Shown here: piece by piece, positions 1-64,000 of the stretch | How the letters are laid out: every line of letters starts with the position of its first letter | Position numbering within the stretch: position 1 is the first letter of the stretch | Assembly (NCBI GenBank): GCA_016875225.1 | Contig: VGRW01000003.1 | Location: forward strand, 1 to 64,000 | Direction of reading: 5' to 3' | Length of the DNA stretch: 64,000 bases | Source of the DNA: Deltaproteobacteria bacterium | Lineage (GTDB): Bacteria; Myxococcota_A; UBA9160; SZUA-336 | Notes under the pieces: model-generated | Database searches by the model: none | What the model saw: only the letters and a program-made list of their open reading frames with translations | Told to the model about the DNA's origin: nothing | Program-made: the position numbers and the translations under genes

Positions 1-121
1 GCTCGCGCAGCAGCAGCACCCCGCCGTCGCTGCTCGCGTGCTCCGCGTCGAACCGGCCCACCACGGGCCGTCGTCCCAGCGGCGAAAACTCAAGCTGCGT
101 CGCGCTACACTCTGTCTGCAC
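1..121 (-). CDS. IS1380-family transposase, N-terminal 40 residues (partial)
   Basis: This is the amino end of a DDE transposase of the IS1380 family, which cuts and inserts its own element. Only 40 residues are visible, starting at a GTG at 121. The diagnostic stretch is FSPLGRRPVVGRFDAEHASS followed by DGGVLLLRE, the conserved opening of this family (a glycine-arginine turn, then an SDGG or SDAG motif and a leucine run). The catalytic DDE residues lie beyond the window edge, so activity cannot be judged. The gene reads away from the truncated membrane-protein gene at 167-703 and probably belongs to the element that broke it. Confidence 0.75.
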   Translation of the reverse strand, partial: MQTECSATQLEFSPLGRRPVVGRFDAEHASSDGGVLLLRE

Positions 122-216
122 AGGTCGGCCCTTTCTGTTGGCCCGTTTTGTCTTGCAACTCAACGGTTAACAGAAGTCAGCCGGCCTGTGCTCGTTTGAG
201 TGGTGAGAAATCCAGG
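1..216 (-). mobile_element. Edge of an IS1380-family insertion sequence (partial)
   Basis: The first 121 bases encode the N-terminus of an IS1380-type transposase reading out of the window, so the element lies mostly to the left. The sequence between the transposase start and about base 216 is less GC-biased than the genes around it and probably includes the terminal inverted repeat. I placed the outer edge near 211-216 because the neighbouring membrane-protein reading frame stops looking protein-like there. The exact terminus and any target duplication cannot be fixed, because the other end is outside the window. Confidence 0.5.
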
Positions 217-703
217 CTAGCGCCGCCAGCGCGAGCGAGATCGCCGCGCACGTCCACGGATCGAGCGCCCAGCGCGACGGCGCGTACGCGAGCGCGAGCG
301 GGTGCAGCAGCGCGACCTCGAGCCCGAGCAGCAGGAAGTAGATCGGCGGCAGCGGGGCGAAGACCGCGAGCGCCAGCGGCACCACGCTCGGCAGAAGTCC
401 GTACACGTCGACGTCGCTTGTCAGGTGCCAGGACGAGAAGAGGAGCGAGACGATCATCACCGACGAGCCGACCAGGAGCGGGATCTCGGGGCGGCGAAAT
501 CCCACGCGCGTCCGCGCCAGCAGGAAGGCCGCGAGCATTCCGATCTCGGTCAGCGCGCCGTGCGCCAGTCCCTCCGCAGGCCGGGAGGCGCCCCCGAGAA
601 TGGTCGCGACGATCACCGGGGGCGACAGGATCAGCACGAGCGCGCTGCTGCGCCGCGCAGCCTGGTGCAGGATCTCGGGCAGATCGGGCGAGGATTCCTG
701 CAC
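167..703 (-). pseudogene. Membrane-protein fragment, probably truncated by the IS
   Basis: An integral membrane protein of about 178 residues with roughly six hydrophobic helices. It starts at a GTG at 703, 112 bases after the end of regA on the same strand; no ATG is available upstream in frame. A soluble stretch of about 15 residues precedes the first helix. The pattern resembles the membrane sensor half of a two-domain signalling protein, but no output domain follows. The last 15 or so residues (after ALAALAW) are polar and unlike the rest, and lie where the insertion sequence appears to begin. I therefore read it as the 5' part of a gene whose 3' end was lost to the IS insertion. I do not recognise the family, and a short intact membrane protein is possible. 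Confidence 0.5.
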
Positions 704-815
704 GACGGGCGAGAGGTTTCGCCAGAAGCGCTGGACCGTCTGTACGAGAGAACGGATGGGACGACCCTCCCGGCTGTCTATCGGCGGCCGGGCTGCCCGA
801 CTTCGCGATCCCCTT

Positions 816-1349
816 CTAGCTTCGCGGCGTGAACTTTCTCAGCTTGCGCTGCAGGCTCTGGCGGTGGAGTCCGAGCTGGCGCGCCGCGCGACTGATGTTG
901 CCGTCGCAGGCCGCGAGCACCCACTCGACGTACTCGCGCTCGCGCCTCGCCAGCGTCTGCGAGTCCGCGCCCTTCTCCTCGCCGGTGGCGAGCCCCTTGC
1001 CGAGGAACGCCTGCAACAGATCCTCGACCTGCACCGGCTTGGTCAGATAGTCGAGTGCCCCGAGCTTCACCGCCTGCACCGCGGTCGCGATGCTCCCGTA
1101 GCCGGTGAGCACGACGATCCGGGTCTCCGGGCTGCGTTCGAGGATGATCGGAATCGCGTCGAGCCCGCTCTGCGCGCGGAGCCTGAGGTCCACGCTGGCG
1201 CAGGTGTACGCGAACGGCGGCAGCGCGCGCAGCGCGTCGAGATCGCCGACGCGATCCACGCTCCAGCCTCGCTCGCGGAACTCGAGCGAGAGCGTCTCCG
1301 CGAAGCGCTCGTCGTCGTCGACGATCAACAGGGAAGGCGACGTCGTCAT
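816..1349 (-). CDS. regA: RegA/PrrA/ActR-type response regulator
   Basis: A 177-residue response regulator. Residues 1-120 are a receiver domain with the acidic pair DDD near residue 11, the phospho-acceptor Asp in SVDLRLRAQSG near residue 54, and the Lys of LTKPV near 103. Residues 135-177 are a Fis-type helix-turn-helix ending in GLHRQSLQRKLRK, which is nearly invariant in RegA/PrrA/ActR. These regulators lack the AAA+ domain of NtrC proteins and control redox-responsive genes such as those for respiration and carbon or nitrogen fixation. The start ATG overlaps the stop of the upstream kinase gene by four bases (ATGA), so the pair is translationally coupled. Confidence 0.9.
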   Translation of the reverse strand: MTTSPSLLIVDDDERFAETLSLEFRERGWSVDRVGDLDALRALPPFAYTCASVDLRLRAQSGLDAIPIILERSPETRIVVLTGYGSIATAVQAVKLGALDYLTKPVQVEDLLQAFLGKGLATGEEKGADSQTLARREREYVEWVLAACDGNISRAARQLGLHRQSLQRKLRKFTPRS

Positions 1350-2638
1350 GAAGCTCCTTGCAGGCGCAAATCACGCGCGACCGGCAGCACGAGGCGCGCG
1401 ATCGCGCCGCCGCCCGGGGTGTCGTCGAGCTCGAGCCGACCGCCCACCGTCTCGGCCAGCGTGTAGGCGAAGTACAGCCCGAGCCCCACCCCGCTCGGCC
1501 GCGTGGTCACGAACGGCTCGCCGAGATGCGCGCGGACCAGCGCCGGCCAGCCCGGGCCGTGGTCGCGCACCTCGACCACGACACGGTCCTGTGTCATGGA
1601 CACGTCGACCTCGAGCGGAGCTTCCGGCGAGCTCTCCTCGAGCGCGTTCTCGATCAGGTTCAGCACCGCCTGCGTGAACGCGACCGCCGGAAGCACCACG
1701 AGCGCCGGACCGCGTTCCCGCCGGAGGCGCAGCGGCACGGTCGGCTCCTCGGCGCGCAGGCCCGCGCAGACCTGCTCGACGAGATCCCCGACGTCGCCCG
1801 CCTCGAGTCGGAGGCCGTCGGGGCGAAGCTGCGAACCCGCCATCTGGCGCAGGATGTCGCCGCAGCGGAGCAGCGCCTCGCGAGCCTCGCCGAGCGACGG
1901 GTCCTCGCCGAGATCGAGCTTGCGGGCCAGCCGTTCGAGCCGCAGCATCGCCGTGTTCAGCGGCGTCGCGAACTCGTGCGAGAGTCCGGCCGCGAGTGCT
2001 CCCACCGCGCGGAGCCGATCGATGCGACCGCGCTCTTCGTCGCGCGCGCGGAGCTGGGCGCCGAGCGCGAGCAGCGTGTTCGAGAGCCAGGTGGTGAAGA
2101 TCCAGAACACGCCGGCGACCAGGAACTGCGCGGGGAAGAGCACCGCCGGCGCGACCCGCGCGTTCTCGAGCCCGGGCGGCACGTGCCCGAACGCCTGCAC
2201 GAGCGCGAGGCACCCGACCAGGCTCCAGAAGAACGCCAGCGAGACGCGCGCCTCGAGCAGGAGCGCGGCGAGCCCGGCATGGAAGAACAGCAGCGGGATC
2301 AGCGGATTCCACGCGCCGCCCGAGAGCGCGAGAAGCAGCGAGAGCGCCGCGATGTCCGCGAAGAGCTGCGCGCCGAGCTCGATCGGCGAGACGTTGCTGC
2401 CGCGGCGCAGACGACCCGCGGTCACCGCGTTCAGCAGCGCGAGCGCCACCACCACCGCGAGGAACGCGGGCACGCGCTCGGGCTCGAGGAGCTCGAAGCG
2501 CAGCGCGGGCAGGATCGACAGGAACTGCGCGCCGAGCGCGATCCAGCGCAGCCCGACCAGCCAGGCGAGCTTTGCGGCGTTGCCGTCGCCCAGCCGCGTG
2601 AGCGGCGGCTCGAGCAGGGCTAGCACCCTGTTCCTCAT
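1346..2638 (-). CDS. regB: RegB/PrrB-type redox sensor histidine kinase
   Basis: A 430-residue membrane histidine kinase. Residues 20-190 hold about six transmembrane helices. GGAWNP at 107-112 matches the GGxxNP(F) heptapeptide that binds ubiquinone in RegB. The phospho-accepting His is His221 in LSHEFATPLN. Cys259 in LLRCGDIL lies 38 residues after it, close to the spacing of the redox-active cysteine of Rhodobacter RegB. The ATP domain shows the N box (NLIENALEES), a G1 box (DHGPGWP) and a G2 box (GVGLGLYFAY). Known RegB proteins are kinases under reducing conditions and are inhibited by oxidised quinone. It is coupled to regA directly downstream, so their partnership is near certain. The start codon at 2638 follows a divergent intergenic region containing a long palindrome. 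Confidence 0.9.
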   Translation of the reverse strand: MRNRVLALLEPPLTRLGDGNAAKLAWLVGLRWIALGAQFLSILPALRFELLEPERVPAFLAVVVALALLNAVTAGRLRRGSNVSPIELGAQLFADIAALSLLLALSGGAWNPLIPLLFFHAGLAALLLEARVSLAFFWSLVGCLALVQAFGHVPPGLENARVAPAVLFPAQFLVAGVFWIFTTWLSNTLLALGAQLRARDEERGRIDRLRAVGALAAGLSHEFATPLNTAMLRLERLARKLDLGEDPSLGEAREALLRCGDILRQMAGSQLRPDGLRLEAGDVGDLVEQVCAGLRAEEPTVPLRLRRERGPALVVLPAVAFTQAVLNLIENALEESSPEAPLEVDVSMTQDRVVVEVRDHGPGWPALVRAHLGEPFVTTRPSGVGLGLYFAYTLAETVGGRLELDDTPGGGAIARLVLPVARDLRLQGAS

Positions 2639-2693
2639 CGGGGACAGACTAGTGAACTAGGAGCAGGACAGTCCAAGGTCGGGGCATCGGTGG

Positions 2694-2782
2694 CCTCGGC
2701 GGCCGGGCCGGTCTCTCCTCGGGGGTCCCCTCGGGTGGGAACCCTCGACCCTCCTCGTCGAGGCCCGGCCCGGCCGCCGAGG
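2694..2782 (+). repeat. Long palindrome with conserved core (copy 1)
   Basis: Perfect 18-base inverted repeats occupy 2694-2711 (CCTCGGCGGCCGGGCCGG) and 2765-2782. A second pairing is possible inside (CCTCG 2717-2721 with CGAGG 2759-2763), then GGGTC 2723-2727 with GACCC 2747-2751. The inner part contains GGGTCCCCTCG at 2723-2733 and CTCGACCCTCCTCG at 2744-2757. The same two strings, with one mismatch and a 9- rather than 10-base gap, occur on the minus strand inside the palindrome at 38638-38730. The stems of the two copies differ completely. It lies between divergent genes (regB and the metallo-beta-lactamase-like gene), so it is not a simple terminator. Confidence 0.75.
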
Positions 2783-2831
2783 CTGCGCACGCCGTGTTCT
2801 CAGCGCTGGCGTGGCTTGGTAGGCTGTGCGG

Positions 2832-3800
2832 ATGCGGTCTTGGAAGTATGAGAAGGGGCTTCACGAACTCGGGAACGGCAGCTTCGCGTGGCTTCAGCCG
2901 GATGGGAGCTGGGGCTGGAGCAATGCGGGGCTGGTCTGCGACGGAGGGGAGTCGCTGCTGGTCGACACGCTCTTCGACCTGCGGCTGACGGCGGAGATGC
3001 TCGAGGCAATGCGCCGCGCAGCGCCGGCGGCGTCGCGAATCGGCACGCTCGTGAACACGCACGCGAACGGAGACCACTGCTACGGGAACTCGCTCGTCGC
3101 GGGCGCGCGGATCGTCGCCTCGCGCGCGAGCGCCGAGGAGATGGACGAGCTGCCGCCGGCGACGATGGCGGGCCTGATGAAGAGCGCCGCGGCTCTGGGT
3201 CCGGCCGGGGAGTTCCTCGCGCGCTGCTTCGGACCCTTCGAGTTCTCCGGCGTTCCCCACGCGCCGCCGACGCAGACCTTCAGCGGCGAGCTGCACCTGC
3301 AGGTCGGCGCCAAGCCGGTCGTGCTGCTCGAGGTCGGCCCGGCGCACACGCGCGGCGACACCCTCGTCTGGCTGCCGGCCGACGGCGTCGTCTTCACCGG
3401 CGACATCCTGTTCGTCGACGGCACGCCGATCATGTGGGCGGGCCCGGTGGGAAACTGGATCGCCGCGTGCGAGCGGATCGCCGCGCTCGGCGCGAGCGTG
3501 GTGGTCCCGGGGCACGGTCCGATCACCGACGCGGCCGGCGCTCTTCGCGTCCGCGACTACCTGGTCTACGTGCGCGACGAGACGCGGCGCCGCTTCGACG
3601 CCGGCCTCTCGCCCGCGGACGCCGCGCGCGACATCGCGCTCGGAAGCTACTCGGACTGGGGCGACTCCGAGCGGATCGCGGTCAACGTGCACACGCTCTA
3701 CCGCGAGTGGAGCGACGGCGCGCTCGGCCGCGCGAACGCGATCGAGCTCTTCGGACTGATGGCGGAGCTCGACCGTCGGCGAGCGCGGAGGCGCGTCTAG
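2832..3800 (+). CDS. Metallo-beta-lactamase-fold hydrolase
   Basis: A metal-dependent hydrolase of about 322 residues with a metallo-beta-lactamase fold. The first metal motif is THANGDHC near residue 75, a variant of HxHxDH in which the second His is Asn. Later metal ligands are visible as AHTRGDT near 173, a GDILF segment near 195, and VPGHGPI near 225. The C-terminal third is helical and rich in charged residues. The Asn substitution is seen in some members that bind one metal or act on lipid- or acyl-type substrates, but the substrate cannot be told from sequence. I chose the ATG at 2832; an in-frame GTG lies two codons upstream. Its TAG stop shares a CTAG with the stop of the convergent FKBP gene. 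Confidence 0.85.
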   Translation: MRSWKYEKGLHELGNGSFAWLQPDGSWGWSNAGLVCDGGESLLVDTLFDLRLTAEMLEAMRRAAPAASRIGTLVNTHANGDHCYGNSLVAGARIVASRASAEEMDELPPATMAGLMKSAAALGPAGEFLARCFGPFEFSGVPHAPPTQTFSGELHLQVGAKPVVLLEVGPAHTRGDTLVWLPADGVVFTGDILFVDGTPIMWAGPVGNWIAACERIAALGASVVVPGHGPITDAAGALRVRDYLVYVRDETRRRFDAGLSPADAARDIALGSYSDWGDSERIAVNVHTLYREWSDGALGRANAIELFGLMAELDRRRARRRV

Positions 3801-4525
3801 GGAGCCGACCCGGGCGACTTCGCCGCTCCGCCCTTCTCGACGCTGATCAGCTCCACCTCGAAACGCAGCGCCGCGCCCGGCGCGATCATCTCGCCCGAAC
3901 CCGGCGGCAGCCCCGTGTCCCCGTAGGCGAGATCGGCGGGGCACGTGATCACCGCCTTCCCGCCCGGCTTCATCAGCTGCAGCCCCTCGGTCCAGCACGG
4001 AATCATCCGCGCGAGCGGGAAGTCCGCGGGCTCGCCGCGCTCGACCGAGCTGTCGAAGACCGATCCGTCGCGTCGCTTCCCGGTGTAGTGCACGACGACG
4101 TCGTCCTGCTTCGTCGGGGCGGCGCCCGCCCCCGCCTTCGTCTCCTGGTAGACCAGCCCCGACGCGGTCTTCTGCGCGCCCTTCTGGCTCGCTGCCTCGG
4201 CCAGGAAGCGCGTCGACGCCTCTCGCTCTCCCGCCGCGCGAGCCGCTGAGCGCGAGCGCATGAGCTCGTTGATCTTGTCCTTGTAGGCGTCGGGATCGAC
4301 GTCGGACTTCTCGTCCGCGAGCCCCGACGAGAGCCCCGCGATCAGGAGCTTCACCTCGTCGGGCGAGAGCGCGAACAATTTCAAATTCCTGGCCACCGCC
4401 CGCCCGAGCGCGTAGACGGTCTTCTGCTCCTCGGTCTCGGGCACCTGCGCCTCGGCCGCGAGGCTCGTGGCGAGAATGCAGAGGAAGGCGAGCTGGGCGG
4501 TCCGGGCTGCGATCCGCGACGGCAT
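3797..4525 (-). CDS. FKBP-type peptidyl-prolyl isomerase, exported
   Basis: A 242-residue secreted proline isomerase of the FkpA/Mip type, which helps fold envelope proteins. A signal peptide (PSRIAARTAQLAFLCILATS, cleaved after about AEAQ) leads into an N-terminal helical dimerisation region at about 25-115, containing TVYALGRAVARNL as in FkpA. The C-terminal FKBP domain follows at about 125-230, with VVHYTGKRRDGSVFDSS, the substrate-binding WTEGLQLMKPGGKA, and LAYGDTGLPPGSGEMIAPGA. The start ATG at 4525 gives a clean signal peptide; the longer frame upstream is only open, not coding. The tail is rich in Gly, Ala and Pro. It is convergent with the upstream hydrolase. Confidence 0.92.
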   Translation of the reverse strand: MPSRIAARTAQLAFLCILATSLAAEAQVPETEEQKTVYALGRAVARNLKLFALSPDEVKLLIAGLSSGLADEKSDVDPDAYKDKINELMRSRSAARAAGEREASTRFLAEAASQKGAQKTASGLVYQETKAGAGAAPTKQDDVVVHYTGKRRDGSVFDSSVERGEPADFPLARMIPCWTEGLQLMKPGGKAVITCPADLAYGDTGLPPGSGEMIAPGAALRFEVELISVEKGGAAKSPGSAP

Positions 4526-4620
4526 GCGGTCTCCAGATCCCGGCGCGATCTGACCGGGTGCGGGATCTTGGGCCGGGATTCCCGACCGCGCAAGCCGCGC
4601 GGATCGCGGGGCGCGGACGG

Positions 4621-5421
4621 CTAGCGAGCCACGACCACGAACGCGGGGGAGTCGGCCGAGACGGGGCTGCGGTCGAAGTCGCCGTGGATCTCGATCTCGC
4701 GAAAGCCCGCGCGCGCGAGCAGGTGCTCGAGCTCGTAGCGCCAGAACCAGCGCATGCGGAAGCTCGCGAGCTCGTTCCCGACCACCCGTCCGTCGCGCCA
4801 GCGCTCGTAGCGGAAGCGCACGTCGAGAAGCTGAAGCGCCGGATCCCGCGTCACCGCCGCGTGTCGGACGATTTCCTCGCCCTCGTGGCCGAAGCGCAGG
4901 TCGACGGTCTCCGGCTCCTCGAGCGCCGCCATCCGCGCGAGCCTCGGCGCGAACACGTCGAAAGCGAAGCGGCCGCCGGGCGCGAGGTGCCGCCGCACGC
5001 AGGCCAGGCAGGCGAGTTGGTCTGCGACCCCGTACAGGTGCTGGAACGCGCGGAAGGCGGAGAAGATCAGCCCGAAGCGCTCGCCGGCCAGGTCGAAGCT
5101 CTGCATCGGCGCGTGCACGAGCCGGAGGTTCGGGAAGGTCGACTTCTGCCGGGTGCGCGCGAGCATGTGCTGCGAGGCGTCGAGGCCGGTGCACGGAAAG
5201 CCGAGCGCGGCGATCTGGAGCAGAACGCGGCCCGTGCCGCAGCCGAGCTCGAGCACCGGGCCCGCACCCTCGCGGGCGAGCTCGCGGTAGAACTCGACGT
5301 CACGGCCGTCGAGCTGCGGCAGGGGCAGGCGCGCGTAAGCGGCGTCGTAGAAGCGCGCGGTCGCCTGACCGTACTCTTCGTCGAGCGCGAGCGATTCGTT
5401 CGAACTCCCGGGCCCGGCCAT
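4621..5421 (-). CDS. Class I SAM-dependent methyltransferase
   Basis: A 266-residue methyltransferase. The SAM-binding loop VLELGCGTGRVL lies near residue 55, followed by the acidic end of strand 2 (TGLDAS) and motif GGRFAFDVFAP near 150. The N-terminal YDAAYARL is common in small-molecule and tRNA-wobble-type methyltransferases of the Methyltransf_25 group. A beta-rich insertion at about 165-235 (LDVRFRYERW) is typical of this group. The substrate is unknown. It is transcribed divergently from the MFS transporter gene, with about 60 bases between the starts. Confidence 0.85.
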   Translation of the reverse strand: MAGPGSSNESLALDEEYGQATARFYDAAYARLPLPQLDGRDVEFYRELAREGAGPVLELGCGTGRVLLQIAALGFPCTGLDASQHMLARTRQKSTFPNLRLVHAPMQSFDLAGERFGLIFSAFRAFQHLYGVADQLACLACVRRHLAPGGRFAFDVFAPRLARMAALEEPETVDLRFGHEGEEIVRHAAVTRDPALQLLDVRFRYERWRDGRVVGNELASFRMRWFWRYELEHLLARAGFREIEIHGDFDRSPVSADSPAFVVVAR

Positions 5422-5480
5422 GCGAGAATCCTAACCGTCGTGCGAATCCTGCGCCCCGATCTCGCGACCGGATCCGGAGC

Positions 5481-6658
5481 GTGAGTCCGTTCCAGTGGTA
5501 CGTGGCGGCCGTGGGCGGCTGGTTCCTGGCCTTCGGCCTGCAGAGCGTGGTGGTCTCGACGAAAATCGCGATGGAGCTCGACGGCAGCTCCACCGCGATG
5601 GCCGTGACCCAGATGGCGCAGCAGCTGCCGGGATTCGGGCTGGTGCTGCTCGGAGGAGCCGTCGCCGATCGGGTCGATCGCCGCGCGCTGCTGATCGGCC
5701 TGTACCTCGCTGCGGCGCTGCTCGCGGCCGCGCTCGGAGCCGGCGCTGCCGCCGAGAGACTCTCGCTGCCGGTGGTGATCGGCTACGTGCTCGCGATGGG
5801 CACGATCACGGCCTTCCTGATGCCCTCCCGCGACGCGATGGTCTCCGATCTCGTCGCCGGAAACCTGATGCGCGCGATCACGACGCTGACGATCAGCCAG
5901 TTCGTGATGCAGGCGGTGGGCTCCTCGTTCGGCGTCGCGGGACGTTTCGTCGGCCTGCTGCCGCTGATCGGCCTGCAGACGCTCGTGCTGCTCGCGAGCG
6001 TTCGCGCGCTCACCCGTCTGCCGCGGCCCGAGGTCGCCCGCGACGCCGCGCGCTCCGCCTCGGCGAGCTCGCCGACGGCGTGCGCGAGGTCGCGCGCTCG
6101 CGGATCCTCGCTCCGGTCGCGCTGCTTTCGGCGGCCCTGGGAACGCTCTTCATCGGGCCGTTCCAGGTCGTCTTCCCGCTACTGGTGCGTGACTACTACC
6201 ACGGCGACGTGGCGGACCTGTCGCTCCTGTACACCACGTTCCCCGTCGGCACGATCGCCGGCTCCGCGCTGATCCTGCTTCGCGGCGGCGTGCGCCGGAA
6301 GGGAATGGCGCAGCTTCTCGCGCTGGCCTCGGGCGCGCTCTGTCTGGGCTCCCTCGGTCTGGGCCTGCCCTTCTGGGGCGCGCTGATCGCGACGACGATT
6401 TTCGGTGTCGGCGGCGCGTTCTTCATGAACGCGGGCCGCACCCTGTTCCAGGAGCACACCGAGGCCGAGAGCCGCGGCCGCGTGCTGTCGGTCTACACGC
6501 TCACGCTGATGGGCGCGTCCGGCATTCTCGGCGCTCCGCTCGCGGGCTGGCTGCAGGCGCAGCTCGGATCGCTTGCGACCTGCGCGGTCTGCGCGGGAGG
6601 GATGCTCGTGGTGGTCGCGATGATCGCCGTCGCCACCGACGTCAGGAAGCTGGTCTGA
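5481..6658 (+). pseudogene. MFS transporter interrupted by a frameshift
   Basis: A major facilitator superfamily permease of about 390 residues, split between two reading frames. The first half (GTG at 5481 to about 6045) encodes some six helices, including the loop DRVDRRALL after helix 2. The second half (about 6048 to the stop at 6658) continues in another frame with ELADGVREVA and six more helices ending in ATDVRKLV. Both halves look fully conserved. The junction near 6030-6065 behaves like a single missing base in a run of GC-rich codons. This could be a recent null mutation or a sequence error. The resemblance is to the enterobactin-exporter/MFS_3 group. Substrate unknown. Confidence 0.8.
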
Positions 6659-6704
6659 GCGAGCGCGTTTGTCCCGCGGCCGCGCAGAGTGGGAGAATTC
6701 GCGC

Positions 6705-7868
6705 ATGAGCACCGACCATCCGCTCTCGAGCCGCGCGGCGATCACGGGTCTGGGCATGACCGAGCTCGGCCGCGTCTACGGGCGCAGCGCGACCGATCTC
6801 GCGGCCGACGCGGTGCTGCGCGCCCTCGCCGATGCGGGGCTCGCGAGGTCGGAGCTCGACGGCCTGCTGATCAACGCCGGCATCAGCCAGGGCGTCGACC
6901 TGTCGCTGGCGCAGGCGGTCGGACTTCGCGACCTCGCGCTGCAGACACAGATGAACGGCTACGGCTCGAGCGCCGGACAGATGATCGGCTACGCGACGCT
7001 CGCGGTCGCGGCGGGGCTCGCCCGGCACGTCGCCTGCGTCTTCGCCGACACACCGCTGGCGCCCGGCTCGCGTGCGGGACAGGCCTACGGGCGCGCGCGC
7101 GCAGGCCGGCGCGGAGTGGCGTCGATCGGCCCCGCGCTCGGCTTCGCCGGACCGATCCCGTACTACGCGCTCCACGCGCAGCGACACATGGATCTGTACG
7201 GCACGACGCAGGACCAGCTCGGCGCGGTCGCGGTCTCGTCGCGCGCCTGGGCGCGAAAGAACCCGCTCGCGACCATGCGCGAGCCGCTCGACCTCGCCGG
7301 CTACCACGCTTCACCTTGGATCGTCGAGCCGTTTCACATCCTCGACTGCTGCCTGGTCTCGAACGGCGCGATCTGCGTGATCGTGAGCGCCGCGGAGCAG
7401 GCTCGCGACCTGGCGCGGCCGCCGGTCTACGTGCGCGGCTTCGCGCAGGCGCACCAGCTCGAATGGGACGACACCGCTCCGAGCCTCGCGCAGCGCAGCA
7501 GCGCCGCGGCGTTCTCGATGGCGGGCTGCAAGGCGGGCGACATCCGGACGGCGCAGATCTACGACTGCTACACGTTCACGGTGATCGCCACGCTGGAGGA
7601 CTACGGGTTCTGCAAGCGCGGTGAAGGGGGCGCGTTTGCGGCCAGCGGCGCGCTCGGACCCGGCGGCGCGCTGCCGACGAACACCGGCGGCGGGATGCTC
7701 TCCGCCTACTACATGTGGGGAATGACGCCGGTCTCCGAAGCGGTGATCCAGGCGCGCGGCGACGGCGGAGAGCGTCAGGTGGATCGCGCCGATCTCGTCG
7801 CGGTCTCCGGAAACGGCGGGATCTTCAACTACCACGCGACGCTGGTGCTCTCGCCCGCCGCGAGCTGA
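6705..7868 (+). CDS. Thiolase-superfamily protein lacking the catalytic Cys (Ltp2-like)
   Basis: A 387-residue thiolase-fold protein of the SCP-x/lipid-transfer group. The N-terminus AAITGLGMTELGR and the segment LSRSELDGLLINAG-like at about 45-60 are typical. The position that holds the nucleophilic Cys in thiolases reads NGYGSSAGQM (about 83-92), so Cys is replaced. The usual C-terminal HPxG is also missing; GGGMLSAYYMWGMTP sits there instead. Members without these residues, such as Ltp2 in steroid side-chain degradation, act as retro-aldolases together with a DUF35 protein. Such a protein follows 11 bases downstream here. The aldolase role is inference. A GGGAGAA ribosome site precedes the ATG at 6705. 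Confidence 0.8.
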   Translation: MSTDHPLSSRAAITGLGMTELGRVYGRSATDLAADAVLRALADAGLARSELDGLLINAGISQGVDLSLAQAVGLRDLALQTQMNGYGSSAGQMIGYATLAVAAGLARHVACVFADTPLAPGSRAGQAYGRARAGRRGVASIGPALGFAGPIPYYALHAQRHMDLYGTTQDQLGAVAVSSRAWARKNPLATMREPLDLAGYHASPWIVEPFHILDCCLVSNGAICVIVSAAEQARDLARPPVYVRGFAQAHQLEWDDTAPSLAQRSSAAAFSMAGCKAGDIRTAQIYDCYTFTVIATLEDYGFCKRGEGGAFAASGALGPGGALPTNTGGGMLSAYYMWGMTPVSEAVIQARGDGGERQVDRADLVAVSGNGGIFNYHATLVLSPAAS

Positions 7869-7879
7869 GGAGAGAAGAG

Positions 7880-8290
7880 ATGGCCGAGAGCTCGAGCGCG
7901 GCGCCGGAGATCGAGGAGCGCTCCCTTCCCTTCTTCGAGGCCGCGGAGCGCGGCGTGCTCGCGCTCCAGCGCTGCCAGACGTGCGGCACTTTCCTTGCGC
8001 CGGTGCGAAGTCGCTGCAGCTCCTGCGGCGGAACGCGAATCGCGTGGGCGGAGGCGTCGGGGTCGGGCCGGGTCTGGAGCCACGGTCGGCTGCAGCGCTC
8101 CTTCCTTCCCGAGCACGAGGGCAAGCTCCCGCTCACCCTCGTGTGGGTCGAGCTCGACGAGCGGGTGAGATTCGCGTCTCGCCTGGCCGCCAGCGAACGC
8201 GCGCCCGTACGCACGGGCGACCGCGTCTCCGTGGTCTTCGAGCGGCTTGCCGACGGCACGCCGGTGCCGGTCTTCCGCCGCGCGGACTAG
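7880..8290 (+). CDS. DUF35 zinc-ribbon/OB-fold protein
   Basis: A 136-residue partner protein. Residues 15-50 hold a rubredoxin-like zinc ribbon with CQTCGTF and CSSCGG; the rest is an OB fold (GRVWSHGRLQ, LTLVWVELDE). DUF35 proteins bind acyl-CoA substrates and form complexes with thiolase-fold enzymes. The gene follows the thiolase-like gene after an 11-base gap with an AGGAGAGAAG ribosome site, so the two are one operon and probably one complex. Its stop overlaps the stop of the convergent gene at 8287 in a shared CTAG. Confidence 0.9.
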   Translation: MAESSSAAPEIEERSLPFFEAAERGVLALQRCQTCGTFLAPVRSRCSSCGGTRIAWAEASGSGRVWSHGRLQRSFLPEHEGKLPLTLVWVELDERVRFASRLAASERAPVRTGDRVSVVFERLADGTPVPVFRRAD

Positions 8291-8628
8291 CCGGGCGCGA
8301 GATCGCGGGCCGAAGTCGCGGGCGGAGCGCAGCCGAACCAGGTGAACTGCACCCCGCCCCGCGCGATCGCGGCGGCAGCCGCGGCGCGCACGCGCGACTC
8401 GGGATCGCTGCGGTCGTCCCAATCCGTCGCCCGGAATGCGAGCTTCGCCTGGATCTCCGCGACCCGATGGCGATGCGGGCGGAGCGCCTCGTCGAGGGTC
8501 GCTCGGAGCTTCTCCTCGTGCTCGAGCTCGAGCGCGCACTCGAGCTCGTCGCTGCCGGGCTGCGGGACCTGCCGGCAGCCGGGCAGCGACTCGACGCGAA
8601 TCCAGACCAGCCAGACCACCGCTCTCAC
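8287..8628 (-). CDS. Hypothetical protein, 113 residues
   Basis: I do not recognise this family. It begins with a hydrophobic stretch (RAVVWLVWIRVESLPG) that could be a short anchor or buried strand. A charged helical section follows (ECALELEHEEKLRATLDEAL, about 30-50), then a Trp/Cys-containing tail (QFTWFGCAPP). The GTG start at 8628 overlaps the TGA of the upstream SnoaL-like gene (GTGA), which implies translational coupling and is the main reason for choosing this start. A longer frame upstream runs through that other gene and is not coding. Confidence 0.6.
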   Translation of the reverse strand: MRAVVWLVWIRVESLPGCRQVPQPGSDELECALELEHEEKLRATLDEALRPHRHRVAEIQAKLAFRATDWDDRSDPESRVRAAAAAAIARGGVQFTWFGCAPPATSARDLAPG

Positions 8629-9113
8629 TCGACGACGGCGACTCCGATCCGTCCGGTGCTGCGGTGGCTGTGCACGACCTTGTAGTCCTGCCAGAACCAG
8701 TTGCGCGCGAAGACCACCGTGATCGCGCCGGTGAGTCGCACGGCCGCTTCGTCGCCAACCGCGGTGAACTGGCACGGGGCCACCGCGATCACGACGTGCC
8801 GTCCCGCCTTCACCACATCGGCGGCGCCGATCTGCCAGCGGTAGCTGCCGCGCTCGACGAAGAGATCGTTCATGTTCGCTCGGACCTCGGCGAGCCCGCG
8901 CGTGATTCGCCCATCGCCGGCAATCACGAGGTTCTCGGAGCCGCTGGTCAGGGCGAAGAACGCATCGGCATCGCCCGCGTTCGCGGCGGTCGCGAGCTTC
9001 TGGATCTCGGCGGAGATCGTCTCGCGCAGCCCCTCGGACGCCCGCTCCTGCGCATGCGCGGGCGTGGACAGGAGCGCGATCGACAGGGCGGAAATCAGGA
9101 ACGCGGCCTTCAT
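8625..9113 (-). CDS. Exported SnoaL-like/DUF4440 protein
   Basis: A 162-residue protein with a clear signal peptide (KAAFLISALSIALLSTPAHA) and a cone-shaped NTF2/SnoaL fold. It shows the helix-strand pattern KLATAANAGDADAFFALTS, then IAGDGRITRGLAEVR and a C-terminal pair of strands ending WFWQDYKVVHSHRS. This is the arrangement of DUF4440 proteins, a family with diverse and mostly unknown roles. The signal peptide places it in the periplasm. It is followed by a coupled gene for a small protein (8287-8628) and preceded, 23 bases upstream, by efp on the same strand. Confidence 0.75.
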   Translation of the reverse strand: MKAAFLISALSIALLSTPAHAQERASEGLRETISAEIQKLATAANAGDADAFFALTSGSENLVIAGDGRITRGLAEVRANMNDLFVERGSYRWQIGAADVVKAGRHVVIAVAPCQFTAVGDEAAVRLTGAITVVFARNWFWQDYKVVHSHRSTGRIGVAVVE

Positions 9114-9136
9114 GCGGAGCACTCCTCTCGCGGGGC

Positions 9137-9685
9137 TCAGGCCCGCTCGACGTACCTTCGCTCGCGGGTGTCGATGCGCAGCTTCTCTCCGCGCGCGATG
9201 AAGCTCGGGACCTGCACGACCGCGCCGGTCGAGAGCTTCGCGGGCTTGAGCTTGCCGCCGCTGGTCGCGGGGTCGGTCTCGACCACCTCGAGCTCGACGA
9301 AATTGGGGAGCGTGACGCCGATCGGCCGCGCGCCGTGGAGCAGGACCTCGACCGTGCAGTTCTCGGTCATGAGGTCGTGGTTCTCGACCTGCGTGCGCGG
9401 GATCTCGAGCTGCTCGAAGCTCTGCTGGTCCATGAACACCATGCGATCGCCGTCGTCGTACAGGTACTGCATCTCGCGCTTGGCGATCTCGGCCTCGGGG
9501 AGCACGTCGCCGGCCTTGATCGTCCGGTCGAGCACGCTGCCGCTGGTCAGGTTCTTGAAGCGCATCCGAACGAACGCGCCGCCCTTGCCCGGGTTCACGT
9601 GCTGATAGGAGATGACCACGTGGGGGTTCCCGTCGATCTCGACGTAGACGCCCGGCCGCATTCGAGTGGTGTCGATCAATCCCAT
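9137..9685 (-). CDS. efp: Translation elongation factor EF-P
   Basis: A 182-residue EF-P, the tRNA-shaped factor that rescues ribosomes stalled on consecutive prolines. The three domains are a KOW-like N-terminus (1-63), an OB domain (64-125) and a C-terminal OB domain (126-182). The modified tip reads HVNPGKGGAFVR, so the tip residue is Lys, as in EF-P proteins modified by EpmA; some lineages use Arg. The C-terminal signature begins near ETDPATSGGKLKPA and continues through VVQVPSFI. Length is normal (about 185). The modification enzymes are not in this window. Confidence 0.97.
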   Translation of the reverse strand: MGLIDTTRMRPGVYVEIDGNPHVVISYQHVNPGKGGAFVRMRFKNLTSGSVLDRTIKAGDVLPEAEIAKREMQYLYDDGDRMVFMDQQSFEQLEIPRTQVENHDLMTENCTVEVLLHGARPIGVTLPNFVELEVVETDPATSGGKLKPAKLSTGAVVQVPSFIARGEKLRIDTRERRYVERA

Positions 9686-9733
9686 CGGGCGCGGACCTTA
9701 GCCCGAAGGCACCGGAGCTGTAAACTGCGGCAG

Positions 9734-10078
9734 GTGAGACACATCCTTCTGCTCTGCCTGGGCCTCGCCGGCTGTGCCGCCTATCAGAACGTCTCGATCG
9801 AGAGCGATCCCCCGGGCGCGGAGATCTTTCTCGACGGAGTGCCGATCGGCACCACGCCACAGCTGCTGCGGGTGCCGCGCGACCGGGACCACAGCGTGTA
9901 CCTGAAGAAGGAAGGCTACCGGCCGGAGCTCGTCGTGCTGGAGAAGCACGAGGCGAACGATGGGATCGATTTCCTGACGCCGGCCGACGTCGCGAAGCGC
10001 CTGGTGCCCGGGCCGAGCTCGGACCCGGACCTCGAGCGCCGGCTCCGGCTCGAGATCGAGGAGCCGAAATCGCCGTAG
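9734..10078 (+). CDS. PEGA-domain lipoprotein
   Basis: A small lipoprotein of 114 residues. The signal sequence RHILLLCLGLAGCAAY contains a lipobox (LAGC), so the mature protein would begin at a lipid-modified Cys near residue 14. A PEGA domain follows at about 20-75 (NVSIESDPPGAEIFLDGVPI, then GTTP and LKKEGY), a surface-layer-type beta domain. The tail is charged. It lies divergent to efp and convergent with ino1. The GTG at 9734 is the only start that gives the signal peptide. Confidence 0.8.
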   Translation: MRHILLLCLGLAGCAAYQNVSIESDPPGAEIFLDGVPIGTTPQLLRVPRDRDHSVYLKKEGYRPELVVLEKHEANDGIDFLTPADVAKRLVPGPSSDPDLERRLRLEIEEPKSP

Positions 10079-10100
10079 CGCCGACGGTGGGATTCGAGGC

Positions 10101-11186
10101 CTACGCGGAGCGGATCCATTTCTCGAGCCCGCGCGCGGCGTCCACGTCGCGCATCTGCCGCGGCGGGCTCTTCATCGCGAAGGCGGAGATCTCCTCGAGC
10201 GGGCCGCCGATCCCACGGTCGCGAGCGAGCTTCGCGCAGCGGATCGCGTCGATCGCCACCCCCGCGGAGTTCGGCGAGTCCTCGACCGAGAGGCGCAGCT
10301 CCAGATTCATCGGCACGTCGCCGAAGCCGCGGAACTCCATCCGGATGAAGCAGACCTTGTTGTCCCTCTGCCAGGCGACGTAGTCGGACGGGCCGATGTG
10401 GATCTGCTCGGGCGCGAGGCGGACGTCGAGCTGCGACTGGACCGATTCGGTCTTCGAGATCCGCTTGCTGATCAGCCGCTCCTGCTCGAGCATGTTGAGG
10501 AAGTCGGTATTGCCGCCGGTGTTCAGCTGGTAGGTCGCGTCGAGCGCGACGCCGCGATCGGCGAGCAGCCGCGCGAGCGTGCGGTGGACGATCGTCGCGC
10601 CGACCTGGCTCTTTATGTCGTCGCCCACGACGGGAAGCTTCGCCGCGCGGAAGCGTTCGGCGAGCGAGGGATCCGACGCGATGAAGACCGGCACGCAGTT
10701 CACGAGCGCCACGCCGGCCACGAGACACGCCTCGGCGTAGGCGCGCACGGCCCGCTCCGATCCGACCGGCAGGTAGCAGACGAGCACGTCGGCTCCGCTC
10801 TCGCGAAGCTTCGCGACCAGATCGACCGGCGCGGCCGACGCGACCCGGAACGCGCGCTCCGCCGGGTGGCGCGCCATGTGCTCGGCGACGCCGTCGAGCA
10901 CCGGGCCCATCTGCACGACGACGTCGCTCGGCGGCAGCTTCTCGGCGAAGACGACCGTGCAGTTCGGAGGCGCGAAGGCCGCCTCCTCGAGCTTCCGGCC
11001 GACCTTGCGCTCGTCCACGTCGAAGGCGGCGACGACCTGCAGGTCCTCGATGCGATAGCCCCCGATCTCGGGATGGAGCAGCCCGGCGCTCTGCGACGGA
11101 TCGTGATCCCGGTAGTACGCAAGACCCTGCAGCAGGGAGCTCGCGCAGTTTCCAACCCCGGCGATGGCCAGTCTGAGCTTGGGCAT
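10101..11186 (-). CDS. ino1: Myo-inositol-1-phosphate synthase
   Basis: A 361-residue inositol-3-phosphate synthase, which cyclises glucose 6-phosphate to inositol phosphate with bound NAD. The N-terminal NAD loop is AIAGVGNCASSLLQG. Later family motifs are GDDIKSQVGATI near 210, LNTGGNTDFLNM near 235, and KTESVQSQLD near 255. The short form resembles the archaeal and actinobacterial enzymes (about 360 residues) rather than the eukaryotic enzyme of about 530. Inositol synthesis is patchy in Gram-negative bacteria and usually feeds inositol phospholipids or compatible solutes. No inositol phosphatase or lipid synthase lies next to it, so its role here is open. Confidence 0.93.
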   Translation of the reverse strand: MPKLRLAIAGVGNCASSLLQGLAYYRDHDPSQSAGLLHPEIGGYRIEDLQVVAAFDVDERKVGRKLEEAAFAPPNCTVVFAEKLPPSDVVVQMGPVLDGVAEHMARHPAERAFRVASAAPVDLVAKLRESGADVLVCYLPVGSERAVRAYAEACLVAGVALVNCVPVFIASDPSLAERFRAAKLPVVGDDIKSQVGATIVHRTLARLLADRGVALDATYQLNTGGNTDFLNMLEQERLISKRISKTESVQSQLDVRLAPEQIHIGPSDYVAWQRDNKVCFIRMEFRGFGDVPMNLELRLSVEDSPNSAGVAIDAIRCAKLARDRGIGGPLEEISAFAMKSPPRQMRDVDAARGLEKWIRSA

Positions 11187-11382
11187 GCCGGTCGCAGGTT
11201 GACTCAGGTCGGCCGACGCGTCGAGAGCGGGCGACGCGGTCGCGCGCTTCCCATTTTGGGCAGCGCGCGGGCTTGGCGTCGGGCTCTCCGGCCACCGCGC
11301 GCGCCGCGCGGCCGGCACGAAACTTGATTCTGCTTCGCGGCAGGGACGCGAGCACGCGCCCGATTCCAAGGAGGGAAACCCG

Positions 11383-11811
11383 ATGACCCGCATGCGACGC
11401 GGCGCCGCGCACTGCCGCAGCGCCGATTGCCCCGAGTACGAGAAGCTGGTCGCGCTCGTGCCCCTGACTCTCGAGCACAGCTGCGCGCGCTGCGGCCGAC
11501 CCGCGGCGATCGAGGCGGAGTTCGGCACCGGCTTGGGGACCTCGCGGTACTACAACGAAGTGCGCGTCTACTTCGGGTTCGATGCGAAGACTCGCAGCTA
11601 CACCGAGCTCGTGCGGCGCGAGGACGAGAGCCTGTTCGGCCAGCACAGCGCCTACGCCTTCTTCACCCCGCTCGTGCGCGACCTCGCGCAGGCGGAGCGG
11701 CTGGCGGAGATCCTTCTCGTGCGGCTGAACGGCGAGCGCAAGGCGCCGTCGCTGCGCGGGCATGCGACCAGCGAAGAGCTGCGGCGCGACGGCTGGCGGA
11801 TCGCGGTCTAG
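11383..11811 (+). CDS. Hypothetical protein with Cys-rich N-terminus
   Basis: A 142-residue protein I cannot assign. The N-terminal third has Cys residues arranged as CRSADC and, about 22 residues later, CARCGR, suggesting a zinc-binding knuckle. The rest is a mixed alpha/beta domain (TSRYYNEVRVYFGFDAKT, then EDESLFGQHSAYAFFTPLVR). The ATG at 11383 follows GGAGG at a good distance. The gene is divergent from ino1, and its TAG stop shares a CTAG with the convergent thioesterase-like gene. Confidence 0.65.
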   Translation: MTRMRRGAAHCRSADCPEYEKLVALVPLTLEHSCARCGRPAAIEAEFGTGLGTSRYYNEVRVYFGFDAKTRSYTELVRREDESLFGQHSAYAFFTPLVRDLAQAERLAEILLVRLNGERKAPSLRGHATSEELRRDGWRIAV

Positions 11812-12569
11812 GTCCGACCGGCGAGGGAGATCCAGGTCGCTCGAGCCAGGCCGACCGGACGGCCCGACGGGTCGAAGAGCGCCGCACCTGCGACGCCGCG
11901 ACGGCCCTCGAGCGCGATCGGCCAGGCCAGAATCAGCGCGGGCTCGCGCGCGAGCAGGGATCCCTCGATCCGGACGCAGAGCCGGCCGAGCACGAGTGGC
12001 TCGAGCGCGCGCGCCCCTTCCGGCTCGAGCAGCGGAAACGACGACGGGCTGTCGAGCGCGGCCCAGAGGAACTCGTCCGCCACGCGGCCGTCGGCGCCGC
12101 AGAGCGACGGATCCGGCCGCCAGATCGCGGCGACGCGGTCGCTTCCGGGCACGACCCCGGGAAAGATCCGCAGCCCGTCGCCCGGCGCGCGCTCCGGCCC
12201 GCAGACGAAGTCGCGCGGGAACGGATGCGTGCGCATCGCCCGGCAGCCGCCCGCGCGGGCCTCGACCTGCGCCAGATCGGGAAGCGGCGGCAGCTCGAGC
12301 GAGAGGGAACTCCGCACCGCAGTGGCGAGCTCGCGGCCGTCGAGGCTCAAGGTGCGCGCGCCGTCCGAGGTCACGTCGACATCGAGCGGTGTTGCAAGCG
12401 GAGCCGCCGCGCGCAGCGTCACCTCGACCGCGCCCTCGAGTCCGCGCGCGAGCAGCCCCGAAAGATAGCCGCCGTTCGCCGTCCCTGGAGGGCCGCAGAA
12501 GCGCGGGGCGATTTCGATCTTCTCGCTCAACCTGCGGGCGATTCTCCGCGCATCGATGCGAGCGCGCAA
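11808..12569 (-). CDS. Thioesterase-like hotdog protein
   Basis: A protein of about 240-253 residues resembling TesB-like acyl-CoA thioesterases with a double hotdog fold. The signature FCGPPGTANGGYLSGLLARG near residue 25 corresponds to the first hotdog helix. The second half includes RVADEFLWAALDSPSSFP and a terminal GRPVGLARATWISL, typical of the last strands. Substrates would be acyl-CoA esters. The start is uncertain: TTG at 12569 and TTG at 12530 (giving SEKIEIAPRF) are both possible, and no ATG or GTG fits. It is divergent from the hydrolase gene at 12633. Confidence 0.7.
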   Translation of the reverse strand: MRARIDARRIARRLSEKIEIAPRFCGPPGTANGGYLSGLLARGLEGAVEVTLRAAAPLATPLDVDVTSDGARTLSLDGRELATAVRSSLSLELPPLPDLAQVEARAGGCRAMRTHPFPRDFVCGPERAPGDGLRIFPGVVPGSDRVAAIWRPDPSLCGADGRVADEFLWAALDSPSSFPLLEPEGARALEPLVLGRLCVRIEGSLLAREPALILAWPIALEGRRGVAGAALFDPSGRPVGLARATWISLAGRT

Positions 12570-12632
12570 ACCCGGCCGTTGACGCGCGCGCTCGCGAGTC
12601 CATCATCAGACCCGCCGATCCTCGGAAGGGCG

Positions 12633-13571
12633 ATGAGAACCACCTCGCAGAGCCAGAGAAGTCGCGACGGGATCGAGATCCACGTGCGCCGCTTCGTTCC
12701 GGACGGTCAGATCCGCGCGACGCTGCAGATCGTGCACGGAATGGGCGAGCACTCCGCGCGCTACGCGCGTCTTGCGGAGCGCCTCTGCGAAGCGGGCTTC
12801 GAGGTCTTCGCCGCCGACACGCGGGGCCACGGGCGTTCGCTCGCGGGCGCCACGCCGCTCGGGCACCTCGCGGACCACGACGGCTGGAGCAAGGCCGTCG
12901 ACGACGTCGCCGAGCTCGCCGAGCGGATCGCCGCGGAGCGCCCCGACGTTCCCCACGCGATTCTCGGTCACAGCATGGGCTCGCTTCTCGTGCTCGATCT
13001 GCTCACGCAGGCCCGCGTCCGCCTCGCCGCGGCGATCCTCTCCGGGACCTCCGGCCCGCCCGGGCGCGGAATCGCGCTCGCGCTCGCGGTCGCGCGCTTC
13101 GAGCGGCTCCGCCTGGGCGCGAGCGGCCACAGCCGCTTGCTTCAGCGCATGCTCTTCGGCCGCTTCAACACCCCGTTCGAGCCCGCCGAGACGGAGTTCG
13201 ACTGGCTGTCGCGGGACCGCGAGGAGGTCGCGCGCTACGTCGCCGACCCGCTCTGCGGATTCGTTCTCAGCGTCGGCGGGCTTTGCGATCTGGCGAGCGC
13301 GCTGCGCCGGATCTTCGCGCGAGAGTCGCTCTTGCGAATCCCCCGCGACCTGCCCGTTCAGATGATTTCGGGCGAGCGCGACCCGGTGCACGACTCGCTG
13401 CGCGGGTTCCATGCGCTCGCGCAGGCGCTGCGGGCGACCGGGCACGAGCGGCTCTCCGAGCGCGTGTTTCCCGGCGCGCGCCACGAGCTCTTGAACGAGA
13501 CGAATCGCGACGAGGTGACTGCCGAGATTCTCGCCTGGCTGGTCGAGAATCTCGAAATTCCTCGACGCTGA
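12633..13571 (+). CDS. Alpha/beta hydrolase, monoacylglycerol-lipase type
   Basis: A 312-residue serine hydrolase of the PldB/monoacylglycerol lipase group. The oxyanion region is IVHGMGEHSARYARL near residue 35, and the nucleophile elbow GHSMGS near 115 carries the catalytic Ser. The Asp is probably in SGERDPVHD near 250, and the His in FPGARHELLNE near 282. A family-typical EVFAADTRGHGRS lies near 60. No signal peptide is present, so it is cytoplasmic; likely substrates are monoacylglycerols or lysophospholipids. The start ATG at 12633 follows GGAAGGG. Confidence 0.9.
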   Translation: MRTTSQSQRSRDGIEIHVRRFVPDGQIRATLQIVHGMGEHSARYARLAERLCEAGFEVFAADTRGHGRSLAGATPLGHLADHDGWSKAVDDVAELAERIAAERPDVPHAILGHSMGSLLVLDLLTQARVRLAAAILSGTSGPPGRGIALALAVARFERLRLGASGHSRLLQRMLFGRFNTPFEPAETEFDWLSRDREEVARYVADPLCGFVLSVGGLCDLASALRRIFARESLLRIPRDLPVQMISGERDPVHDSLRGFHALAQALRATGHERLSERVFPGARHELLNETNRDEVTAEILAWLVENLEIPRR

Positions 13572-13598
13572 CTCGCAAGAGTGACGCGAATCCGTTGC

Positions 13599-13733
13599 GA
13601 CGCCTCGGCGTCTGGATTAGCTTGGCGCCTTCCCTCCAAGAGAAGCAGCCAAAGGCCCTGGAATGGGCGCCTTCGGGCCTGATGCATCCCGGAGGATGCT
13701 TTCTCGGCACGGCAGCGAGTCATCGCTGCCGTG
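13599..13733 (+). ncRNA. Candidate structured RNA or strong hairpin cluster
   Basis: The 229 bases after the hydrolase gene hold no convincing protein but several strong stems. GACGCC/GGCGTC lies at 13599-13612. GGCGCC plus TTCC (13624-13633) pair with GGAA and GGCGCC (13660-13671). GCATCC/GGATGC lies at 13684-13699 with a CGGA loop, and an 11-base perfect hairpin at 13708-13733 has the loop GTCA. The first hairpin may act as the end of the hydrolase transcript, and the last has no T-run. GAAGCAGCCAAAGG at 13642-13655 faintly resembles the SRP RNA loop, but the rest of that motif is missing. Strand is assumed. Confidence 0.35.
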
Positions 13734-13800
13734 TCCCGTTTAAGGCGCACACGGCTGGCGGTGCGGAAGTCCGGTCTCTTGGCCGTGGTAGAATTCCATC

Positions 13801-14061
13801 ATGGGATCGGCGCTGCTACTGCTGTCCTCGCTGTTTCTCGCGCCGGACGCGGCGGCGGTTCGACTGCATCGATCGGAAGCCGCGTGCATCTGCACCGAGT
13901 CTTCGAGCCGTGAGCCCTGTGGAGTCGAGCGCACGACCTGCCACTGTCTCGACGCGCCCGCCTGGACGCGGGTTCGCTACTGGGCCCCGGAATCGGAGCG
14001 CTGCGAGGAGCTGGTCTTCTTCCTGAACGACGCTGGGGTGAGCTCCGGCGCGGCGAATTGA
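13801..14061 (+). CDS. Small exported Cys-rich protein, 86 residues
   Basis: A short reading frame with a plausible signal peptide (GSALLLLSSLFLAPDAAA) and a mature part holding seven Cys (CICT, C in REPCGV, TCHC, then a late C). This suggests disulfide bonds or metal binding in the periplasm. It does not match a family I know. The ATG at 13801 has only a weak ribosome site. It lies downstream of the hairpin cluster, and about 150 bases separate it from the next lipoprotein gene. Treat it as a plausible small gene rather than an established one. Confidence 0.45.
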   Translation: MGSALLLLSSLFLAPDAAAVRLHRSEAACICTESSSREPCGVERTTCHCLDAPAWTRVRYWAPESERCEELVFFLNDAGVSSGAAN

Positions 14062-14212
14062 CGCTCGGGCGGAGCCCGCTCTTCCACCTCTGGGAACTCC
14101 GCTTCACACCGAACGTGCAGCGCGAGCGCAGTCCCTGCGCAATCGCCCGCGCAAAGCCGCGGTCGGCGGTTTCGCGCGCGGTCGGGATCCGGTCTTGCAG
14201 GGCATGGGTCGG

Positions 14213-15580
14213 ATGAGATCCCTGTCCTTTCCCGCCCTCGTGCTTCTCGCGAGCGCCCTCTGCGCCTGCGGCATCGGCTATTCAAGCTCCAGTCGCGAGC
14301 AGCGTCCGGAAACCCTGACCGGGATGGGCGCGACCGTGATGTACCCGGGCGAGTCGGGTCCCGCGATGCCCGGCAGCGCGATCGGCCCGATCGGCTCGAG
14401 CGGACAGACCACCGGGTCGACCGCGCCGGGGACCACCTCCGGCTCCTACAGCGGCAGCGGGGAGCCGCCACGCGCGGGCGCAGCAGCGCCAGGGCAAGCT
14501 CCGGCCCCCGGCGCGACCGCGTCCGGCTCCGCTCCGCAGCCCGCCTCGAACATGACGATGGTGAGCGGCGGCAAGGAGGAGGTCTCCGAGAGCTTCGAGG
14601 ACAAGCGCTTCCTGCCGATCGGCCCGATCTTCGGCTACCCGTTTTGGTTCCTCGGCAAGTCGCTCGGCGACAAGGCGGACGACGAGGCGAAGGAGCAGTT
14701 CGACAAGGCGACCCAGGGGACCGATCCCGCGACCGGGCGCGCCAATACACCGGACGATGTCGAGCGCAATCGTCTCGCGGAAGAGAACCAGGCGCTCCGC
14801 GATCAGCTGCAGCAGCGAGCCGGCGCGCCGGCGCCCGCCGCTCCGCCGCAAGCCGCCCCGGGAACGCGCGTCGCTCAGGGAGCGCGAATCTCCGACGAGC
14901 TCGCCGCGCTCGAGCGCAGCCTGGGCCGGCGGTCGGGCAATTCCGCGCCCGGCGCGAGCGCTGCGCCGCAGGCCTCGCGACCGATCCCGCCCGGCGCGCC
15001 CGGGCTCGGCGCGCCAGAGGCGACCGATCGCAACGGCGATGGGCGCCCCGATCTGTGGACCTACACCCGCAACGGCCGGCCCTCGCTCGAAGCGCTCGAC
15101 GAGGATCACGACGGCCGCGTGGATCGGAATCTCCACTACGACGAGAGCGGCCGGCTCGTCTCGAGCGACGACGACCTGAACGGCGACGGCGTGATGGAGA
15201 CGTCGAGCCTGTTCGAGGACGGCCGCATGGCGCGTCGCCGCAGCGATTCGAACGGCGACGGACAGGCCGACACCTGGACCTTCTACCGGGGCGACGAGAT
15301 CCTGCGCACCGAGATCGACCGCGACGGCGACGGCTTCCGCGACGAGGTCGCGATCTACGCCAAGGGGCAGATCGAGCGCGAAGAGGTCGACAGGAACGGC
15401 GACGGCCGGCCCGACGCGGTCTCGCTCTACGTGAACGGCCAGATCTCGGAGAAGCGCGAGGACATCGACTTCGACGGAAAGCCGGACGTCGTCTCGCGCT
15501 ACAAGAACGGCAAGCTCGCCAGCCGCGAGGCGGACTCGAGCGAGGTCTTCGAGCTTTGGAACAAGGACGGGGCGAATTGA
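14213..15580 (+). CDS. Lipoprotein with DxNGDGxxD calcium-type repeats
   Basis: A lipoprotein of about 455 residues. The signal sequence RSLSFPALVLLASALCACG has a lipobox ending at Cys. A long low-complexity Gly/Ser/Pro/Ala linker spans about 30-120. A conserved stretch with FGYPFWFLGKSLGDKADDEA lies near 145, then a coiled section (RNRLAEENQALRDQLQQRAG) near 185. The C-terminal half is a row of repeats such as DRNGDGRPDLW, DEDHDGRVDRN, DLNGDGVME and DSNGDGQADTW, each a likely Ca-binding loop alternating with short strands, as in thrombospondin type-3 or VCBS-like repeats. ATGs at 14204 and 14213 are both possible. Its stop overlaps the TTG start of the CAP-domain gene. Confidence 0.8.
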   Translation: MRSLSFPALVLLASALCACGIGYSSSSREQRPETLTGMGATVMYPGESGPAMPGSAIGPIGSSGQTTGSTAPGTTSGSYSGSGEPPRAGAAAPGQAPAPGATASGSAPQPASNMTMVSGGKEEVSESFEDKRFLPIGPIFGYPFWFLGKSLGDKADDEAKEQFDKATQGTDPATGRANTPDDVERNRLAEENQALRDQLQQRAGAPAPAAPPQAAPGTRVAQGARISDELAALERSLGRRSGNSAPGASAAPQASRPIPPGAPGLGAPEATDRNGDGRPDLWTYTRNGRPSLEALDEDHDGRVDRNLHYDESGRLVSSDDDLNGDGVMETSSLFEDGRMARRRSDSNGDGQADTWTFYRGDEILRTEIDRDGDGFRDEVAIYAKGQIEREEVDRNGDGRPDAVSLYVNGQISEKREDIDFDGKPDVVSRYKNGKLASREADSSEVFELWNKDGAN

Positions 15581-16074
15581 ATCCGACCGCGAGCGCGCTG
15601 CGCGCCGCGCTCTCCTTCGGCATCGGCTTCGCGGCGGTCATCTGGCTCGCCACCGCGCCGCTCGAGGCGCTCGCGGGTCCCGAGGCCGAGCTGCTCGAGC
15701 TGGTGAACCAGGTGCGCGCGGAGCGCAAGCTGATCGCGCTCGCGCCCTCTCAGGAGCTCGCGCGCGTCGCCCGCGGTCACGCGGAGGACATGGCGCGCCG
15801 CGGCTATCTCGCGCACGTGAATCCAGAGGGCGAGAACCCGCTCCAGCGCGCGCAGGCGGCCGGCGTCTCGGGCTTCCGCCTGTTCGCGGAGAACATCGGC
15901 GCGACCAGCGTCGGCGGCGACCGCATGCGGATCATCGTCGACGAGTGGATGCGCTCGCACGACCACCGCGAAAACCTGCTGAACCCGGCATTCAACGCGA
16001 GCGGCGTGGCCGTCGTCGAAGCCTCGACGGGCCAGACGATCGTCGTCGAACTGTACGCGAGCTACCCGCGCTAG
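15577..16074 (+). CDS. CAP-domain (SCP/PR-1) exported protein
   Basis: A 165-residue secreted protein with a signal peptide or anchor (residues 1-33, hydrophobic core FGIGFAAVIWLATAPL) and a CAP domain. It shows LLELVNQVRAERKLIALAPS, then the metal-site His in RGHAEDMARRGYLAHVNPEG, ENIGATS, and the closing SHDHRENLLNPAFNASGVAV. Bacterial CAP proteins are secreted, with roles from proteolysis to lipid binding. The TTG start is fixed by the TTGA overlap with the preceding stop, implying coupling to the Ca-repeat lipoprotein, so the two may work together at the surface. Confidence 0.85.
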   Translation: MNPTASALRAALSFGIGFAAVIWLATAPLEALAGPEAELLELVNQVRAERKLIALAPSQELARVARGHAEDMARRGYLAHVNPEGENPLQRAQAAGVSGFRLFAENIGATSVGGDRMRIIVDEWMRSHDHRENLLNPAFNASGVAVVEASTGQTIVVELYASYPR

Positions 16075-16089
16075 CTTCGCGCCCCGGCC

Positions 16090-16715
16090 CTATTCCGCTT
16101 CCTCGGGCCTGCCGTTCACGCTGATCGTGAGCGAGGAGGTCCGCCCGGCTTCGTTCGCGTCGATCCGCACGCCGCACGGGTTGTTCCGGAACGCGGCCAC
16201 AGGGTGTCGATCTGGCCCTGGGTATCGACCGCGCTCTGGAAGAGATTCGTCGCGCTGCACTTGAGGTCGATCTTCGCGCTGTTGCCGGCGACGTTCATCA
16301 TGCCGGAGATGGAGCACTTCTCGGGGAAGACTTCGCCGCCCGAGCAGCCGTCGTAGGAGCGCCCGTTCGCCGACACGATCACCACGCAGAACCCGGAGTA
16401 GCTCTTCTGGCTGATTCGGACCGTGCGGTCGCTGGCCGATCCCGAGTCGGGCAGGTCCGCGAAGTACTGGATCTCGACGGCGTCGCCGTCCGTCCCGATG
16501 CCCCTCGCGTAGCCGGCCAGGCCGAAGTGGGTTCCCTCGACGTCGAACAAGGCGCGGGCCTCCCGACCCTCCTGGTTGGCGTTGGCGCACTCGATGTCGT
16601 CCACCGCGAACTCGCCGTCGATGCGGCCGTTGAAGCCTCCGGCCGCCGCCGTCCCCGCGCCGAGCGCCGCGGCCGCGAACAGCGAGAGCGCCGCGAGAGT
16701 CCTGATCTTGTGCAT
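16090..16715 (-). pseudogene. Exported hypothetical protein with a 3' frameshift
   Basis: An exported protein with a good signal peptide (HKIRTLAALSLFAAAALGAG, then TAAA) and a beta-rich body containing GFNGRIDGEFAVDDIECANA and about four Cys. The frame opened by the ATG at 16715 stops at 16116 with an Arg/Pro-rich tail that looks like noise. From about 16200 another frame gives a natural ending, VAAFRNNPCGVRIDANEAGR then SLTISVNGRPEEAE, stopping at 16090. The join lies near ATCGACACC at about 16210, as if one base were missing. It may be a recent mutation or a sequence error. I do not recognise the family. Confidence 0.6.
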
Positions 16716-16816
16716 CTTCGATCTCCTGAACGAGCACGTCCGCGTGGAGCACCCGCGTGAGCCCACCGGCGCTGCGCCAGCGACGAAAAAAATACTGCGG
16801 GGGCGCGCCGGACCTG

Positions 16817-18520
16817 TCAATCAGGGCCGCGCGGCGTCGGCTCGGCCTCGAACAGAAACAGCGGCGGGCTCTCGTAGCGGCTCACGGCGAGCGGCGTCGC
16901 GATCGGGATCTCGCGGACACGGCGAGCGTCCCGCTGCAGGCGGTGCGCGACCTCGCGCGACCAGAGCTGCTGATAGGCGCTCTCGCTCCAGCCGAGCGGC
17001 GAGTCTGGCGCCACCGGCGCCGCGCGCGGCGGCGGATTTCCGTCGAGAAGCGGCAGCGACCCGACGAGCCAGACCCTCGCACCGCTCGCAAGCGTCTGCG
17101 AGACGCGATCCGCGATCGGCCGCACGGCGTCGGGGCGCAGCATCTGCGCCTTCACCAGGTCGTAGCGCGTGAGACTTCGATCCGAGACGTCCGGCACGGA
17201 CAGCCACGGAGTCGCGCCCGAGTCGTAGTGGTCGAAAGCGATTCCGAGATACCAGGGCGCGACCAGGATCAGGTCGTCCGCTCGCGCCTGCTCCTCGAGC
17301 GTCCGCGCGATCAGGTCGACGTTCGTCATGCGCAGGTTCGATTGCTGCCAGATTCCGGCTGCCGCCAGCGCGAAGCCTGCGACGACGATGCCGAGCCGGA
17401 GCGCGCGCACGCCGATCCGATCGCGAAGCTCCAGTGCAAGGCCGCCCTCGATCCCCACGGCCGCGAGCCCGAGGAACGACAGGTAGTACCAGGGCTGGGT
17501 CGGGTAGCTCACGACCACCAGGAAGGCCGCGTAGGCCGCCGTTCCCAGCAGAAGCGCGACCGCGAAGAAGGCCGCGCGCGCGCGCTGGTCGACGGGTGGC
17601 TCGTCGCTGTCTGCGGGCCGGACCAGGCGGAGCGCGCAGAGCGCGAGCGCCGAGACCGCGAGGCCGATCCAGAGCGCCGAGAGCCAGGGGCCTCCGACCT
17701 CGACGGTCGCTCGAATCCTCTGGATCAGCCAGGCGAGGTCGATCGGCACGCGAAACACGACGTTCCACTCACGCGCTCGAAGCAGCGCCCCCGCGTACGG
17801 GAGCAGTGTGAGCGCCGTGACCGCGCCAATCGCGAGCGGTACTGCCGCCTGGCGCGGCTGACGCCGGATCGCCCACGCGGCTGCGCAGGCGCTGCAGAGC
17901 GCGAGCACCACCACGGCGTCGTGGTACAGGCACTGCACCGCGAGGATCGAGACGAGCGAAGCGGCCGCGATTCGCGCGCGATCGACGCGCTGCGCCAGTC
18001 GCCAGAATGCCGCGACGAGCAGGATCGCGAGCACCAGGCCCAACCCGTAGGCGCGGAGCGTGTCGCCGAAGCGGATCACGGTGGGATTCGCCGCCACCAG
18101 CAGAAGCCCGAGCAGCGGCAGCGTGCGCGCAATTCGCCAGGCCGCGAAGAGCAGGCTTGCGATCACGCCCAGCCCGACGATGAACGCGAGCGCGCGAAGC
18201 GACTCCGCGTCGGCGCCGAAGCCGAGCCCGATCCAGCCGCGAACCACGAGCAGCCACAGCAGCGGCAGCGACTCCCACTCGACGAGCGACCAGAGCTCGC
18301 CGAGCGACGGCTGCGCCGCCACGTGCAGAGTGGTGATCTCGTCGCGCCAGAGCTCGGGCGCGTAGATCAGATTGCGAAAAAGGATCCAGACCAGAAATGC
18401 CGCGAGCGCAGCCGAGCAGGCCCACTCGCAGCAGACGAGGATCCGAAGTCGCCCGCTCCGAAGCCCGCCACCGGCCGGGTGCGCGGGAAGCGGACGGCCT
18501 GGCGGGGGCGGAACGGCCAC
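16817..18520 (-). CDS. GT39/ArnT-like membrane glycosyltransferase
   Basis: A 567-residue integral membrane protein of the GT-C fold. About ten to twelve helices span residues 30-420. The first periplasmic loop, after helix 1, carries ELWRDEITT near residue 56, matching the (E/D)xxRDE motif used for catalysis in PMT/ArnT enzymes. A second family position is GDTLRAYGLG near 150. The soluble C-terminal part (about 430-567) would lie in the periplasm. These enzymes move sugars from polyprenyl-phosphate donors to lipid or protein. It is divergent from the GT2 gene of the glycan cassette, so a shared pathway is likely. The GTG at 18520 is the upstream-most start. Confidence 0.85.
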   Translation of the reverse strand: MAVPPPPGRPLPAHPAGGGLRSGRLRILVCCEWACSAALAAFLVWILFRNLIYAPELWRDEITTLHVAAQPSLGELWSLVEWESLPLLWLLVVRGWIGLGFGADAESLRALAFIVGLGVIASLLFAAWRIARTLPLLGLLLVAANPTVIRFGDTLRAYGLGLVLAILLVAAFWRLAQRVDRARIAAASLVSILAVQCLYHDAVVVLALCSACAAAWAIRRQPRQAAVPLAIGAVTALTLLPYAGALLRAREWNVVFRVPIDLAWLIQRIRATVEVGGPWLSALWIGLAVSALALCALRLVRPADSDEPPVDQRARAAFFAVALLLGTAAYAAFLVVVSYPTQPWYYLSFLGLAAVGIEGGLALELRDRIGVRALRLGIVVAGFALAAAGIWQQSNLRMTNVDLIARTLEEQARADDLILVAPWYLGIAFDHYDSGATPWLSVPDVSDRSLTRYDLVKAQMLRPDAVRPIADRVSQTLASGARVWLVGSLPLLDGNPPPRAAPVAPDSPLGWSESAYQQLWSREVAHRLQRDARRVREIPIATPLAVSRYESPPLFLFEAEPTPRGPD

Positions 18521-18611
18521 GGGGCCAGACGCTATGGTGCGGAGTCGCTCGCTTCAAGGGGTCGGAGCGCGGAGCGTTACACTCCCGAGTCGCCTTCGGA
18601 GTCTCATCAGG

Positions 18612-19658
18612 ATGCCCGGACGAATCTCGATCATCTCGCCCTGCCGGAACGAGCGGGACTACATCCGCGGCTTCGTCGAGTCGCTTCTGGCGCAGGAGGT
18701 GCCGCCGGGCTGGGAGCTCGAGGTGCTGATCGCGGACGGAATGAGCGACGACGGAACGCGCGCGATTCTCGACGAGTTCGCCGGAGGGAACCCGGGCCTT
18801 CGGGTGGTCTCGAATCCGGGCCGCATCGTCTCTTGCGGCCTGAATGCGGCCATCCGCGAGGCGAGCGGAGACGTGATCGTCCGCATGGACGCGCACACCA
18901 CGTACGCCTCCGACTACGTCCGGTCGTGCCTCGAGACCCTGGAGCGGACCGGCGCGGACAACGTGGGCGGGCCCTGGCGCGCCTCGGGCGAGAGCCGGCT
19001 GCAGAGCGCGATCGCCCTCGTCTCGCATTCTCCTTTCGCGACCGGCGGGGCGCGCTCTCACCGGCTCGAGCACGAGGGCGAGGTCGACACGGTGTACCTC
19101 GGCTGCTGGCGCAAGGAGGTCTTCGAGCGCGTGGGCCTGTTCGACGAAGAGCTGGTCCGGAACCAGGACGACGAGCTGAACCTGCGCATCACGCGCTCGG
19201 GCGGGCGGATCTGGCAGTCCCCGACCATCCGCTCCTGCTACTACCCGCGCAGCTCGCTCGCGAGCCTGTTCGCGCAGTACAAACAGTACGGCTACTGGAA
19301 GGTGCGAGTGATCCAGAAGCACAAGCTGCCGGCGTCGATTCGCCACCTCGTTCCCGGCGGATTCGTCCTCACGCTGCTCGGCCTGGCCGTGCTGGGCCTC
19401 TTCTGGTCGCCTGCGCTCGTGTTGCTGGCGCTCGCGATCGGGGCCTATGCGGTCGCCGACCTGGCGGCGAGCGTACACACTTGCTGGATGGCGGGGTCTT
19501 TCAGGTATCTGGCGGTCCTGCCGATCGTCTTTGCGGCGTACCATTTCGGCTACGGGTACGGCTTTCTCCGCGGGGTGATCGACTTCCTGCTCTTGCGGCG
19601 AGGCAGCGCCGCCTCGTTCTCGGCGATCACGCGCGGCTCGAGCCGAGGCGCGACTTGA
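18612..19658 (+). CDS. Family 2 glycosyltransferase with membrane anchor
   Basis: A 348-residue GT2 enzyme similar to ExoA-type succinoglycan transferases. The N-terminal GT-A domain shows SIISPCRNERDYIRGFVESL, the nucleotide-binding EVLIADGMSDDGT, the DxD-like VIVRMDAHTTY near residue 95, and the catalytic-loop acidic residues in RNQDDELNLRITRSGG near 195. Residues 240-320 form two to three helices that anchor it to the inner membrane. The ATG at 18612 follows CATCAGG and gives the canonical GT2 opening. It starts the plus-strand cassette; its stop overlaps the next gene's TTG start. Confidence 0.92.
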   Translation: MPGRISIISPCRNERDYIRGFVESLLAQEVPPGWELEVLIADGMSDDGTRAILDEFAGGNPGLRVVSNPGRIVSCGLNAAIREASGDVIVRMDAHTTYASDYVRSCLETLERTGADNVGGPWRASGESRLQSAIALVSHSPFATGGARSHRLEHEGEVDTVYLGCWRKEVFERVGLFDEELVRNQDDELNLRITRSGGRIWQSPTIRSCYYPRSSLASLFAQYKQYGYWKVRVIQKHKLPASIRHLVPGGFVLTLLGLAVLGLFWSPALVLLALAIGAYAVADLAASVHTCWMAGSFRYLAVLPIVFAAYHFGYGYGFLRGVIDFLLLRRGSAASFSAITRGSSRGAT

Positions 19659-20386
19659 GCAAGACTCGGCAGCCCAGCAACGGAGCCTCTAGCGAGCTCT
19701 CGGCCGTCGCCGAGCGCTACGACCGTCGCAAGTCTCGCGAGATCGCCGATCGATACGATCCGCTGGACGCCTCGGTCTGGTTGGCGCGCCAGGAGCGTGA
19801 GCGGGCCTTGATCGGCTGGATCCACGCGAGCGGCCTGGCGCCGGTCCGCGAACGGACGCTGCTCGAGATCGGCTGCGGAACGGGCGGGAATCTGCTCGCG
19901 CTGCTTCAGCTCGGCTTTCGGCCGGACCATCTCGTCGGCAACGAGCTGCTCGAGGAGCGCGTCGCCCTCGCGCGTGAGCGGCTGCCGGCCGCGACGCGCG
20001 TTCTGGTCGGAGACGCCGCGAGTCTCGAGCTCGGCGCCGAGCGATTCGACGTCGTCTTCCAGTCCACGGTGTTCAGCTCGATCCTCGACGACGAATTTCA
20101 AGCCCGCCTGGCGCGTCGCATGTGGACGTTGGCCAAGCCCGGGGGTCAGGTGCTCTGGTACGACTTCACCTGGGACAACCCGCGCAACCCCGACGTCCGC
20201 GGTGTCTCCATCGCTCGGATCCGCGAGCTCTTTCCGGATGGGGAGCTCGCGGTCCGGCGCGTCACGCTGGCGCCGCCGATCTCGCGACTCCTCGCGCGCG
20301 GCCACCCGAGCCTGTACACGCTCGCCAATCTTCTGCCGTTCCTCCGAACCCACGTCCTGGCGTGGATCCGCAAACCGAATCACTGA
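19655..20386 (+). CDS. SAM-dependent methyltransferase of the glycan cassette
   Basis: A 243-residue class I methyltransferase. The SAM loop is LLEIGCGTGGNLLALLQLGF near residue 70, with the acidic strand-2 end replaced by VGNELLEERV and a later GDAASLELG and QVLWYDFTWDNP. The N-terminus carries YDRRKSREIADRYDPLDAS, as in methyltransferases of O-antigen and capsule loci. It probably methylates a sugar or lipid-linked intermediate. The TTG start at 19655 overlaps the GT2 stop (TTGA). The N-terminal 15 residues before AERYD are poorly defined. Confidence 0.85.
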   Translation: MSKTRQPSNGASSELSAVAERYDRRKSREIADRYDPLDASVWLARQERERALIGWIHASGLAPVRERTLLEIGCGTGGNLLALLQLGFRPDHLVGNELLEERVALARERLPAATRVLVGDAASLELGAERFDVVFQSTVFSSILDDEFQARLARRMWTLAKPGGQVLWYDFTWDNPRNPDVRGVSIARIRELFPDGELAVRRVTLAPPISRLLARGHPSLYTLANLLPFLRTHVLAWIRKPNH

Positions 20387-20395
20387 GAGGCATCG

Positions 20396-21535
20396 ATGAG
20401 CATCTGGAAGGTGCAGCTTTTCGAGACGAACTTCGGCGAGGAGGAGTGTGCCGCAGCCGAGGCCGTGGTCCGGTCGGGCTGGGTCACGATGGGCGAGCGG
20501 GTCGCCGAGTTCGAACGGAATTTCGGCAAGCTCCTCGGAGCCGAGGGAACCTGCGTGGCGACCGCGAACTGCACGGCCTCGCTGCACATGGCGATGCTCG
20601 CGCTCGGCGTCGACCGCGGCGACGAAGTCGTGATTCCCGCGCTCACCTTCGTCGCGGATGCGAACGTGGTGCGCATGGTGGGAGCGCAGCCGGTGCTGGC
20701 CGACTGCGCGTCGCTCGACGATTGGAACGTCTGCGCCGAGTCGATCGAGCGGCGTCTGTCGCCGCGCACCAAGGCCGTGATGGTGCTCCACTTCGCGGGC
20801 TTCCCGTGCGACATGGACCCGATCGTCGCGCTGTGCCGGAAGCGCGGCCTCGCGCTCGTCGAGGACGTCGCGCATGCACCGGGCGCCTCGGTCGGGGGGC
20901 GCGCCTGCGGCACCTTCGGTGACGTCTCCTGCTTCTCGTTCTTCAGCAACAAGAACCTCTCCGTCGGTGAAGGCGGAATGGTCGTCGCGCGCGATCGCGC
21001 GCTCTACGAGCGGCTTCGCGGCCTGCGCTCGCACGGAATGACCACCCTCACGCTCGATCGCCACCAGGGGCGCGCGGTCACCTATGACGTGCTCGCGCCG
21101 GGCCTGAACTACCGGATGGACGAGATCCGCGCCGCGATCGGGCTGGTCCAGCTCGCCAAGCTCGAGAGCGGCAACGAGCGCCGCGGCGACCTCACGGCGC
21201 GCTATCGCGCGCGGCTCGCCGGGTCGCCGGTCCGGATGCCCTTTGCGGCACAGCCTTCGGGCGCGGTGTCCGCCTACCACATCCTGCCCGTGCTCCTGCC
21301 CGAGGGCTGCGACCGCCTCGCCGTGATCGAGGCGCTGAAGACGCGCGGCGTGCAGGCGAGCATCCACTACCCGCCGTTCTGGAGCTTCAGCGGGTATCGG
21401 GGCTCGTTCCGCGCCGAGGACACTCCCGTGGCGGCTCGGATCAGCGAGCGCGAGCTCACGCTTCCTCTGTATCCGACCATGAGCGACGAGCAGGTCGACT
21501 ACGTGACCGACGCGCTCCTCGAAGCGCTGGCCTAG
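20396..21535 (+). CDS. DegT/DnrJ-type sugar aminotransferase
   Basis: A 379-residue PLP-dependent aminotransferase of nucleotide sugars. The phosphate-binding region is ANCTASLHMAM near residue 60. VEDVAHAPGASVGG near 160 carries the Asp pairing with the pyridine N, and CFSFFSNKNLSVGEGG near 185 holds the PLP-binding Lys. The later SAYHILPVLL and YPTMSDEQVDYV are family-typical. Such enzymes amino-transfer onto 4-keto sugars made by 4,6-dehydratases, and a dehydratase-like gene follows 6 bases downstream. The closest analogues by order are PglE- and PseC-type enzymes, but the exact sugar is unknown. Confidence 0.92.
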   Translation: MSIWKVQLFETNFGEEECAAAEAVVRSGWVTMGERVAEFERNFGKLLGAEGTCVATANCTASLHMAMLALGVDRGDEVVIPALTFVADANVVRMVGAQPVLADCASLDDWNVCAESIERRLSPRTKAVMVLHFAGFPCDMDPIVALCRKRGLALVEDVAHAPGASVGGRACGTFGDVSCFSFFSNKNLSVGEGGMVVARDRALYERLRGLRSHGMTTLTLDRHQGRAVTYDVLAPGLNYRMDEIRAAIGLVQLAKLESGNERRGDLTARYRARLAGSPVRMPFAAQPSGAVSAYHILPVLLPEGCDRLAVIEALKTRGVQASIHYPPFWSFSGYRGSFRAEDTPVAARISERELTLPLYPTMSDEQVDYVTDALLEALA

Positions 21536-21541
21536 CCGACG

Positions 21542-22729
21542 ATGTCGTCCGTTCTAAAGCTGATCGGGCGCGATCACTCTCTCTTCGCCGAGGAGCTGCG
21601 CCGGCACTCCGGGTCGCTCGACGCGGCGGTCGCCGAGCGCTCGTTCCTGGTGATCGGCGGCGCGGGGTCGATCGGCCAGGCCGTCGTGAAGGAGATCTTC
21701 GCTCGCGATCCCGCCTCGCTCCACGTCGTGGACGTGAGCGAGAACAACCTGGTGGAGCTGGTTCGCGACCTGCGCAGCTCGCTCGGATACACCCGCGGCG
21801 ACTTCCGCACCTTCCCGCTCGATGTCGGCGGCGTCGAGTTCCGCGCGCTGATCGAAGCGCCGGCGCGCTACGACTACGTGCTGAACCTCTCGGCGCTGAA
21901 GCACGTTCGCAGCGAGAAGGATCCTTACTCGCTGATGCGCATGATCGAGGTCAACGTCCTGAACACGGTGCGAACGCTCGAGGACGCGCACAGGATGGGC
22001 GCCCGGAAGTACTTCTGCGTCTCGACCGACAAGGCGACCAATCCGGTGAACATGATGGGCGCCTCCAAGCGGATCATGGAGCTGTTCCTGCTGAACGCGA
22101 GCCTGCGGGTGCCCGTGTCCACCGCTCGCTTCGCGAACGTCGCGTTCTCGGACGGAAGCCTGCTGCACGGGTTCGCGCAGCGGATCGCCAAGGGCCAGCC
22201 GCTCTCCGCGCCGCGCGACGTGCGCAGGTACTTCATCACGCAGGAGGAGTCGGGAGTCCTCTGTGTGATGTCGTGCCTGCTCGGAGAGAACCGCGACATC
22301 TTCTTCCCCAAGCTCGATCCCGCGGAGAGCCTGCTCACGTTCTCCGAGATCGCCGTGCGCTATCTGGCGAGCCTGGGCTACGAGGCGGATCCCTGCGCGA
22401 GCGAGGACGAGGCGCGCGCGAAATCGCGCGACCGAACCGGGCGGAAGTGGCCCTGCTACTTCTTCGACAGCGACACCACCGGCGAGAAGGCCTTCGAGGA
22501 GTTTTTCGTGTCTGGCCAGGATCTCGATCTCGAGCGCTTTCCGAACATCGGCGTGATCCGGAATGCCGCGTACCGGGACCGAACCCGACTCGACGACTTC
22601 CTGGCGGAGATCGAGGCGATGCGCGCTCGTTGCGCGTGGACCAAAGAGGCGCTCGTCGCGCTCTTCGAGCGACTTGCACCGGAGTTCGCGCACCACGAGA
22701 CCGGAAAATACCTCGACGATCGGATGTAG
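21542..22729 (+). CDS. Nucleotide-sugar 4,6-dehydratase (CapD/FlaA1 type)
   Basis: A 395-residue SDR-superfamily enzyme of the Polysacc_synt_2 group, cytoplasmic form without membrane helices. The NAD loop is LVIGGAGSIGQAVVKEIF near residue 37. NLSALKHVRSEKDPY near 118 is the family signature, and CVSTDKATNPVNMMGASKRI near 158 holds the catalytic Asp-Lys pair. The usual Tyr position is Met, as in CapD-type inverting enzymes. It likely converts UDP-GlcNAc or a relative to a 4-keto-6-deoxy sugar for the neighbouring aminotransferase. The C-terminal 100 residues (DRTGRKWPCYFFDSDTTGEK) are longer than in short homologues. Confidence 0.9.
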   Translation: MSSVLKLIGRDHSLFAEELRRHSGSLDAAVAERSFLVIGGAGSIGQAVVKEIFARDPASLHVVDVSENNLVELVRDLRSSLGYTRGDFRTFPLDVGGVEFRALIEAPARYDYVLNLSALKHVRSEKDPYSLMRMIEVNVLNTVRTLEDAHRMGARKYFCVSTDKATNPVNMMGASKRIMELFLLNASLRVPVSTARFANVAFSDGSLLHGFAQRIAKGQPLSAPRDVRRYFITQEESGVLCVMSCLLGENRDIFFPKLDPAESLLTFSEIAVRYLASLGYEADPCASEDEARAKSRDRTGRKWPCYFFDSDTTGEKAFEEFFVSGQDLDLERFPNIGVIRNAAYRDRTRLDDFLAEIEAMRARCAWTKEALVALFERLAPEFAHHETGKYLDDRM

Positions 22730-22731
22730 AG

Positions 22732-23388
22732 ATGTCGACCCGGGCGCTCGACGCATTGCTCTCCGGGGTCGCCCTGCTCTGCCTGCTGCCCGTGCTGGTG
22801 GGGATCGCGCTGGTGCTGCGCTGCTCCGGCGAGGGTGAGATCTTCTACCGACAGGAGCGTGTGGGGCGCGGCGGGAAGCCGTTCGGCCTGCTGAAGTTCG
22901 CCACCATGCTGAAGGACAGCCCGAACCTGGGCTCCGGCCTGCTCACGCTGAAGGACGACCCGCGCGTCCTCCCGTTCGGGCGTTTCCTGCGCCGGACCAA
23001 GCTCAACGAGCTGCCACAGCTCCTGAACGTGCTTCTCGGCGACATGAGCCTGATCGGGCCGCGTCCGCAGGCCCTGGGACACTTCGAGGTCTTTCCCGCG
23101 CACGTGAAGGCGGAACTCGTCAAGGTGCGCCCCGGTCTCTCCGGCATCGGCTCGATCGTGTTCCGCGACGAGGAGAGCCTGCTCTCGGTGCCCGGGCGAG
23201 ACCCCGAGCGCTACTACCGCGAGGTGATCGCGCCGTACAAGGGCGAGCTCGAGCTCTGGTTCATCCGCAGGCGCGGGCTCGCGCTGTACCTGATCCTGGT
23301 CGCGCTGACGATCTGGGCCGTGGTGTGGCCTGGCGGCGTGCCCTACCGGTCGATCTTTCCCGATCTGCCGGAGCCCGCGCCGGAGTAG
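22732..23388 (+). CDS. PglC-type phosphoglycosyltransferase
   Basis: A 218-residue small monotopic sugar transferase that moves a phospho-sugar from a UDP donor to polyprenyl phosphate, the first membrane step of glycan building. A re-entrant helix at residues 5-28 (LLSGVALLCLLPVLVGIALV) precedes FYRQERVGRGGKPFGLLKF. The catalytic region follows with KLNELPQLLNVLLGDMSLIG and PRPQ. It ends with a hydrophobic C-terminal helix, unlike PglC itself. Size and order match the small-PGT class, which has no large N-terminal membrane domain. Its last 46 bases overlap the end of the convergent phosphoesterase gene. Confidence 0.92.
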   Translation: MSTRALDALLSGVALLCLLPVLVGIALVLRCSGEGEIFYRQERVGRGGKPFGLLKFATMLKDSPNLGSGLLTLKDDPRVLPFGRFLRRTKLNELPQLLNVLLGDMSLIGPRPQALGHFEVFPAHVKAELVKVRPGLSGIGSIVFRDEESLLSVPGRDPERYYREVIAPYKGELELWFIRRRGLALYLILVALTIWAVVWPGGVPYRSIFPDLPEPAPE

Positions 23389-24680
23389 AAGCGCGCGTCG
23401 AGATCGAACTCCTCGCAGAGCTCCGTCATGCCGATCAGACCCGGCTCCTGACCGTTGCCGCGCTCGCTCCGCGTCTGGAAGTAGGGGTTCCAGTCGTGCG
23501 CGCAGAGCGTCTTCTCGCTCGGGCTGATGGTGATGACGGTGTATACGCCGCCCTGTCCGTCCGAGGGCGTGACACCTTCCGGGCGGCTCGGCGCGCCGCC
23601 GTTGTGGCGGTTCAGCTCCTGCCAGTTGGAGAAGAGCTTCCAGATCCGCTCGCCCGTCGCGGGGTTGATCTCGGAGGCTTTCACGGAGCTCCGCACGGGG
23701 TTCGTCCAGTGGCCGCCCGCGACGATGAAGACCTCGTCGTTCTCGCTCTTTCTCACACAGCCGTCGCGCAGCGTGCCGAGTCCCGGATCGCCGGAGTCGT
23801 CGATCTCGCCGCTCGGGAGCACCGCGCCGTGCGCGGTGAGGATCGTCGGGAAGCCGCCGCCGCAGCCGATCGCCGCGTTGCAGAACGCGACGTCGGTCAT
23901 CGCGGGGCCGGGCCATGCTTCGTTGGCGACGGCGTCCTGAACCCCCACCGCGCAGAAGGTACGCCCGGCGATCTCCGTCTTGATCGCATGGGACTGCCCC
24001 GTGAGCAGCGCGCCGTCGCTCTTGCCGGCGGCGCTTCCAGGAGACTGGCCGCTCGAGGACTTCGCGTAGTAGAAGGGAAGTGACTCGAACTCGAGCGCCT
24101 CCATCAGCTTGGTGTAACAGGCCTCGGGATCGTGATTCCCGCGCAGCGGCAGGAACGGAATTCCCGAGTCGCGGATGATCGTCCAGAAGCCGAGCACCGC
24201 CTCGTACTGGTGGTAGTTGTCGCTCGGGCTCGCGTGGTCGAGCACCTCGGGCGTGCAGGCCTTCGCGGGCGGGTAGCTGATGTCCATCATGTCGCCGAGG
24301 CCCAGGATCAGGTCGCAGGGGGGGTGATCGAGCGAGTGGTCGAGCTTGGACCGCACCCGATCGCGGCCGTGGATCTCCGAGTAGTCGATCTTCTGCCACT
24401 GCCCGGTCATGCTGTACGCGACGTTGGCGAGCAGGATCTCGCCGGTCCGGTGCCACGACCCGATGCAGTACGGCGACTTCTCGCAGTGCGCGCCGATGCA
24501 GGCGCCGCGGATCGGATCCACCTGACAGGTCGTCTTCGGCGACACGACGGCGTTGTCCTCCTGGTTGGCGAGGTTCTGCGTGTCGGGAACCAGGCAGATG
24601 TGGATGTCGCGCGCCGCCGCCGTCGCCGCGCCGAACAGGGCCAGGAGCACGCCCGCTGCAACGCGCACCGCGCGTCTCAC
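23343..24680 (-). CDS. Exported calcineurin-like metallophosphoesterase
   Basis: A 445-residue secreted phosphoesterase. A signal peptide (RRAVRVAAGVLLALFGAATA) leads into the dimetal site: LVPDTQN near 30 (a variant of DxH), GLGDMMD near 128, LRGNHDPE near 180, LTAHGAV near 280 and AGGHWTN near 320. The protein has many Cys, including CIGAHCEK and CGGG, which fits an oxidising compartment. Substrate is unknown; relatives act on nucleotides or phosphodiesters. The gene overlaps the tail of the phosphoglycosyltransferase gene head-on by 46 bases, and its start lies one base before the stop of the CoA-transferase gene upstream. Confidence 0.85.
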   Translation of the reverse strand: MRRAVRVAAGVLLALFGAATAAARDIHICLVPDTQNLANQEDNAVVSPKTTCQVDPIRGACIGAHCEKSPYCIGSWHRTGEILLANVAYSMTGQWQKIDYSEIHGRDRVRSKLDHSLDHPPCDLILGLGDMMDISYPPAKACTPEVLDHASPSDNYHQYEAVLGFWTIIRDSGIPFLPLRGNHDPEACYTKLMEALEFESLPFYYAKSSSGQSPGSAAGKSDGALLTGQSHAIKTEIAGRTFCAVGVQDAVANEAWPGPAMTDVAFCNAAIGCGGGFPTILTAHGAVLPSGEIDDSGDPGLGTLRDGCVRKSENDEVFIVAGGHWTNPVRSSVKASEINPATGERIWKLFSNWQELNRHNGGAPSRPEGVTPSDGQGGVYTVITISPSEKTLCAHDWNPYFQTRSERGNGQEPGLIGMTELCEEFDLDARFYSGAGSGRSGKIDR

Positions 24681-24681
24681 C

Positions 24682-25884
24682 TCAGCTCTCCTTCGTCGCG
24701 ACCACCCCGGACGCGTGGAGCGCGCGAAGATCGGAGTCGGACAGGCCGAGATCCTCGCGCAGCACCTCGTCGGTGTGCCGGCCGAGCACGGGCGCCGCGC
24801 GAAGCTCGACCTCGCTCTGCGAGAGGCGGAACGGCGAGCCCAGGATCGGCACCTCGCCGAGCACCTCGTGCTTCACCCGCTTCACGAAGCCGCGCGCCGC
24901 GAGCTGCGGATCCTGGAACAGATCGCGGGTGTCGAGCACCGCGCTGCACGGCACGCCTGCCTCGGCCAGGATCCGCATCGCCTCGTGCTTGGTGTGCTCC
25001 CGCGTCCAGCTCGCGATCTCCTCGTAGAGCGCCGCGCCGTTCTCGTGCCGCAGCAGCCAGCCCTTGAAGCGGGGATCGCTGGCGAGATCGGGACGGTCGA
25101 GCGCGCTGCAGAGCTGGTCCCACATCCGCGGCGTCGCGACGACCAGGTACACGTAGTCGTTCGGCCCGCCGGGCTTGCACGGGTACAGGTTCAGCATCGG
25201 CCCCTCGCCGTTGCCCGTGCGGGGGACCGCGCGAGAGCCCCACTCCGATCCGTTCGCGATTCGCGTGCGCATGTAGAAGGTCATCGCCTCCTGCATCGCG
25301 ATCTCGATCTGCTGCCCCTCGCCGGTGCGCAATCGCTGCACGTAGGCCGCGGTGATCGCGAGCGCCGCCTGCACGCCCGTGCCCGAGTCGGCCAGCGTCG
25401 GGCCCGGACACATCGGCGGCCCGTCGGGCTCGCCGGTCACCGAGAACGCGCCCGACGCCGCCTGCGCGACCATGTCGAAGCACTTGTAGCTCGCGTACGG
25501 CCCGCCGCCGCCGAAGCCCTTGATGCGCGCGTGGATGATCGCGGGGTGCACCGCGCGCATCGCCTCGTACTCGAGCCCCAGCTTCTCGAGCACGCCGGGC
25601 CCGAAGTTCTCGACGAAGACGTCGTAGCGCGGAAGCATGCGCAGGAGCAGCTCGCGTCCCTCGGGCTTCTCGAGGGCGACAGCGACGCTGCGCTTGTTCG
25701 CGTTCCAGCTGAGAAAGTACGCCGAGTGATCGCCTCCGACGAGCAAGCCCCGTCCGGGATCGCCGGACCCCGGGCGCTCGATCTTCACCACGTCCGCGTC
25801 GAGCCAGGCCAGCGCCTGCGTGCACGCGGTGCCGGCCTCGTACTGCGTCATGTCGAGCACGCGCATTCCGTCCAGCGCTGGCAT
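24682..25884 (-). CDS. Class III CoA-transferase (CaiB/BaiF family)
   Basis: A 400-residue CoA-transferase that moves CoA between carboxylic acids. It shows VLDMTQYEAGTACTQALAWL, the glycine-rich RPGSGDPGRG, SWNANKRSVAVALEKPEGRE, and the catalytic Asp near residue 169 in PTLADSGTGVQAA. The second half includes GLLRHENGAALYEEIASW and an FVKRVKHEVLGEVP segment. The substrate cannot be read from sequence; many homologues take part in acid activation, racemisation or carnitine-type metabolism, in keeping with other acyl-CoA genes in the window. An AAGGAGG ribosome site precedes the ATG at 25884. Confidence 0.92.
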   Translation of the reverse strand: MPALDGMRVLDMTQYEAGTACTQALAWLDADVVKIERPGSGDPGRGLLVGGDHSAYFLSWNANKRSVAVALEKPEGRELLLRMLPRYDVFVENFGPGVLEKLGLEYEAMRAVHPAIIHARIKGFGGGGPYASYKCFDMVAQAASGAFSVTGEPDGPPMCPGPTLADSGTGVQAALAITAAYVQRLRTGEGQQIEIAMQEAMTFYMRTRIANGSEWGSRAVPRTGNGEGPMLNLYPCKPGGPNDYVYLVVATPRMWDQLCSALDRPDLASDPRFKGWLLRHENGAALYEEIASWTREHTKHEAMRILAEAGVPCSAVLDTRDLFQDPQLAARGFVKRVKHEVLGEVPILGSPFRLSQSEVELRAAPVLGRHTDEVLREDLGLSDSDLRALHASGVVATKES

Positions 25885-25959
25885 CGAGACCTCCTTCGCG
25901 GCAGCGGTGGCGCCGAGACGCCATCGTAGCCCTCGCGAGGGGCGCGCGGGAGCCGAGCC

Positions 25960-26841
25960 TCAGCGCGAGGGCGCGGCGCCGCCGGTCGCAGGCGCGAGCA
26001 CGGTCTCGACGCTGCGATCGTTCCAGAACAGCTCGATCGCCGCGTGCGGCTCGAAGCTCGCGGGAACGACCAGGTAGCCGACGGCGAGCTCGCCGGCGGG
26101 AAGTGCGCCGGACTCGCCGAGCAGGAAGCCGATCTCGCTCGGCCGCGTCGGATCGGGTCGGTAGGTGCGGCCGCCCTGCACGACGAAGAAATTCGGCTGG
26201 AACTCGGTGTCCGACTCGGCGAGCGTCGCGAAGACGAACACGTGGCTCGCCGACGGGTCGAGTCCGAGGCTCGCGAGCGCCCATGACTCGAACGAGGCCG
26301 AGTAGGCGAGCTGGATGCGCATTCGCGCGTCGCCGCGCGCGTCGGAGATCTCGAGCTGCGCGGGGGAATCCGCCTGGCGCAGCCCGATCAGGCGCACCAG
26401 GTCGCGGAGCTCGTCGTCGGCCAGCCGAAGCTCCGCAGCCGCCGGTGGTGGAGGGGTCGGCGGCGCAGGCCGAGCGACCGCGCCGATCGCTGGCGCGGGC
26501 TGCGATGGCGCTGCTTGCGCGCTCTCTGCGCCCGGCGTCGTGCCCAGCCGCGCCGCGCGGATCTTCTCGGCCGCCTCGACGAGGTTGTACGGATTGTTCG
26601 GGTTGCGCGTCTCTTGATCGACGTACCACGTGTACGGCCGCGGCAGCAGGTGCGGGCGCAGCGGCGGGAGGTCCGCCGCGTCGACGAAGCGCGGGTTCGC
26701 ACAGGGCACGGAGCTGCGGCTCTGGACCACGAACACGCTGCCGTCCGGACAGACACCGGACAGTGTCGAGTCCGCGGCCGCGGGTTGCGGGCAGAGCGCG
26801 AGCAGGCAGACGGCGAGCCGCGATCGGAGGGGCGTTCTCAC
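25960..26841 (-). CDS. Exported hypothetical protein, 293 residues
   Basis: A protein with an N-terminal signal peptide (LAVCLLALCPQPAAA) and a region with two Cys (GVCPDGSVFVVQSRSSVPCA). A disordered Pro/Ala/Gln linker follows (about 100-140), then a folded C-terminal domain at about 150-285 with DARMRIQLAYSASFESWALA, VFVFATL and a WNDRSVETVL ending. It starts at GTG 26841 and follows scpB on the minus strand after about 120 bases. I do not recognise it. The alternation of short strands at the end suggests a beta-sandwich surface domain. Confidence 0.65.
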   Translation of the reverse strand: MRTPLRSRLAVCLLALCPQPAAADSTLSGVCPDGSVFVVQSRSSVPCANPRFVDAADLPPLRPHLLPRPYTWYVDQETRNPNNPYNLVEAAEKIRAARLGTTPGAESAQAAPSQPAPAIGAVARPAPPTPPPPAAAELRLADDELRDLVRLIGLRQADSPAQLEISDARGDARMRIQLAYSASFESWALASLGLDPSASHVFVFATLAESDTEFQPNFFVVQGGRTYRPDPTRPSEIGFLLGESGALPAGELAVGYLVVPASFEPHAAIELFWNDRSVETVLAPATGGAAPSR

Positions 26842-26875
26842 GCTGCGATTGTACTCGAACTGGACCTGACAAGTC

Positions 26876-26898
26876 CCTGATTTTATTCAGGAAATCAG
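26876..26898. promoter_or_regulatory. AT-rich inverted repeat in front of the exported hypothetical
   Basis: Within a very GC-rich region this stretch reads CCTGATTTTATTCAGG with overlapping arms CTGATTT (26877-26883) and AAATCAG (26892-26898). It lies 35-60 bases before the GTG of the minus-strand gene at 26841 and after scpB. TACAAT on the minus strand nearby could be a -10 box. An operator or a short terminator for scpB are both possible; there is no evidence to choose. Confidence 0.3.
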
Positions 26899-26959
26899 AG
26901 TCTTTCGAGGTCCTGCGCAGCGCCGCGGAGTTGCCTCGGGAAATGCGCCGCGCCTGCGC

Positions 26960-27575
<616 letters not shown>

Positions 27576-27586
<11 letters not shown>

Positions 27587-28496
27587 CGCCACCCTCATCC
27601 GTCTCCGGCTCGTCCGTCGCGGCGGTCTCGGGGACCTCCTCGAGGTCGACGCGCGTGCTGAACTCCGCCTCGGCCTCGGCGGCCGCGGCCTCGATCTCCG
27701 CCTCGTCGGGCGCGTCCCCCACTGCCAGACGCACACGGATCGGCCCGTCGGGTCGCCCGTCGCCCGTGGCGTTCTGGAAGATCAGCAGCGCCTGGATCTT
27801 GGCGAGCTCGAGGATCGAGAGAAAGGCCAGCACGATCCGCTCGCGGCTGGCCTCGAGTCCGCTCGGGAACAGCTCCTCGAAGCGAAGCGTCGCGCCCGCG
27901 GAGACCCGCAGCCGGTCCATCACCTCGATCATCGACTGCTGCAGCGTGATGCGCTCGCGCGAGACGATGTGGTGCTGCGCCGCGGGCGACACACGGCCGA
28001 GCACGCCTTGCATGGCCTCGATCAGCGCGAACAGGCTGACCGCGAGCACGCCCTCTTTCTCGGGCAGCGTCGAGGCGTCCGGCTCGGCCGCGAAGACGTC
28101 GCGGTTCAGGAGCTGCCTTCGCGCCAGCGCATCGGCGGCGTCCTTGAAGACGGCGTACTCGGCGAGCCGCCGGGCGAGCTCGGCTCGCGGATCCTCGCCC
28201 TCGTCCTCGCCGAGGATGTCGGGGTCGGGCGGAAGCAGCATCCGCGACTTGATGTGCGCGAGCGTCGCGGCCATCAGCAGGTAGTCCGCAGCGACGTCGA
28301 TGTCGAGCGAGCGCATCAGCTCGAGGTAGGCCAGGTACTGCTCGGAGATCGCCGCGATCGGGATGTCGGCGATGTCGACTTCGTTCGCGCGGATCAGGTG
28401 CAGGAGCAGATCGAGCGGGCCCTCGAAGGCGTGCAGCTTGATCGCGCACGAGTGGCGACCGAGGCTGGTCTCTTCGCGGCTCGGGCTCGAGTCCAT
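27576..28496 (-). CDS. scpA: Segregation and condensation protein A
   Basis: A 306-residue ScpA kleisin that bridges the SMC heads. The N-terminal signature is FEGPLDLLLHLIRANEVDIA near 25, followed by LEYL-type AYLELMRSLDIDVAADYLLM and AATLAHIKSRMLLP near 80. The C-terminal winged helix appears near 215-250 (ERIVLAFLSILELAKIQALL). A long acidic linker (DEAEIEAAAAEAEAEF) at the end is lineage-specific. It follows xerD closely on the same strand, placing chromosome-dimer resolution and condensin in one operon. I chose the ATG at 28496; the reading frame is open further upstream. Confidence 0.94.
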
Positions 28497-28516
28497 CGCT
28501 TCGATCGTCGCACCCC

Positions 28517-29443
28517 CTACGACGAGGGCGAGACTATCCCATCCGGTCCGGCCGAGCCAGGATCGCCCCGTGGATGCCGGGCGTTCACCAGCTCGTGAAG
28601 CCGGGTCCGACTCACATGCGTGTAGATCTCCGTGGTGCCGATGTCGGAGTGGCCGAGCATCTCCTGGACGATGCGCAGATCCGCCCCGCCCTCGAGCAGG
28701 TGGGTCGCGAAGGAGTGACGCAGGACGTGGGGGGTGAGCTTGTGCGCGATTCCCGCCTGCAGTCCGTAGGCACGCATCCGGTACCAGATCGCCTGTCGGG
28801 TCATCGCGGCGCCGCGCGCGGTGACGAAGACGAAGGCGACCTCGGCGTCGCGAACCCAGCGCGGGCGCACCTGCGCCAGGTAGCGTTCGAGCGCTTCCAC
28901 GGCGGGCTCCCCCACGAGCGCCACACGCTCGCGCCGTCCCTTGCCGAGCACGGTCAGGCTGCGCGAGGCGAGCTGGAGATTGGCCAGACGCAGCCCGGTC
29001 GCCTCGGAGACGCGCAGACCCGCGGCGTAGAGCAGCTCGAGGATCGCGCGATCTCGGATTCCGACGGGGCTCTCGTCGGGCGCCGACAGCAGCGCGACCA
29101 CCTCGTCGGTGGAGAGCACGTGCGGGATCTTTCGCCGCTGCTTGGGGCGCTCCAGATCGGCCAGCGGATCGCACTCGAGCAGGCGCTCCGCACGCAGCCA
29201 GGCGAGCAGGCGCGCGATTGCCGAGAGTGCGCGGGCGCGCGTGGATCCCGCGAGTCCCCGCGTGGCGAGGCGGTCGACGTGCCGGCGAAGCGACGCGGCG
29301 TCGAGCGCGCCGACATCGAGATCGCCCAGCGTCTCAGAGAGCGCGGCCAGGTCGCGCTCGTAGGCCTCGATCGTCGCCGCCGACAGCCCGCGCTCGACCG
29401 CGAGGTGCGCGAGAAACGCGTCGATCCCCGCGTCGAGCCTCAC
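28517..29443 (-). CDS. xerD: Tyrosine site-specific recombinase XerD
   Basis: A 308-residue XerD/XerC-type recombinase that resolves chromosome dimers at dif. The SAM-like core-binding domain covers residues 1-95 (AGIDAFLAHLAVERGLSAAT). The catalytic domain shows Arg in LLYAAGLRVSEATGL, Lys in VLGKGRRER, HVLRHSFATHLLEGGADLRI with the His and second Arg, GHSDIGTTEIYTHV with the final His, and Tyr nucleophile (EIYTHVS). The GTG start at 29443 overlaps the glnD stop. I call it XerD rather than XerC on general resemblance only; a dif site was not found in the window. Confidence 0.9.
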   Translation of the reverse strand: MRLDAGIDAFLAHLAVERGLSAATIEAYERDLAALSETLGDLDVGALDAASLRRHVDRLATRGLAGSTRARALSAIARLLAWLRAERLLECDPLADLERPKQRRKIPHVLSTDEVVALLSAPDESPVGIRDRAILELLYAAGLRVSEATGLRLANLQLASRSLTVLGKGRRERVALVGEPAVEALERYLAQVRPRWVRDAEVAFVFVTARGAAMTRQAIWYRMRAYGLQAGIAHKLTPHVLRHSFATHLLEGGADLRIVQEMLGHSDIGTTEIYTHVSRTRLHELVNARHPRGDPGSAGPDGIVSPSS

Positions 29444-32151
29444 GTCGCCTCCGCGCCGATCGCGGCCAGGATCTCCGCCTCCACCGCGCGCCGGCGCTCC
29501 GGGTCGGTGAGCTTCAGACCGTCCGCGCCGGTGACGTAGAACGCGTCGGTCGCGCGGTTCGCGCGCGTGGAGGCCCGCACGGCCACGATCGAGAGCTCGT
29601 GGTGGGAGAGCGCCTGAGCGATGTCGTGCAGAAGCCCGGGCCGGTCGAGCGCCTCGACGTCGATGATCGTGTAGAAATCCGACTCGTCGTTCTCCACGCG
29701 CGCGCTCGGCGGCTGCTCGCGAACCACGCGCGGGAGCGGCGTTCGAGGCGGCTGGGGCGCGGGGATCGGGCCGGTTCCGTCGAGCACGGCGACGAGACGG
29801 CGCTCGATCCGCTCGCGCGCGAGATCCTGCTCTCTCGGCCCGCCCGCGATCGGGTCGACGTGGAACATGTCGAGCGCGATCCCCTCGCGCGTGGTGTAGG
29901 CCGACGCGGCCAGGATGTTGTGCCCGCAGCTCGAGAGCACTCCAGCCATCGTCGCGAACAGCCCGGGGCGGTCGCGCGCGAGCACGACGATCCCCCACGA
30001 CGGGGCGCTGGGCGCGGCGGCGCGGAACGCCTCGACGCGTGCGGTCGCGCCCGATTCGAGGAAGCGCAGCGCCGCGTGCAGGTGCGCGGCGATCTCCTCG
30101 GCCTCGTTCTCGAGCAGGTAGCGGCGCGGCATCTGCTCCAGCAGAAGCTCCGCCTCCGACTTCGCCACGCCGCGCTGAGTCAGCATCTCCACCGCCCGTG
30201 CGGAGGTCGCGGCGGCCTGGCTCGAAGCGCGGTCGAGGAAGAACTGCGGCGCGGCCTCGGCCGCCTCGCCGGCTTCGAGCCACTCCGCGGCGTTGCGGTA
30301 CAGCTGCTCGAGCAGCCCCGCCTTCCAGTTCGTCCACGCGACGGGCGAGACGCTGCGGATGTCCGCGACCGTGATCAGATAGAGCAGACGCAGGTACAGC
30401 CGTGAGCCACAGAGCTTCGCCAGGCGCAGGATCAGCCGGGGATCGTGCACGTCGCGCTGCTCGGCCATCCCGCTCATCGTCAGGTGGTGCAGGACCAGGA
30501 ACTCCACGATCCCAGCGGCCTCCGCGCCGAGGCCGAGGCGCTCCGCGATCGCCGGAACCAGCGCCGCGCCCTTGCCCGAGTGCCCGCCGCCACGTCCCTT
30601 GCCGATGTCGTGCAGGATGCACGCCAGGTAGAGCCACACAGGATTGCGTACCTCGCGCATCAGCTCGGTCGCGAGCGGCAGCTGCGTGCGGTAGCGCCCG
30701 CGCAGGATCCGGCGGAGCTGCTCGACGAGGAAGAGCGAGTGAATGTCGACGGTGTAGGTGTGGTACATGTCCTGCTGCCACATCCCGACCACGTGCGCGA
30801 ACTCCGGAAGGTAGGCACCGAGCAGTCCCACCTCGTCCATCATCTGCAGCGTGCGGTAGACGCGCGTCGGCGCGGAGAGGATCTGCAGGAACAGCGCGCT
30901 CGCCTCGGGGTCGACGCGGAAGGCGTCGTCGACCAGAGAGAGCTTCTGGCGCAGCAGCCGCTGCGCCCGCGTCGAGAGCTCGACGTCGTGGTGCTGCGCG
31001 ACCGCGAACGCGGCGAGCAGGCGCACCGGACGCTCGTCGATCAGCGAGGCGGCCGGGATCTCGAGCCGTCCGGAGCTGATCGCGAAACCCTCGGCGACCG
31101 CGTCGGGAATGTAGCGTCCGGACGGCTGCCGAGCCGCGCGAAGCTGTCGCGCGTGCGCGATCACCCGGCGCGAGATCAGCTGGATCGAGCGCGCGTGCAT
31201 GTAGTAGGTGCGCATCAGGCGCTCGACGCCCCGCACCGCCTTGCTCTCGCGGAAGCCCATGTACTCGGCCAGCCGCTCCTGCGCCTCGAAGTGCAGACGG
31301 TCGTCCTTGCGACCCTTGCGGTGCAGCTGATTGCGCACCCGCCACATGAAGTCGAGCGCTTCTTGCAGCTGCTGCTGCTCGTGCTCGTCGATGAATCCCT
31401 GCACGCGCAGCTGCTCCGCACGGCGAACCTCCCAGATCGTCGCGCGCGCGATCCACAGCGCGGTGTGGTAGTCGCGCAGGCCTCCGACGCTCTCCTTCAG
31501 GTTCGGCTGCAGCAGGTAGAGCGACTCGCCCCCGCTCTCGTGCCGACGCGCCTGCTCGGCGAGCTTGGCCTCGACGAACGCCTCCCCGTGCTCGCGCATG
31601 TGAGCACGGATCTCGCGGTCGAGCTCGGCGAACAGGGCCGGGTCGCCGATCAAGAAGCGGCCGTCGAGATAGGAGGTCAGCGTCGACAAGTCCTCGCGGC
31701 CCACCCGCAGCGAGTCGCCGATCGTGCGCGTGGCGGCGCCGACCGTGAGCTTCGCGTCCCAGAGCCGGGTCGCGATCGTCTCGGTGATCGTCTCGACGTA
31801 CGGGTTCTCCTTGCCGCGGAACAGGAAGACCAGATCGATGTCGGAGCCGAGCGAGAGCTCGCGGCGCCCGTAGCCGCCGACTGCCACGACCGCGAGCCGG
31901 AAGTTGAGCCGCGGAAACGCCTCGAAGTAGCGATCCTCGGCGAGTCGGAACAGCTTGCGGATCAGCCGATCCACCAGCTCCGCGTGCTCCTCGTTCACGC
32001 TTCGCGAAGGCGCGCCCGCGTCGTGCTGCTCGAGAAGGTGCGCGCGCACCGCATCGAGATAGGCGCGAACCGACGGGTTCAGGTGCTGCGACGAGGATCC
32101 GGTCACGTGCGCGGGCTGCGTGCCGAGGAAGTCGTCGCAGAGCGGCTGCAC
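29440..32151 (-). CDS. glnD: PII uridylyltransferase/uridylyl-removing enzyme
   Basis: A 903-residue bifunctional nitrogen sensor that adds UMP to PII proteins under low glutamine and removes it under high glutamine. The nucleotidyltransferase site is GGYGRRELSLGSDIDL at 92-107 with the catalytic Asp pair. A GlnD-specific central region follows. The HD hydrolase motif is HDIGKGRGGGHSGKG near 513. Two ACT domains close the protein, at about 715-790 (VVLARDRPGLFATMAGVLSS) and 825-903 (DVEALDRPGLLHDIAQALSH), where glutamine binds. Length matches the family. It overlaps xerD by four bases and amiC lies 2 bases upstream. No glnB or glnK gene is in view. Confidence 0.96.
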   Translation of the reverse strand: MQPLCDDFLGTQPAHVTGSSSQHLNPSVRAYLDAVRAHLLEQHDAGAPSRSVNEEHAELVDRLIRKLFRLAEDRYFEAFPRLNFRLAVVAVGGYGRRELSLGSDIDLVFLFRGKENPYVETITETIATRLWDAKLTVGAATRTIGDSLRVGREDLSTLTSYLDGRFLIGDPALFAELDREIRAHMREHGEAFVEAKLAEQARRHESGGESLYLLQPNLKESVGGLRDYHTALWIARATIWEVRRAEQLRVQGFIDEHEQQQLQEALDFMWRVRNQLHRKGRKDDRLHFEAQERLAEYMGFRESKAVRGVERLMRTYYMHARSIQLISRRVIAHARQLRAARQPSGRYIPDAVAEGFAISSGRLEIPAASLIDERPVRLLAAFAVAQHHDVELSTRAQRLLRQKLSLVDDAFRVDPEASALFLQILSAPTRVYRTLQMMDEVGLLGAYLPEFAHVVGMWQQDMYHTYTVDIHSLFLVEQLRRILRGRYRTQLPLATELMREVRNPVWLYLACILHDIGKGRGGGHSGKGAALVPAIAERLGLGAEAAGIVEFLVLHHLTMSGMAEQRDVHDPRLILRLAKLCGSRLYLRLLYLITVADIRSVSPVAWTNWKAGLLEQLYRNAAEWLEAGEAAEAAPQFFLDRASSQAAATSARAVEMLTQRGVAKSEAELLLEQMPRRYLLENEAEEIAAHLHAALRFLESGATARVEAFRAAAPSAPSWGIVVLARDRPGLFATMAGVLSSCGHNILAASAYTTREGIALDMFHVDPIAGGPREQDLARERIERRLVAVLDGTGPIPAPQPPRTPLPRVVREQPPSARVENDESDFYTIIDVEALDRPGLLHDIAQALSHHELSIVAVRASTRANRATDAFYVTGADGLKLTDPERRRAVEAEILAAIGAEAT

Positions 32152-32153
32152 GG

Positions 32154-33293
32154 CTAGCGCCTGGCGACGAGACGCCGCGCGTGCTGGTCCCTGTACGTGC
32201 TCACGCCCTCGGCAATGCCCTGCGCAGCCTTGCGCGCGAAGACGTCGCTGCTCAGTCGCTTCGCCTCGGCCGGATTCGAGACGAAGCCGACCTCGACCAG
32301 AATGGCCGGCATGTCGGCTTGGAACAGCACCAGGAAGGGCCCGCGCTTCACGCCGAGATCGACCGTCCCGGGGTAGCTCTTGCGCAGCCGCGAGACGAGC
32401 GAGCGCTGCACGAGCTCCGCGTAGCGGGCGGCGTAGCGCTCGTTGTTCCCGAGCTTCAGCGAGGCCAGGATCCGGTGCAGCTCCGAGAGCCCGGCCACGG
32501 TCGTGCCGTTCTCGCGCGCGGCGACGCGCGCGGTCTGGCGGTCGTAGCGCGTGTCGAGCAGATAGGTCTCGACCCCCGCGAGCTTGCTGTTGCGCGCGGC
32601 GTTCGCATGCACCGAGATGAACAGATCGGCGTTCTCGCGGTTGGCGATGTCGGTGCGCGCCTCGAGCGGCAGGAAGACGTCCGAGCTGCGGGTCATCACG
32701 ACCTCGAAGCCGCGCCGCTCGAGCTCCCGCCGGAGCTCACGCGAGATCGAGAGCACCAGCGCGGCCTCGCGGAGCTTGCGAGCTCCGATCGCGCCGGGAT
32801 CCTTGCCGCCATGACCGGCGTCGATCGCGATCCTCCGCACGACGCGCTGGTCCCAGTCCTCGGAGTCGAGGGTCTCTGCGGCGGCCGGCGCGCCCTTGGG
32901 GATCTCCACGACGATCCGGAACGGCGACTCGAGCGCGAAGATCGTCGGGCGCGGCGAGGTCTCTGCGAGCTCGAAGACGACGCGCGAGCGCTGCAGGGTG
33001 TTCTGCGCCCCACGCACCAGTCGCAGGTTCGAGCTCGCCTCTGGCGCCTGCGCCGCTCCGACCGGCGGCTCGATCCAGGTCCCGTCGACGTCGACGTAGA
33101 GCCGGCGCGGACCCGAGAGCTCGTTGACCGAGTACGGCGACTTCCGCGACAGCTCGATCTCGACACGCGTCCGTGTCGGCGAAGTCTCGACCGAGATCGC
33201 GCGCACGTCGCCGAGCCCGTCGGGGCGCACGCCGGCGCCGAGGCCCGAGATCGCCAGCAGAGCGAGAAGCAGCGAACGCAGGCGCCGGATCAA
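32154..33293 (-). CDS. amiC: N-acetylmuramoyl-L-alanine amidase (AMIN + Amidase_3)
   Basis: A 379-residue cell-wall amidase that cuts septal peptidoglycan. A signal peptide precedes an AMIN domain (about 30-130, SVETSPTRTRVEIELSRKSP) that targets the septum. A zinc Amidase_3 domain follows (about 152-370) with IAIDAGHGGKDPGAIG (His ligand), REAALVLSISRELRREL (Glu), FISVHANAA (His) and VEVGFVSNPAEAKRL (catalytic Glu). The regulatory insertion helix of E. coli AmiC is represented by ELHRILASLKLGNN. The TTG start at 33293 overlaps the mutS stop (TTGA), so the order mutS-amiC-glnD is transcribed as one unit. Confidence 0.92.
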   Translation of the reverse strand: MIRRLRSLLLALLAISGLGAGVRPDGLGDVRAISVETSPTRTRVEIELSRKSPYSVNELSGPRRLYVDVDGTWIEPPVGAAQAPEASSNLRLVRGAQNTLQRSRVVFELAETSPRPTIFALESPFRIVVEIPKGAPAAAETLDSEDWDQRVVRRIAIDAGHGGKDPGAIGARKLREAALVLSISRELRRELERRGFEVVMTRSSDVFLPLEARTDIANRENADLFISVHANAARNSKLAGVETYLLDTRYDRQTARVAARENGTTVAGLSELHRILASLKLGNNERYAARYAELVQRSLVSRLRKSYPGTVDLGVKRGPFLVLFQADMPAILVEVGFVSNPAEAKRLSSDVFARKAAQGIAEGVSTYRDQHARRLVARR

Positions 33294-35842
33294 GAGGGAT
33301 CTCCGGCCAGGCGCTTCAGCCGGTCGATCGCGACGAGCGCCTCGATCGGCGTCATCTGGTCCGGCTCGAGCGCGCGCAGCGCGGCGTGGAGCGGATCGGG
33401 CTCAGGCGCGAACAGGCCGAGCTGGGCGGGCTCACCGGCTGCGCCGGGCGCGCGCGCCAGGCGCGGAACACCGCGTTCATCGAATTCCCCCCCTTCGAGG
33501 TTGCGCAAGACTTCCCGCGCACGTCGGATGACCTTGGGGGGGAGTCCGGCCGTACGCGCCACATCGATTCCGTAGCTGCGACTGGCGGCTCCGGGCTCCA
33601 TTCGCCGCAGGAAGAGGATCTCTCCGTCCTGCTCGGCACAGGTGAAGTGGTAGTTCCTCACCGCCGACTTCGTCCGGGCCAGATCCGCCAGCTCGTGGTA
33701 GTGAGTCGCGAACAAGACCCGCGCGCGCAACCCCGGTGCGTCGTGCAGGTGCTCCGCAACCGCCCAGGCGATCGAAAGTCCATCGAAAGTCGAGGTTCCG
33801 CGGCCGATCTCGTCCAGCAGAACCAGGCTCCGGCCGGTCCCCTCGCGCAGGATCGCCGCCGTCTCGCGCATCTCGACCATGAAGGTGCTCTCGCCGGTCG
33901 CGAGCGAGTCGGAGGCCCCCACCCGGGTGAAGATCCGGTCGGCGATCCCGATCCGCGCGCGTCGCGCGGGAACGAACGAGCCCATCTGCGCGAGCAAGGC
34001 GATCAGCGCCACCTGCCGCAGCAACGTCGACTTCCCGGCCATGTTCGGCCCGGTGAGGATGAGGAAGCGCACGTCCTCGCCGTCCAGCCGGACGTCGTTC
34101 GCGACGAAGTCGCGCGTGCCGAGCTCCACCACGGGGTGTCGTCCGGCCTCGATCTCGATCGCGAGCGTCGAGTCGAGCTCGGGTCGCACCCAGCCGCGCT
34201 CGCGCGCGACGGTCGCCAGCGACTGTGCGACGTCGAGCTCGCCGATCGCGAACGCCGAGCGGCGCACGCGCTCTGCCTGCGTGCGCAGTCGCGCCTTCAG
34301 CGAGTCGACCACGCGCAGCTCCGCCGCTGCAGCGCGCTCGCGCGCGCGGAGCGTCACGTTCTCCCAGCGCTCGAGCTCGTCGGTGGTGTAGCGCTCGCCC
34401 GAAACCGTCGTCTGTTTGCGCCGGTATTCGGGCGGCACGAGCCCGAGGCGCGCCTTGGTCACCTCGATCGACCAACCGAAGATGCGGTTGTAGCGGACCT
34501 TCAGCGTGGGAATGCCGGTGCGCGCGCGCTCGCGCGCCTCGAGCTCGGCGAAGAACGCCTCGCCTTCGATCGACTCGCGGCGGATCTGGTCGAGCTCGGC
34601 GTCGACGCCGTCTCGGACGTAGCCGACGTGCGGCTCGCCACGGGGTGCCGGCGGCGGCTCGTCGACGAGAACGCGCTCGAGCTCGACGCGCACGTCGTCG
34701 AGCGGATCCGAGATCGGCGCGGCACCGGCCACGCGAGCCACCCCGCAGAGGCAGGCGCGAAGCTGGGCCAGCTCGCGCGGACCGCCGGTCGGAAGCGTCG
34801 CGCGGGAGAGCGCGCGCTCCAGGTCGCCCACGCTGCGCAGAGCCTCGCGAAGTGTCTCGCGGGCGGAGTCCGGCTCGAGCCAGGCCGCGACCCGCTCCTG
34901 CCGCGCCCCGATCGCGACCGGGTCGAGAAGCGGTTCGCCGAGCCAGGTCGCGAGGCGGCGCCGGCCGAGCGGAGAGCGCGTCTCGTCGAGCGCGGCGAAG
35001 AGCGTGCCTTCGCGCCCTCCGTCGTGGCTGTTCTCGAACAGCTCCAGGTGGCGGCGCGTCGCGCGATCGAGCGTCAGGAACTCGGCGACTCTGTAGCGGC
35101 GCAGCTCGCCCAGCTGCGCGAGAGAGGCGGGCTGCAGCCGCGCGACGGTGGCGAAGAGGGCCGCGGCCGCGCGAGCCGCCGCGCAGGTCTCGTTCGCATC
35201 GAGGCCGTGCGGGAGCCGACCGATCCGATCCGCGACCGCGCGCGGCTCGAAGTCGGCATCCGCGACGCGGCGCACGGCCACTCCGCGCGGCAGATCCTTC
35301 TCGACGTCGCGGGCGATCAGCTCGCGCGGCCCGATCCGATCGAGCTCGGCCTCGACGATCTCGCGCCGGTCGCTCTCGGTCGCCGCGAACTCTCCCGTCG
35401 ACAGATCGAGGTACGCAAGCCCGTGCAGGTCCGACTCCCGGATCAGCGCCGCCAGGTAGTTCGCGCCCGCGCCCTCGAGCCGGTCGGCGTTCGCCACCAG
35501 CCCCGGAGTCACGACCTCGACGATCTCGCGCCGCACCAGCCCCTTTGCCGCGCGCGGATCCTCCACCTGCTCGGCGATCGCGACCGAGAGCCCCGCCGCG
35601 AGACAGCGCCGGAGGTATCCCTCGAGCGCGTGAAAGGGCACGCCGCACATCGGCACGGGCTGCGGCGAGTCCTTCTCGCGCGAGGTCAGGACCAGGTCGA
35701 GGAGCGGAGCGGCGGTCTCTGCGTCGGTCTCGAAGAGCTCATAGAAATCGCCCATCCGGAAGAAGAGCAGCGCATCGCCTGCCTGCCGCTTGAGCTCGCG
35801 GTGCTGGCGCATCATCGGCGTCTCGCTGCGGCGCGGCTCCAC
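33290..35842 (-). CDS. mutS: DNA mismatch repair protein MutS
   Basis: An 850-residue MutS that recognises mismatches and starts repair with MutL. The mismatch-binding N-terminus has LLFFRMGDFYELF, with the Phe-x-Glu wedge. The connector, lever and clamp follow, then the ATPase with Walker A ILTGPNMAGKSTLLRQVA near 610. The signature GESTFMVEMRETAAIL, Walker B SLVLLDEIGRGTSTFDGLSI and ATHYHEL come next. The C-terminus has the helix-turn-helix PPKVIRRAREVLRNLEG. The GTG at 35842 is the longest start; an internal ATG at PMMRQHREL would shorten it by 9-10 residues. It is divergent from the aromatic leader and DAHP synthase. mutL is not in view. Confidence 0.97.
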   Translation of the reverse strand: MEPRRSETPMMRQHRELKRQAGDALLFFRMGDFYELFETDAETAAPLLDLVLTSREKDSPQPVPMCGVPFHALEGYLRRCLAAGLSVAIAEQVEDPRAAKGLVRREIVEVVTPGLVANADRLEGAGANYLAALIRESDLHGLAYLDLSTGEFAATESDRREIVEAELDRIGPRELIARDVEKDLPRGVAVRRVADADFEPRAVADRIGRLPHGLDANETCAAARAAAALFATVARLQPASLAQLGELRRYRVAEFLTLDRATRRHLELFENSHDGGREGTLFAALDETRSPLGRRRLATWLGEPLLDPVAIGARQERVAAWLEPDSARETLREALRSVGDLERALSRATLPTGGPRELAQLRACLCGVARVAGAAPISDPLDDVRVELERVLVDEPPPAPRGEPHVGYVRDGVDAELDQIRRESIEGEAFFAELEARERARTGIPTLKVRYNRIFGWSIEVTKARLGLVPPEYRRKQTTVSGERYTTDELERWENVTLRARERAAAAELRVVDSLKARLRTQAERVRRSAFAIGELDVAQSLATVARERGWVRPELDSTLAIEIEAGRHPVVELGTRDFVANDVRLDGEDVRFLILTGPNMAGKSTLLRQVALIALLAQMGSFVPARRARIGIADRIFTRVGASDSLATGESTFMVEMRETAAILREGTGRSLVLLDEIGRGTSTFDGLSIAWAVAEHLHDAPGLRARVLFATHYHELADLARTKSAVRNYHFTCAEQDGEILFLRRMEPGAASRSYGIDVARTAGLPPKVIRRAREVLRNLEGGEFDERGVPRLARAPGAAGEPAQLGLFAPEPDPLHAALRALEPDQMTPIEALVAIDRLKRLAGDPS

Positions 35843-35896
35843 GCGCGCAGTCTAACGCGTTGACGGCGGGCCGCGGCCTGCGGTACAAAGCCCTCC

Positions 35897-35977
35897 GTGA
35901 GCCACGCGCGCTTCTTTCACGCGTTCTACTTTGGCTGGCAGGCCGACCGGGCCGCGGCAGGAGACGCGAGCGCGTAG
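35897..35977 (+). CDS. Aromatic leader peptide (26 residues)
   Basis: A short open frame, GTG at 35897 to TAG at 35975-35977, directly upstream of a rho-independent terminator and the DAHP synthase gene. Residues 6-14 are FFHAFYFGW, that is four Phe, one Tyr and one Trp in nine codons. The rest of the peptide (QADRAAAGDASA) is unremarkable. A ribosome stalled at these codons would leave bases from about 35950 onward free. The geometry matches trp- and phe-type leader peptides that sense charged tRNA. The peptide itself needs no function beyond being translated. Confidence 0.85.
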   Translation: MSHARFFHAFYFGWQADRAAAGDASA

Positions 35978-36034
35978 GGCGCAGTCCAAACCAGTCGCCG
36001 CAGCCCCGGGAGGCCTCTCTCGGGGTTTTTTTTT
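35947..36034 (+). terminator. Attenuator: terminator with competing antiterminator
   Basis: The terminator is a 9-pair stem CCCCGGGAG (36004-36012) with CTCTCGGGG (36017-36025), loop GCCT and one G.T pair, followed by nine T residues at 36026-36034. A competing stem is CCGGG (35947-35951) with CCCGG (36005-36009), stacked on GCGGC (35954-35958) with GCCGC (35997-36001). It would block the left arm of the terminator. That upstream strand overlaps leader codons 17-21. A ribosome paused at codons 6-14 would leave most of it free, while one reaching the TAG would cover it. This is standard transcription attenuation; base pairing is read by eye, energies not computed. Confidence 0.85.
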
Positions 36035-36061
36035 GCGCGCGAACGACCGACCGGAGATCCC

Positions 36062-37135
36062 ATGCAAGCCAGGAACGAGAGCTCTCCAAACGACCTGCCC
36101 ACACCCGCCGCGCTTCGCGCGAAGCTCGAGAGGAGCCCCGGCGTCGAGCGCACCGTGGAGCGCGGACGCTCCGCGATCCGCAACGCCCTGCACGGCCGCG
36201 ACGCTCGGCTCGTGGCGATCGTCGGGCCCTGCTCGATCCACGAGCGCGACTCCGCGCTCGACTACGCGCGCCGCCTGGCGCGGCTCGGTGCCGAGCTCGA
36301 CGACGCGCTGATCCTGGTCATGCGCACCTACTTCGAGAAGCCGCGCACGTCCCTCGGCTGGAAGGGGATGATCAACGACCCGCGGCTCGACGGCTCCTGC
36401 GAGATCGGGCTCGGCCTGGAGCGCGCAAGAGAGATCCTGCTCGCGATCGGCGAGCTCGGCCTCGCCTGCGGCAGCGAGCTTCTCGATCCGATCACCCGGC
36501 ACTACATCGGCGATCTCCTCGCTTGGGTCGGAATCGGCGCGCGCACCTCGGAGAGCCAGATCCACCGCGAGATGGCCAGCGGCCTGCCCATGCCGGTCGG
36601 CTTCAAGAATCCCACCTCGGGCGAGCTCGCTCCCGCACGCGACGCGATCCTGGCTGCGCGCAGCCCCCATCGACACCTCGGCATCGCCGCCGACGGCGGC
36701 TTCCGGCGCATCGAGACGCGCGGAAATCCCGACGTCCACCTGGTGCTTCGCGGCGGCGAGCGCGGGCCCAACTACGGAGCGCGCGACGTCGCGCGCGCGG
36801 CCGAGCTGACCTCGATGCTCGGGCTGGCCCGGCCGATCCTGATCGACTGCTCGCACGCGAACGCCGAGAAGGACCACCGCCGCCAGCCGCACGTGCTGCG
36901 CGAGGTGCTGCGCCAGCTCGAAGCGAAGGCGAGCCCGATCCTGGGACTGATGCTCGAGAGCCACCTCGAGCCCGGACGCCAGGCGCTGCGAGCCGGCGAG
37001 CCGATCGCCTACGGCGTCTCGCTCACGGATCCTTGCCTGGGCTGGGACGAGACCGAGGCTCTGCTCCGCGAAGCCGCCGCGTGCGCTCGCGCCTCGAAAC
37101 GGCTCGAGCCAGCCGCTAGCATGGCGCCCGCCTGA
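36062..37135 (+). CDS. aroG: 3-Deoxy-7-phosphoheptulonate synthase (DAHP synthase, class I)
   Basis: A 357-residue AroF/G/H-type enzyme that condenses phosphoenolpyruvate and erythrose 4-phosphate, the first shikimate step. Substrate motifs visible are AIVGPCSIH near residue 54 and [16 protein letters not shown] near 90. [20 protein letters not shown] near 158 and [10 protein letters not shown] near 180 follow, with metal and substrate contacts in [20 protein letters not shown] near 260. Feedback sensitivity (Phe, Tyr or Trp) cannot be told here. It starts 27 bases after the T-run of an aromatic attenuator, whose leader encodes Phe, Tyr and Trp codons, so expression should fall when aromatic amino acids are plentiful. 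Confidence 0.96.
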
Positions 37136-37152
37136 TCGAGAGGAGCGCCCGC

Positions 37153-37638
37153 GTGCCCGATCCCCGCCCCTTCCGCGTGCTCGGACTGCAGCAGATCGCC
37201 GTCGGCTCGACCGACAAGGCCGCGCTGCGCCGCCTCTGGGTCGACCTGCTCGGACTCACGCCCACCGGCACCTACACGAGCGAGTCCGAGAACGTCGACG
37301 AGGACATCGTGCGCGCCGGCGCGGGCGCCTCCGCCGTCGAGGTCGACTTGATGGCGCCGCTCGACGCCGAGAAGCGCCCGCGCGTGCACGATCCCGCGCT
37401 GAACCACGTCGGCCTCTGGGTCGACGATCTGCGCGCCGCCGTCGACTGGCTCGGCGCGCAAGGCATGCGCTTCACACCCGGCGGCATCCGCAAAGGCGCG
37501 GCCGGCTTCGACGTCTGCTTCATCCACCCCAAGGGAAACGCAGAATCACCCGCCTCGGGCGAGGGCGTCCTGATCGAGCTCGTCCAAGCTCCCGCCGAAG
37601 TGATTCGCGCCTTCGACGCGGCACAGCGAAACACTTAG
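37153..37638 (+). CDS. VOC-family (glyoxalase-fold) protein
   Basis: A 161-residue vicinal-oxygen-chelate protein with two beta-alpha-beta-beta-beta modules. The metal ligands expected are in [12 protein letters not shown] (near 12), VEVDLMAP (near 55), [14 protein letters not shown] (His near 81) and [11 protein letters not shown] (Glu near 142). The last motif is common in methylmalonyl-CoA epimerases and lactoylglutathione lyases; the His in ALNHVGLWV supports enzyme function. It follows aroG by 17 bases and may be co-transcribed, though no metabolic link is obvious. GTG start at 37153. Confidence 0.8.
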
Positions 37639-37678
37639 GCAGGAGCTCGTGGGCCGGGGCGCCGCGAGGCGCTCCTGC
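37639..37678. terminator. Inverted repeat between convergent genes
   Basis: GCAGGAGC at 37639-37646 pairs with GCTCCTGC at 37671-37678, enclosing the GC-rich GGGCCGGGGCGCCGCG. It lies one base after the end of the VOC gene and 20 bases from the end of the convergent SDR gene, so a bidirectional terminator is the simplest reading, though neither side has a T-run. The sequence also recalls the GTAGGAGC arms of pseudomonad REP elements. Confidence 0.45.
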
Positions 37679-37698
37679 GACCAGCTACTTCGCGTGAG

Positions 37699-38460
37699 CT
37701 AGAAGATCGCGTAGCCGCCGTCGACGCGGAGCACGTCGCCGTTGTGGAAGCGGGATTCTCTGGCGGCGAGGTAGGCGGCGACGGCCTCGAATTCTTCGGG
37801 CTTTCCCCAGCGGCCGGCGGGCGTGCGATGCAGGATCGTGTCGTAGAGCTTCTTCCAGGACATCGCGGGAGCGGTCATCTCGGTCTCGATCCAGCCGGGG
37901 AGCACTGCGTTCGCCTGGATGTCGTGCCGCCCGAGCTCGACGGCGAGCGATCGGATCAGCGCGATCACGCCGGCCTTGCTCGCGGCGTAGTTCGCCTGCC
38001 GCGGCATGCCGTGCAGCGAGCCGATCGAGGACGTGACCACGAGCTTGCCGCCGCCGCCGCGCGCGATCATGTGCCTGGCCGACTCGCGAAAGCAGAGGAA
38101 GACGCCGGTCAGGTTCACGTCGAGCACGGCGTTCCAATCCGCCACGCTCATCTCGACGAACGGCCGCGCCAGACCCATTCCCGCGTTCGCGAAGCACGAG
38201 TCCACACGGCCGAAGCGCGCCAGCGTCTGGTCCATCGCGCGCACGATCTCGCTCTCGCGCCCTACGTCGCAGACGAACGCCTCCGCGTCCGCGCCGAGCG
38301 CGCGCAGCTCGGCGACCGCCTCCGCGTTCTTCTCCGCATTGCGCCCCCAGAGCGCGAGCCGCCCGCCGCACTTCGCGATGCCGCGCGCCATTCCCAAACC
38401 AATCCCGCCATTTCCGCCCGTGACCAGCGCCACGTGACCCGTCAGATCAAACATCCTCAC
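37699..38460 (-). CDS. Short-chain dehydrogenase/reductase (FabG-like)
   Basis: A 253-residue classical SDR. The NAD(P) loop is ALVTGGNGGIGLGMARGIAK near 12, then CFANAGMG near 88. The catalytic Ser lies in VVTSSIGSLHG near 140, Tyr and Lys in YAASKAGVIALIR near 155, and the substrate loop in NAVLPGWIETEM. An Arg after the loop (LWGRNAEK) suggests NADP preference. It could reduce a 3-oxoacyl or hydroxy substrate. The gene stands alone, with a TATAGT -10-like hexamer at 38478-38483 upstream on its strand. Confidence 0.9.
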   Translation of the reverse strand: MRMFDLTGHVALVTGGNGGIGLGMARGIAKCGGRLALWGRNAEKNAEAVAELRALGADAEAFVCDVGRESEIVRAMDQTLARFGRVDSCFANAGMGLARPFVEMSVADWNAVLDVNLTGVFLCFRESARHMIARGGGGKLVVTSSIGSLHGMPRQANYAASKAGVIALIRSLAVELGRHDIQANAVLPGWIETEMTAPAMSWKKLYDTILHRTPAGRWGKPEEFEAVAAYLAARESRFHNGDVLRVDGGYAIF

Positions 38461-38477
38461 CCCTCTCTTCTCGCGAG

Positions 38478-38483
38478 ACTATA
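38478..38483 (-). promoter_or_regulatory. Possible -10 box for the SDR gene
   Basis: TATAGT on the minus strand, 17 bases ahead of the ATG at 38460, followed by CTCGCGAG. A matching TATAGTCGCGCG lies ahead of pheA. No convincing -35 was found. Upstream of it, 38506-38514 and 38529-38537 form a 9-base inverted repeat (GCGGGTCGG/CCGACCCGC). Confidence 0.3.
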
Positions 38484-38637
38484 CGGCGACGCCCAGGTGT
38501 GGATCGCGGGTCGGCCGGCCGCGTCCGCCCGACCCGCGCTCCGCGAACAGCGCTCACCGGCGGCCGGAGCTAGCGGACCGGAAGCTCGAGTCCGCCCCCT
38601 CCGACTCTCACCCTCTTGATCCGGAAGATGCGTGCGC

Positions 38638-38730
38638 GCGAGCGGGGCTCGGGTTGCGCCTTGCCGAGCAGGGTCGAGCGGCCTCCGCGAGGGGACCCGC
38701 TCGGCAAGCGCAATCCCGAGCCCCGCTCGC
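38638..38730 (-). repeat. Long palindrome with conserved core (copy 2)
   Basis: Arms of 32 bases at 38638-38669 and 38699-38730 are complementary except for one offset pair of single-base bulges. The loop (38670-38698) can pair again through GGGTC and GACCC. On the minus strand the inner part reads GGGTCCCCTCG, nine bases, then CTCGACCCTGCTCG, matching the core of the palindrome at 2694-2782 while the stems differ. It starts 17 bases after the acyl-CoA ligase stop codon and would be transcribed with it. A terminator role is possible, but there is no T-run and the shared core argues for something more specific. Confidence 0.75.
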
Positions 38731-38747
38731 ACTTCTCGGCCCCCGAC

Positions 38748-40310
38748 TCACACCTTGCTGGCCCGACCCGCCCAGAACGGCTCCCGCAGCACCTTCTTCA
38801 GAATCTTCCCCGACGCGTTGCGCGGGATCTCCTCCGCGAACGAGACCGAGCGCGGGATCTTGTAGCCGGCCAGATGCTCGCGGCCGTGCGCGAGGATGTC
38901 GGCTTCACTGAGCTTCCGGCCGGGGAGCGGCACGACCACCGCGTGCACGCTCTCGCCCCACTCCTCGCTCGGCACGCCGATCACCGCGACGTCGAGCACG
39001 TCGGGGTGAGCGTCGAGCACGGCCTCGATCTCGGCGGGATAGATGTTCACGCCGCCCGAGATGATCATGTCCTTCTTGCGGTCGCAGATGTAGTAGAAGC
39101 CCTCTTCGTCGAAGTAGGCCACGTCGCCGACGGTGTGGTAGTCGCCGCGGCGGTCCTCCTCGAACTTCTCCTGCGCCTTGTGGTAGGTGGCGAAGACGCT
39201 CGGGCTGCGGACCGAGAGCTCGCCGGGAACACGCGGCTGTGTCACGCGCTTTCCGTCGTCGTCGAAGAGCGCGATCTCGACCATCGGCGCGGGCTTGCCG
39301 CAGGAGCCGGGCTTTCGCAGCTGGTCCTCGGGCCGCAGCACCGTGTTCACGCCGAGCTCGGTCGACCCGTAGACCTCGAAGAGCGAGTCGCCGGGGAAAT
39401 CGGACAGGTACATCTGCTTCAGCGCGAACGACCAGGGCGCCGCGTTGGCGATGAAGCGGCGCATCGAGCTTCGGTCGTACTTCGCCTTCACCTCCTTCGG
39501 CAGGTTGCAGACCAGACGCACCGGGGTCGGCGCGGAGAACGTGGTCGTCACCTCGTGGGTCTCGACCAGGCGCAGCCAGTCCTCGGCGTCGAACTTCTTC
39601 TGGACCACCACCGTGTTGCCGAGCGCGTGCGCGATCGCCATGAAGCCGCCCGGGCCCGAGTGGTAGAGCGGTCCCGTCGTCAGGTACACGTCGTCCGGCA
39701 CGTAGCCGATCAGCTGCAGCAGCGCGGCGGACTGCTCGGCGTTTCCTGCGCTGCGCACCGCGCCCTTGGGCTTGCCGGTGGTGCCGGAGGTGTAGATCAT
39801 CGTCTGCGCGTCCGCGGCGGGGGCCTCGCGCCTCGGCTGGCCCGGGCTCGCGGCGGCGATCAGCGCGTCGACGTCGCGCTGACCCGCGCCGGCCGCGCCG
39901 TCGTAGACCAGCACCTCGCGGATCTTCGGGATCTGCGCGCGGATCTGCGCGAACAGCGGCGCGTACTCGGCGTCGACGTAGGCCATCACCGAGTCGGAAT
40001 TGTCGACGACGTACTGCGCTTCTTCGGGCGCGAGTCGGTAGTTGAGCGGCACCGCCACCGCGCCCGCCTTGCGGGCGGCGTGCACCGCGCGCACGACTCC
40101 GGGCGAGTTCTGCCCGCACCAGACCAGCTTCTCGCCCGGTCGAAGACCGAGCGCGATCAACGCGTTCGCGAGCCGGTTGGCCTGCTCCTCGAGCTCCGCA
40201 AAGCTCCAACGCAGGATCGTCCCGTCCGGTCGATCGTGGATCACCGCGGACTTGTTCGGCGCGAGCTGCGCGTGGATCGTGAGGATGTCGGGCGGTCGGG
40301 ACTCGGCCAT
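38748..40310 (-). CDS. Acyl-CoA synthetase (AMP-binding)
   Basis: A 520-residue ANL-superfamily acyl-CoA ligase. Core motifs are the P-loop MIYTSGTTGKPKGAVRS near 173, VYGSTELGVNT near 320, YHTVGDVAYFDEEG near 395, and the hinge/Lys region DRKKDMIISGGVNIYPAEIE near 415. The catalytic Lys is in PRSVSFAEEIPRNASGKIL near 500. It probably activates a fatty or aryl acid; chain length cannot be judged. The ATG at 40310 was chosen because the frame upstream lacks similarity. A long palindrome follows the stop, and kup is divergent. Confidence 0.93.
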   Translation of the reverse strand: MAESRPPDILTIHAQLAPNKSAVIHDRPDGTILRWSFAELEEQANRLANALIALGLRPGEKLVWCGQNSPGVVRAVHAARKAGAVAVPLNYRLAPEEAQYVVDNSDSVMAYVDAEYAPLFAQIRAQIPKIREVLVYDGAAGAGQRDVDALIAAASPGQPRREAPAADAQTMIYTSGTTGKPKGAVRSAGNAEQSAALLQLIGYVPDDVYLTTGPLYHSGPGGFMAIAHALGNTVVVQKKFDAEDWLRLVETHEVTTTFSAPTPVRLVCNLPKEVKAKYDRSSMRRFIANAAPWSFALKQMYLSDFPGDSLFEVYGSTELGVNTVLRPEDQLRKPGSCGKPAPMVEIALFDDDGKRVTQPRVPGELSVRSPSVFATYHKAQEKFEEDRRGDYHTVGDVAYFDEEGFYYICDRKKDMIISGGVNIYPAEIEAVLDAHPDVLDVAVIGVPSEEWGESVHAVVVPLPGRKLSEADILAHGREHLAGYKIPRSVSFAEEIPRNASGKILKKVLREPFWAGRASKV

Positions 40311-40444
40311 GCGTGCGGACCTCCGGGCTGGCGTTCGGGTGCGCCGATTGTCCCCGTGGCGTCCGCTGGGGGTCAAACGCGAAGACGCGCGCGGCTCGAT
40401 GACCTCGGCTTCCAGTTCCGAGGCGGACGTGCTATCGACGCGCC

Positions 40445-42364
40445 GTGCAGAACGGGGGGACCGAACGGCCCGGACCGGACGGCTCGGCCGGCGACCGGCC
40501 GGGCTCCGTCAACGTTCGCCGCCTCACGCTGGCCGCGATCGGCGTGGTCTACGGCGACATCGGAACGTCTCCGCTCTACGCGATCCGGGAGTGCTTCCAC
40601 GGCACGTACGGGACCACCCCGTCGCCGGAGAACATCCTCGGCGTCTGTTCGCTCGTCTTCTGGGCGCTCCTGCTGGTGATCGTGGTGAAGTACTTGAGCT
40701 TCGTGATGCGCGCCGACAACAACGGCGAGGGCGGCGTGCTCGCGCTGCTCGCGCTCGGCGAACGCGGCGCGGAGAAGCGCAATCCGCGCGTCCGAGTGAT
40801 CGCGTTCATGCTCGCGCTATTCGGCACCGCGCTCCTGTACGGCGATGGGATGATCACGCCGGCGATCTCCGTGCTCTCCGCGGTCGAGGGGCTCGAAATC
40901 GCGGTTCCGGGACTCGAGCCCCTGGTCGTCTACATCGCGCTCGCGCTCCTGGTCGGCCTGTTCTGGGTGCAGAGGCGCGGCACGGAGCGGATCGGCGCGT
41001 GGTTCGGGCCGATCTCGCTGGTCTGGTTCCTCGCCATCGCCTGCGCCGGAATCCCCTGGATCGTGCGCGAGCCGGGGGTGCTCGCCGCCGTGAATCCGCT
41101 CTACGCCGTGCGGCTGTTGATCGACGCGACGGGTCCCGGCTTCTTCATCCTCGGTGCGGTAGTGCTCTGCGTGACCGGCTGCGAGCAGCTCTTCGCCGAC
41201 ATCGGCCACTTCGGACGACTTCCGATCACGCTCGCCTGGTATGCGGTGGTGTTCCCTTGTCTGCTGCTCTCGTACTTCGGGCAAGGGGCCTACCTGCTCA
41301 GCGCGGGCGCGGCGGGAATCGAGAACCCGTTCTTCGGACTCCTGCCCGAAATCCTCTTGCTGCCCATGGTCGGCCTCGCGACGCTCGCGACGATCGTGGC
41401 CTCGCAGGCGGTGATCTCCGGCTCGTTCTCGCTCACCGCGCAGGCGATCCAGCTCGGCTATCTGCCCCGCATGCAGATCATCCACACGTCCGTCCACAAG
41501 GAGGGGCAGATCTACATTCCCGCGGTGAACTGGTTCCTGATGCTCGCCTGCATCGGTCTGGTTCTGGAATTCCGGGCCTCCACGGGCCTGGCAGCCGCGT
41601 ACGGGATCGCGGTCACGGGCGCGATGACGACGACGAGCATCTTGTTCCTGCCGATCGCACGGCGAAGGCTCGGCCTGGTTGCGACGATCGGGCTCGGAGC
41701 TCTCTTCCTCGTGGTCGACGTCTCGCTCTTCGCTTCGAACCTGCCGAAGATCCCGCACGGAGCCGCGTTCCCGCTCCTGATCGGGGTCGTGCTCTTCACG
41801 GTGATGACCACCTGGCGGCGCGGCTCGGAACTGTTGAACAAACACCTGAACGACGTGACGCTCCCGCTCACCTCGTTCATCGCCGACGTCGGGCGCGAGA
41901 AGCCGCTGCGCGTGCTGGGGACCGCGGTGTTCATGTCGGGTTATCCGGACGGGCTTCCGCTCGCGCTCGGTCACCACTTCAAGCACTCGAAGTCGCTGCA
42001 CGAGAGGATCGTCCTGCTCTCGATCGTGACCGAGCACTACCCGGCCGTGCCGCGCCGGGATCGCGTCCGCGTCGAATTCCTCGGCGAGGGCTTCGTCCGC
42101 GTCACGGCGCGCTACGGCTTCATGCAGACGCCGTCGATCGCGGACATCCTGCGTCAGATCGCGGCGACGGGTGTTCCGGTCACGGTCGATCAGGCGAGCT
42201 TCTTCCTCGGCCGCGTGACGGTCCTCTCGGGCCCGAAGCCCGACATGGCGCGCTGGCGCAAGAAGCTCTTCGCGGCGCTGCACTACACCGCCCAGCCCGC
42301 CGCCGGCTACTTCGGCATTCCGCCAGGTCGCGCGGTCGAGCTCGGCATGCAGATCACGATCTGA
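40445..42364 (+). CDS. kup: Low-affinity potassium uptake protein Kup
   Basis: A 639-residue K+/H+ symporter. The N-terminal signature LAAIGVVYGDIGTSPLYAI near 30 holds the conserved GVVYGDIGTSPLY. About twelve helices follow to residue 430 (GDGMITPAISVLSAVEGLE near 138; SGSFSLTAQAIQLGYLPR near 328). The cytoplasmic C-terminal domain, about 200 residues, includes RVEFLGEGFVRVTARYGFMQ. Length is standard. The GTG at 40445 is the likely start. It is followed after one base by a GST-like gene, which is probably co-transcribed. Confidence 0.96.
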   Translation: MQNGGTERPGPDGSAGDRPGSVNVRRLTLAAIGVVYGDIGTSPLYAIRECFHGTYGTTPSPENILGVCSLVFWALLLVIVVKYLSFVMRADNNGEGGVLALLALGERGAEKRNPRVRVIAFMLALFGTALLYGDGMITPAISVLSAVEGLEIAVPGLEPLVVYIALALLVGLFWVQRRGTERIGAWFGPISLVWFLAIACAGIPWIVREPGVLAAVNPLYAVRLLIDATGPGFFILGAVVLCVTGCEQLFADIGHFGRLPITLAWYAVVFPCLLLSYFGQGAYLLSAGAAGIENPFFGLLPEILLLPMVGLATLATIVASQAVISGSFSLTAQAIQLGYLPRMQIIHTSVHKEGQIYIPAVNWFLMLACIGLVLEFRASTGLAAAYGIAVTGAMTTTSILFLPIARRRLGLVATIGLGALFLVVDVSLFASNLPKIPHGAAFPLLIGVVLFTVMTTWRRGSELLNKHLNDVTLPLTSFIADVGREKPLRVLGTAVFMSGYPDGLPLALGHHFKHSKSLHERIVLLSIVTEHYPAVPRRDRVRVEFLGEGFVRVTARYGFMQTPSIADILRQIAATGVPVTVDQASFFLGRVTVLSGPKPDMARWRKKLFAALHYTAQPAAGYFGIPPGRAVELGMQITI

Positions 42365-42365
42365 G

Positions 42366-43469
42366 ATGGGCGCGCCCTTCTACCGGCTCTACGGCGCCGA
42401 GATCAGCTACTTCACCGCGAAGGTGCGGCCGGCGCTTCGCGCGAAGGCGGTGCACTTCGTCGAGCTGCTGGCCACGCCCGCCGTGTACCGCGAGGTGATC
42501 GTCCCGCGAACGGGGCTCGCGTTCATCCCGATCGTCGTCACGCCCGAGGGTGAGACCTGGCAGGACACGAGCGAGATCCTCGACCGGCTCGAGGCGCGCT
42601 TTCCCGAGCCGGCGCTCCTGCCGCCCTCGCCGCTGCTGCGCACGGTCGCGTCCCTGCTCGAGGTCTACGCCGACGAGTTCATGCTGCTTCCGGCGATGCA
42701 CTACCGCTGGAGCTTTCCCGAGAGCGAGGCGAAGGCCCGCGCGGACTTCGCCGCGACCAATGGCGACCCGGCAGCCGCCAGCCGCTTCGCGGACCGGATG
42801 AAGGGAAGCCTGCCCGCGCTCGGAGTGACGCCGGCCTCGGGTCCCGCGATCGAGGCACACCTGCGCGACCTGCTGTCCCGGCTCGAGGCGCTGCTCGAGC
42901 AGACGCCCTTCCTGCTCGGCGGGCGGATTTCGCAGGCCGATTGCTCGCTGATCGGCCCGCTCTACGCGCACCTCTACTGCGACGCCGTCCCCGGGCGGCT
43001 GCTGCGAGCGACCGCGCCGCGCGTCTGTCATTGGATCGAGCGCTGCAATCACCCCGACCCCGAGCCGCGCGGCGACTGGCTCGAGGACTCGCGAGCGGCG
43101 GAGCTTCTGCGACCGCTGCTCTCGCTCGTCGGCGCCGACGCGGTTCCGGTCGTGCTCGACGGCGTGCGCGCGGTCGAGACCTGGGCCGACGGCTGCGCCG
43201 ATCCGCACGCCGCGATCCCGCGCGGCGTCGGCGTGCACGCGACGTCGCTGCGCGGAACTCCGCTCTCGCGCCACACCAGCCCGTACACGCTCTGGATGCT
43301 GCAGCGACCGCTCGACACGCTCGCCGCGCTTTCCCGCGACTCGATCGCGCAGGTCGGCCGCGCGCTCGCCGGCACCGGCCTGGAGGACTGGCTCGGATAC
43401 CGGCCGAGGCATCGGCTCGGCAAGCGCGGCACGAAGCTCGCGTTCGAGGTCGAGGCTCCGCGCCGCTAG
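42366..43469 (+). CDS. Glutathione S-transferase-like protein
   Basis: A 367-residue protein with an N-terminal thioredoxin-fold GST domain (YRLYGAEISYFTAKVRPALR; QDTSEILDRLEARFPEPALL) and a helical C-terminal domain to about residue 235 (PFLLGGRISQADCSLIGPLY). An extra 120-residue tail follows (CADPHAAIPRGVGVHATSLR), longer than in typical GSTs. No Ser/Tyr at the usual catalytic position stands out. The role of the tail is unknown. The ATG follows kup with one base between, and its TAG shares a CTAG with the stop of the convergent chrA. Confidence 0.8.
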   Translation: MGAPFYRLYGAEISYFTAKVRPALRAKAVHFVELLATPAVYREVIVPRTGLAFIPIVVTPEGETWQDTSEILDRLEARFPEPALLPPSPLLRTVASLLEVYADEFMLLPAMHYRWSFPESEAKARADFAATNGDPAAASRFADRMKGSLPALGVTPASGPAIEAHLRDLLSRLEALLEQTPFLLGGRISQADCSLIGPLYAHLYCDAVPGRLLRATAPRVCHWIERCNHPDPEPRGDWLEDSRAAELLRPLLSLVGADAVPVVLDGVRAVETWADGCADPHAAIPRGVGVHATSLRGTPLSRHTSPYTLWMLQRPLDTLAALSRDSIAQVGRALAGTGLEDWLGYRPRHRLGKRGTKLAFEVEAPRR

Positions 43470-44806
43470 CGCAGCAGAGAGATGCAGAGACCCGCGAGCG
43501 CGCTTCCCGCGAGCGTCGCGGTCAGGCCGATCCGGAACCGGAGCAGCGCGACGCACGCGCCGAGCGAGAGTGCGAGCGCCCACGGATCCAGGCTCTCCCA
43601 TGCTGGAACCGTGAGGTACAGTCCCGCCGCCTCGGTGATTTCGACGCGCGCGAAGACCACGTGCAGCGCGAACCAGAGCGCGAGGTTCGCGATCACGCCC
43701 ACGACGGCGGCCATGATGCACTGCAGCGCGGCGGCCAGCCTCGGCTCGCCGCGCAGCCGCTCGACGTAAGGTGCGCCCAGGAAGATCCAGAGGAAGCTCG
43801 GCACGAACGTGACCCAGCTCGCGAGCAGCGATCCAGCGATTCCTGCCGCGATCGGGAACGACACCCCCGCGTGTCGGTAGGCGGCGAGGAAGCCCACGAA
43901 CTGCACGACCATGATCAGCGGTCCGGGAGTGGTCTCGGCCAGACCCAGCCCGTCGAGCATCTCGGGCGCCGAGAGCCAGCCATAGCTCTCGACCGCGCGC
44001 TGCGCGACGTAGGCGAGCACCGCGTAGGCGCCGCCGAACGTGACGACCGCGGTCTGGCTGAAGAACACGCCGAGCCGCGTGAAGACGTCGCTCGGCCCGA
44101 GCCACCACGCGCAGGCGAGAGTCGGCCCGAACCAGAGCGGAAGGAAGATCGCAAGCACGCGAAGCGCGCGGGTGGTGCCGGATCCGTGATCCCTGCCCGG
44201 GCCGGGCTCCGGGGCCGACGCCGTCGAGACGATCCAGCCGACCCGACTCGCGACGACTCCGATCGCGCCCGAGGCGAGCACGACCAGCGGGAACGGAACG
44301 GCGAACAGGAACAGCGCGGCGAACGCCAGGACCGCGACCCAGCGCTGCAGCCGCGCGGCGAGCACGCGCCGGCCGATTCGCAGCGCCGCCTCTAGCACGA
44401 GCGCGAGCACCGCGGCTTTGATGCCCGAGAAGAGCGCTGCCACCGCCGGGAGCGCCCCGAACTGCACGTAGACGATCGAGAGCGCGAGGATCGCCGCGAA
44501 GCCCGGCAGCACGAAGAGCGCGCCCGCCGCGAGGCCGCCGCGAGTGCCGTGCAGGCTCCAGCCGAGGTAGGTCGCGAGCTGCTGCGCCTCGGGCCCGGGC
44601 AGCAGCGTGCAGAACGAGAGCGCGTGCAGGAAGCGCGCCTCGTCGAACCAGCGCTTCTCGTCGACGAGGATCCGGTGCATGACGGCGATCTGGCCCGCCG
44701 GACCGCCGAAGCTCTGGGCCGCGACGCGCGCCCAGACGCCCAAGGCCTCGGAGAACGGGATCGGCGCGGGCGACGGGCTCAGGAAAAGCTGTCCCACTCG
44801 CCGCAC
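43466..44806 (-). CDS. chrA: Chromate transporter, two-domain ChrA
   Basis: A 446-residue CHR-family permease. Two homologous halves each begin with the family motif: WARVAAQSFGGPAGQIAVMH near 27 and SQTAVVTFGGAYAVLAYVAQ near 250. LLPGPEAQQLATYLG near 68 and ETTPGPLIMVVQFVG near 290 are the paired second motifs. About ten helices are present. The family exports chromate or moves related oxyanions such as sulfate. The start at 44806 lies inside the end of lapB (28-base overlap), which suggests coupling. Its stop shares a CTAG with the GST-like gene. Confidence 0.9.
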   Translation of the reverse strand: MRRVGQLFLSPSPAPIPFSEALGVWARVAAQSFGGPAGQIAVMHRILVDEKRWFDEARFLHALSFCTLLPGPEAQQLATYLGWSLHGTRGGLAAGALFVLPGFAAILALSIVYVQFGALPAVAALFSGIKAAVLALVLEAALRIGRRVLAARLQRWVAVLAFAALFLFAVPFPLVVLASGAIGVVASRVGWIVSTASAPEPGPGRDHGSGTTRALRVLAIFLPLWFGPTLACAWWLGPSDVFTRLGVFFSQTAVVTFGGAYAVLAYVAQRAVESYGWLSAPEMLDGLGLAETTPGPLIMVVQFVGFLAAYRHAGVSFPIAAGIAGSLLASWVTFVPSFLWIFLGAPYVERLRGEPRLAAALQCIMAAVVGVIANLALWFALHVVFARVEITEAAGLYLTVPAWESLDPWALALSLGACVALLRFRIGLTATLAGSALAGLCISLLR

Positions 44807-45864
44807 TGAGGACAGCGGAAGTGCAGCGTCGAGTCCTGCGCGCCGCAGCCGCGGCAGGCCATGCGCCGCGGCTCGGGCGAGAGCCGGGTGAGCAGCTCCT
44901 CGAAGGCCTTGCGCGCCTCGTCGTCGCGGTGCTCGGCCAGCAGGATCCGTCCGATCTCCGCGTGCGCATCGAGACAGTCGGAATCCTGGTCGAGGAGCCG
45001 GCGCAGGATCGCGAGCGCCTCGTCGACGCGCTTGCGCGCCGAGAGCGTGCGCGCGAGCCAGAGGCTCGCCTCGCGATCGTCCGGCTCCGCGTCCAGACGC
45101 TCCCGCAGGATGGCCTCGAAGCCCGAGAGGTCGCCGGACTTCGCGTGCGCGTCCGAAAGGCGCCGGTACAGAAGCGCTCCGATCGCGGGATGCAGGCCGA
45201 ACGCGCGCCGGAACAGCGCGGATGCCTTCCTGTAGCTGGCCTCGCGCACACGCTGGTCGCCGAGCGCGACGTATGCTTCGGCGCAGGACGCGTCCTGCGC
45301 GAGCGCGCGCTTGAACGCCCTGCGGGCCTCCGCATCGCGGCCACGAGCCGCGGCGACACGCCCCAGGCCCGTCCAGAGGTGCGCCGAGATCCGTGCGGAC
45401 TCCGGGTCGCGAACGCCGATCCGCTTGCGCACCTCGAGCGCGCCTTGCCAGTCGCCCGCGTCGATGCGAATCCGCTCCAGCGCGCGCAGAGCCTGCAGAT
45501 TGTCGGGCTCGAGCTCGAGCAGGTTCTGGAACGCTTCGGCGGAGCGCTTGAGAAAGCCGCCGGCGCGGAAGTCGAGCGCCAGGCCGAGCAGCGCCTCGCG
45601 CCTGAGCTCGCGCGAGATGTCGGTGCGCAGCAGAAGGTTCTGGTGGATCTGGATCGCGCGTCCGATGTCCCCGCGCAGGCGGTACAGGTTCGCCAGCGCC
45701 AGGTAGACGTCCGAGGACGACGAGTCCACGCGCGCGGCCTCGGCGAGCGCCTTCTCGGCCGCGGGAAGGTCGCCGGCCAGCACGAAATGGAGCGCGCTGC
45801 GCAGCTGCGCCGCGGCCGTGCGCTCCGGCGCGGCGGGCGCTCTCCTGCGCAGCCAGTCGCGCAC
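44779..45864 (-). CDS. lapB: LapB-type TPR protein with rubredoxin-like tail
   Basis: A 361-residue LapB (YciM), which in enterobacteria tunes lipopolysaccharide synthesis by promoting turnover of LpxC through FtsH. Tetratricopeptide repeats run from about 20 to 310, with typical AYVALGDQRVREASYRKAS and CLDAHAEIGRILLAEHRDDE. The C-terminus has a metal centre with CRGCG near 335 and CPQCGEWDSFS at the end, exactly as in LapB. E. coli LapB has an N-terminal membrane helix; here the N-terminus (RDWLRRRAPAAPERTAAAQL) is charged and no helix is visible. It sits just downstream of lapA, the usual partner. Confidence 0.92.
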   Translation of the reverse strand: MRDWLRRRAPAAPERTAAAQLRSALHFVLAGDLPAAEKALAEAARVDSSSSDVYLALANLYRLRGDIGRAIQIHQNLLLRTDISRELRREALLGLALDFRAGGFLKRSAEAFQNLLELEPDNLQALRALERIRIDAGDWQGALEVRKRIGVRDPESARISAHLWTGLGRVAAARGRDAEARRAFKRALAQDASCAEAYVALGDQRVREASYRKASALFRRAFGLHPAIGALLYRRLSDAHAKSGDLSGFEAILRERLDAEPDDREASLWLARTLSARKRVDEALAILRRLLDQDSDCLDAHAEIGRILLAEHRDDEARKAFEELLTRLSPEPRRMACRGCGAQDSTLHFRCPQCGEWDSFS

Positions 45865-45865
45865 G

Positions 45866-46186
45866 CTAGACCCTCTGCGCGCTCGTCGGGCTCGCGGTGT
45901 CGGCGGCGATCGGCAGGGTGCGGAGCCCGTGGACCTCCTGCTCCAGCTCCCCGACCCGCTTCTGCTGCCGTCGCACCTGCAGCTTGAGGCGCAGGATCGC
46001 CAGGCCGCACGCGCCGAGCGCGATCGCGGCTCCGGCGAGCACCGCGGCGAGCAGCAGCATCCAGAGCGGCTCCTCCAGCGTCACGCCGAGCATGCGCACC
46101 GGAACGGGCTGCTGGTTGGCCGCCACGAAGTACGCGACTGCCAGCGCGAGGAGCAGCGCGAGCACGAGCGAGATCCAGGTCCTCAT
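45866..46186 (-). CDS. lapA: LapA-like inner-membrane protein (DUF1049)
   Basis: A 106-residue protein with two hydrophobic helices (ISLVLALLLALAVAYFVAAN and LLAAVLAGAAIALGACG) around the conserved NQQPVPVRMLG. It ends in a coiled coil (LQVRRQQKRVGELEQEV). It is the partner of LapB in lipopolysaccharide regulation. The stop and the lapB start are separated by one base, and the ATG overlaps the upstream HIT gene's stop, so the three genes are coupled. Confidence 0.88.
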   Translation of the reverse strand: MRTWISLVLALLLALAVAYFVAANQQPVPVRMLGVTLEEPLWMLLLAAVLAGAAIALGACGLAILRLKLQVRRQQKRVGELEQEVHGLRTLPIAADTASPTSAQRV

Positions 46187-46683
46187 CGCGCGACTCGCTC
46201 CTGGAAGACCGGCAGCAGCCTCGCGTAGGTGCGCTCGAGATGTGTCGGAATCACGCGAATCTCCCCGATCGAGGTCATGAAATTCACGTCGCCGTTCCAG
46301 CGCGGGACGACGTGGAAGTGCAGATGATCGGCAAATCCCGCTCCCGCCGCGGCTCCGAAGTTCGCGCCCACGTTCAATCCGTCACAAGCATAGACCTCTT
46401 CGAGGATCTCGGCGCACGCAGAGACGCGATCGAAGAGCTCCGCACGCGCCTCGGGATCCAGATCGTGGAGTCTCGCGACGTGCGCGTTCGGCGCGACCAT
46501 CAGGTGGCCGGCCGCGTACGGGTAGCGGTTCAGCAACACGAAGACGTGTCGGCCGCGGAACAGGATCAGGCGCTCGCGGTCGGCGACCGGAGTCGCGGGC
46601 TCGCAGAAAATGCAGCCGCGGGGCCCGCGCGCGCCCTCGATGTACTCCATGCGCCAGGGCGCCCAGAGCGGCTGCCCCGGCAC
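46183..46683 (-). CDS. HIT-family nucleotide hydrolase
   Basis: A 166-residue HIT protein, nucleotidyl hydrolase or transferase acting on nucleotides such as Ap4A. It has an N-terminal zinc-type loop (GCIFCEP), then the HIT strand VFVLLNRYPYAAGHLMVAPN and the catalytic triad HLHFHVVPRW near residue 127. The GTG at 46683 gives PGQPLWAPWRMEYIEGA, the opening shared with mycobacterial-type Ap4A phosphorylase-like proteins; the longer frame runs into ihfB. It is inserted between ihfB and lapA, which are adjacent in enterobacteria. Confidence 0.88.
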   Translation of the reverse strand: MPGQPLWAPWRMEYIEGARGPRGCIFCEPATPVADRERLILFRGRHVFVLLNRYPYAAGHLMVAPNAHVARLHDLDPEARAELFDRVSACAEILEEVYACDGLNVGANFGAAAGAGFADHLHFHVVPRWNGDVNFMTSIGEIRVIPTHLERTYARLLPVFQERVAR

Positions 46684-46714
46684 GCGCGAATCCCCGCTCA
46701 AGGCGGATCGCCCG

Positions 46715-47059
46715 TCAGCGGTGACCGCCCGGACCCGCACCGGGCCGGAGCGGCGGCGCAGCGCCGGCCTCGAGCTTGCGCTTGGCCTCGATGCGCTCCT
46801 TCAGCTCCTTGCCGACCTTGAAGAACGGCGTGCGCTTGGCGGGGATCTTGACCTCTTCGCCGGTCTTGGGATTGCGACCCTCGCGCGCCTCGCGAACCTT
46901 CACCTGGAAGCTCCCGAAGCCGCGAATCTCGATCCGATCGCCTTTTCGCAGCGCGTCGGTCATGCAGTCGAAGATCGTGTTCACGACCGTCTCGGTGTCT
47001 TTCTTCGAGACGTGCGGAACCTTGATCGACACGCGCTCGATCAAGTCGCTCTTGGTCAT
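46715..47059 (-). CDS. ihfB: Integration host factor, beta subunit
   Basis: A DNA-bending protein of about 114 residues in the HU/IHF family. It begins TKSDLIERVSIKVPHVSKKD and carries RIEIRGFGSFQVKVREAREG plus the arm motif GRNPKTGEEVKIPAKRTPFF. The C-terminal extension (about 20 residues, rich in Gly, Pro and Ala) is lineage-specific. I took the ATG at 47059; a GTG at 47077 is a longer alternative. Order rpsA-ihfB is conserved across proteobacteria, supporting IHF-beta over HU. Confidence 0.92.
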   Translation of the reverse strand: MTKSDLIERVSIKVPHVSKKDTETVVNTIFDCMTDALRKGDRIEIRGFGSFQVKVREAREGRNPKTGEEVKIPAKRTPFFKVGKELKERIEAKRKLEAGAAPPLRPGAGPGGHR

Positions 47060-47098
47060 TCCCGAGAGGTCCCCCACCCGCCTATCTCCGTATTTTGG

Positions 47099-48829
47099 TT
47101 ATTCGTCCGAGCCACTCGAGCCGCCCCCGCCGCGCAGCCGCGAGAGCGCGTCCTGCGAGAAGAGGTCGCCGAGCGTGGCCTTCTGCGTGCCCGTCTGCGC
47201 CGCGACGCGCTTGATCGCCGCGCGCTCCTCGCGCTCCAGGATCGCCCGCATCGACAACGCGATCTTCTGCTCCGACGCGTCGACGCGCACGACCAGCGCC
47301 TCGACCTCGTCACCGATCTTGCAGACGTCGTTCAGGTTCTGGACGTCGCGCCCGACCTCGGAGGCGTAGACCAGCCCCTCGATGCCCTCGTCGACCTCCA
47401 CGAACACGCCGAAGTCCGCGATGCTCGTGACCTTGCCCTTGATCCGGCTGCCGACCGGGAACTTCCGCGGCACCTCGTCCCAGGGGTTCGGCTGCAGCTG
47501 CTTCAGGCCGAGCGAGAACTTCTCGCTCTCGGTGTCGACCTTCAGCACCACCGCGTCGAGCTCGTCTCCCTTCTTGAACAGCTCCTTGGGGTCGCGGATC
47601 TTCTGCGTCCAGGAGATGTCGGAGACGTGGATCAGACCGTCGATCCCCTCCTCGATGCCGACGAAGACACCGAAGTTGGTCACGTTGCGGACCACGCCGT
47701 GCACCTTGGTGCCGGCCGGGTAGCGCTCCTCGAGCAGCGACCACGGATTCGGCTCGGTCTGCTTCATGCCGAGCGAGATCTTCCGGTTCTGCGAATCGAC
47801 CTCGAGCACGAGCACGTCGACCTCGTCGCCGATCGCCACCACCTTCGACGGGTGCTTCACGCGCTTGGTCCAGCTCATCTCGGAGATGTGGATCAGGCCC
47901 TCGATGCCCGGCTCGAGCTCCACGAACGCGCCGTAGTCCGCCAGCGACACCACCTTCCCGTGCAGGCGCAGGCCGATCGGGTAGCGGTCGCCGATCGAGA
48001 TCCACGGATCGGGCTGGGTCTGTTTCAGGCCCAGTGACACGCGCTCGGTCTCGGGATCGAACTTCAGCACGCGCACGCGCACTTGGTCGCCGACCTGGAA
48101 GACCTCCGACGGATGCGAGATGCGGCCCCACGACATGTCCGTGATGTGCAGCAACCCGTCGATGCCGCCGAGATCGATGAACGCGCCGTAGTCGGTGATG
48201 TTCTTGACGATGCCCTCGACGACCAGACCCTCCTTCAGGATCTCGAGCGTCTTCTGGCGCAGCGACTGTCGCTCGGTCTCGAGCAGCGCGCGGCGCGAGA
48301 GCACGATGTTTCCGCGCCGCTTGTTGAACTTGATGATCTTGAACTTCTGGTTCTCGCCGATCATGCGGTCCAGGTTGCGCACCGGGCGCAGATCGACCTG
48401 GCTGCCGGGCAGGAACGCCTTCACGCCCTTCAGGCTGACCGACAGGCCGCCCTTCACGCGCCCGTTGATCACGCCCTCGACGACTTCCTGATCGTCGTAG
48501 GCTTTCTGCAGGTGATCCCAGACGCGCAGGCGATCGGCCTTCTCCTTGGAGAGCACGATCACGCCGTCGTCGTTCTCGGACTGCTCGACGAGGACTTCGA
48601 CCTTCTGTCCGACCTCGATCCGTGCAACGCCGTCGTCGTCGGCGAACTCCCAGGTGGCGATCATCCCCTCCGATTTGCATCCGACGTCCACGAGGACGAA
48701 CTCCGGATCCACGGAAAGAACGGTGCCAGTGACGACCTGGCCCTCCTTCGCGAGCGTCTGGCTGCTTTCGAAGAGGTCCGCGAACGACTCGTCCGCGGGA
48801 GCGGTGGGGGTTTGTACTTGGTCTGACAT
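47099..48829 (-). CDS. rpsA: 30S ribosomal protein S1
   Basis: A 576-residue S1 with six S1 RNA-binding domains, which unfolds mRNA on the 30S subunit. The repeats appear as GTVLSVDPEFVLVDVGCKSE (first), GLSVSLKGVKAFLPGSQVDL (second), GIVKNITDYGAFIDLGGIDG (third), GKVVSLADYGAFVELEPGIE (fourth), GVVRNVTNFGVFVGIEEGID (fifth) and GKVTSIADFGVFVEVDEGIE (sixth). The C-terminal tail is rich in Gly and Ser. Length matches proteobacterial S1. It follows tyrA after only 16 bases, without the cmk and aroA genes that usually lie between them. Confidence 0.97.
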   Translation of the reverse strand: MSDQVQTPTAPADESFADLFESSQTLAKEGQVVTGTVLSVDPEFVLVDVGCKSEGMIATWEFADDDGVARIEVGQKVEVLVEQSENDDGVIVLSKEKADRLRVWDHLQKAYDDQEVVEGVINGRVKGGLSVSLKGVKAFLPGSQVDLRPVRNLDRMIGENQKFKIIKFNKRRGNIVLSRRALLETERQSLRQKTLEILKEGLVVEGIVKNITDYGAFIDLGGIDGLLHITDMSWGRISHPSEVFQVGDQVRVRVLKFDPETERVSLGLKQTQPDPWISIGDRYPIGLRLHGKVVSLADYGAFVELEPGIEGLIHISEMSWTKRVKHPSKVVAIGDEVDVLVLEVDSQNRKISLGMKQTEPNPWSLLEERYPAGTKVHGVVRNVTNFGVFVGIEEGIDGLIHVSDISWTQKIRDPKELFKKGDELDAVVLKVDTESEKFSLGLKQLQPNPWDEVPRKFPVGSRIKGKVTSIADFGVFVEVDEGIEGLVYASEVGRDVQNLNDVCKIGDEVEALVVRVDASEQKIALSMRAILEREERAAIKRVAAQTGTQKATLGDLFSQDALSRLRGGGGSSGSDE

Positions 48830-48845
48830 TAGCTGCGTCGAACTC

Positions 48846-49682
48846 CTATTCGTTCCGTTCCAATCGCTCGCTGATCACCTGGCCGTCTCGCAGCGCTTCC
48901 TCGAGTCCCTCTCGATCTCCGCGACTCAATGCGTCCAGCAACCTTCCCAGGTTCTTCGAAAATCGCGCTGCCTCTTCGGCGACGCGGCGGCGATTCATGA
49001 GCAAAATCTCGCACCAGAGCTTGGGGTTGGCTCGCGCGATGCGGATGAAATCACGCAGGCCCGGTCCTGCCAACCCCAGTCGATGATCCCGCGGCAGCCC
49101 GGCTGCGTAAGCAAATGCGATCAGATGCGGCGCATGCGAGAGAGTGGCCGCGATCGTGTCGTGCTCCTCGGGCGACATCCGAACTGTCGTGGAGCCGAGA
49201 CACTGCCAGAATTCCTCAATCCGGTCCACTACTTCAGGGGTCTCCCCGCCGGAGAGCGCCAGAATGCAGGGCGCGCCCGCGAAAAGCGAGGCGTCGGCGG
49301 CCGCAAAGCCGGTGCGATCGCCGCCCGCCATCGGATGCGCGCCGACGCAGTTCTCGGGCCAGGGAAGGTGCCTTCGCGCCAGCTCCGCCACCGGCCCCTT
49401 CACGCTCGCGAGGTCCGTGAGCAGCGTCGTGGGCCGCAGGTGCCGCGCCGCCGCGCGGAGCGTTTCGCCCATGACTTCGAGCGGGACGGCCAGAACCAGC
49501 AGATCGGCCCAGGCGGCCGCCTCGGGGAGCGTCACCAGAGGTATGGCGCCCGCGTCGGCCAGCGCCGGATCGACGCCGCGAACCTGCCCCGCCGCCCCTA
49601 GCTCGAGCGCCGCGAGCGCAGCGGAGCCGCCCATCAGGCCAAGGCCCACCACGGCCACGCGCTCGAACACGGGCCGGGTCAA
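48846..49682 (-). CDS. tyrA: Prephenate dehydrogenase
   Basis: A 278-residue TyrA that oxidises and decarboxylates prephenate to 4-hydroxyphenylpyruvate for Tyr. The NAD loop is VVGLGLMGGSAALAALELG near 11. The catalytic region is NCVGAHPMAGGDRTGF near 110, with SHAPHLIAFAYA (His near 190) and LRDFIRIARANPKLW near 215 completing it. It has no fused chorismate mutase or ACT domain. Prephenate versus arogenate preference cannot be told. It overlaps the aminotransferase gene by four bases. Confidence 0.93.
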   Translation of the reverse strand: MTRPVFERVAVVGLGLMGGSAALAALELGAAGQVRGVDPALADAGAIPLVTLPEAAAWADLLVLAVPLEVMGETLRAAARHLRPTTLLTDLASVKGPVAELARRHLPWPENCVGAHPMAGGDRTGFAAADASLFAGAPCILALSGGETPEVVDRIEEFWQCLGSTTVRMSPEEHDTIAATLSHAPHLIAFAYAAGLPRDHRLGLAGPGLRDFIRIARANPKLWCEILLMNRRRVAEEAARFSKNLGRLLDALSRGDREGLEEALRDGQVISERLERNE

Positions 49683-50779
49683 TTGCGGAGCTCCCGCGCC
49701 AGGGTCGCGAGGAAGCGCTCGTTCTCGCGCTCGGTTCCGACCGAGACGCGAAGATGGGTGGTGAGGCCGAAGCCGCCGAGCGGCCGGGTGATCACCCCGC
49801 TGCGCAGCAGGCGGTCGTTCAGGGCGTCCGCTCCGGGTCCGACCTCGACGCAGATGAAGTTCGCGTCGCTCGCGGCGAAGCGGAGCCCGAGCGCGCGCAG
49901 GCCGGCCTCGAGCTGGGCGAGCCCCGCGTGCGTGACGGCTCGGATCCGATCGAGGTGCTCGCCGTCGGCCAGCGCCGCGCAGGCGGCGACCTGCGCCAGG
50001 CTGCTCACGATGAACGGGTGACGCGCGCGCTCCAGGTACGCGATCAGCTCGGGATGCCCCACCGCGTAGCCGACGCGCAGGCCCGCCAGCGCGTAGGCCT
50101 TCGAGAAGGTGCGCAGCACCACCAGCGTCGGCCGCTCGCGAAGCGCGGCAATGGCGTCGGGAAAGTCGGAGCGGCGCACGAACTCGACGTACGCCTCGTC
50201 GGCGACGAGCACGACCCGCTCCGGCAGCTCCTTCACCAGGCGCGCGAAATCAGCCGCGCCGAGCGACGTGCCAGTCGGGTTGTTGGGATTGGCGAGGAAG
50301 ACCAGCCGGGTGCGCGGGCCGACGGCCGCGAGCGTGGCGCCGACGTCCGCGCGCAGCTCCGCGTCGAGCGGCACGCGGACGGCGCTCGCGCCCGCGCCCT
50401 GCGTCGCGATCGGGTACATCGCGAAGCTCGGCCACGGGAAGACGCACTGGTCGCCCGGCCCCAGGAAGCACTTCGCGAGCAGCTCCAGGATTCCGTCGGA
50501 GCCGGCCGCGAGGCAGAGCGAATCTCCGCCGACACCGAGCTTTGTCGCCAGCGCCGCGCGCAGCCGGAAGCAGGAATCGTCGGGGTAGCGGTTCAGCTCC
50601 TCGGCGGCCGCGAAGATCGCCTCGATCACGCGGCGCGACGGTCCGAGCGGGCTCTCGTTCGACGCCAGCTTGATCGAGCCCTCGATGCCGAGCTCCCGCT
50701 CCAGCTCCTCGACCGGCTTTCCCGGCACGTACGGCGCCAGGTCGCGGACGTGGGGGTTCACGAGATCGCGGATCTTCAC
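49679..50779 (-). CDS. hisC: HisC-like aminotransferase of the aromatic operon
   Basis: A 366-residue PLP aminotransferase of the histidinol-phosphate type. It shows LASNESPLGPSRRVIEAI near 40, FLANPNNPTGTSLG near 160 and VLVADEAYVEFVR (Asp) near 195. FSKAYALAGLRVGYAVG near 225 holds the PLP Lys, and LRVSVGTERENERFL closes it. Because the gene lies between pheA and tyrA, with four-base overlaps on both sides (GTG start at 50779), it probably acts on phenylpyruvate and hydroxyphenylpyruvate to make Phe and Tyr. Action on histidinol phosphate is not excluded. Confidence 0.9.
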   Translation of the reverse strand: MKIRDLVNPHVRDLAPYVPGKPVEELERELGIEGSIKLASNESPLGPSRRVIEAIFAAAEELNRYPDDSCFRLRAALATKLGVGGDSLCLAAGSDGILELLAKCFLGPGDQCVFPWPSFAMYPIATQGAGASAVRVPLDAELRADVGATLAAVGPRTRLVFLANPNNPTGTSLGAADFARLVKELPERVVLVADEAYVEFVRRSDFPDAIAALRERPTLVVLRTFSKAYALAGLRVGYAVGHPELIAYLERARHPFIVSSLAQVAACAALADGEHLDRIRAVTHAGLAQLEAGLRALGLRFAASDANFICVEVGPGADALNDRLLRSGVITRPLGGFGLTTHLRVSVGTERENERFLATLARELRN

Positions 50780-51876
50780 GACGTGGCCTCGGCCTGCGGG
50801 TAGCTGCCGAGCACCTTCACGAAGTCGCAGCGCGGCCTCAGCGCGGCGATCGCGGAGGCGACCTTCGGGTCCTCGACGTGCCCTTCGAAATCGCAGAAGA
50901 ACACGTACTCCCAGGCGCGGCCGCGGGTCGGGCGCGATTCGATCCGCGTCAGGTTCACGCCGCTCTGGTAGAAGGGCTCGAGCGCCTTGTACAGCGCGCC
51001 GACGACGTCGCGCTTGATCGAGAACAGGATCGAGGTGATGTCGCGCGAGCTCCGCGTCGGCGCGGTCTTGCTGATCACCAGGAAGCGCGTGGTGTTGTCG
51101 GCGTGGTCCTCGATGCCGACGCTCACCACGCGCAGGCCGTAGAGCTCGGCGGCGACGGGGCTCGCGATCGCGCCGATCTCGTCGCTGCGCGCCGCGAGCT
51201 CCGCGGCCTGCGCGGTCGAGTGCGTGCCCTGCTGCGGCACGTCGGGCAGGTTCAGGTCGAGCCAGGCGCGGCACTGTGCGAGTGCCTGCGGGTGCGAGTA
51301 CACCGCGCGGATCGCGCGGAGCTCGCCCTGCTTCGAGAGCAGGTCGTGGTGGATCGGCACGTGGATCTCGGCCGCGATCGTGAGCGGCGACTCGACGAAG
51401 AGGTCGAGCGTGTGGCTCACCACCCCCTCGTTCGAGTTCTCGATCGGAACGACGCCGAACTCGGCCTGCCCGGACTCGACCATCGCGAAGATCGCGTCCG
51501 TGGTCGGGGCGGGACGCAAGTCGGCCATCCGGCCGAACTGCTGGATCGCGGCCTGGTGCGTGTAGGTGGCCGGCGGCCCCAGGTACGCGACGGTGACACC
51601 GCGCTGCAGGGCGATCGAGGCCGAGATGATCTCGCGGAAGACCTTCCGGATGGCCGCGGTCGGGAACGGCCCGGGATTCGAGCGCTCGAGCCGCTCGAAG
51701 ATCTCGAGCTCGCGCGCCGGCACGAACGGAGTCGTGCCCCCCGCCGACTTCAGGCGGCCGACCTCCGAGTTGAGCCGCGCGCGATCGTTCAGCAGCGCGA
51801 GGATCCGCGAATCGATCGCGTCGATCGCGTCGCGCAGCGCGGCCAGCGCCTTCTCGTTGGGACTCGGGTCGCTCAT
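50776..51876 (-). CDS. pheA: Chorismate mutase/prephenate dehydratase
   Basis: A 366-residue bifunctional enzyme for phenylalanine. Residues 5-95 are the AroQ mutase domain (LAALRDAIDAIDSRILALLN). Residues 96-280 are the dehydratase (VAYLGPPATYTHQAAIQQFG, GVVPIENSNEGVVSHTLDLF, and the catalytic Thr in DHADNTTRFLVI). Residues 290-366 form the regulatory ACT domain with NLTRIESRPTRGRAWEYVFF, carrying the ESRP Phe-binding motif, so feedback inhibition by Phe is expected. It heads a long operon and is divergent from coaE, with TATAGT on its strand at 51916-51921. Confidence 0.96.
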   Translation of the reverse strand: MSDPSPNEKALAALRDAIDAIDSRILALLNDRARLNSEVGRLKSAGGTTPFVPARELEIFERLERSNPGPFPTAAIRKVFREIISASIALQRGVTVAYLGPPATYTHQAAIQQFGRMADLRPAPTTDAIFAMVESGQAEFGVVPIENSNEGVVSHTLDLFVESPLTIAAEIHVPIHHDLLSKQGELRAIRAVYSHPQALAQCRAWLDLNLPDVPQQGTHSTAQAAELAARSDEIGAIASPVAAELYGLRVVSVGIEDHADNTTRFLVISKTAPTRSSRDITSILFSIKRDVVGALYKALEPFYQSGVNLTRIESRPTRGRAWEYVFFCDFEGHVEDPKVASAIAALRPRCDFVKVLGSYPQAEATS

Positions 51877-51915
51877 CGCAAACCTTCGAGGCAGGGCCCG
51901 GTTCGGGCGCGCGCG

Positions 51916-51960
51916 ACTATACCCCACGGCCGCCGCCCGGGGCACGCCCTCGCCTATACT
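51916..51960. promoter_or_regulatory. Divergent -10-like boxes of pheA and coaE
   Basis: On the minus strand TATAGT at 51916-51921 is followed by CGCGCGC and leads to pheA. On the plus strand TATACT at 51955-51960 ends six bases before the coaE ATG, so a coaE transcript would be nearly leaderless. No clear -35 was found for either. The 90-base region holds nothing else recognised. Confidence 0.3.
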
Positions 51961-51966
51961 CCGCCG

Positions 51967-52620
51967 ATGGCGGAATCGGGCTCCATCCTGATCGGTCTCA
52001 CAGGGGGCATCGGCACGGGCAAGTCGCGCGTCGCGGAGCTCCTGCGCGAGCTCGGCGCCGCGGTCGAGTGCTCCGACGCGATCGTGCGCGAGCTGCAGGC
52101 GCCGGGGGGCGCGGGTCTGGAAGCGATCGTCGCGACCTTCGGGCGCGAGTATCTGATCGCGGAAGGCCAGCTCGACCGGCCCAAGCTCGGCAAGCTCGTC
52201 TTCAACGACCCGGGCGCGCGAATGAAGCTCAATCTTCTGATCCACCCGCTCGTGACCCGCGAGACCCAGGCGCGGATCGAGCTGCACCGCGCGCGCGGCG
52301 TGGCGGTCATCGTCGCCGACATCCCCCTGCTTCTCGAGGGCAGGAAGTCCGGCATCGGAAGCGGCGCGGTGCTGCCGTTCGACCGGATCGCGCTCGTCTA
52401 CGCGACCGAGGAGCAGCAGCTCGCCCGGGTGATGGCGCGAGACGGCCTCTCGCGCGAGGACGCGCTCTCGCGGATCCGCTCGCAGCTCCCGATCGAGGAG
52501 AAGCGCGCGCTCGCCGACGTGGTGATCGACAACTCGGGCGCCTGGGAGGCGACGGAGCGGCAGGTCCGCAGCTGCTACGCGGACTGGCTCAAGGCCGCGC
52601 GGAGCGGACCGCGCGGCTGA
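51967..52620 (+). CDS. coaE: Dephospho-CoA kinase
   Basis: A 217-residue CoaE that phosphorylates dephospho-CoA in the last step of coenzyme A synthesis. Walker A is LTGGIGTGKSRVAELL near 10. The next motifs are VECSDAIVRELQAPGG near 33, KLGKLVFNDPGARMKLNLLI near 75, VIVADIPLLLEG near 117 and ADVVIDNSGAWEATERQV near 185. Length is standard. The ATG at 51967 fits the family start. Its 3' end overlaps the 3' end of trpA by 32 bases. Confidence 0.95.
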   Translation: MAESGSILIGLTGGIGTGKSRVAELLRELGAAVECSDAIVRELQAPGGAGLEAIVATFGREYLIAEGQLDRPKLGKLVFNDPGARMKLNLLIHPLVTRETQARIELHRARGVAVIVADIPLLLEGRKSGIGSGAVLPFDRIALVYATEEQQLARVMARDGLSREDALSRIRSQLPIEEKRALADVVIDNSGAWEATERQVRSCYADWLKAARSGPRG

Positions 52621-53395
52621 GCTCCGCCACGAACGACCGCGCCGATCGGACCGCCGAATCCCGGTCGGGCGCGGCATCGATCCGAGAGACGAGCGCGCTG
52701 CCCACGATCACGCCGTCGGCGAGCCGCGCGACCTGCGCGGCCTGCTCGGGCGTCGAGACGCCGAAGCCGACGCAGACGGGCGTCGTCGTGACGCGGCGGA
52801 TCCGGGCCACGAGCTGCTCGAGATCCGCCGGCAGCTCGCGCCTGGCTCCGGTCACGCCGGTGACCGAGACGCAGTAGACGAAGCCGCGGCTGGCCGCCGC
52901 GATCCGCACCGTTCGTTCGGGCGTGCTCGTCGGCGCGACGAGAAGCACGCGCTGCACGCCGTGCTCGGCGCAGGCGCGCGACAGGGCCGCCGTCTCTTCG
53001 AACGGAACATCGGCGACGATCAGGCCGTCCGCGCCCGAAGCGGACGCATCGCGGGCGAGCCGCTCCTCGCCGTAGGCGAGCACGTTGTTCAGATAGCCCA
53101 TCAGCACCAGCGGCACGTCGCTCACCGTGCGCACGCGTCGAACCAGATCGAGGATCTGCGACAGGCTGGTGCGCCTGGCGAGCGCGCGCTGGGAGGAGAC
53201 CTGGATCGTCGGCCCCTCGCCGATCGGATCGCTGTGGGGAATGCCGAGCTCGATCACATCGGCGCCCGCGGCCGCGAGCTCCGGGATCAGCTCGGCGGTG
53301 GTCGAAAGATCCGGATCGCCGGCCGTCACGAAGACGATCAGCGCCGCGCGCTTCTCGCTCCGCGCCCGCGCCAGCGCCTGGTCGATCCGGTTCAT
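52589..53395 (-). CDS. trpA: Tryptophan synthase alpha chain
   Basis: A 268-residue TrpA that cleaves indole-3-glycerol phosphate to indole. It shows ALIVFVTAGDPDLSTTAELI and the catalytic Glu in ADVIELGIPHSDPIGEGPTI near 45. VLMGYLNNVLAYGEERLARD near 100 and DGLIVADVPFEETAALSRA near 125 follow, with the phosphate loop VCVGFGVSTPEQAAQVARLA near 213 and GVIVGSALVSRI. Its start overlaps the stop of a 46-codon ORF created by a duplication of the trpB tail, not the real trpB stop. Confidence 0.96.
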   Translation of the reverse strand: MNRIDQALARARSEKRAALIVFVTAGDPDLSTTAELIPELAAAGADVIELGIPHSDPIGEGPTIQVSSQRALARRTSLSQILDLVRRVRTVSDVPLVLMGYLNNVLAYGEERLARDASASGADGLIVADVPFEETAALSRACAEHGVQRVLLVAPTSTPERTVRIAAASRGFVYCVSVTGVTGARRELPADLEQLVARIRRVTTTPVCVGFGVSTPEQAAQVARLADGVIVGSALVSRIDAAPDRDSAVRSARSFVAELSRAVRSARP

Positions 53396-53532
53396 CTCGC
53401 GAGCCTCTCACCGAGCAACCGCTTCGCCTCCATCGCGTCACGTCCCGGGGTCCCGGCGCGGCGCAGCCGCGCCACCCCCTTCGCTCGGCTTCGCCTCGCT
53501 GCGCGCTTCGCTTGCCGCCTCGTCCGGCTCAT
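53392..53532 (-). CDS. 46-codon ORF linking trpB to trpA
   Basis: The ATG at 53532 overlaps the real trpB stop (ATGA), and the frame's TGA overlaps the trpA ATG (also ATGA). The first 31 residues come from a palindromic insert and are Arg-rich ([18 protein letters not shown]). The last 15, [15 protein letters not shown], are identical to the C-terminus of TrpB. It seems to have arisen by duplication of the trpB end around an insert and preserves ribosome hand-over from trpB to trpA. A stable or useful peptide seems doubtful; translation is likely. Confidence 0.6.
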
Positions 53533-53575
53533 CGCGCGAGCCTCTCGCCGAGCAACCGCTTCGCCTCCATCGCAT
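53393..53575. repeat. Duplicated trpB tail flanking a palindromic insert
   Basis: Bases 53393-53438 and 53530-53575 are near-identical direct repeats 137 bases apart, both covering the last 15 codons and the stop of trpB. Mismatches are few at the 5' side and cluster at the far end. The intervening 91 bases are very GC-rich and contain GGCGCGGC (53455-53462) paired with GCCGCGCC (53466-53473) around GCA, then GCTTCGCCTCGCTGCGCGC-type runs. The insert resembles a small palindromic element of the kind found inside reading frames. Confidence 0.75.
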
Positions 53576-55331
53576 CCTTGTCCCCGCGGCCGGAGAGGTT
53601 CAGGACGACGATCGCGCCGCGTTCGAGCCGGGCTGCGCGGCGGCGCAGCTCGGCGATCGCGTGCGCGCTCTCGAAGGCGGGAATGATTCCCTCCATTCGC
53701 GAGAGCCAGACGAACGCGTCGAGCGCCTCGGCGTCCGTCACCGGAACGTACTCCGCGCGGCCCGAGTCCTTGAAGAACGAGTGCTCCGGTCCGACTCCCG
53801 GATAGTCCAGGCCGGCCGAGATCGAGTGCGCCTCGAAGATCTGACCCTCGTCGTCCTGCAGCACGTACGAGTAGCTGCCGTGCAGCGCGCCGGGAGTTCC
53901 GACCGTGAGCGAGGCCCCGTGACGACCCGAGCCGACGCCCTCGCCGCCCGCCTCGACGCCGATCATACGCACCGAAGTGTCGCCGTGGAACGGCGCGAAC
54001 AGGCCCATCGCGTTGCTGCCGCCACCCACGCAGGCGATCAGGACGTCGGGCAGGCGTCCCTCTTCGGCCAGGATCTGCGCGCGCGCCTCCTCGCCGATCA
54101 CGGCCTGCAGGTCGCGCACCAGCATCGGGTACGGGTGTGGACCGGCGACCGAGCCGATCAGGTAGTAGGTGCTGCGCACGTTCGTCGCCCAGTCGCGCAG
54201 CGCCTCGTTCATCGCGTCCTTGAGCGTGCGGCTTCCCGAGGTCACCGCGTGCACCTTCGCGCCGAGCAGCTCCATGCGGAAGACGTTCAGCGCCTGGCGG
54301 CGCGTGTCCTCCTCGCCCATGAAGACCTCGCAGTCGAGGCCGTAGCGGGCGCACGCGGTCGCGGCCGCGACGCCGTGCTGGCCCGCGCCCGTTTCCGCGA
54401 TCACGCGCCGCTTGCCCATCCGCTTCGCGATCAGCGCCTGGCCGACCGCGTTGTTGATCTTGTGCGCTCCGGTGTGGGCGAGGTCCTCGCGCTTGAGCCA
54501 GACGCGCACGCCGAGCTCCTGGCTCGCGCGCGCGGCGAAGTACAGCGGCGTCGGCCGGCCGATGTAGGCGCGTCGCTCCTCCGCGAGCTCGTTCCAGAAC
54601 GCGGGGTCGCGCCGCAACGCCTCCCAGGTCGCGGCCAGCTCCTCGACCGCGGGCACCAGCGTCTCCGGCACGTAGCGGCCGCCGAAGCGTCCGAAGTAGC
54701 CGCGCAGATCCGGGCGCTCGCGCGCGGGCGTCGCAGCGCGCACGGCCGCGACGAACGCGCGCATTCGCGCGGGATCCTTGCGGCCCGGGGCCGACTCGAG
54801 CGCCGACGATGCGTCGACACCGTACGGTGACGCGAGCTTCACCGCATCGGCCACGTTCTCCGGGCCCAGCCCTCCGGCGATCCAGACCCGCCGGCCGGCT
54901 TCGACCAGCGGGAGCGCGAGCGCGAAGTTCCAGCCGCTCCCCGAGCCGCCGCCCGACGGCGAGTCGAGCAGGATGTCGGCCTCGGGGTAGCGCGCGGCCG
55001 TGTCGAGTGCGCGCGAATCCGCCGGGATCACCTTCAGGACCGGGAACGGCAGCGACGCCGCGTACTCCGGCGATTCGCTGCCGTGCAGCTGCACGACGTC
55101 GACACCCGCTTCGCGCGCGATCCGCTCCACCTCGTCCCGCGGCGCGTCGCGGAAGACCGCGATCCGGACCGCGCGTCCGGCGAGCGCGGCCGAGATCGCG
55201 CGGCCGTTCGCCACGTCGATCGCGCGCGGCGTGCCGGGCACGAAGTTGAGACCGACCGCATCCGCTCCGGCCGCCAGGGCAAGCTCGGCGTCGTCGAGAC
55301 TCGTCAGCCCGCAGATCTTCACCAGCGTCAC
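53529..55331 (-). CDS. trpFB: Fused TrpF-TrpB protein
   Basis: One 600-residue open frame. Residues 1-205 are phosphoribosylanthranilate isomerase ([20 protein letters not shown] with the catalytic Cys; [29 protein letters not shown] with the catalytic Asp). Residues 205-600 are tryptophan synthase beta ([40 protein letters not shown] with the PLP Lys near 292; [15 protein letters not shown]-like, and [15 protein letters not shown]). There is no stop or start codon between them, only a short linker (VRAATPARE). TrpB normally begins with its own Met near the PDLRGYFG segment. Its GTG start overlaps the trpC stop. Confidence 0.92.
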
Positions 55332-56107
55332 GTCACACCCCGCAGCCGGCGCAGGGCCGCGCCGGGATCCGGATCGCGCATCAGCGCCTCTCCGACCAGA
55401 AACGCCTGCACGCCCTCGGCGTCGAGCGCACGGATCACCTCGCGCGAGTCGAGGCCGCTCTCGCTGATCACGGTGCGGCCGTGCGCGCGCGGCAGCAGCT
55501 CGCGCGTCCGCGCGACGTCGGTCTTGAACGTCGCGAGATCGCGGTTGTTGATGCCGATCAGCGCCGCGTCGAGCAGGAGCGCGCGTTCGAGCTCGGCCTC
55601 GCTGTGCACCTCGACCAGCGCGTCCAGGCCCACCTCGCGCGCGCACGCCAGCAGCTCGCCGAGCTCGCGATCCGAGAGCGCGGCCACGATCAGCAGCACC
55701 GCGTCCGCGCCCGCGGCCCTCGCCTCGAGGATCTGGATCGCGTCGATCGTGAAGTCCTTGCGCAGCACCGGAAGCGCACAGACGGCGCGCGCCCGGCGCA
55801 GATCGTCGAGGCAGCCGCGGAAGAACTCGCGATCGGTGAGCACGGAGAGCGCCGCCGCGCCCGCGGCCGCGTAGGCCCGCGCGATCTCGGCGGCGTCGGC
55901 GCCCGCGCGGATCTCGCCCTTCGACGGCGAGGCGCGCTTGAACTCTGCGATCACCCGCGGCCGCGCGCCGACGCTCAGCGCACGCGCGAAGCCCCGCGCG
56001 GGCCCGGCATCGCGCGCCCGCGCGAGGAGGGCGCTCTCTCCGGTCGACCGCCGCAGCTCGGCGACCTCGCTGCGTTTGCGCGCGAGGATGGTCTCGAGCA
56101 CGCTCAT
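55328..56107 (-). CDS. trpC: Indole-3-glycerol phosphate synthase
   Basis: A 259-residue TIM-barrel enzyme that closes the indole ring. It shows [20 protein letters not shown] near 52 (catalytic Lys), [20 protein letters not shown] near 85 and [14 protein letters not shown] near 113 (Lys). [28 protein letters not shown] (Asn) near 180 and [13 protein letters not shown] (Glu, Ser) near 208 follow. No fusion to TrpF here, in contrast to E. coli. Four-base overlaps join it to trpD and to the trpF-trpB fusion. Confidence 0.95.
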
Positions 56108-57117
56108 CGCGAAGCACCGCGCGTGAACGCCACGAAGCGCTCCAGAAGCTCGCTCGCCCGGCCGCTGTCGAGCGCCTGCTCCGAGATCGCGATGCCCGCG
56201 CGCAGGTCGGGCGCCCGCCCCGCGACGCAGAGGGCCGCCGCGGAGTTCAGCAGAACCGCATCGCGCCTCGGGCCCTTTTCGCCGCCGAGAACCGCCCGCG
56301 CGATGCGCGCGTTCTCGGCGGCGTCGCCACCGACGATCTGCTCGCGCGGCGATGCCGGGACCAGATCGCCGTGGCCGACGATGAAATGCTCGGCCCGGCC
56401 GTCCGCGTACGCGGCGACGCGCGTCGGTGCCGAGATCGAGAGCTCGTCGAGCCCGTCCTGCCCGTGAACCACCCACGCGCGCTCGACGCCGAGCTCGATC
56501 AGCGCGGCGAGCGTGGGCTCGACCAGCGCAGCGGTCGCGACGCCGACCAGCTGCCGGCGCACGCGCATCGGATTGGTGAGCGGACCCAGACGGTTGAAGA
56601 TCGTGCGCACGCCGAGCTTCGCGCGGACCGGCGCCACCCGCGCCATCGCTGGATGGCAGACGCGCGCATACAGGAAGCCGAAGCCGATCTCGCCGACCGC
56701 GCGAGCCATCGCCTGCGGCGGAATCTCGATCGCGACCCCGAGCGCTTCGAGCAGCTCGGCGCTGCCGCAGCGGCTCGAGGCCGCGCGGTTGCCGTGCTTC
56801 GCCACCGGCACGCCCGCCCCCGCGACGACGATGGCGGAGACCGTGGAGATGTTGAAGGTGTTCGCGCCGTCGCCGCCGGTTCCACACGTGTCGATCGCGC
56901 CCGCGGGCGCCTCGGGCAACGGCAGCGCCAGCTCGCGCATCGCCTCGGCCGCGCCGACGATCTCGTCGAGCGTCTCGCCGCGCGTGCGAAATGCGGCGAG
57001 GAGCGCGGCGATCTGAACCTCGTCGAGGGCGCCGCTCATGATCTCGCGCACGAGCACGCGCATCTCCGCGCGCGAGAACACCGCGCCGGAGAGGGCTCGC
57101 TCGAGCGCCGCGGACAT
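56104..57117 (-). CDS. trpD: Anthranilate phosphoribosyltransferase
   Basis: A 337-residue TrpD that joins anthranilate to PRPP. The PRPP loop is [20 protein letters not shown] near 80, with [20 protein letters not shown] near 106, and [16 protein letters not shown] near 180. The end includes [20 protein letters not shown]. It is not fused to a glutaminase domain; trpG is a separate gene, overlapping by one base (TGATG). The ATG at 57117 gives the normal N-terminus. Confidence 0.95.
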
Positions 57118-57713
57118 CAGGCCGCCCTCCCTCGGCCCGAATCGCGCGCGATCCGCAGGAAGTTCGCGAGCAGATCCTTTCCGTGCACGGTCAGGATCGA
57201 CTCGGGGTGGAACTGCACGCCGAAGACCGCATGGCGCGCGTGGCGCAGGCCCATGATCTCGCCGTCGTCGGTCTGCGCGGTCACGAGCAGGGTGTCCGGC
57301 AGCCCCTCGCGCGCGACCGCGAGCGAGTGGTAGCGCGTGGCTTCGAACGGGGCGGGAAGTCCCGCGAAGAGGTTCTCGCCGTCGTGGTGGATCCACGAGG
57401 TCTTGCCGTGCATGAGCTGCTTGGCGTGGACCACGCGTCCGCCGAAGGCCTGTCCGATCGACTGGTGGCCTAGGCAGACTCCGAGGATCGGGATCCGCCC
57501 GGACCAGCGCAGGATCGCCGGAACGCTGATGCCTGCCTCGTTCGGCGTGCAGGGCCCGGGCGAGACCACGATCGCGTCGATTCCGCGCCGGCCGATCTCC
57601 TCGACGTCGATCGCGTCGTTTCGCACCACGTCGGAGCCGGCGCCGAGCTCGCCGAGATACTGCACCAGGTTGTAAGTGAACGAGTCGTAGTTGTCGATCA
57701 CGAGCAGCTTCAT
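57117..57713 (-). CDS. trpG: Anthranilate synthase glutaminase subunit
   Basis: A 198-residue class I glutamine amidotransferase supplying ammonia to TrpE. It begins [20 protein letters not shown]. The catalytic Cys is in [17 protein letters not shown] near 79, with the oxyanion glycine in [13 protein letters not shown] near 50, and the His-Glu pair in [10 protein letters not shown] near 170. It may also serve p-aminobenzoate synthase, since no pabA is seen. It overlaps trpE by four bases. Confidence 0.96.
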
Positions 57714-59200
57714 GTCGACGTCCCCGCGAGCCAGATCGCGCGCAGCAGAGCGCCCGCCTTGTGCAGCGTCTCCTGGAACTCCTTCTCTGGATCCGAGTCC
57801 GCGACGACTCCCCCGCCCGCCTGGACGAAGAGCTTTCCGTCCTTCACGAGCAGCGTGCGCAGCGCGATGCAGGTGTCCATGTTCCCGTAGTAGTCGAAGT
57901 AGCCGACGCAGCCCCCGTACAAGCCGCGCCGCTCCGGCTCGACCTCTTCGATCACCTCCATCGCGCGCACCTTCGGCGCGCCGCTCACCGTTCCCGCCGG
58001 GAACGTCGCGCGCAGCAGGTCGACCGCGTCCTTGTCCGCGCGCAGCCGCCCGCGCACGTTCGAGACGATGTGCATCACGTGCGAGTAGCGCTCGATCACC
58101 TCGAACTCGTCGACGAGCACCGAGCCGATCTCCGCCACGCGTCCAACGTCGTTGCGGCCCAGGTCGACGAGCATCACGTGCTCCGCGAGCTCCTTCGGAT
58201 CGGCGAGCAGCCGCTTCTCGATCTCCTTGTCCTCTTCCGGCGTCGCGCCGCGCGGGGCGGTGCCCGCGAGCGGCCGCAGCTCGATGCGCCCGTCGGTGAG
58301 CCGGACGTGGATCTCGGGAGAGGAGCCGAGCACGACGTGATCGCCGCAGCGCATGAAGAACAGATACGGCGAGGGGTTGAGCACGCGGAGCTGGCGGTAG
58401 ATCAGGAACGGCTCGCAGCGCTTCGGCAGCGTGATCCGCTGGGACGGCACGACCTGGAAGATGTCTCCGGCGTGGATGTACTCCTTGCAGTGCTCGACCA
58501 TCTCGACGAAGCGCTCGCGCGTGACGTTCGAGACCGGCTCGAGCGCGGCGGGCTCGGCCGCGGCCTCCGGAGGGCGAGGTGTCGGTCGGGACAGCCTCCG
58601 CTCGACCTGGTCGAGCGCGCGCAGGCCGCGCTGGTACGCCGCGTCAGGCGACTCGCCCGCGCGGATCTCGAGGTCGTGGATGATCGACAGCCGCTGTCGC
58701 GTCCGGTCGTGCACGAGCACGGTCTCCGGGAAGACGAAGTAGCAGTCGGGAACGCCGAGCGTGTCCGGGGCCCGCTCCGGCAGCCGCTCGACGTACCGAA
58801 CCCAGTCGTACGCGACGTAGCCGACCGCCCCACCCGCGAAACGCGGCAGGTCGTCGAGCCGGGTGGGCGCGAGCTCCGCGAGCAGTCGGCGCAGGTGATC
58901 GAGCGGATCGTCGCTGCGGTCCGCGGCCAGCTCGTGCTCGCGCAGCTCGTCTCCGCGCCGGATCTCGACGCGCCCCGCGTGGGCGCGGAAGATCGCCCGC
59001 GCACCGATCCCGATGAAGCTGTAGCGACCCCAGTGCTCCCCGCCCTCGTTCGACTCGAACAGGAAGGAGAAGCGGCCGTCGTCGACCTTCAGGAAGATCG
59101 CGAGGGCCGTGTCGAGGTCGGCTAGGACCTCTCGGACGAGCGGGACGGCCGATCCGCTGCGCGCGAGCGTGCGGAATGTCTCGAGGTCCGGCCGTACCAT
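57710..59200 (-). CDS. trpE: Anthranilate synthase component I
   Basis: A 496-residue enzyme converting chorismate and ammonia to anthranilate. The N-terminal Trp-binding region is present: [20 protein letters not shown], where FES replaces the usual LLES. Chorismate-domain motifs are [20 protein letters not shown] near 270, [17 protein letters not shown] near 335, [17 protein letters not shown] near 365 and the C-terminal [20 protein letters not shown]. Feedback by Trp is therefore likely, though the Leu change may matter. No Trp-rich leader or terminator was seen in the 72 bases between lptD and trpE. Confidence 0.96.
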
Positions 59201-59272
59201 GGCGCCACCGCCTTCATCGCGCGGCACTTTCTCACAGGCCCTCGGGAGCGTCAACCTCTGGCGGCCCGGCGC

Positions 59273-61759
59273 TCATCGGTACAGGCCCCCATACCGACCG
59301 CGCTGTCCGCTCGTGGGGCGGGTCCGCTCACCGAGGCCGGTGATTCGCACCAGCATCGTGAAGCGAGTGTCGTCCGGGCGCGCCTGCTTTTCGAGCTCGG
59401 TCACGAGATCCCAGCACTTGCAGCCCGAGATCAGCACCACGCCGACGCGCCCACCGTCCGTACCGGAGCTGCCGATCGAGGTGAAGCCGTCGGCGTAGAG
59501 CTCGAGCCGGCTCGTCGCCACGATGTAGGCGGAGAGGTTGAGCTGGTTCACCTTCTCGTCGGGGTCGTCGCCCTCGTCGAAGATCTGACCTCGGCCGAGA
59601 AAGTCCTCGAAGATCGTGCTCGGGTCGCGGTTGAAGCGATAGCCGAGGAGCAGCTGGTTTCCCGCCTCGGTCTCCCAGCCCGCCGTGGCCGAGACGTCGC
59701 GCATCTCGTGCTGTTCCGGGTCCCAGCCCGCGTCGAGTCCGATCAGGAACTCGCGCGATGGCCGGAATTCCGTGAGCGCGAAGATCCGCGTGAAGGCTTG
59801 CGCCTCGTAGTCGTAGCCGGAGCCGACGCGGAGCTCGCCGTAGAGCCGGGCGGGAAGAGCGTCGTCCGGCGACGGACCGTAGAGGCGATTCGAGAGCTGG
59901 ACCTGGAGCAAGCGCGCGTCGGCCACTCGATCGCTGGGGTTGCGGGTGACCAGACGGATGTCGGCATCGATCAGGCGCGGATCGGCGCGCTGCGCCTCGG
60001 GGATGAAGAGCGGGTTGTCCTCCTGGTCCGGCGCGAAGACGCCGGCGAACGCCACGCGCGGCTCCACGATGTGCTGCAGGGGAACCGTCGCCACCGCGAA
60101 TTCGCGTCCGAAGCGCGCGCGCAGATCGCCGCGCGCGGTGTAGAGCGTTCGGCTGTCGTTGTCGCCCAGGCTCGGGAAGTACAACGTCTCGCGCAGCCCG
60201 CCCTCGGTCAGCAGCTCGAACACCCCGAGCTGCAGCGGCAGCGCGAGCGTGGGGTACATGTCGATGCGCTGGCCGTGCGCGGCGAGCAGCTCTCCCTCCT
60301 GGAACACGCCGTCGCCCTCGGTCCGCGTCTTGGCGTCGGGGTTGGAGGCGTCGTCCCGATCGTTGTCGACGAGATCGACGGCCCCGCTCGCACCGGGCTC
60401 CGCTCCCGTGAAGCGGCCGTCCTCGCCGGTGTCGAAGAACTGCCCGTTCACCGGCCCGATCTGGCCCGGAACTCCGCCCACGACTCCGAAGAGCGTGCCG
60501 TCTGCCGAGCTCTGCACGAAGTTGGTGAAGCGCGTGTCGAGCCCGGTTCGGAACGGCAATCCGAAGAACGCGCGCGGCAGCGATCCTGCGCGCAGGTCGG
60601 GGAGCATCTGCAGGAAGTACCCGTCGCGGTCCAGGTCGTTGGGGTTTTGCAGATCGTCGCTCATCGAAGCGACGACGTCGCCGTAGAGCCCGAGGCCCGA
60701 AGCCGTGATCCAGCCCGCGCTGTCGAGCTGGCGCTGGTGCTCGACATCGCTGCCGAGATCCCTGAAATCCACCGCGTACTCGTTGTCGCTGACCCGATTC
60801 ACGTCCAGGCCCAGCCGGACGCCTTCCGCGAGCGGCTGGTCGTGCCGCAGCCAGTAAGCCCAGCGGTCGTCGCTGAAGTAGAGATCCTCGTCGCCATCGA
60901 CCTTGCGATCGCCGGGCAGGATCGAGCCTCCGCCGCGCCCCTGCCCGTCCTCTCCGATCAGGTACTCGAGGTTCGACGTCGGCTTCCAGCCGCGCCGGCT
61001 GATCCACTGCGGCTCGAGCGTGAGATTGACGCTCTCGCTCACCGCCCAGAAGAAGGGCAAGCCGAGCTCGGTGCCGTTCCGGCTCGACTGCGCGAAGCTC
61101 GGCATCAGAAACCCGGTCTGCCGCTCCGTCTTCACCGGAAACACGAGCCATGGCACGTAGAGGACCGGAACGTCGAACATCTTGAACCAGAGATGCCGGC
61201 CGACCGCGTAGCCGCCGAGCTCGAGATCCGCGTCTGCGACCTCGATCTCCCACGGACGGCGCGTCGCATCGGGGGGGCAGCGACAGGTGCTGAAGCTGCC
61301 CTTCTCGATCTCGAAGGTGTCCACGCCGGTGCGCTTGATCGTCTCGCCGCGAACGGCGAACCCCGGCGTCGGGTTGTCCAGCGACCCGCGCACCGCGATC
61401 GCGACGCTCGAGTCGAGATCGACCGCGGCGAACTCGGCGAGCACCGTGTTCTGCTCGTCGACGACGCGCACTTCGCCGGTCGCCACGCCGGTTCGGGTCG
61501 CGCCGCTGAAGATGATCCAGTCCGTCGTGAGCACGCGCCCGCCGACCTTTTGGATCCGCACGTTCCCGGTCGCCTCGTAGAGGTCGCGCTCGCTGTCGTA
61601 GGTGACCTCGTCGGCGACGAGCGAGAACTCGGGCCCCGGGTCCGGCGCGGCCGCCGCGGGCGGCGGCGGCGCGGTCGGCTCGATTTCCTGCGCGCGGGCC
61701 TCGTGCAGCGCCGCGGTGAAGACCGCACACGCGGCGAGGAACACTCGGAGGCGGCGCAT
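59273..61759 (-). CDS. lptD: LPS-assembly outer-membrane protein LptD
   Basis: An 828-residue LptD that with LptE inserts lipopolysaccharide into the outer leaflet. It has a signal peptide (RRLRVFLAACAVFTAALHEA), then the LptA-like jellyroll at about 40-215 (SLVADEVTYDSERDLYEATG). The beta-barrel runs from about 230, including the lumenal FPVKTERQTGFLMPSFAQSS and a long repeated strand pattern. Cys pairs for the essential disulfides are visible as STCRCP near 160 and GCKCWD near 788. It lies upstream of trpE on the same strand, probably as a separate transcription unit or read-through. Confidence 0.94.
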   Translation of the reverse strand: MRRLRVFLAACAVFTAALHEARAQEIEPTAPPPPAAAAPDPGPEFSLVADEVTYDSERDLYEATGNVRIQKVGGRVLTTDWIIFSGATRTGVATGEVRVVDEQNTVLAEFAAVDLDSSVAIAVRGSLDNPTPGFAVRGETIKRTGVDTFEIEKGSFSTCRCPPDATRRPWEIEVADADLELGGYAVGRHLWFKMFDVPVLYVPWLVFPVKTERQTGFLMPSFAQSSRNGTELGLPFFWAVSESVNLTLEPQWISRRGWKPTSNLEYLIGEDGQGRGGGSILPGDRKVDGDEDLYFSDDRWAYWLRHDQPLAEGVRLGLDVNRVSDNEYAVDFRDLGSDVEHQRQLDSAGWITASGLGLYGDVVASMSDDLQNPNDLDRDGYFLQMLPDLRAGSLPRAFFGLPFRTGLDTRFTNFVQSSADGTLFGVVGGVPGQIGPVNGQFFDTGEDGRFTGAEPGASGAVDLVDNDRDDASNPDAKTRTEGDGVFQEGELLAAHGQRIDMYPTLALPLQLGVFELLTEGGLRETLYFPSLGDNDSRTLYTARGDLRARFGREFAVATVPLQHIVEPRVAFAGVFAPDQEDNPLFIPEAQRADPRLIDADIRLVTRNPSDRVADARLLQVQLSNRLYGPSPDDALPARLYGELRVGSGYDYEAQAFTRIFALTEFRPSREFLIGLDAGWDPEQHEMRDVSATAGWETEAGNQLLLGYRFNRDPSTIFEDFLGRGQIFDEGDDPDEKVNQLNLSAYIVATSRLELYADGFTSIGSSGTDGGRVGVVLISGCKCWDLVTELEKQARPDDTRFTMLVRITGLGERTRPTSGQRGRYGGLYR

Positions 61760-61800
61760 CGCGCGTTTCTAACCCGCGATGCCGGCGGAAGCAAGCTGGG

Positions 61801-62433
61801 CTAGCCGCTCCGCTGCGAAACGAGCGCGAGCTCGTCCGGCTCGAGCACGGTGAGCTGGTCGTCGACCAGACCGACGAGCCGGCGGTCGAGCAGCTCCTGC
61901 AGGCACAGGTACGCCGGCTTGATCGGCAGCTTCGCGGCGACCGCGAGATCCATGAGCTTGCCCTTCACCGGCGTGGGAACCTCGCCGGGAATCCGCCGCT
62001 CGAGAATCGCGCGAGCGAGCGTGGCGAGCGCGCGCGGATCCTGACTCGCGGACTCGCGCGGGGGCTCGGGCTCGAGCGGGACGACTTCGGCCACGGCCTC
62101 CTCGCGCGCGTGGCCGATCCGCTCCGCGAGGACCTGGATCAGGCGGAACGCGAACTCCGTGTTCTCGCGGATCAGGGCGTTGAGCAGCGCGACGTCGATC
62201 TCGAGGACGCACGTGTCCCCCTCCGCCTGCGCCCGGAACGGCGAAGGCCGCGCGAGAATCGACGATGCCTCGCCGAAGATGTCGCCGGGGCCCAGCAGGT
62301 ACGGAGCCTGGCCCTCGTTCACGTGGATCAGGACGTTGCCGCGGCGGACGACGTAGAGCATGCGCTCCGTCGAGCCGCGCTCGACGATCGTCTCGCCCTT
62401 GGCAAAGCGCCTTTCGATCTCTTCGGGTTTCAT
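61801..62433 (-). CDS. Cyclic-nucleotide-binding-domain protein
   Basis: A 210-residue protein whose residues 10-115 are a cNMP-binding domain (VERGSTERMLYVVRRGNVLI, the phosphate cassette GDIFGEASSILARPSPFRAQ with Gly-Glu, and LEIDVALLNALI). A helical section (RLIQVLAERIGHAREEAV) and a C-terminal helix-rich region follow (LMDLAVAAKLPIKPAYLCLQ), which may be a divergent winged helix. Whether it binds DNA is unclear. Relatives with CRP folds are common in delta-proteobacteria. Which nucleotide is bound is not visible. Confidence 0.8.
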   Translation of the reverse strand: MKPEEIERRFAKGETIVERGSTERMLYVVRRGNVLIHVNEGQAPYLLGPGDIFGEASSILARPSPFRAQAEGDTCVLEIDVALLNALIRENTEFAFRLIQVLAERIGHAREEAVAEVVPLEPEPPRESASQDPRALATLARAILERRIPGEVPTPVKGKLMDLAVAAKLPIKPAYLCLQELLDRRLVGLVDDQLTVLEPDELALVSQRSG

Positions 62434-62494
62434 GGGCGCGAGTCCCCGCCTCCGGCCATCCCGAGAGATCGACGGCCGCGCAGGAGCGCTTGAG

Positions 62495-62980
62495 CTAGCG
62501 GGGGAAGTGGCGCTCGATCAGGGCGCGAAGCTCCGCGCGGTCGTGAAAGCCGGCCTCGAGCCGCTCGCGGACGGTTCCATCGGGCCCGAGCAGGACGTGA
62601 AACGGAAATGCGTCGGCCCCGTAGGCGCTGGCGAGATCGGTCGAGGCCTGCGCCACCGGATAGGCGATCTCGTGCTCGGCCACCCAGCGCGCGAGCTCCT
62701 CGTCCGGGAGTCCGTCGATCGAGATGGCGAGGATGCGCACGTCTGGCGCGAGCTCGGCCTGCAGCGCGTTCAGCTCCGGGATCTCGAGCAGACACGGCGC
62801 GCACCAGGTGGCCCAGAAATCGAGGAGCACGGCGTGACCGCGAAGCGAATCGAGCGATACACGACCGCCGCCGACCAGCGGAAGGTCGAAGGGCACGGCG
62901 GGCTCGGCCGCGGGAGTCGAGGCCTCGCGGCAGCCGAGCGCGAGAGACAGGAGCGCCAGGCCGAGCGCGACGCGCCTCAA
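62495..62980 (-). CDS. TlpA/ResA-like thiol-disulfide lipoprotein
   Basis: A 161-residue thioredoxin-fold protein. The N-terminus RRVALGLALLSLALGCRE ends in a lipobox Cys, so it is probably an anchored lipoprotein in the periplasm. The active site is DFWATWCAPCLLEIPEL with CAPC near 60; DGLPDEELARWVAEHEI-like and AFPFHVLLGPDG give the cis-Pro region. Such proteins reduce disulfides of cytochrome c apoproteins or others. Positions of both Cys are intact. Confidence 0.9.
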   Translation of the reverse strand: MRRVALGLALLSLALGCREASTPAAEPAVPFDLPLVGGGRVSLDSLRGHAVLLDFWATWCAPCLLEIPELNALQAELAPDVRILAISIDGLPDEELARWVAEHEIAYPVAQASTDLASAYGADAFPFHVLLGPDGTVRERLEAGFHDRAELRALIERHFPR

Positions 62981-62993
62981 CTGCGGAGCCGGC

Positions 62994-63377
62994 TCACTGC
63001 CACTCCGTGGAATCGTCGGCCGCGGGCGGCTCGTCGAGCGCGGAGTCGCGACCCGTGAAGATCAGCGGCTCGGCGAAGGCCAGGTTCTCGGGCGTGACGA
63101 CGTAGTCGCCCCGCACCGACGCGACGATGATCTCGCGCGCGACGTCCGTGCGGCCACCGGTGAGCACCCAGGCGAGGCCGCTCGTGATCCCGCCGAGCGT
63201 CGCGTAGACGATCTTCACCGGTCCGTAGACCAGCGAGCAGATCGCAGCGCCCACGCCGAGGCCGTAGTGCGCGGCGAGATTCCGCTCGCGTTTCTCCTCT
63301 GCGTGGGCCGAGGTGGCGAGCGAGAGTGCGATGACCAGCGCCAGTGACGCGAGACTCCGGACGGAAACGCTCTTCAT
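62994..63377 (-). CDS. Exported small hypothetical protein
   Basis: A 127-residue protein with a signal peptide (RSLASLALVIALSLATSAHA) and a conserved-looking glycine-rich segment (YGLGVGAAICSLVYGPVKIV then GGITSGLAWVLTGG) that could form a hydrophobic hairpin at the membrane. After it come DYVVTPENLAFAEPLIF and an acidic tail. Small proteins with such a glycine-rich YGPVKxxYAxxG motif occur in delta-proteobacteria, but I know no function. Confidence 0.7.
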   Translation of the reverse strand: MKSVSVRSLASLALVIALSLATSAHAEEKRERNLAAHYGLGVGAAICSLVYGPVKIVYATLGGITSGLAWVLTGGRTDVAREIIVASVRGDYVVTPENLAFAEPLIFTGRDSALDEPPAADDSTEWQ

Positions 63378-63391
63378 GGCCGCGAAGATTC

Positions 63392-63841
63392 CTAAAAAAC
63401 CCCCGCCGTGTCGAGGATCAGCGTCACCGGACCGTCATTCACCAGCTCGACTTCCATCTCGGCGCGAAAGACCCCGGTGACGACGGTCACACCGAGTGAC
63501 CGCGCGTGTGCGACCACCCGCTCGATCAGCGGCTCGGCGTGCTCGGGCCTCGCCGCAGCGTCGAAGCTCGGGCGCCGGCCTCTTCGCGCGTCGGCCAGAA
63601 GCGTGAACTGCGACACGACGGCGAGCGAGCCGCCGGTCTCCAGAAGCGATCGGTTCATCGCTCCGGCCGCGTCCGGGAAGACGCGCAGGTGCGCCAGCTT
63701 CTCCGCGAGCGCGCGCGCGTCGCGCTCTGCGTCGTCGCGCGCGACACCGACGAGCGCCAGCAGACCGAGATCGATCTGCGCCACGACCTCCCCGCCCACG
63801 CGTACGCGGGCGCCGCGGACGCGCTGCGCCACCGCCCTCAC
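63392..63841 (-). CDS. dtd: D-aminoacyl-tRNA deacylase
   Basis: A 149-residue DTD that removes D-amino acids from tRNA. The family residues are in LAVVSQFTLLADARRGRRPS near 75 (SQFTL) and ELVNDGPVTLILDTAG near 133 (NxxPVT). The opening RAVAQRVRGARVRVGGEVV is the cross-subunit Gly/Ala-rich strand. The GTG start overlaps the stop of the dCTP deaminase gene (GTGA). The C-terminus is followed by a run of Ts that is part of the stop region. Confidence 0.94.
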   Translation of the reverse strand: MRAVAQRVRGARVRVGGEVVAQIDLGLLALVGVARDDAERDARALAEKLAHLRVFPDAAGAMNRSLLETGGSLAVVSQFTLLADARRGRRPSFDAAARPEHAEPLIERVVAHARSLGVTVVTGVFRAEMEVELVNDGPVTLILDTAGVF

Positions 63842-64000
63842 GGAGCGTTCTGGCTGGCGAACTGCCCCCGGTAGATCGCCTCGCCCTCGCAGCGCTGCAG
63901 CACGATCTGGCAGATCCGGATGCCCGGGTGGATCCGGAGCGCACGCCCCGAGACGTTGCTCATCTCGAGGACCTGGTGGTTGGAGACGCCGGGCTGAACG
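63838..64000 (-). CDS. dcd: dCTP deaminase, C-terminal 53 residues (partial)
   Basis: The last residues of a dCTP deaminase or related dUTPase-fold enzyme, with the gene continuing to the right beyond the window. Visible motifs are LEMSNVSGRALRIHPGIRIC, then QIVLQRCEG and IYRGQFASQNAP. They match the end of Dcd, where the conserved HPG, the C-terminal glutamine strand and a terminal GxYxGQ-like segment close the trimer. It overlaps dtd by four bases, so the two are coupled. Confidence 0.8.
   Translation of the reverse strand, partial: VQPGVSNHQVLEMSNVSGRALRIHPGIRICQIVLQRCEGEAIYRGQFASQNAP

Follow-up and report, generated by a model that had tools for sequence, protein, structure and literature searches.

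Ribosome-mediated attenuation is a classical mechanism, and the ilvGMEDA and thrABC leaders of E. coli illustrate that one attenuator may carry codons for several related amino acids, although these are branched-chain or Thr/Ile codons and not aromatic ones. In the E. coli trp and pheA leaders, an open reading frame (ORF) rich in cognate codons is combined with an antiterminator that shares the 5' arm of the terminator. Attenuators of DAHP synthase genes are on record as well. The aroR-aroF attenuator of Corynebacterium glutamicum has a leader whose key run is Phe-Tyr-Phe and, as later papers summarize the original work (Neshat et al. 2014, via PMC11802643 and PMC4046766), is relieved by phenylalanine limitation, tyrosine being without effect. 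In Acholeplasma, the uORFC-13-1 motif, which precedes aroF, is a predicted uORF with one or more Phe codons and an intrinsic terminator (PMC8632094), and an older attenuation hypothesis for E. coli aroF appears as a citation in the same paper. Leaderless leader peptides are also known: the transcripts of trpL1 and leuL of Streptomyces lividans (PMC8079986) and of trpL of S. meliloti (PMC7298713) begin at the leader start codon, and in S. lividans, where several leader peptides are leaderless, the mean distance from the -10 element to the start is 6.3 nt (PMC8079986).

The locus described here lies in a 64-kb stretch of DNA (the window) and resembles these systems in part. Like the E. coli trp and pheA leaders, it has a cognate-codon ORF and an antiterminator that includes the terminator 5' arm; those leaders differ in having a single amino-acid specificity, a Shine-Dalgarno sequence, a clear 1:2 pause hairpin and other target genes. 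As in C. glutamicum aroR-aroF, with which it is compared by literature description only, a leader peptide with aromatic codons precedes a DAHP synthase gene, here under proposed ribosome-mediated attenuation; the key run of aroR is described as Phe-Tyr-Phe, whereas the leader in the window contains Phe, Tyr and Trp and belongs to an unrelated lineage. It shares with uORFC-13-1 a uORF with Phe codons followed by an intrinsic terminator before a DAHP synthase gene, but that motif is confined to Acholeplasma and unassigned environmental sequences, has a ribosome-binding site and requires at least one Phe codon instead of three aromatics (PMC8632094). Its transcript would probably start with the leader GTG itself, as is known for S. 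lividans trpL1 and leuL and S. meliloti trpL, which in turn are Trp- or Leu-specific and have other targets. The type of system is therefore already known, and DAHP synthase attenuators are recorded elsewhere, in Corynebacterium and Acholeplasma; in the open-access literature, to which our search was confined (subscription literature lay outside it), we found no description of a three-aromatic DAHP synthase leader or of any such element in this lineage. The features of the locus are as follows.

33290-35842, minus strand: mutS, divergent, on the other side of the intergenic region
35860..35889, plus strand: candidate sigma-70-like promoter, recognized from sequence, with TTGACG at 35860-35865, an 18-nt spacer and TACAAA at 35884-35889
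35897..35977, plus strand: leader peptide ORF, VSHARFFHAFYFGWQADRAAAGDASA and a stop, with a GTG start and without a Shine-Dalgarno sequence
35912..35938, plus strand: regulatory codons F6, F7 (then H and A), F10, Y11, F12 (then G) and W14
35947..35958, plus strand: segment 2, the left strand of the antiterminator, CCGGGCCGCGGC, within codons 17-21
35997..36009, plus strand: segment 3, the right strand of the antiterminator, GCCGCAGCCCCGG, overlapping the terminator 5' arm
36004..36034, plus strand: intrinsic terminator, with stem 36004-36012 / 36017-36025 and T-run 36026-36034
36053..36056, plus strand: GGAG, read as the probable Shine-Dalgarno sequence of the DAHP synthase gene
36062..37135, plus strand: type I-alpha DAHP synthase (AroF/G/H family), assigned by profile matches; the regulated gene in the proposed scheme

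The leader ORF comprises 26 codons, from GTG at 35897 to TAG at 35975-35977, with aromatic residues at codons 6, 7, 10, 11, 12 and 14. Its stop codon lies 26 nt before the terminator, in which 36004-36012 (CCCCGGGAG) pairs with 36017-36025 (CTCTCGGGG) through 9 pairs, including one G-U, around a loop of four bases, and nine Ts follow at 36026-36034. The alternative stem, 35947-35958 with 35997-36009, has about 11 pairs, one bulge and one mismatch, and its left strand falls in codons 17-21. All three elements had been named in the initial annotation of this DNA, and all three are present. The downstream gene encodes 357 residues and scores far above the profile cut-offs for DAHP synthase (NCBIfam TIGR00034, 397 bits against 173; PRK12755, 453 bits against 343).

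We propose that a ribosome-mediated transcription attenuator of the trp/phe type, sensing charged aromatic tRNAs, very probably controls this DAHP synthase. In this scheme, the probable transcription start is the GTG or a position beside it, and a ribosome would load on the leaderless message. When charged tRNA-Phe, tRNA-Tyr and tRNA-Trp are ample, the ribosome would reach the stop codon and block the pairing of segment 2 as segment 3 emerges; the hairpin at 36004-36025 would then form and transcription would end, as in the standard mechanism. For lack of any one of these charged tRNAs, the ribosome would stall at codons 6-14, so that segment 2 would pair with segment 3, including the terminator 5' arm, the terminator would be pre-empted and the polymerase would enter the gene.

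The pairing of an aromatic ORF with a terminator is not a chance occurrence. When the 219-base intergenic region was shuffled with its dinucleotides preserved, 21 of 5000 versions contained an ORF bearing five or more aromatics within 12 codons, and 0 of 5000 contained such an ORF together with a terminator within 60 nt. On both strands of the window there are two such aromatic ORFs, of which only that at 35897-35977 is followed by a terminator. In another reading, the hairpin would terminate constitutively or bound transcription from the mutS side, and the aromatic ORF beside it would be incidental; mutS does diverge from the same intergenic region, and genomes of this kind often contain GC-rich hairpins. 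The shuffles argue against this reading, as do the presence of the pair at 31 of 31 clade-A loci compared with 0 of 15 clade-B loci and the co-variation of leader and terminator arms, both set out below, and we consider it very improbable.

The DAHP synthases collected from 91 genomes of the class fall into clade A, which scores better and includes the gene in the window, and a paralogous clade B. The initial annotation had read the region as an attenuator and had proposed a search of related genomes, and that comparison bears the reading out: an aromatic-rich leader ORF with a terminator precedes the gene at all 31 readable clade-A loci, which span most families of the class, and at two more loci that were found by pattern. 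By the same measure, leader and terminator were found in 0 of 15 regions upstream of clade-B paralogues and 0 of 19 regions from other classes of the phylum. The clade-A terminators begin 21-50 nt past the leader stop in the 31 loci, with tails varying between nine Ts and T-rich runs that are interrupted. At a 32nd clade-A locus (G090), the leader contains Ns, and segment 2 and the terminator are retained. A DNA pattern consisting of segment 2 and the terminator gave nine matches in the 91 whole genomes, and a reversed control pattern gave none; seven of the nine were loci already known, and the other two, G004 and G081, when read directly, also precede a DAHP synthase gene, bringing the readable leaders to 33. 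With the device preceding DAHP synthase genes in no fewer than 33 related genomes, there is hardly any doubt that it is a real switch.

In a phylogenetic tree, three comparison rows on very long branches (P_G148, P_G155 and B_G038) were disregarded as probable translations in a wrong frame, and a single clade, with support of 100/99, unites those genes of the class that bear a leader. This clade also contains genes of Nitrospira (L031-L033) and of another class (G314 and G172), and the attenuator was detected in none of these; probably they reflect transfer without the attenuator or its loss. The genome of the window has a second DAHP synthase (L143; contig C52, 6498-7253, minus strand), which is of the B. 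subtilis-like type I-beta family, and no aromatic leader was found in the sequence upstream of it, so the switch would control one of two entry enzymes.

The competing stem is conserved beyond synonymous expectation and co-varies across the class. In each genome, the strongest pairing of the distal part of the leader ORF with the terminator 5' arm plus six bases was compared with that in 300 synonymous recodings; the native duplex was stronger, with a mean z of -2.27, and 21 of 31 genomes passed the 95% level. This complementarity is specific for each genome's own arm: native combinations averaged -23.5 kcal/mol against -20.4 kcal/mol when arms were swapped between genomes, and none of 20000 permutations was as good. 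The alternative stem suggested in the initial annotation thus has its counterparts in the relatives. Segment 2 is mostly CCGGGGC, paired with GCCCCGAG, and co-variation is visible by eye where G016 has CCAGGGCC with GGCCCTGG, G030 has CGGGGT with ACCCCG and G032 has GGGCTCGG with CCGAGCCC. In the genome of the window, the antiterminator duplex (-18.8 kcal/mol) compares with -16.3 kcal/mol for the terminator hairpin, and taken alone it is not exceptional among its synonymous recodings (z -0.55), so the case for its antiterminator rests on homology and on the comparison across genomes. The whole leader of the window folds no better than shuffles (z -0.33), a measure that was uninformative, and selection for a 1:2 pause hairpin is not visible in the self-folding of the leaders (z -0.43, with 6 of 31 genomes below -1.65).

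These comparisons also bear on two further explanations. Either the leader peptide or the leader RNA released at the terminator might act in trans, as do peTrpL and rnTrpL of S. meliloti, with the competing stems being secondary, and short leaderless leader transcripts with trans functions do exist (PMC7298713); however, it is the complementarity in cis that is conserved, whereas the peptides share little apart from their aromatic residues, and we regard an action in trans as improbable. A T-box or riboswitch, that is, a tRNA- or ligand-binding element in place of a translated leader, would have a parallel in the elements that control aromatic genes in Firmicutes. This seems scarcely credible, since selection acts on an ORF with cognate codons and a search against the families of Rfam 15 at gathering thresholds gave no match anywhere in the 64-kb window.

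The behavior of the attenuator when a ribosome occupies the leader was modeled by folding the RNA downstream of the ribosome before and after the terminator 3' arm exists. The ribosome's front edge was placed 12 nt beyond the first nucleotide of the codon in the A site. Before the 3' arm exists, the modeled antiterminator occupancy averaged 0.76 with the ribosome at the best stall codon, a figure somewhat favored by the choice of the best among several codons, and exceeded 0.5 in 30 of 31 genomes; with the ribosome at the stop codon, the mean was 0.15 and no genome of the 31 exceeded 0.5. The E. coli trp leader, used as a positive control in the same model, gave 0.62 at the Trp codons and 0.00 at the stop. 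In the genome of the window, predicted occupancy was 0.62-0.67 for stalls at F6, F7, F10, Y11 and F12 and 0.17 at the stop; the value of 0.37 at W14 may reflect a stalled ribosome that partly blocks segment 2, because this last Trp codon lies so near. With both arms present, the terminator is predicted to beat the antiterminator at equilibrium almost everywhere, in E. coli trp as well, so switching must be kinetic. With no ribosome, the leader of the window is predicted to antiterminate at 0.67, compared with 0.07 for E. coli trp; together with the lack of a visible 1:2 hairpin, this implies that an untranslated leader might not shut the gene off.

The position of the candidate promoter suggests how translation of the leader would begin. 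The predicted transcription start is at about 35896, that is, at the leader start codon, the -10 element ending 7 nt before the GTG. Over the 31 leaders, the promoter score peaks at exactly this spacing (mean 5.03, against a baseline of 3.12 with a standard deviation of 0.25), and the best promoter has its -10 end 5-12 nt before the start in 17 of 31 leaders, where about 1.7 would be expected. Most leaders therefore appear to be leaderless, and in a minority of at least three relatives (G032, G052 and G055) the promoter instead lies about 30 nt upstream, accompanied by a Shine-Dalgarno-like site.

The peptides themselves diverge widely, and what they have in common is their composition. Phe, Tyr and Trp together make up 25% of residues in the leaders compared with 3.8% in the DAHP synthases, and they occur in 33, 33 and 32 of the 33 leaders, where the composition of the DAHP synthases would predict 11.8, 8.5 and 8.4, respectively. 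All three are found together in 32 of 33 leaders, a retention that gives good support, at the level of sequence, to the proposal, made in the initial annotation, that one attenuator listens to several aromatic pools. Codon choice is also biased: TTT accounts for 55 of 120 Phe codons in the leaders and 10 of 171 in the adjacent GC-rich genes (p=5e-16), and TAT for 20 of 45 Tyr codons against 11 of 115 (p=2e-6), both p values being too small because related genomes were counted as independent. This excess would fit selection for slow decoding, and AT-richer codons could alternatively serve to keep the leader ORF unstructured. The selection on codon content also lends indirect support to translation of the leader.

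We give about an even chance to the view that a single leaderless attenuator, kept class-wide on one DAHP synthase isozyme and not on its paralogue, responds as an OR gate to the charging state of tRNA-Phe, tRNA-Tyr and tRNA-Trp; if true, the first reaction of aromatic synthesis would be tied to any aromatic pool that runs short. It is possible, though we hold it to be somewhat unlikely, that the attenuator is real but effectively a phenylalanine sensor, to which Tyr and Trp contribute little. Phe codons do dominate (120 of the 212 aromatics that 31 leaders contain), in the model most of the stalls that best free segment 2 in the window are at Phe codons, the position of the Trp codon being unfavorable, and C. 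glutamicum aroR, with its Phe-Tyr-Phe leader, responds to phenylalanine limitation and not to tyrosine availability in the summary given in PMC11802643. Against a pure phenylalanine sensor stand the retention of Tyr in 33 and Trp in 32 of the 33 leaders, compared with the 8.5 and 8.4 expected, and the many relatives in which Trp or Tyr occupies stall sites with high predicted antiterminator occupancy. Thus, sequence retention argues for three-pool sensing, and the placement of W14 and the precedent of C. glutamicum argue that Phe may dominate.

Similar leaders were observed outside the class. In Pseudomonas and relatives (L035-L110), a three-aromatic leader ORF precedes a DAHP synthase gene of a related subfamily by about 370-450 nt, as in L058; one example reads VSFYFGYWFSHWRA and is followed by a terminator, CCCCGGTCGG...CCGACCGGGG. 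Among the loci from named genomes, 71 of 80 passed the test for a leader plus a terminator, nearly all of them in Pseudomonadales. The ribosome-mask model gave a weaker contrast for the Pseudomonas leaders (0.54 stalled against 0.33 at the stop), and we therefore make no mechanistic claim for them. A second small, Tyr-rich ORF lies between the leader terminator and the DAHP synthase gene in L035, L040, L058, L077, L093 and L106; a WRF motif recurs in most of these ORFs (for example, MISYRTYQTYYRNSDWRFSR and MNYATYYRYDTCTAWRFSQ), which could encode a second regulatory peptide. In a SAR202 Chloroflexota MAG (L052), a Phe/Tyr-rich leader, MENKFFQHAQFYYFSSLSQLPIKALCKL, with a hairpin and a run of ten Ts behind it, lies upstream of the DAHP synthase gene at 1046 and is a predicted attenuator of similar kind in another phylum.

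Together, these results would bring the entry to the shikimate pathway, in a lineage about which little is known, under translation-dependent attenuation and would show which of two DAHP synthase isozymes is under control. The aromatic leaders of Pseudomonas suggest that the arrangement is more common than the searched literature records, and the 33 natural variants found across the class provide material for asking how one leader may read three amino acids.
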